This document shows positions 1-16,444 of a stretch of DNA of 16,444 nt, in pieces. The notes under the pieces were generated by a model. The model was not told the origin of the DNA, made no database searches, and saw only the letters and a list, made by a program, of their open reading frames with translations. The stretch comes from Candidatus Poribacteria bacterium. GTDB lineage: Bacteria; Abyssobacteria; SURF-5. Position 1 is the stretch's first letter, and each line of letters opens with the position of its first letter. The position numbers and the translations under genes were made by a program. The DNA is taken from positions 1 to 16,444 of the forward strand of contig JACRIR010000016.1 in the NCBI GenBank assembly GCA_016215705.1, written 5' to 3'.

Positions 1-72
1 GACCGCTAGCTGCGTTAAACGCAGCGAACAGCGAGGTGGTCCCGTAACGCTGGTAGTCGTGCGTGCGTCGTT

Positions 73-321
73 CTATTTGGCCGGGTTGCAACGGCAGCAG
101 AGGTTGAGTTCTATCGAGTGCTTGAATCTGGCTTTTCTCATTGCCGTAAGTCCAAGCTGCTTAGCCACCACACAGTTGGGCTTACCTTCGGCACAAGTCA
201 ATATGATACGGGCTCGACCAGCAATACCTTGTGCTGTTTTAGGACGACGCGAAAGTCTCTCTAACTCACATCGTTCGCTTTCTGTCAGAACCAATTCGGC
301 TTTCGGGCGACCTAGCTTCAT
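73..321 (-). pseudogene. IS630-type transposase, N-terminal remnant
   Basis: The first 59 or so residues read like the N-terminal helix-turn-helix region of IS630-family transposases: GRPKAELVLTESER, then RRPKTAQGIAGRARIIL, then a [15 protein letters not shown] segment. After LGLT the similarity stops abruptly (about position 144). The remaining 23 residues are a Cys-rich tail with no family resemblance. The catalytic DDE domain, normally a further 250-300 residues, is absent. A good Shine-Dalgarno (AGGAGAG at 326-332, 4 nt from the ATG) and a TATAAT box at 351-356 remain upstream, so the 5' end of the element is preserved while the body was deleted. It cannot encode an active transposase. 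Family assignment is from memory of the IS630 N-terminal pattern. Confidence 0.75.
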
Positions 322-382
322 GTGACTCTCCTTTGTTTGGGTTGGGCCACATTATATCATGTCTTTATGACTCAGGACACTA
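144..382 (-). mobile_element. Truncated IS630-like element, promoter-proximal end
   Basis: This stretch runs from the break in the transposase similarity to a likely element end. It contains the transposase start, its ribosome site and a TATAAT box on the minus strand (351-356). The outer end reads GTGTCCTGAGTC on the minus strand and abuts a TA at 381-382, which fits the TA target preference of IS630 elements. The other end and the matching terminal repeat are not visible, so the outer boundary is a guess. Confidence 0.45.
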
Positions 383-483
383 GTATGTCGACACAGAAAC
401 AGTAAAACATCACAAATGGCGCATGAGCTTTTGGAAATGGGAGCTTATTCGGCCTAATGTTTCGCAATTAATGAGTCTCGTTA

Positions 484-2502
484 CTAGCGTCCGTCGGCCC
501 AGTTTTCCTGTCGCGGGTCTGCACCGCCGACAAGCTTGCCGGTGTCGGGGTCTCTTATGATAGCGCAAACAGCGCCCATTTCGTAATGCCAGTCCCTCAC
601 AACCTCGATCTTATATCCCATCGCCTCAAGGCCCTTGCCCACCTTTTCATAGAGGCTCTTCTCAAGAGCGACGACACCGGGTTTGTATTCATGGGGTGAG
701 AAAGAATCGGGGAAATTCTTCGAGCGGAATCTCGGCGCGTCAATCGCGTCCTGGACGTCCATGCCGAACACAATCAGATTAAGGAAGACTTGCACGAGGG
801 CCTGCGGCTGTTGATCGCCCTCCGGTGTCCCGAAGGTCATGAATAGCTTCCCATTCTTTGTCACCATGCTCGCGTTTGGGGTGATGCGCGGTCTTTTCCC
901 TGGCGCGAGGGAACTGGGGTGAGCGGGGTCGAGCCTGAATTGAGTCATCCTGATCCCGAGGCAAAGGCCGGTTCCCGGCACCATGGGGGATTGCGGGAAA
1001 TCACTCGGTGTCAGCGATATGGAATTCCCTTGCTTGTCCGTTACGGCAAGATAGCTTGTGTCGATGGTTTTGGCAAAAGGTCCATGCGCAGCGGGAGCGT
1101 ACAGCAACGTTTCGGATTTTTCCCGAATGCTTTCTGAGGAATTCGGATGGAGAAAATCGGGGACACGATGCGACATCGTGTCCCCGATTTTCCCGGTTTT
1201 CACCTTTGGAGCATCGTGCGTTGAGGCTTTTCTTGACGATGCGTGTGCGAATAAATTCGCGTTTACATATGCGCTCGCAGTCTGGAACTTTGCGGGATCT
1301 CCAAACGGAGGTGTTTGCCCGAACGCTTTTCCCGGGGTCAGCAACTGTCGCCGGGTTGCAGCATAGTCTTTGCTCAGGAGCCCCTTGGTCGGCACGTTTA
1401 CAAACTCAGGATCGCCGAAGTATCTATCCCGATCGGCTATCCCGAGCTCAACCGCCTGGATGACGGTATGGATGTATTCCGGCGAGTCGGGCTTCATCGA
1501 CTTGAGGTCAACTCCTTCGAGAATCTGGAGGATCATGGGGATGACCGCGCCCTGGTTCCACGTCTGGTTGGCGTATATCGCGTATTCGCCGAAGTCGCCT
1601 GCGAGCGGTTGTTCCCAATAGCCCGTGTAGTTTTCGAGGTCGGAGCGCGAGAACAAGCCGTCTTCTTCCTCGTGCATCTTCACAATCGCGTCGGCGACGG
1701 GGCCTTTATAGAAATAGTCGCGGATGGCCGTGAGACCTTGGGACCGACCGCCACCCGCTCCAATCGCTTTCTTCTCAGCATCGGCCATTGCCGTTAGTGT
1801 GCGCGCGAGGTCCGGTTGGCGGAAGCGGTCTTTATGATGGAGCGGGCGCCACCATTGTCCGCCGAAATAGACCTTCGCGTTGTAAGGCATTAATACATTG
1901 AACCCGAGCCGCTCGATGAGAGACAGGTCCAGATGATTGAGCATCATCGAGTGAACGGGAAAACCGTCCGAAGCGAGCCGGATTGCCTCTTTGCTGATGT
2001 CGTTGAAGCTCATCGTGCCGCGCTTATCGAGGATCGCGATGAGGGCGTCGGGCGAAGAGGGAACAAGTTGAGTGAGGATGCCCATCTCGGGGACGTTCTT
2101 GTATCCCTTGGAAGTGAAATACTCGATGGTTGCTTTCTTTGGAGCGGTTCCGACACCGCAGTAGCTTTCGATCTCGTTCTTCTCTGCGTCGTAGATGAGC
2201 GTCGGCGCGACTGAGGGGAAGCCGGCGGCCTCGGGATAAGTTACATTCAGAGCCAGCAGCGCCGCCATGCCTGCGTCGAATGCGTTTCCACCCTTATCGA
2301 GAATATCGAGCGCTGCCTTTGTCGCCCATGGCGTGCCGGTCGCGGCCATGAAGTTGTCCGCCTTCACGGATTCTCGGGGCGTCCGATAGGGGTCTTGGAA
2401 TTCCATCGGTTCGCGCGGTCCTTTTGGCAATAAGAGATAAAGCGCGAGAAGAAGCACTATGAGAGTGGCGATTGCGTAGAGAACTTTCTTGAGTATTCTC
2501 AT
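484..2502 (-). CDS. Membrane-anchored gamma-glutamyltransferase-like protein
   Basis: 672 aa, longer than the roughly 580 aa of typical gamma-glutamyltransferases (Ntn hydrolases that cleave themselves and move gamma-glutamyl groups). Residues 7-25 form one hydrophobic segment, so the catalytic part is probably outside the membrane. Family features: the ATGTPWATKAALDILDKGGNAFDA segment (54-77), the LVPSSPDAL block, and the predicted nucleophile in DTSYLAV (Thr482), followed by DKQGNSISLT and the small-subunit RPRITPNASMV and GTPEGDQQPQ blocks. The family sequence usually has TTHxS; here it is TSYLA, so it belongs to a divergent branch and the substrate is uncertain. Residues 438-450 are encoded by a palindromic repeat lying in frame about 30 residues before Thr482, where the large subunit's flexible C-terminal tail would be. 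The start is supported by GGAG 5-6 nt upstream. A 332-bp gap separates it from the kinase gene upstream on the same strand. Confidence 0.85.
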   Translation of the reverse strand: MRILKKVLYAIATLIVLLLALYLLLPKGPREPMEFQDPYRTPRESVKADNFMAATGTPWATKAALDILDKGGNAFDAGMAALLALNVTYPEAAGFPSVAPTLIYDAEKNEIESYCGVGTAPKKATIEYFTSKGYKNVPEMGILTQLVPSSPDALIAILDKRGTMSFNDISKEAIRLASDGFPVHSMMLNHLDLSLIERLGFNVLMPYNAKVYFGGQWWRPLHHKDRFRQPDLARTLTAMADAEKKAIGAGGGRSQGLTAIRDYFYKGPVADAIVKMHEEEDGLFSRSDLENYTGYWEQPLAGDFGEYAIYANQTWNQGAVIPMILQILEGVDLKSMKPDSPEYIHTVIQAVELGIADRDRYFGDPEFVNVPTKGLLSKDYAATRRQLLTPGKAFGQTPPFGDPAKFQTASAYVNANLFAHASSRKASTHDAPKVKTGKIGDTMSHRVPDFLHPNSSESIREKSETLLYAPAAHGPFAKTIDTSYLAVTDKQGNSISLTPSDFPQSPMVPGTGLCLGIRMTQFRLDPAHPSSLAPGKRPRITPNASMVTKNGKLFMTFGTPEGDQQPQALVQVFLNLIVFGMDVQDAIDAPRFRSKNFPDSFSPHEYKPGVVALEKSLYEKVGKGLEAMGYKIEVVRDWHYEMGAVCAIIRDPDTGKLVGGADPRQENWADGR
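1152..1192. repeat. Palindromic element copy 1, inside the gamma-glutamyltransferase gene
   Basis: Two perfect 19-nt inverted arms, GAAAATCGGGGACACGATG (1152-1170) and its complement (1174-1192), flank a 3-nt centre CGA. Read in the direction of the host gene (minus strand) the centre is TCG. The element is translated as KIGDTMSHRVPDF (residues 438-450) without breaking the frame. A sister copy lies at 6491-6531. Confidence 0.95.
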
Positions 2503-2834
2503 TTCGGCTCCATTTGTTTGTCAAAAGCCTGCCGGCGCGGTTTGCCACAGAGCGCATCGAGAGAGAGAACAGGAACAAGGCGAAAGGAGCAAGTGCAGTA
2601 TAAGAACGAAACATGCGTATCCATGATCTCCGGAGCCCTTGCAGCAGGGGTTTATTCGTAGGTGCTCGCGCGCCGGAGCAAGTATACACCAGGGTGTTTT
2701 CTTTGCCAAGTCTTTGCAGAAATTCCAGCCGCTAAGGGGGCGAGGGGGGGAGGAGCAAGAAGCCTCGGGGAGCCTCGGCAAACATGGGGGAGAGGACCAG
2801 GCGTACGGGGGGATATTTATTATATGGGCAGTTC
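2503..2834. other. Intergenic gap with clustered G-runs
   Basis: 332 bp between the kinase stop codon and the gamma-glutamyltransferase start. No gene is supported. Between 2736 and 2812 the plus strand carries five runs of four to seven G residues (2736-2740, 2744-2750, 2767-2770, 2786-2790, 2807-2812). An AGCCTCGG direct repeat occurs at 2761 and 2771. A TATAAT on the minus strand (2819-2824) has no convincing -35 partner. No clear rho-independent terminator is seen for the kinase. Confidence 0.6.
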
Positions 2835-4802
2835 TTATTCCGTTGGGGGTGTTTCGTGGATTGGCAAGTAGACGGTAAATGTCGAGCCGTGCCTGAGTTC
2901 GCTATTCACGCAGACATGGCCACCGTGGTTCTTCACGACGCCATAGACCATTGCCAACCCGAGACCTGTTCCTTTTCCAACCGGCTTCGTTGTGAAGAAT
3001 GGTTCGAATATTCTTTGCATGGTTTCCTTGCTCATACCGAGCCCGGTATCGGAAACCGACAGGCTCAGGTAAGGTCCCGGTTGTTTTATGGCATACGTCC
3101 TGGCATGGTCCTCTGTGAGGAAGACTTTGTTGGTCTGAATGGTTAGTTTGCCACCGTCGGGCATCGCATCGCGGGCGTTGACGCACAAATTCATCAACAC
3201 TTGTTGCATCTGTCCGGCGTCCACTTCGAGCGCCGGGAGTGAGTCAAGAAGGTCTGTCTCGATTTCAATTGATTTCTCAAAAGTTCTGCAAATGATTTCG
3301 AGTGTTTCCTTAACGATGCTGTTCAAGTCAACGACTCTTGCGTCGTACTTTCCACCTCGAGCAAAGGCAAGAAGCTGGGCCGTGAGTTCAGCGGCCCGTG
3401 TGGCGCTTTTTTCGATTGTATCCAAATATTTAAGAACCTGCCGTTCTTGAGGGATTTTGGTTTTCGCGAGAGAAGAGTAACCCAGGATTCCAGCGAGAAG
3501 ATTATTGAAATCGTGGGCGATGCCGCCTGCCAGTGTTCCGACGCTTTCCATTTTCTGAGCGTGGAGCAACTGTTGCTCGAGCTGCCTTTTTGCCGTAATG
3601 TCGCGGGTTACGCCCCTGAATCCAACCGGTTGATTCCGGTCGTCGCGCACAAGAGTCACGCTGGCCTCATGCGGTATTCTCTTCGCATCCTTCGAGACAA
3701 CGTCGTAAACAAATCCTTTGGCTGACTGACCAGTCTTGAAAACCGTGTCGTAGACGCCGAACACAGTCTTCCTGTCCTTCTCATCGAGAAGCTGCCGGTA
3801 ATTCATTCCTGAGAGTTCCGTTTCCGAATAGCCCAAAAGGTTGCAGATGGTCTTGTTGAAGAAGATCATGTTGCCCGCAAGATCGGTTTCGTAGAAGCCT
3901 ATTTCAAGAGTATCGAGAAGCGTACGGTACTTCTCTTCCGACGTTCGAAGTCGTTCTTCCGCACGTTTGCGCTCGGTAATGTCGCGAGTGATTCCCAGGA
4001 GCTCGAATGGCTTACCGTCAAGGTCACGCAGAAAAGTTACAGTGACCTCGGTCCATACCGTGGAGCCATCCTTGCAGAATTGTTCAAGCTCGAGGGTGCG
4101 CGACCGAGGTAATCCCGGACGCTCAGTTTCTTCCTTGCCAAGCTCTTCCTGGAGGGCTCTGGTTGCGGTTTCGAGCGAGGGTGGCGTCAGAACTTCATCC
4201 AGCGACTGCTCCATAACTTCGCTATGACGATACCCTCGCAACCGCGTCACGGACGGGCTGACAAAAGTAAATCGGAGGGTATTCAAATCCATTGTCCAAA
4301 TGACATCTGAAACGTTTTGAGCCAGCAAGCGATAGCGTCTGTCGCTCTCTTGCAGAGCGGCTTGCGTCTGCTTTCGTTCGCCGATATCCCGAACGATTGC
4401 AAGCAGGCGGTCCACGCCACAGATCGCCGCGCGCTTCAGGCTCACCTCGACCCAGAACAGATGACCTTCTTTATCCTTGGCCATCCATTCGAAAATCTGA
4501 GGCTCTCCCTGCGCTGCCTTTCTGATCCAGTAGAGCGCACCCTCTTGCGTGCATGGCGGCTTGCCCGAACTCAGGTTCTCCACACTGAGTTTTCGAGCCT
4601 CTTCGGGAGTATAGCCGTACATTTCGCACATCTTCTCATTGACTTCGAGTATGTCGCCGGTCTCGATGTCATGAATAAAGATGGCGTCATTAGCCGTGTC
4701 AAAAATGGCCTTGTAGGTCGCCTCTGAGGCTTTCAGCGCGATGGCGCTAAGTTGGATTACGATTTGTTTCGCCCCTTTCTCAATCGGCGGCATTTTGTCC
4801 AT
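2835..4802 (-). CDS. Sensor histidine kinase with three PAS domains
   Basis: 655 aa. Three PAS/PAC sensory domains lie at about 25-145, 150-278 and 285-405. Each ends in a PAC-type motif (IVRDIGERK, ITRDITERKRAEE, VTRDITAKRQLE) and is joined to the next by a short helical linker. The dimerisation/phosphoacceptor segment is GTLAGGIAHDFNNLLAGILGY with His430 as the phosphorylated residue. The HATPase domain has the N box around MNLCVNARDA (537-546), DTGLGM (585-590), the F box IFEPFFTTK (598-606) and the GKGTGLGLA lid (609-617). There is no transmembrane segment or signal peptide, so it should be cytoplasmic. It has no C-terminal receiver domain, and no response regulator gene lies nearby, so its partner is elsewhere. 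The AHDFNN H-box is typical of the NtrB-like/HPK4 group. No ribosome site is obvious before the ATG at 4802; a second ATG lies three codons in. The signal sensed is unknown. Confidence 0.95.
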   Translation of the reverse strand: MDKMPPIEKGAKQIVIQLSAIALKASEATYKAIFDTANDAIFIHDIETGDILEVNEKMCEMYGYTPEEARKLSVENLSSGKPPCTQEGALYWIRKAAQGEPQIFEWMAKDKEGHLFWVEVSLKRAAICGVDRLLAIVRDIGERKQTQAALQESDRRYRLLAQNVSDVIWTMDLNTLRFTFVSPSVTRLRGYRHSEVMEQSLDEVLTPPSLETATRALQEELGKEETERPGLPRSRTLELEQFCKDGSTVWTEVTVTFLRDLDGKPFELLGITRDITERKRAEERLRTSEEKYRTLLDTLEIGFYETDLAGNMIFFNKTICNLLGYSETELSGMNYRQLLDEKDRKTVFGVYDTVFKTGQSAKGFVYDVVSKDAKRIPHEASVTLVRDDRNQPVGFRGVTRDITAKRQLEQQLLHAQKMESVGTLAGGIAHDFNNLLAGILGYSSLAKTKIPQERQVLKYLDTIEKSATRAAELTAQLLAFARGGKYDARVVDLNSIVKETLEIICRTFEKSIEIETDLLDSLPALEVDAGQMQQVLMNLCVNARDAMPDGGKLTIQTNKVFLTEDHARTYAIKQPGPYLSLSVSDTGLGMSKETMQRIFEPFFTTKPVGKGTGLGLAMVYGVVKNHGGHVCVNSELRHGSTFTVYLPIHETPPTE

Positions 4803-5433
4803 GCAAAGGGCAGAGACAAGAATTCATCTTCCCAATAGAGGGTCCGGATTGAATATTCGCATACGCCGGTCATCAGAGGAAATAGCACTTATTGTGCCGA
4901 TGAAGCGAAAAGCGGGGATTCGACGGGATTTTCCGTGATAAGTCTTTGGCTGATGGCATCTTACGTAGTGATGAATCTGCTGCCTTGAATGTATTCGTCA
5001 ATACCGATTTTGGCTCGTTTCCGAACACAACAAGCTCATTTTCTGCCTTTGGGCGAAAAGGAATACGGTGCAGAGCAGCATAGCCGCAACATAAACAATT
5101 GAGAGGGCGTTTGCAAGAAGAAAATGACAGGATCACTGCCGTCCAAAACAAGAAGCCTGAACCGCAGATGGCGCGGAGGGGCGCAGAGAAAAACGGCAGG
5201 AAGCCAATGTCCTCAGCGTCCTCAGCGTTGATGATTTGCGCAAGTTGCTTCGTCTTTGTTGTTCATCACAAATAGGTTTCCTGGTTTGTGCATGTCAATG
5301 TTACTCAGTAATAACGGGCTCTTTTGAGGATTCCTTTCTGTTATCTTGAACAAGAGTGCGACAGGATATTGAAATATTCAAAGCATCCATGATATGTTGG
5401 TTTTCGAGGGAAATGGGCAACCAGGAGGAGCAT
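4803..5433. other. Intergenic gap with repeat debris
   Basis: 630 bp between divergent genes without a convincing coding region. It holds one copy of the interspersed core GCAGCATAGCCGCA (5075-5088), and around 5159-5235 a degenerate stretch (CCGCAGATGGCGCGGAGG, then the duplicated CCTCAGCGT). A weak promoter candidate for the downstream plus-strand gene is TTGTGC with TAATAA after 17 nt, around 5286-5314. The 92-codon minus-strand frame in the gap has no family resemblance and spans the repeat core. Confidence 0.5.
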
Positions 5434-6438
5434 ATGAGTGAGATTGATCTTTATCGGGAAATGGCTGACAGAATCATGATGGGAAATTCTGACGACATAA
5501 AGCAAGCGCTCAGAATCGTTGCGGATGAAGGCGAGGCCAGGTTGCTGCTTGCGATGCCGGGCACGGCGGAGCAGTTGGCAGATTCGACTAATCGGCCCGT
5601 GGAAGAGGTAAGGAAGGCGCTGGACGGCTTGTTTCACAAAGGGTTGGCATTCGTTTCGGGAAGCTCCGGTAAGTATCGGATGTTCCGCGACGTAATTCAG
5701 CTTCACGACGCTACCGCTTTGTGGCCGGAAGCGCCAAAGGAGCTTCTTGAATTGTGGAAAAGATGGACTGAGGCAGAGTGGGCGTCGACTGCCAAGGTCT
5801 TCGAGGGATTCTTGTCGAATCCGCCTCAGAGGATCATCCCTGTCGAGATTGCGCTCGAGGACAAGCAGCAGATTCTGCATTATGAGAACGTGAGGGAGAT
5901 AATCGAGAACGCGAAAAAGATTGCCGTGACCAAGTGTCCGTGCCGGGTGGTTGACGGCAAATGCGGGCTGCCGGTCGAGGTATGCGTGCAGATAAACAGG
6001 GGGGCCGAATACGCGATAGCAAGGGGAACCGGCAGGGAGATCGATAAGGCGGAGGCGATGCAGATTATGCGTAAGGCGGAGGAGTCCGGCCTGGTGCACG
6101 TGACGATGAACACTGACCACACTGATCATTATATATGCAACTGTTGCCCCGACTGCTGTGTCGGGCTGCGGGCGGTCAGGTCAGCGGAAGGCGCGAAGTT
6201 TGTGGCGCCGTCGCGATATCAGGCGGCCGTTGATGAAGACGTCTGCATCGGCTGCGAATCGTGCCTGGAGCGTTGTTATTTTGGAGCGCTGAGTGCAAAA
6301 GGTGAAGGCGAGGACTGCAAAGCATTGGTGAATCCCGAGAGATGCGTCGGCTGCGGTCTTTGCGCCGTTGTGTGTCCGTCTAATGCCATAAAATTTGATG
6401 AGGCGCGCCCGGCCGATTTCATTCCCGCGTCGGGTTGA
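5434..6438 (+). CDS. Winged-helix protein with two [4Fe-4S] ferredoxin clusters
   Basis: 334 aa from the ATG at 5434, chosen because AGGAGG (5423-5428) sits 5 nt upstream; a longer frame from 5356 lacks such a site. The N-terminus (about 25-85) looks like a winged helix-turn-helix (GTAEQLADSTNRPVEEVRKA). A middle region has two Cys groups: C168, C170, C177, C184 (KCPCR...KCGLPVEVC) and C235, C237, C238, C241, C242 (ICNCCPDCC). The C-terminus carries two classical [4Fe-4S] motifs, C271-x2-C-x2-C-x3-C281 and C304-x2-C-x2-C-x3-C314, the latter followed by P. This matches, from memory, a family of 4Fe-4S proteins of about 350 aa with the same CNCC and CPC motifs found in many anaerobes; their function is not established. 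A redox-sensing or electron-transfer role is inference. It appears monocistronic, with a palindrome just downstream. Confidence 0.85.
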   Translation: MSEIDLYREMADRIMMGNSDDIKQALRIVADEGEARLLLAMPGTAEQLADSTNRPVEEVRKALDGLFHKGLAFVSGSSGKYRMFRDVIQLHDATALWPEAPKELLELWKRWTEAEWASTAKVFEGFLSNPPQRIIPVEIALEDKQQILHYENVREIIENAKKIAVTKCPCRVVDGKCGLPVEVCVQINRGAEYAIARGTGREIDKAEAMQIMRKAEESGLVHVTMNTDHTDHYICNCCPDCCVGLRAVRSAEGAKFVAPSRYQAAVDEDVCIGCESCLERCYFGALSAKGEGEDCKALVNPERCVGCGLCAVVCPSNAIKFDEARPADFIPASG

Positions 6439-6481
6439 GTTTTTCCAAGAACCGGAGCAGCGCCTGATTGAATTCCTTTGG

Positions 6482-6550
6482 CGTTTCAGCGGAAACCGGG
6501 GACACGATGTCGCATCGTGTCCCCGGTTTCCTGCGATGCGTCCTGAAACG
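6482..6550. repeat. Palindromic element copy 2, with an outer stem
   Basis: Perfect 19-nt arms GGAAACCGGGGACACGATG (6491-6509) and complement (6513-6531) around a TCG centre (6510-6512). The arms differ from copy 1 at two positions, and both changes are matched on the opposite arm. An outer 8-bp stem (CGTTTCAG at 6482-6489 with CTGAAACG at 6543-6550) extends this hairpin through an internal loop. It lies 3' of the Fe-S gene stop codon and 5' of the next gene. No T-run follows, so it is not a standard intrinsic terminator. Confidence 0.93.
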
Positions 6551-6646
6551 GGCATCAGTCTCTCTCGCGCCCATTTGACAAAACACGTATTATGTGGTAA
6601 ATGCTATTTATCCAGAATGGTTTTGGCCGATGGGAGGAACCCAAAG

Positions 6647-7975
6647 ATGAAGACGGCGCGCCTGCTCCTTTGCGTCATTGCTGCGACAGTTCTTATCCTC
6701 ATGCCGGACACGGCATTTTGTGGCGTCCGGCGCCCGAAGCCGGCTGCCTTGCTGACTCGTATAACGCTTGTTTCTCCGGTTGACGGCTCCACGCTGTATT
6801 CGCCGCCCACATTCAACTGGACCGCGGACGGGGATGGGAACATATTCGCCGTGGAACTCAGCGCGTCGCCCAATTTTCGGACATACTGGTCGACGTTCAA
6901 GAACCTGCAGGAGAAGATTTACGGGACAAGCTGGACTGTGCCGTCAGGATTATGGGGGCAGATAAACGCCGGCACGCGACTGTACTGGCGCGTGAGGGGG
7001 ATGGACATATACGAGAATCCCGGGGTGGTGATTACAAGCGGCCAGGTCTGGTCGGCTGTCATGCAGACTCCGAAGGGCCGGGATTATCGTGAGGACATGC
7101 GCCGGTTTGTAGAGGGAATCAGCGCATATGCGAAGGGAATCAGGCCCGGCTTCAATGTTATTCCGCAGAACGGGCACGAGTTGCTTACGGTGAATGGTGC
7201 GGCAACCGGGCCGGTGGCGCAGGCATACGTCGATGCAATTGACGGCGTTGGCCGCGAGGACCTTTTTTACGGATATTCGGCTGACAACATTCCGACGCCG
7301 CCGACAGAACGCAACTACATGATCGGGTTCATGAATGTGGCTGAGAACAACGGCGTTCAGGCGTTCGTCACTGATTACTGCCGGACCCCGGCATACGTCG
7401 ACGACTCGTACAACCAGAGCGGTTCGCGAGGATACACGTCATTTGCCGCGAGTCACAGAGAGCTCGACAACATTCCCACATATCCGGCCAGCCCGTTTCA
7501 CTTGAACTCGGCCAACGTAGTGTCGCTCGCGGACGCCAAGAATTTCCTCTACATTTTGAATCCGGGGGCGTTTCTTACCAAGCAGCTTTTCCTGAATGCG
7601 ATACACGACACAGACTACGACCTTTTTATTATCGACTTATTCTATAACGACATTGAGTTGACGCCCGCCGAAGTGGCCTCGTTGAAAACGAAAGCGCATG
7701 GCGGCTCACGGTTGGTTATCGCGTACATGAGTATCGGCGAAGCGGAGGACTACAGGTATTATTGGCAACCTTCGTGGGCAACGAATCCACCCTACTGGCT
7801 TGCAGGCGAGAATCCGGCCTGGCCCGGCAACTACAAGGTTCACTATTGGGACCCTGCGTGGCAGGCCATTATTTACGGTAACAACGACTCGTATCTGAAG
7901 AAGATTCTGGATGCGGGATTCGACGGCGTGTATCTGGATATTATTGATGCGTATGAGTATTTTGAAAGCCGTTGA
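6647..7975 (+). CDS. Secreted TM1410/GH114-like barrel protein, halves permuted
   Basis: 442 aa from the ATG at 6647, chosen because GGGAGG ends 9 nt upstream and the residues from there (MKTARLLLCVIAATVLILMP) form a signal peptide; the longer frame from 6395 would translate the palindrome. Residues about 40-140 resemble a fibronectin-III-like domain (SPVDGSTL, FNWTADG, YWRVRG). Residues 147-285 match the C-terminal half of TM1410/COG2342 (GH114-related) domains: FNVIPQNGHELL, IDGVGREDLFYG, then HRELDNIP. Residues 290-442 match the N-terminal half: FLYILNPG, YDLFIIDLFYNDIELT, IAYMSIGEAEDYR, WPGNYKVHYWDP, GFDGVYLDIIDAYEYF. In the normal order GFDGVYLD comes before PQN and EDLFY. Candidate catalytic residues by analogy are Asp431 and Glu204. 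The family is related to polygalactosaminidases and was once misannotated as cysteinyl-tRNA synthetase; the actual glycan is unknown. Confidence 0.85.
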   Translation: MKTARLLLCVIAATVLILMPDTAFCGVRRPKPAALLTRITLVSPVDGSTLYSPPTFNWTADGDGNIFAVELSASPNFRTYWSTFKNLQEKIYGTSWTVPSGLWGQINAGTRLYWRVRGMDIYENPGVVITSGQVWSAVMQTPKGRDYREDMRRFVEGISAYAKGIRPGFNVIPQNGHELLTVNGAATGPVAQAYVDAIDGVGREDLFYGYSADNIPTPPTERNYMIGFMNVAENNGVQAFVTDYCRTPAYVDDSYNQSGSRGYTSFAASHRELDNIPTYPASPFHLNSANVVSLADAKNFLYILNPGAFLTKQLFLNAIHDTDYDLFIIDLFYNDIELTPAEVASLKTKAHGGSRLVIAYMSIGEAEDYRYYWQPSWATNPPYWLAGENPAWPGNYKVHYWDPAWQAIIYGNNDSYLKKILDAGFDGVYLDIIDAYEYFESR

Positions 7976-7976
7976 A

Positions 7977-8082
7977 TCCGCAGATTGTCAGCGCGGCATG
8001 GCCGCAACCAAAGAAGAAAAAGTTTGGATCACGAATTTGCAATCACGAATGGCGCGAATCGGATACGAATGAAACGAATAAA
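7977..8082 (+). repeat. Interspersed degenerate repeat, plus-strand copy
   Basis: It follows the stop codon of the barrel protein. It contains GGCATGGCCGCAACCAAAGAA (7995-8015), a purine-rich AAGAAGAAAAAG block, then several CACGAAT/GCGAAT/ACGAAT words. The same succession of blocks occurs on the opposite strand at 9829-9923, on the other side of the 521-aa gene. Confidence 0.6.
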
Positions 8083-8097
8083 GACTCCTGAGTGTCA

Positions 8098-8115
8098 TTC
8101 CCGCGAAAGCAGGAA
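8098..8115 (+). repeat. Short hairpin with GAAA loop
   Basis: TTCCCGC (8098-8104), loop GAAA and GCAGGAA (8109-8115) pair with one G-T mismatch, giving a 7-bp stem with a GNRA-type tetraloop. The sequence resembles the widespread intergenic repeat word TCATTCCCGCGAAAGCGGGAA in degenerate form. It lies between the convergent genes ending at 7975 and 8166. No T-run follows directly. Confidence 0.5.
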
Positions 8116-8165
8116 ACAAAATCCGTACTACTACATTGTATTTTCTTTAATTTTTGTCGTGATTT

Positions 8166-9731
8166 TCATGCGACTGCCTCGGTAAGTTTAGTGATGGTAG
8201 CTTGTTGCGCAGAGAGCAGCGCAGTGATCGCGGCGCGTCCTTTTTTGGTTACAAAGTAGCGATGCGAGCGATGGACTTTGAGAATGAGGCCGTGTGCGCG
8301 AAGTATGCGAAGCCGATATGAAACGGCGGCAGAGATTCGTTTGCGTTCTTCTTTGCTGGCACAATTTTGTGGGAAGAGAAGGCGAGCGATGTCGCGATTG
8401 CGAAAGCCGGTTATAAAGAATTCGCCTCCGGCGATAGTTTTCAACAAGTGGAGTTCATCTGGGTCCCATGTGTGAATGGCTCGGAAGCGCTTATTTTGAA
8501 AGATGACAGGACGACAGATGTCCTTGGTAAGTTCTTCAAGCGTGGCGTCGCTGGCAACAGCGGCAAGAGCGTCGAGGTAGCGTTCATTGGCGGCTTGGCA
8601 GAGTTGAACACGGCGGTGAAGATCAGCGGCGCCTTTGCGCATTCTTTGCCATGTGTGTTTACAAGGTCGGCCTCTCTTAGGGCGAAAGACTCTCAGGTCG
8701 CGGGGGTTATTAATAGTGGTTTCGACACGCAACACGCTTCCCTGCTTATCATAAAGCTTGATGGAGTTGCCATTGACGGAGTGTTTGATGCGTACACCTT
8801 CAGGACGATGTTTGACGGTGCTTATAGTCTCTCCCTTAAAAGCGGGATGCACCATTCCTTCGTTAGGGCTCTTGCGTCCCAAGAAGCGCATGATGTCTGG
8901 GCTGAAAAAGCTGGTGATACCGTGATGAATAAACCGCGAATACAAACGAGCCAAGTCCTCCGGTGTGCGAAACATCACGTCAGTAGCCCATTCACTCTCG
9001 AACACGCACCAGTAATAGCTGGTGGGAAAGTCTTTGAAGAGTTCATCATGAATTGGATTAAGCTCAACGGCGATCTCACCGAAAAGTTTCGGCCACGACA
9101 CCTTCAACTGCTTGTCCAAAAGCTGTTGGGCCCGGATAGTATCCTCCACCCATGTGAAGCAATTCTCCCGGCGAACATACCCGATTTGGGCGGCATCGAG
9201 TTGCCGCGAAAGCCATTCCCGTCCATTGATGCAAATCTGAATGGGAAACGGCATCCACGTCTGAATACGGGCATTCATAAACCCAAAAACCGGATGAATC
9301 ATGTAGTGGTAGAAGAACAAACACCTGCGCCAGCCCGATACAAGTTCAATCGTCTTGGATATGCGGTTGCCACGCACAAAAAAAGTGTGGCACATTTCTA
9401 CAGAACTCAAGATACAAATCGGTCCCTCTTTGATTCCCCGCTCAGCCGCTATCTGCCTGGCGCGCGCTTCCTTGTTCTCGCTTGGCGACTTCAAATACAC
9501 ATCAGCAATGCCTCTGGCATTCGCCAAGGCTATCGTCGTCTCTTTTATCCGCTTCGACATAGCCTCAACGTGTTTGGTATAATCCTTCAACATCAGTCCT
9601 GTTTGATAGAGATAATGAGACATCCCACGAAGGTTCGACACAACCTTCAACCCTCCGCGAAACACCAACCGGTCAAACCCCGAAAGAACTCCAGTGATCA
9701 AAGGAGCGTATTTTGTGATAAACTGTTTCAT
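8166..9731 (-). CDS. Uncharacterised 521-aa protein, probably mobile-element related
   Basis: 521 aa from the ATG at 9731, preferred over an ATG 13 codons upstream because GAGGAGAGGG lies 6 nt before it. It opens with MKQFITKYAPLITGVLSGFDRLVFRG. The most conserved-looking block is HPVFGFMNARIQTWMPFPIQICINGREWL (146-173), followed by CFTWVED, SEWATDVMF, and KLYDKQGSVLRVETTINNPRD. The C-terminal 80 residues (FRNRDIARLLFP, YRLRILRAHGLI, RYFVTKKGRAAI) look like a winged helix. From memory this is a recurrent protein family in environmental bacteria, often several per genome, with no known function. I see no DDE, HUH or serine-recombinase signature. Bracketing by inverted repeats (7977-8082 and 9829-9923) hints at mobility but does not prove it. 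Confidence 0.7.
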   Translation of the reverse strand: MKQFITKYAPLITGVLSGFDRLVFRGGLKVVSNLRGMSHYLYQTGLMLKDYTKHVEAMSKRIKETTIALANARGIADVYLKSPSENKEARARQIAAERGIKEGPICILSSVEMCHTFFVRGNRISKTIELVSGWRRCLFFYHYMIHPVFGFMNARIQTWMPFPIQICINGREWLSRQLDAAQIGYVRRENCFTWVEDTIRAQQLLDKQLKVSWPKLFGEIAVELNPIHDELFKDFPTSYYWCVFESEWATDVMFRTPEDLARLYSRFIHHGITSFFSPDIMRFLGRKSPNEGMVHPAFKGETISTVKHRPEGVRIKHSVNGNSIKLYDKQGSVLRVETTINNPRDLRVFRPKRGRPCKHTWQRMRKGAADLHRRVQLCQAANERYLDALAAVASDATLEELTKDICRPVIFQNKRFRAIHTWDPDELHLLKTIAGGEFFITGFRNRDIARLLFPQNCASKEERKRISAAVSYRLRILRAHGLILKVHRSHRYFVTKKGRAAITALLSAQQATITKLTEAVA

Positions 9732-9802
9732 GGCGTTCCCTCTCCTCGTTGTGGGTTTCGTTTTCGACAAACCAAACCATTATACGAGAAGTCGGGAACG
9801 CC
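9732..9802 (-). promoter_or_regulatory. Promoter region of the 521-aa gene with a 9-bp inverted repeat
   Basis: A TATAAT on the minus strand (9779-9784) lies about 48 nt before the ATG, with no good -35 match. GGCGTTCCC (9732-9740) and GGGAACGCC (9794-9802) form a perfect 9-bp inverted repeat around it; the inner arm overlaps the ribosome site region. It could be an operator, a stem or an element end; the sequence does not decide. Confidence 0.4.
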
Positions 9803-9828
9803 TTGCTTATATACATTCGGTTCAACTC

Positions 9829-9923
9829 AATTCGTGCAATTCGTAATAATTCGTGTAATTCGTGTTCCCAGAGTTTCTTCTTCTTGTTTGGCTGCGGCTA
9901 TGCTGCCCCGTGTAATCCGTGGC
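9829..9923 (-). repeat. Interspersed degenerate repeat, minus-strand copy
   Basis: On the minus strand it reads, in order: CACGGATTACACGG, GCAGCATAGCCGCAGCCAAA (9887-9906), a GAAGAAGAAAC block, then repeated ACACGAATT words. The order matches the plus-strand copy at 7977-8082, in the opposite orientation, and the core matches 5075-5088. Confidence 0.6.
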
Positions 9924-9960
9924 TAAAGGAATCTTCTTCTCGAAAATAAAACATTCCATT

Positions 9961-10152
9961 GATCTCAAAGAGCTAAAACGCGCAATCCGTAAAGAGAAAA
10001 TCGACAGGCAATGCCGGCGCATCGGTTTCGGCGGCTGTTACGACCGGCTCCTCGTGAACGCTCGCGTTCCCTCCATCGCCCTCGCCTACGAAGGCCAGTT
10101 AGTTGACCAAGTCCCCGCCGACGAGTCTCAAGTATACCGATGCATTCAATAG
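9961..10152 (+). pseudogene. 5-formyltetrahydrofolate cyclo-ligase remnant
   Basis: The readable frame gives IDLKELKRAIRKEKIDRQ, which looks like the N-terminal helix of 5-formyltetrahydrofolate cyclo-ligases (recycling of 5-formyl-THF to methenyl-THF). It is joined directly to RRIGFGGCYDRLLVNARVPSIALAYEGQLVDQVPADE, which matches the family's C-terminal nucleotide-binding block (usually R-[IL]-G-[YF]-G-G-G-Y-Y-D-R and later Q-x-V-x-x-[VI]-P). The middle of the protein, about 100 residues, is missing, and one residue of GGGYYDR is lost. After ADES the frame shifts: the next frame reads YTDAF, resembling the usual DVPVDA. An open frame from a GTG at 9919 starts inside the repeat and is not a credible start. 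I infer an internally deleted, frameshifted relic, not a working enzyme. Confidence 0.6.
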
Positions 10153-10215
10153 GGGTCCCCGCAGTTGTTTGGAGAAGCCCTTTAGGCTGCCTGCCACGAA
10201 TGCGTCTCATTCTTT

Positions 10216-10244
10216 TTGACATGGCCAAGGCTGTCTGGTATATT
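10216..10244 (+). promoter_or_regulatory. Sigma-70-type promoter of the restriction-modification pair
   Basis: TTGACA (10216-10221), a 17-nt spacer and TATATT (10239-10244) form a near-consensus promoter 75 nt ahead of the ATG at 10319. This is the best promoter in the window. No controller-protein gene precedes the pair. Confidence 0.7.
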
Positions 10245-10318
10245 TAGGCGATATTGAGTGTCGGATCAGATGATGCATAGAATCTGCCGTCGCATCTGTC
10301 TGATATCGGGAAGGGCAC

Positions 10319-11128
10319 ATGAATAGCGAGCGCGAAAAAAGATACCTTGAGTTGTTGATACAGCCAATCCGCGTTTGCGCAGAGTATAAGCCGAGATTGG
10401 GTCGTGGTCCCAAAGCAGGGACAACTTTGCATGATTTCCAAAAGCTATATCGAAATGACCCCTTTTATTCATGGTTTGGTCTCTACAGCCCTCTTATGTA
10501 CGCTGCGCACAGGGCTGCCGGAGGTATGACAAGCATCTATCGTCAAATAGGGATTGGATGTGAGCGTCTTATACGAGAGATTCTGAAGGACGAGCTTGAA
10601 CTCACTCAGGACGAGGTCGAATGGTCATACTCGCTGACGGCCTCGGGCCAAAAGCCTCGCACACTTTCTTTGGACGCACGTATACCGCTTAAATCCCTCC
10701 GGAAACCTGCACAGAAAAAGAGAATAATCGGCTGGATTCAGCAGGTTGCGGCAGACTGCGGGATCAATCGTGAGATAATACAGGCGCTTCAGGGAGTCGT
10801 GTTTGAAGTTCGTCAGGGTTATAAGAGTAAAGATTCCAAACGTCAGAACGCAGACATCGCGAACGCAGCCACAGCCTATAGTCAAGCCTACCTGCCGTGC
10901 GTCATTCTGCTCTCGACGCAGATAGATGCTGACATCTTTGCTCGATATCAAGCGGCAAAGTGGGTCATGCTGTCCGGACTCCTCGCGGGCGCGACTGACA
11001 GAAATTCAACTTATAGCTTCATGCAGAATGTGATTGGATTTGATTTTGCGACTTTCTTCGAAGCCCATGCCGGAACGCTGAGAGAAGAAGTTGCAAAAGT
11101 CCTTGATGCTTTGTTAAGAACTGAGTAA
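10319..11128 (+). CDS. Putative restriction endonuclease next to a DNA methyltransferase
   Basis: 269 aa. It is first in a two-gene unit: its TAA is 3 nt before the methyltransferase ATG, so the two are probably translationally coupled, and it follows a strong promoter. The most distinctive block is GVVFEVRQGYKSKDSKRQNAD (159-179), where Glu163 and Lys169/Lys171 could be part of a PD-(D/E)xK-type active site, perhaps with Asp120. It is followed by LPCVILLSTQIDADIFARY. I recall this block in putative type II endonucleases beside methyltransferases, but I cannot name the specificity. The start is preceded by GGGAAGGG. The endonuclease role rests mainly on gene context; the alternative is another methyltransferase-associated accessory protein. 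Confidence 0.6.
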   Translation: MNSEREKRYLELLIQPIRVCAEYKPRLGRGPKAGTTLHDFQKLYRNDPFYSWFGLYSPLMYAAHRAAGGMTSIYRQIGIGCERLIREILKDELELTQDEVEWSYSLTASGQKPRTLSLDARIPLKSLRKPAQKKRIIGWIQQVAADCGINREIIQALQGVVFEVRQGYKSKDSKRQNADIANAATAYSQAYLPCVILLSTQIDADIFARYQAAKWVMLSGLLAGATDRNSTYSFMQNVIGFDFATFFEAHAGTLREEVAKVLDALLRTE

Positions 11129-11131
11129 ACC

Positions 11132-12400
11132 ATGCATAATCCCCTGACAACACATGATCAGTGTTCGCCCAGGAAACAACGAGCCGAACTGACTTTCAAA
11201 CATAATGTGGCCAATGGCCGGCACGGTTGGTTGCGACTGACCCCTGCCTATTCCGTAAAGGTTGTCGAGGACATCCTGAACCGTAAACAGGGATGCCTGA
11301 ATGTGGTGGATCCGTTTTCAGGAACCGGCACGACTGCGCTTTGTGCCGCAATGCGCGGACATAATGCAACAGGGATAGACATCAACCCTTTTTTGGTGTG
11401 GTTTGGGAATGCGAAGGTGCGAAGGTATAGCAAGAAGCAGCTTGCAGAATTTCGCAACAGCATCGCCAAACTGCTTGCAGGCTTAAGAGACAGCAAAACA
11501 CCGGTGGCATCTCCTCCGCCAATATTCAACATTCTTCGATGGTGGGAACAGAAGAACCTCACTCTCCTGTGCCGGCTAAAGGGCGCCATTGACCATTCGT
11601 TTCCTGAAGACGAACCTGTCCGCGACCTCCTCCTTATCGCATTCTGCCGCACAATGATATCTCTATCGAATGCTGCATTTAATCACCAGTCCATGTCTTT
11701 CAAGTCCACTGACGTCGAAAACAAGCAGATAATGCTTTTCTCTTCAGGAGATCAGGCGGAGTTGGAGAAGAAATTCTCGGACGATGTTGCATTCGTCGCC
11801 GCCGGCGCGGCGGACAATCCCGATGCATCTGCCTCGGTTCTATTTGCCGATGCAAGAGAAGTTCCAAGAGTGTTTGCGGAAGGAACAGACCTGTTCATCA
11901 CGTCACCGCCCTACCCGAATCGCATGTCCTACATTCGCGAACTGCGACCATTCATGTACTGGCTAGGGTTTTTGAAGGAAGCTCCCGAAGCGGGAGAACT
12001 CGATTGGAGAGCAATTGGCGGAACCTGGGGTGTTGCGACCAGCAGAGTCGCCGCTTGGGAAAAGAATCCGGACACATATTTCCCGGCATATCTCGATAAG
12101 CTGCTCGAAGGAATCCGCTCAGCCAGCGCCAAGTCCGGCGGAGTGCTTTCAAATTACGTCGGCAGATACTTTGAAGACATTTGGTCTCATTTGCGGTCTG
12201 CCGTCAAAGTCATGAAACCCGGCGCAGAAATGCACTACATCGTCGGGAATTCAAAGTTCTATGACGTCCTTGTCCCGGTCGAGACCATCTACCGCGACAT
12301 GCTGGAACACCTCGGAGTCGCACAAACCGAAATCATCCCGCTCCGCAAGCGGAATTCCAAGAAAGAGCTTGTTGAATATGACGTCATTGCGGCCGTCTGA
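11132..12400 (+). CDS. DNA methyltransferase (N4-cytosine or N6-adenine type)
   Basis: 422 aa. The AdoMet-binding motif I is VVDPFSGTGTTAL (58-70), with the acidic end of the next strand at GIDINPF (81-87). The catalytic motif IV is TSPPYPNR (257-264); SPPY is most common in N4-cytosine enzymes but also occurs in N6-adenine enzymes. HGWLRLTPAYS (31-41) looks like motif X ahead of motif I. The region between motifs I and IV, about 170 residues, is long enough to hold the target-recognition domain, suggesting the order X-I-TRD-IV. A C-terminal part (FEDIWSHLRSAVKVMKPGAE, YIVGNSKF) resembles motifs VI to VIII. It should modify the site cut by the preceding gene product and protect the host. The target sequence cannot be read from the protein. 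Confidence 0.88.
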   Translation: MHNPLTTHDQCSPRKQRAELTFKHNVANGRHGWLRLTPAYSVKVVEDILNRKQGCLNVVDPFSGTGTTALCAAMRGHNATGIDINPFLVWFGNAKVRRYSKKQLAEFRNSIAKLLAGLRDSKTPVASPPPIFNILRWWEQKNLTLLCRLKGAIDHSFPEDEPVRDLLLIAFCRTMISLSNAAFNHQSMSFKSTDVENKQIMLFSSGDQAELEKKFSDDVAFVAAGAADNPDASASVLFADAREVPRVFAEGTDLFITSPPYPNRMSYIRELRPFMYWLGFLKEAPEAGELDWRAIGGTWGVATSRVAAWEKNPDTYFPAYLDKLLEGIRSASAKSGGVLSNYVGRYFEDIWSHLRSAVKVMKPGAEMHYIVGNSKFYDVLVPVETIYRDMLEHLGVAQTEIIPLRKRNSKKELVEYDVIAAV

Positions 12401-12502
12401 TCTTCGCGCCCTTTGCAGATGAACCCTTATTTGAGCAGCAAGATTCATCCACGAAGCGCACGAAGGAACACGAAGCGAGACTGCTTGGTGGGTATGGACT
12501 CG

Positions 12503-13516
12503 TTACTGTAATCCCAGCGTTGCAAGTCGGCAGCGGATGGCGCTGGGTTGTCTGCCGAATCTGCGGGCTAATTCATCAATGGTGATGCCGCTGTGGAAAT
12601 CCTCGGCCAAAGAGCTGTCTTCTCGATCGGACCATGGCCTGTAAGCGCGTGGATAAGTCTTTCGGATGGTTTCGAGAGAGAAAGATTCCTTTGGTTCAGA
12701 AATGAATCCTTCTGATACGGCAGGTCCTTTTGATGGTTGCTCTTTGATGGGTTGTCGTGAACCGGCTTGGCCCGGTTCTCCGAAATCCGCAAAGTTCCTG
12801 CCGTCGAGATAGTCGGGGAAACTGTAAACGCCCGTTATCTGAAGCCAGCAACATTCAGGCTCACCCTTTGCCTTCGCCCACGGGCGTGTCAGGCCGAGCC
12901 GCAGAAACACTTGATTTGCGTCGCGAAGCATTCGATTGAGCTTCTCTTGCGCAGCGTCTTTTTGAGGCGATCTTGACCAGTCCTCGGCAAATGCATGAAA
13001 CGACAGATCGGTCACTTTGCGCGATGGATAGAACGTGCCCGTCGCGTCGTAAAAGCCAATTCTCTGAGAGGATAAGTCAACGCTCGAAATTCTCGCCCGA
13101 ATTGTGCCAATCGACCTTTTGCCTGTGCCCGGTTTCAGATACTTGCCCTCAGTCAACTTCTCGCCGAATATGTCATCGACCGAGTCGAAACAGGACTTGC
13201 TGAGAAATCGCTCCATCTGCTCTTCGGTCAGCGCCTTTTCAAGTCTAGCCAGGGCGAAATCGCATACATGGTCTTCGGTGTGAGGCGGTCTCTCGATCTT
13301 GCCCGTGCAGCAGAACTCGACCACATTGCGCGGCGCAATTAGAAGCTTTCCGTGTTTGTAGAGATGATCGGACATGACGGTTCCGTATTGGAGAACAGGC
13401 CTGATTCCATTGCCCTCTCTGTCAAGCCCTGCAACACAGACCCGCTTCCCCTGCATCCTCGTAACATCGGTGATGAGGACTTTTTCGGTCCAGCCTTCCT
13501 GAATTTGAAAAGGCAT
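12503..13516 (-). CDS. Dual-OB-type protein with C-terminal HTH-like domain
   Basis: 337 aa, start supported by AGGG about 7 nt upstream. The N-terminal 240 residues (GWTEKVLITDVTRM, RVCVAGLDREGNGIRPVL, later CCWLQITGVYSFPDYLDGRNF) match what I remember as the dual-OB (DuOB) domain, predicted to bind nucleic acid or nucleotides; no activity is established. A charged, low-complexity linker (about 245-285) leads to residues 290-336, a Myb/SANT-like or simple HTH unit (YRPWSDREDSSLAEDFHSG, IDELARRFGRQPSAIRCRL, GL) of the type that binds DNA. The gene is on the same strand as two DUF488 genes and is convergent with the methyltransferase. The domain name is from memory and could be refined by profile search. 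Confidence 0.65.
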   Translation of the reverse strand: MPFQIQEGWTEKVLITDVTRMQGKRVCVAGLDREGNGIRPVLQYGTVMSDHLYKHGKLLIAPRNVVEFCCTGKIERPPHTEDHVCDFALARLEKALTEEQMERFLSKSCFDSVDDIFGEKLTEGKYLKPGTGKRSIGTIRARISSVDLSSQRIGFYDATGTFYPSRKVTDLSFHAFAEDWSRSPQKDAAQEKLNRMLRDANQVFLRLGLTRPWAKAKGEPECCWLQITGVYSFPDYLDGRNFADFGEPGQAGSRQPIKEQPSKGPAVSEGFISEPKESFSLETIRKTYPRAYRPWSDREDSSLAEDFHSGITIDELARRFGRQPSAIRCRLATLGLQ

Positions 13517-13703
13517 TCCCTCACCCTAATCCGTCGCAACCACGGGGAAAGCAGCAACCATACAAAATGAATTGTCAATAATCCCTTCTCCCTGCGGCTT
13601 CCCGTGTTCTCCGTGGTTTGAGACCATTCTTTCTTTGCGCCCTTTGCGCCTCGGGCCTGCGGCCCTTTGCGGTGAAAAAGAAGCTCATCGAATAGGGGTG
13701 TCC
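13517..13703. repeat. Degenerate repeat filler between the dual-OB and DUF488 genes
   Basis: The gap contains the words TAATCCGTCGCAACCACGGGG, CCCGTGTTCTCCGTGGTTT and TTTGCGCCCTTTGCGCC...CCCTTTGCGGTGAA, which resemble the filler in other gaps (for example around 12450-12475). CACGGGGAAAGCAGCAACC (13545-13563) may be a worn copy of the core element seen at 9887-9906. No gene is visible. Confidence 0.45.
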
Positions 13704-14144
13704 TCAAATATGGACTACTTCAACCGGTTCCTTAGAATGCTTCAAAAGATACTCCGCCACGAGGCGGCGGTGACAATGCTCGGCTTCGGGTTCGCTGCAA
13801 AGCAGGCAACAGACCTTCTCCGTGAAAAGCGCTGTATCAATCCCCTCGATCGGCTTGACTTCTTCAATCAGCTTCACGAATCTTCGCTCAAACTGTTCCC
13901 AATCTTTGCCCTTCCGATAATCTTCCAGAATCTCCTTTGTGGGAGCCAGGATTGGAAGGTGGACATAGTCGATACCGGCGATCACGCGAAGAAAGTATCT
14001 CAGGTCATCCTTCTTTGTGAATGCGGCCATCTGAGAGACGTTGTTAAGCCGTATGTCCACAAGTCGCTGAATTCCGTTCTTCGTCAATAAAGTGAAGAAC
14101 TCTTCAGCGCTCTTGCCGGCGAAGCCGATGGTGTAGATTTTCAT
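13704..14144 (-). CDS. DUF488 family protein (type with LAPTKE motif)
   Basis: 146 aa, a complete small DUF488 domain: MKIYTIGFAGKSAEEFF at the N-terminus, then LVDIRLNNVSQMAAFTKKDDLRYFL, HLPILAPTKEIL, and the conserved Cys-acidic-CHR region CLLCSEPEAEHCHRRLVAEYL near the C-terminus. It has GFAG where the other copy has GHS. The Cys and CHR residues are the family's conserved polar set, but no biochemical activity is known to me. No strong ribosome site precedes the ATG. It lies between the other DUF488 gene (312 bp upstream) and the dual-OB gene (187 bp downstream), all on one strand, so one transcript is possible although both gaps are repeat-filled. Confidence 0.88.
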   Translation of the reverse strand: MKIYTIGFAGKSAEEFFTLLTKNGIQRLVDIRLNNVSQMAAFTKKDDLRYFLRVIAGIDYVHLPILAPTKEILEDYRKGKDWEQFERRFVKLIEEVKPIEGIDTALFTEKVCCLLCSEPEAEHCHRRLVAEYLLKHSKEPVEVVHI

Positions 14145-14271
14145 ATGAGGTCAAGTGCACTTACCGTATGCTATGACTGTCAAACCAAATCATGTGTGAC
14201 ATTTACGTATCTCAGAGCTACCCACCAGTCGTTGGCTAATTGTGAAACAGGGAGGCTTGGGACCCACCCGT

Positions 14272-14373
14272 AACGTCATTCTGAGCGAAGCGAAGAATCT
14301 CTATGCAATGCAAACGGGACACAATAACTCAGAAACCAATGACGAGATTCTTCGCTTCGCTCAGAATGACGTT
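14272..14373. repeat. 30-bp perfect inverted repeat between the DUF488 genes
   Basis: The arm 14272-14301 (starting AACGTCATTCTGAGCGAAGC) and the arm 14344-14373 are exact reverse complements, separated by 42 nt. The arm contains the tandem GCGAA-GCGAA. It has the form of a short MITE-like element or a strong hairpin in the 312-bp gap upstream of the 13704-14144 gene. The word CATTCTGAGCGAAGCGAAGAATC is, from memory, a common intergenic repeat in several bacterial groups. Confidence 0.9.
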
Positions 14374-14457
14374 TGTTATCACCCATCCCGTCAAGTTTCC
14401 GCTATAGCACCTTCGGAACGCCCTTCCTTGCACGGTTCCTTTCGCCCTTCGCCTATG

Positions 14458-14946
14458 TTATAATAGTCGCATCTGCTCCTGATTCTTGGCAGCCTCTTCG
14501 AGCGAGCCGTCGCCTCTGATATGAGCGACGTGCGCGCCCTTCTTAAGCAGTTCCTGCGTCACGAGATTGTGGCGGTGGCACTCGTTGGGGTCTTCTTCGG
14601 CGCAGAGCAGAGCGAGTTTCCGGTTTGTCGCTTCCCAGCAAACGTAGTCGAGGCCGTCGCGGAACCAATCTTTTTCTCGAATCAGTTCGTAGCTCACATT
14701 GTTTCCATCGTAACAACTTGTATCGTTTGGCCGCCCGCCGAGTGAATTTCCATGAAAAGCGTATTCGATGCCATTCTCAGAAAGAAAAAGAGAAAGCTCC
14801 TCTTTACTGAACTGCGGGCTGTACCGGCTGTAAGGTGCGCTTCTCACATCCACGACAAGCTTAATCCCATGTTGCTTCAGCAGTTCCACAAACTTCTCCG
14901 CAGAATGATTGCTGTGGCCAATCGTGTAGATAGTCGCATCGCTCAT
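14458..14946 (-). CDS. DUF488 family protein (GHS / LGGRP type)
   Basis: 162 aa from the ATG at 14946, preferred to a longer frame from 15051 because the DUF488 N-terminal motif begins at once (ATIYTIGHSNHSAEKFVELL) and GAGG lies 9 nt upstream. Other family blocks: VVDVRSAPYSRYSPQFSKEEL, LGGRPND, and LLCAEEDPNECHRHNLVTQ. It differs clearly from the neighbouring DUF488 protein in the first motif and in the middle loop, so the two are old paralogues, not a recent duplication. The C-terminal tail (GSLEEAAKNQEQMRLL) is polar. Biochemical role unknown. Confidence 0.9.
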   Translation of the reverse strand: MSDATIYTIGHSNHSAEKFVELLKQHGIKLVVDVRSAPYSRYSPQFSKEELSLFLSENGIEYAFHGNSLGGRPNDTSCYDGNNVSYELIREKDWFRDGLDYVCWEATNRKLALLCAEEDPNECHRHNLVTQELLKKGAHVAHIRGDGSLEEAAKNQEQMRLL

Positions 14947-15047
14947 TAAGTGTATCCTCAATCTGAACCGGCAAGACTTCATATATCGCCGTGAGCTTAA
15001 CAAATTTGCGCGGCCTGCGTCAAGAAAGCCATCGAACACGCGGACAG

Positions 15048-16058
15048 TCAATACACCAAGGCCACCGTCCTGGCAGGATCCGTGACGCTTCCGTCAGGTT
15101 TCTTGATGGCAATTGCATACCACCTATTTCCGCGAGAAGACTGGGGTATATGGACGTTGAGTCGGAAATGACCATCCGCGTCGGGCGCAACCGTCTTAAT
15201 GATCTCACTCGTGCGTCCAGGCTTCCAAAGGTAAAAGCCCACGGTAACAGCCGGCTGTGTTACTTGTCCCTCAAAGGTCAACCGTTTGCCCGCAGGGAGG
15301 AAAAACAAAGATTGCTTGTTCTGGATGGTCACTCCATTGGCGGCAAACTCGTTTCCCTGTATCACAGATTCCCGGAAATCACGCGGCTGCTCCTTTGACT
15401 CCACCGTTTGAGACAGGCATTGTTGACCGGTTTTCACCTCAATCGCCTGGCCACCCTGCGACCGAAAGCGCACATCGAAGGTTCCCGCGTTTGCTCTTTC
15501 CGCCGGAGACCGAATGGAGAAGCAGATATGGGCTCTGTAAGTTCCCGACCTGCCCACGTCGGCAATGTGCATGCCGGCGGCCACAATGTCCCCGGGTCGG
15601 ACTCGCGCCGTTCCCGCCTTGTGATGCCAGAACCAACTGTAGGTTCCGTCGCCATGATCGATTGCAAGTTGGTTCGAATTAGCGATCGAAATCTCTTGAT
15701 ACTTGGTAATCTCCTGGGGGCTCCCTCCGGTTGGTCGAATTCCGGTTACTGTACGGTCGTCAACCACCAGGATGACGCGACCGTCCGCCGGGGCCAGGAT
15801 CGGAGTTCCTTCATTCAGGACGAAATCCCAATAATAGCCGTCTCGATGGGTGCCGCTGCCAAATGGCCCTTGAGAGCAAGTGGCCGATGTCCCCGCAGGG
15901 AAAGGAAACCAACACTGCTTGAAACTTTCCTTTCCCCCATGGCCCCCGTCTGCCTGCCGGGATTCCAGAGCGGTAGACCTTTTCTCTTGGGCAAGGACCG
16001 GCGCCGATGCAAGAACCGTTGCGATGGCAAGTAACAAGAATGTGTCCCGTCCGCGCAT
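15048..16058 (-). CDS. Exported M23/LytM-like peptidase with altered zinc motif
   Basis: 336 aa from the ATG at 16058 (AGGA 7 nt upstream); an ATG five codons earlier at 16073 is possible. Residues 1-23 form a signal peptide ending in APVLA. The LytM-type domain spans about 70-200: His71 and Asp78 in THRDGYYWDF, then GTPILAPADGRVILV, IDHGDGTYSWFWHHK, VRPGDIVAAGMHIADVGRSG and AHICFSI. M23 enzymes normally have HLHF at the last site, whose second His binds zinc; here it is H177-I-C179-F. Cys could replace the ligand or the enzyme may be inactive. Residues about 240-336 form a separate beta-rich C-terminal domain. A role in cell-wall or peptide hydrolysis, or in binding, is inferred. The stop of the partial gene upstream lies 47 bp away on the same strand, so an operon is likely. 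Confidence 0.78.
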   Translation of the reverse strand: MRGRDTFLLLAIATVLASAPVLAQEKRSTALESRQADGGHGGKESFKQCWFPFPAGTSATCSQGPFGSGTHRDGYYWDFVLNEGTPILAPADGRVILVVDDRTVTGIRPTGGSPQEITKYQEISIANSNQLAIDHGDGTYSWFWHHKAGTARVRPGDIVAAGMHIADVGRSGTYRAHICFSIRSPAERANAGTFDVRFRSQGGQAIEVKTGQQCLSQTVESKEQPRDFRESVIQGNEFAANGVTIQNKQSLFFLPAGKRLTFEGQVTQPAVTVGFYLWKPGRTSEIIKTVAPDADGHFRLNVHIPQSSRGNRWYAIAIKKPDGSVTDPARTVALVY

Positions 16059-16104
16059 GATTCTTCCTTTCATTCCCTTCTTTCACATGTTTCACATGAA
16101 GCCT

Positions 16105-16443
16105 TTAGCGCAATTGCTCTCGCGGTCGTCTTATTCTTATGACAAACAGCGCAAGAATAGCTCCGATCAGGTCTGAGACCAGATCGAGCGACGTGTTCAC
16201 GTAGCCGCCGACGCCCGTCTCGGGCACCAGGACCGTCGCCGTGAATTCGATGATTTCGTTGAGCGCGCCGACACCGAGCCCGGCCATCACAACGACGATG
16301 GAAAGCCCAACCGACTTCTTGAGGTCAGGCCTGAGTTTAGGTCTTATCAGGTGGTACATGACGAGTGTCGCGACTCCGAAGCCGACGATGTGCACGAACT
16401 GGTCGTAACGAAAGATTTCGTATTCGTTCGAAATGGGAACAAG
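16105..16443 (-). CDS. Small multi-pass membrane protein, 5' end cut by window
   Basis: The frame stays open to the window edge, so the N-terminus is missing. Visible residues begin LVPISNEYEIFRYDQFVHIVGFG, with a GTG at 16395 that is probably an internal Val codon. At least three hydrophobic segments follow (around VGFGVATLVMYHLI, SVGLSIVVVMAGLGVGALNEIIEF, LVSDLIGAILALFVI), and the tail is basic (RIRRPREQLR). The YDQF-H pattern, the ALNEIIEF segment and the D-x4-D-x2-GA pattern in the last segment resemble the DUF2238/YjdF-like inner-membrane family; that link is tentative. It precedes the M23-like gene on the same strand with a short gap, suggesting co-transcription. Confidence 0.75.
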   Translation of the reverse strand, partial: LVPISNEYEIFRYDQFVHIVGFGVATLVMYHLIRPKLRPDLKKSVGLSIVVVMAGLGVGALNEIIEFTATVLVPETGVGGYVNTSLDLVSDLIGAILALFVIRIRRPREQLR

Positions 16444-16444
16444 A

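Follow-up and report, generated by a model that had tools for sequence, protein, structure and literature searches.

A circularly permuted GH191-type barrel protein encoded by a Candidatus Poribacteria bacterium, with relatives in many bacterial phyla

The GH70 family is the textbook case of a circularly permuted TIM barrel, and to our knowledge natural permutations of TIM-barrel enzymes are few. The window analysed here, a stretch of 16,444 nucleotides from a Candidatus Poribacteria bacterium (contig JACRIR010000016.1), contains a gene for which a preliminary description proposed a further case, namely a barrel of the TM1410/GH114 type whose second half precedes the first. This raises the question of whether the gene encodes one barrel in permuted order, whether that order is private to this genome or inherited, and what the protein may do. 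We consider it highly probable that the product is a secreted GH191-type hydrolase whose permuted barrel goes back to a single, old and inherited event, with cleavage of a polysaccharide of the Pel/galactosaminogalactan type as its most likely activity.

Swapped half-barrels in one intact gene

The gene and its parts are located in the window as follows:

6647..7975, + strand: CDS of the circularly permuted GH191-type protein, 442 aa (intact ATG frame; TIGR01370 matches; 80 collinear relatives)
6647..6721, + strand: signal peptide, residues ~1-25 (MKTARLLLCVIAATVLILMPDTAFC), read from the sequence
6746..7066, + strand: lineage-restricted module of ~107 aa, residues 34-140 (module matches across genomes)
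7085..7495, + strand: C-terminal half of the canonical barrel, residues 147-283, α4-β5-β6-β7-β8 (TIGR01370 186-311; model strands)
7256..7258, + strand: Glu204, predicted general acid/base (TmGH191 Glu225), end of β6 (alignment to 9eux; invariant in 77 sequences)
7472..7534, + strand: fusion segment, residues 276-296, old C-terminus joined to old N-terminus (rotated protein aligned with canonical members)
7535..7972, + strand: N-terminal half of the canonical barrel, residues 297-442, β1-β2-β3-β4 (TIGR01370 55-175; Foldseek to TM1410)
7820..7822, + strand: Trp392, equivalent of the lid Trp121 in TmGH191 (alignment; invariant in 77 sequences)
7937..7939, + strand: Asp431, predicted nucleophile (TmGH191 Asp156), end of β4 (alignment to 9eux; invariant in 77 sequences)

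When the segment 147-285 was scanned alone against NCBIfam, its residues 148-275 matched positions 186-311 of the TIGR01370 profile (E=4.8e-9), and residues 314-439 of the C-terminal segment, scanned in the same way, matched positions 55-175 (E=8.1e-43). The separate searches that had been proposed to examine the swapped order thus returned complementary C- and N-terminal halves of the profile and not the same half twice. The order is also borne out by phmmer against solved structures, where residues 324-440 aligned with positions 28-139 of the TM1410 chain and residues 149-208 with positions 151-203, in reversed order. Pfam PF03537 matched only residues 324-437, corresponding to the N-terminal half of the profile (positions 17-119 of 231), and gave no full-length match. 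Over the whole protein, both parts of TIGR01370 are covered (together E=1.5e-52), and the score of 178.7 bits is just below the curated cut-off of 181.25 bits, probably due to the swapped order. As the half with Glu204 precedes the half with Asp431, departing from the linear order of canonical GH191, we regard the protein as a permuted variant and not as an ordinary member of the family. The profile E-values and the collinearity of all 80 relatives exclude chance. Of the limits given in the preliminary description, the start of the barrel at about residue 147 was retained, while the junction of the old ends was relocated from residues 285/290 to about 276-296.

Predicted fold, active site and N-terminal module

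AlphaFold2, run on the barrel alone with an alignment of 77 permuted sequences, predicted one closed eight-stranded barrel (pLDDT 95.8, pTM 0.93), as had been anticipated from the two halves. The strands of this model follow the order β5-β6-β7-β8-β1-β2-β3-β4, those of the first half spanning residues 170-174, 200-204, 238-244 and 264-268, and extra strands after β3 form a β3 insertion. Together with the invariant Trp392, the predicted model has the modified (β/α)8 barrel with β3 insertion and lid tryptophan that characterises GH191, and alignment, conservation and the ends of the model strands place the catalytic Asp on β4 and the Glu on β6, as in that family. In GH191, Asp156 and Glu225 (9eux numbering) are the putative nucleophile and acid/base, respectively, and Trp121 of TmGH191 is a tryptophan in the active-site lid (PMC12054363). 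The counterparts of the two acids, Asp431 and Glu204, are invariant in the 77 relatives and are located where β4 and β6 end. The model thereby supports the view that both halves would close into one barrel and bring the two acids together as in canonical members. Along the chain of each of the six structurally characterised galactosaminidases, the Asp comes before the Glu (PMC12054363), whereas the window protein has the opposite order, with Asp431 located 11 residues ahead of its last residue.

Structure comparisons with this model gave GH191 structures as the best Foldseek matches, and TM1410 was covered over only 150 columns of its N-terminal half (2.0 Å, TM 0.41/0.43), because Foldseek keeps sequence order. 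A second structure aligner superposed almost the entire barrel onto unrelated TIM-barrel proteins (Z ~10-11.6, ~195-235 residues), and this combination of a half-only match to TM1410 with whole-barrel matches to TIM barrels is explained by one closed barrel in permuted order. TM1410 is absent among the best 50 VIA-align matches listed, which is uninformative on kinship since this alignment follows sequence order as well.

The canonical GH191 or MJ1477-TM1410 proteins (TIGR01370; 2aam, 9eux, 9euz, 9ep5) share the barrel fold, the catalytic Asp and Glu and the lid Trp with the window protein, to which their N-terminal half is 37% identical, and differ in the order of the half-barrels. The GH114 endo-α-1,4-galactosaminidases (PF03537, Ega3), which CAZy keeps separate from GH191, have the same fold in canonical order, and their profile recognises the N-terminal half only. 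The GH166 hydrolase domain of PelA and PelA-H of Bacillus cereus (PMC7112168) are placed in the same fold class and likely in the same pel-locus setting; PelA has the Asp-then-Glu order and is non-permuted (PMC12054363), and loss of pelA-H in B. cereus gives a hyper-biofilm phenotype. The closest precedent for a hydrolase barrel permuted in one branch beside non-permuted relatives is provided by the GH70 glucansucrases, which stand next to GH13 and GtfC-type relatives (PMC9732880). GH70 is, however, an unrelated family in which one motif has moved (II-III-IV-I), whereas in the window protein the barrel is divided equally, 4+4. In the literature searched, which included few subscription journals, no description of a permuted protein of the GH191, GH114 or TM1410 kind was found, and permutation is mentioned neither in the GH191 paper (PMC12054363) nor in the Gram-positive Pel paper.

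The region between the signal peptide and the barrel had been described as a fibronectin-III-like domain. A domain is indeed present, but its assignment to fn3 found no significant match in Pfam, where only Big_7 appeared below threshold (E=0.005); profile searches against the PDB gave no match, and modelling yielded no confident fold. This module of ~110 aa (L198-L209, L215-L246) has 14, 26 and 6 matches in the three genomes of the window organism's family and is near absent in 57 others. In 37 of the 43 other copies it forms the C-terminus of the protein and ends at the stop codon, while the window protein carries it near the N-terminus, at the place of the lipid anchor of the relatives. The module probably serves as a surface or anchoring domain specific to the lineage, and its use at either end makes a binding or anchoring function more likely than a strict C-terminal sorting signal. 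The window signal peptide has TAFC and no canonical lipobox, whereas most stand-alone relatives match a permissive lipobox pattern at this place.

Relatives, phylogeny and origin of the permuted order

Scanning of GTDB genomes led to 213 confirmed relatives, and 80 loci were kept for analysis. Each of these aligns in a single HSP that spans the permuted barrel from end to end (52-68% identity). The typical relative has ~325 aa, starts just before α4 and ends at YLDIIDAFEYFE, with each half occurring once, in fixed order and with conserved length. A permissive lipobox pattern is found in 63 relatives, with a median distance of 14 residues from the Cys to the barrel. The hosts belong to Bacteroidota, Spirochaetota, Cloacimonadota, WOR-3, Hydrogenedentota, Chloroflexota, Myxococcota, Calditrichota and others, and include isolates. 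Across a spread of 290 genomes, the permuted form occurs in 11 (the window's own included) and canonical members above the cut-off in 10. Compared to canonical proteins, the permuted clade has a shorter β2-α2 loop and a longer β5-α5 loop lining the cleft. No conserved neighbourhood surrounds the 80 loci beyond close strains, and outside Bacteroidota and Fusobacteriota the permuted gene mostly stands alone.

The gene immediately upstream of the permuted one encodes a related 4Fe-4S protein in the window (5356-6438), in Cetobacterium (L196 6628-7914) and in a TA06 MAG (L029 302-847), an adjacency that may be coincidence, since it is absent beside other loci. The window also contains two copies of a 37-bp palindrome, GGGGACACGATG-N3-CATCGTGTCCCC (1154-1190 and 6493-6529), the latter between the upstream 4Fe-4S gene and the permuted gene; the genome holds 136 copies, and a reversed-pattern control gave 0. 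A perfect 30-bp inverted repeat (14272-14301 and 14344-14373, 42-bp spacer) between two DUF488 genes is possibly a small mobile element.

In the phylogenetic tree, all 40 permuted rows form one clade (support 100/99) beside canonical TM1410 proteins, and trees calculated from each half alone again recovered the permuted forms as one clade. The simplest reading is thus a single event in which both halves came from one parent. Permuted sequences, once rotated, align cleanly with canonical ones, which places the cut in the β4-α4 loop and shows the old ends to be joined via ~15-20 residues. The preliminary description had held that family members commonly having this order would speak against a permutation; many do have it, but they form one clade beside canonical members and the outgroup. 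The permutation is therefore real, old and monophyletic, and one that the window's organism most likely inherited, not an event in the window's genome. Two canonical-order proteins of one bacterial family (L160, L180) were recovered as sister to the permuted clade (98/82), yet a topology with canonical GH191 as a single clade next to the permuted one was not rejected in an AU test (p=0.276). Both have a 'YRQDM'-like α4 start and a long β4-α4 insert in common with the permuted clade, of which they are possibly the nearest non-permuted kin.

Three other accounts of the swapped order were considered. Judged by the Pfam and NCBIfam results alone, which look like two partial matches, the protein might consist of two independent, incomplete half-domains lying side by side. 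We regard this as extremely unlikely, as each half occurs once, in the same order and with conserved length in 80/80 relatives, and as the confident single-barrel prediction matches closed TIM barrels over its whole length; collinear relatives and one-barrel model together rule the two half-domains out. Because the window makes up one of the 270 contigs of a draft assembly, an assembly artefact or a recent private rearrangement might be suspected, but the probability of this is negligible and the explanation is refuted by relatives with the same order in independent isolate and MAG assemblies, e.g. of Chitinophaga, Flavobacterium, Fulvivirga and Cetobacterium. Finally, the permuted order could be ancestral and the TM1410 order derived, a polarity that is compatible with the AU result for canonical GH191 as a sister clade. 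Against this very improbable scenario, the GH114-type outgroup has the TM1410 order, and the order in all six structurally characterised galactosaminidases is Asp before Glu. The permuted order is thus most likely the derived one.

On the reading of a single inherited permutation, the old termini have been fused and the chain opened in the β4-α4 loop, so that β5-β8 come before β1-β4. This most likely took place once, in the ancestor of a clade whose members now occur in many bacterial phyla, with the window organism as an heir in which the usual short anchor has been exchanged for a signal peptide and the lineage-specific module. The proposed origin by tandem duplication and loss of the outer halves fits these data and is plausible, while the intermediates that such a path could leave (N-C-N-C, N-C-N or C-N-C) were found at none of the loci examined.

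Putative function and link to Pel genes

In the closed barrel, Asp431 at the end of β4 would act as nucleophile and Glu204 at the end of β6 as acid/base in a retaining, endo-acting enzyme, whose most likely target would be a galactosamine-rich polysaccharide with α-1,4 linkages, of the Pel/galactosaminogalactan type. Among characterised members of the family, Env-GH191 cleaves Pel, and TmGH191 gave no activity on galactosaminogalactan (PMC12054363). Several permuted genes are found next to Pel genes. In Cetobacterium, one operon combines the permuted gene with PelF, PelG, DUF2194 and the gene of a GAF-domain protein; in one genome (G162) the permuted gene lies directly upstream of PelF (DUF3492 + GT4), after which come genes for a canonical GH114 and a DUF2194 protein; and in another (G158) it adjoins PelF. 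Nine more sampled Bacteroidota genomes have the same Pel-like locus elsewhere in the genome than the permuted gene. This conserved Bacteroidota locus (L247 2251-13347; L248-L256) encodes PelF, a 535-aa protein, a canonical GH114, a 660-aa protein and a 1335-aa DUF2194 protein that likely ends in an outer-membrane part. Among 296 Bacteroidota genomes, PelF is present in 18 of the 20 with the permuted form versus 4 of the 276 without it (Fisher p 5e-23, a value that ignores shared ancestry in a phylogenetically clumped association). From this co-occurrence and adjacency, we infer that a galactosaminidase role is likely for the permuted proteins.

For the window protein itself, Pel as substrate is uncertain, since its genome contains no PelF and permuted genes in other phyla mostly stand alone; in the window's organism the enzyme may thus act on polymers of other organisms or on a different galactosamine-containing chain. 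No PelF was detected by tblastn near the 80 GTDB loci. More generally, the permuted barrel might serve another substrate than Pel/galactosaminogalactan or be a binding protein. The specificity of GH191 is poorly known, TmGH191 gave no activity on galactosaminogalactan, most permuted-gene genomes outside Flavobacteria and Fusobacteria lack PelF (present in 4/36 outside the window organism's family), and the shortened β2-α2 loop and the longer β5-α5 loop lining the cleft are specific to the clade. The invariance of the catalytic Asp, Glu and lid Trp, the pel-locus linkage in three genomes and the strong co-occurrence with PelF in Bacteroidota argue against this alternative, which we consider the less probable one, albeit with an appreciable chance of being correct.

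The permutation also moves the chain ends. The new N-terminus is at the catalytic rim (start of α4), compared to the barrel bottom (start of β1) in canonical members, and the two termini of the chain are located at the catalytic face. It is conceivable, though rather doubtful, that this altered the tethering of the enzyme, as a lipid anchor ~14 residues from the barrel would turn the active site towards the membrane. If true, a membrane-facing active site could suit the trimming of polysaccharide emerging at the cell surface, as in Pel loci.

The swapped order probably explains why curated profiles under-call the permuted branch: in genomes with the permuted gene, TIGR01370 gave split, swapped matches in 26 of 26 and a score above the curated cut-off in 0 of 26, and Pfam sees one half only. 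As an apparently single 4+4 permutation present in multiple phyla, the clade offers a broad natural test set for the evolution and folding of half-barrels. It also represents a set of candidate galactosaminidases, some of which are tied to Pel-type biofilm genes in Bacteroidota and Fusobacteriota.
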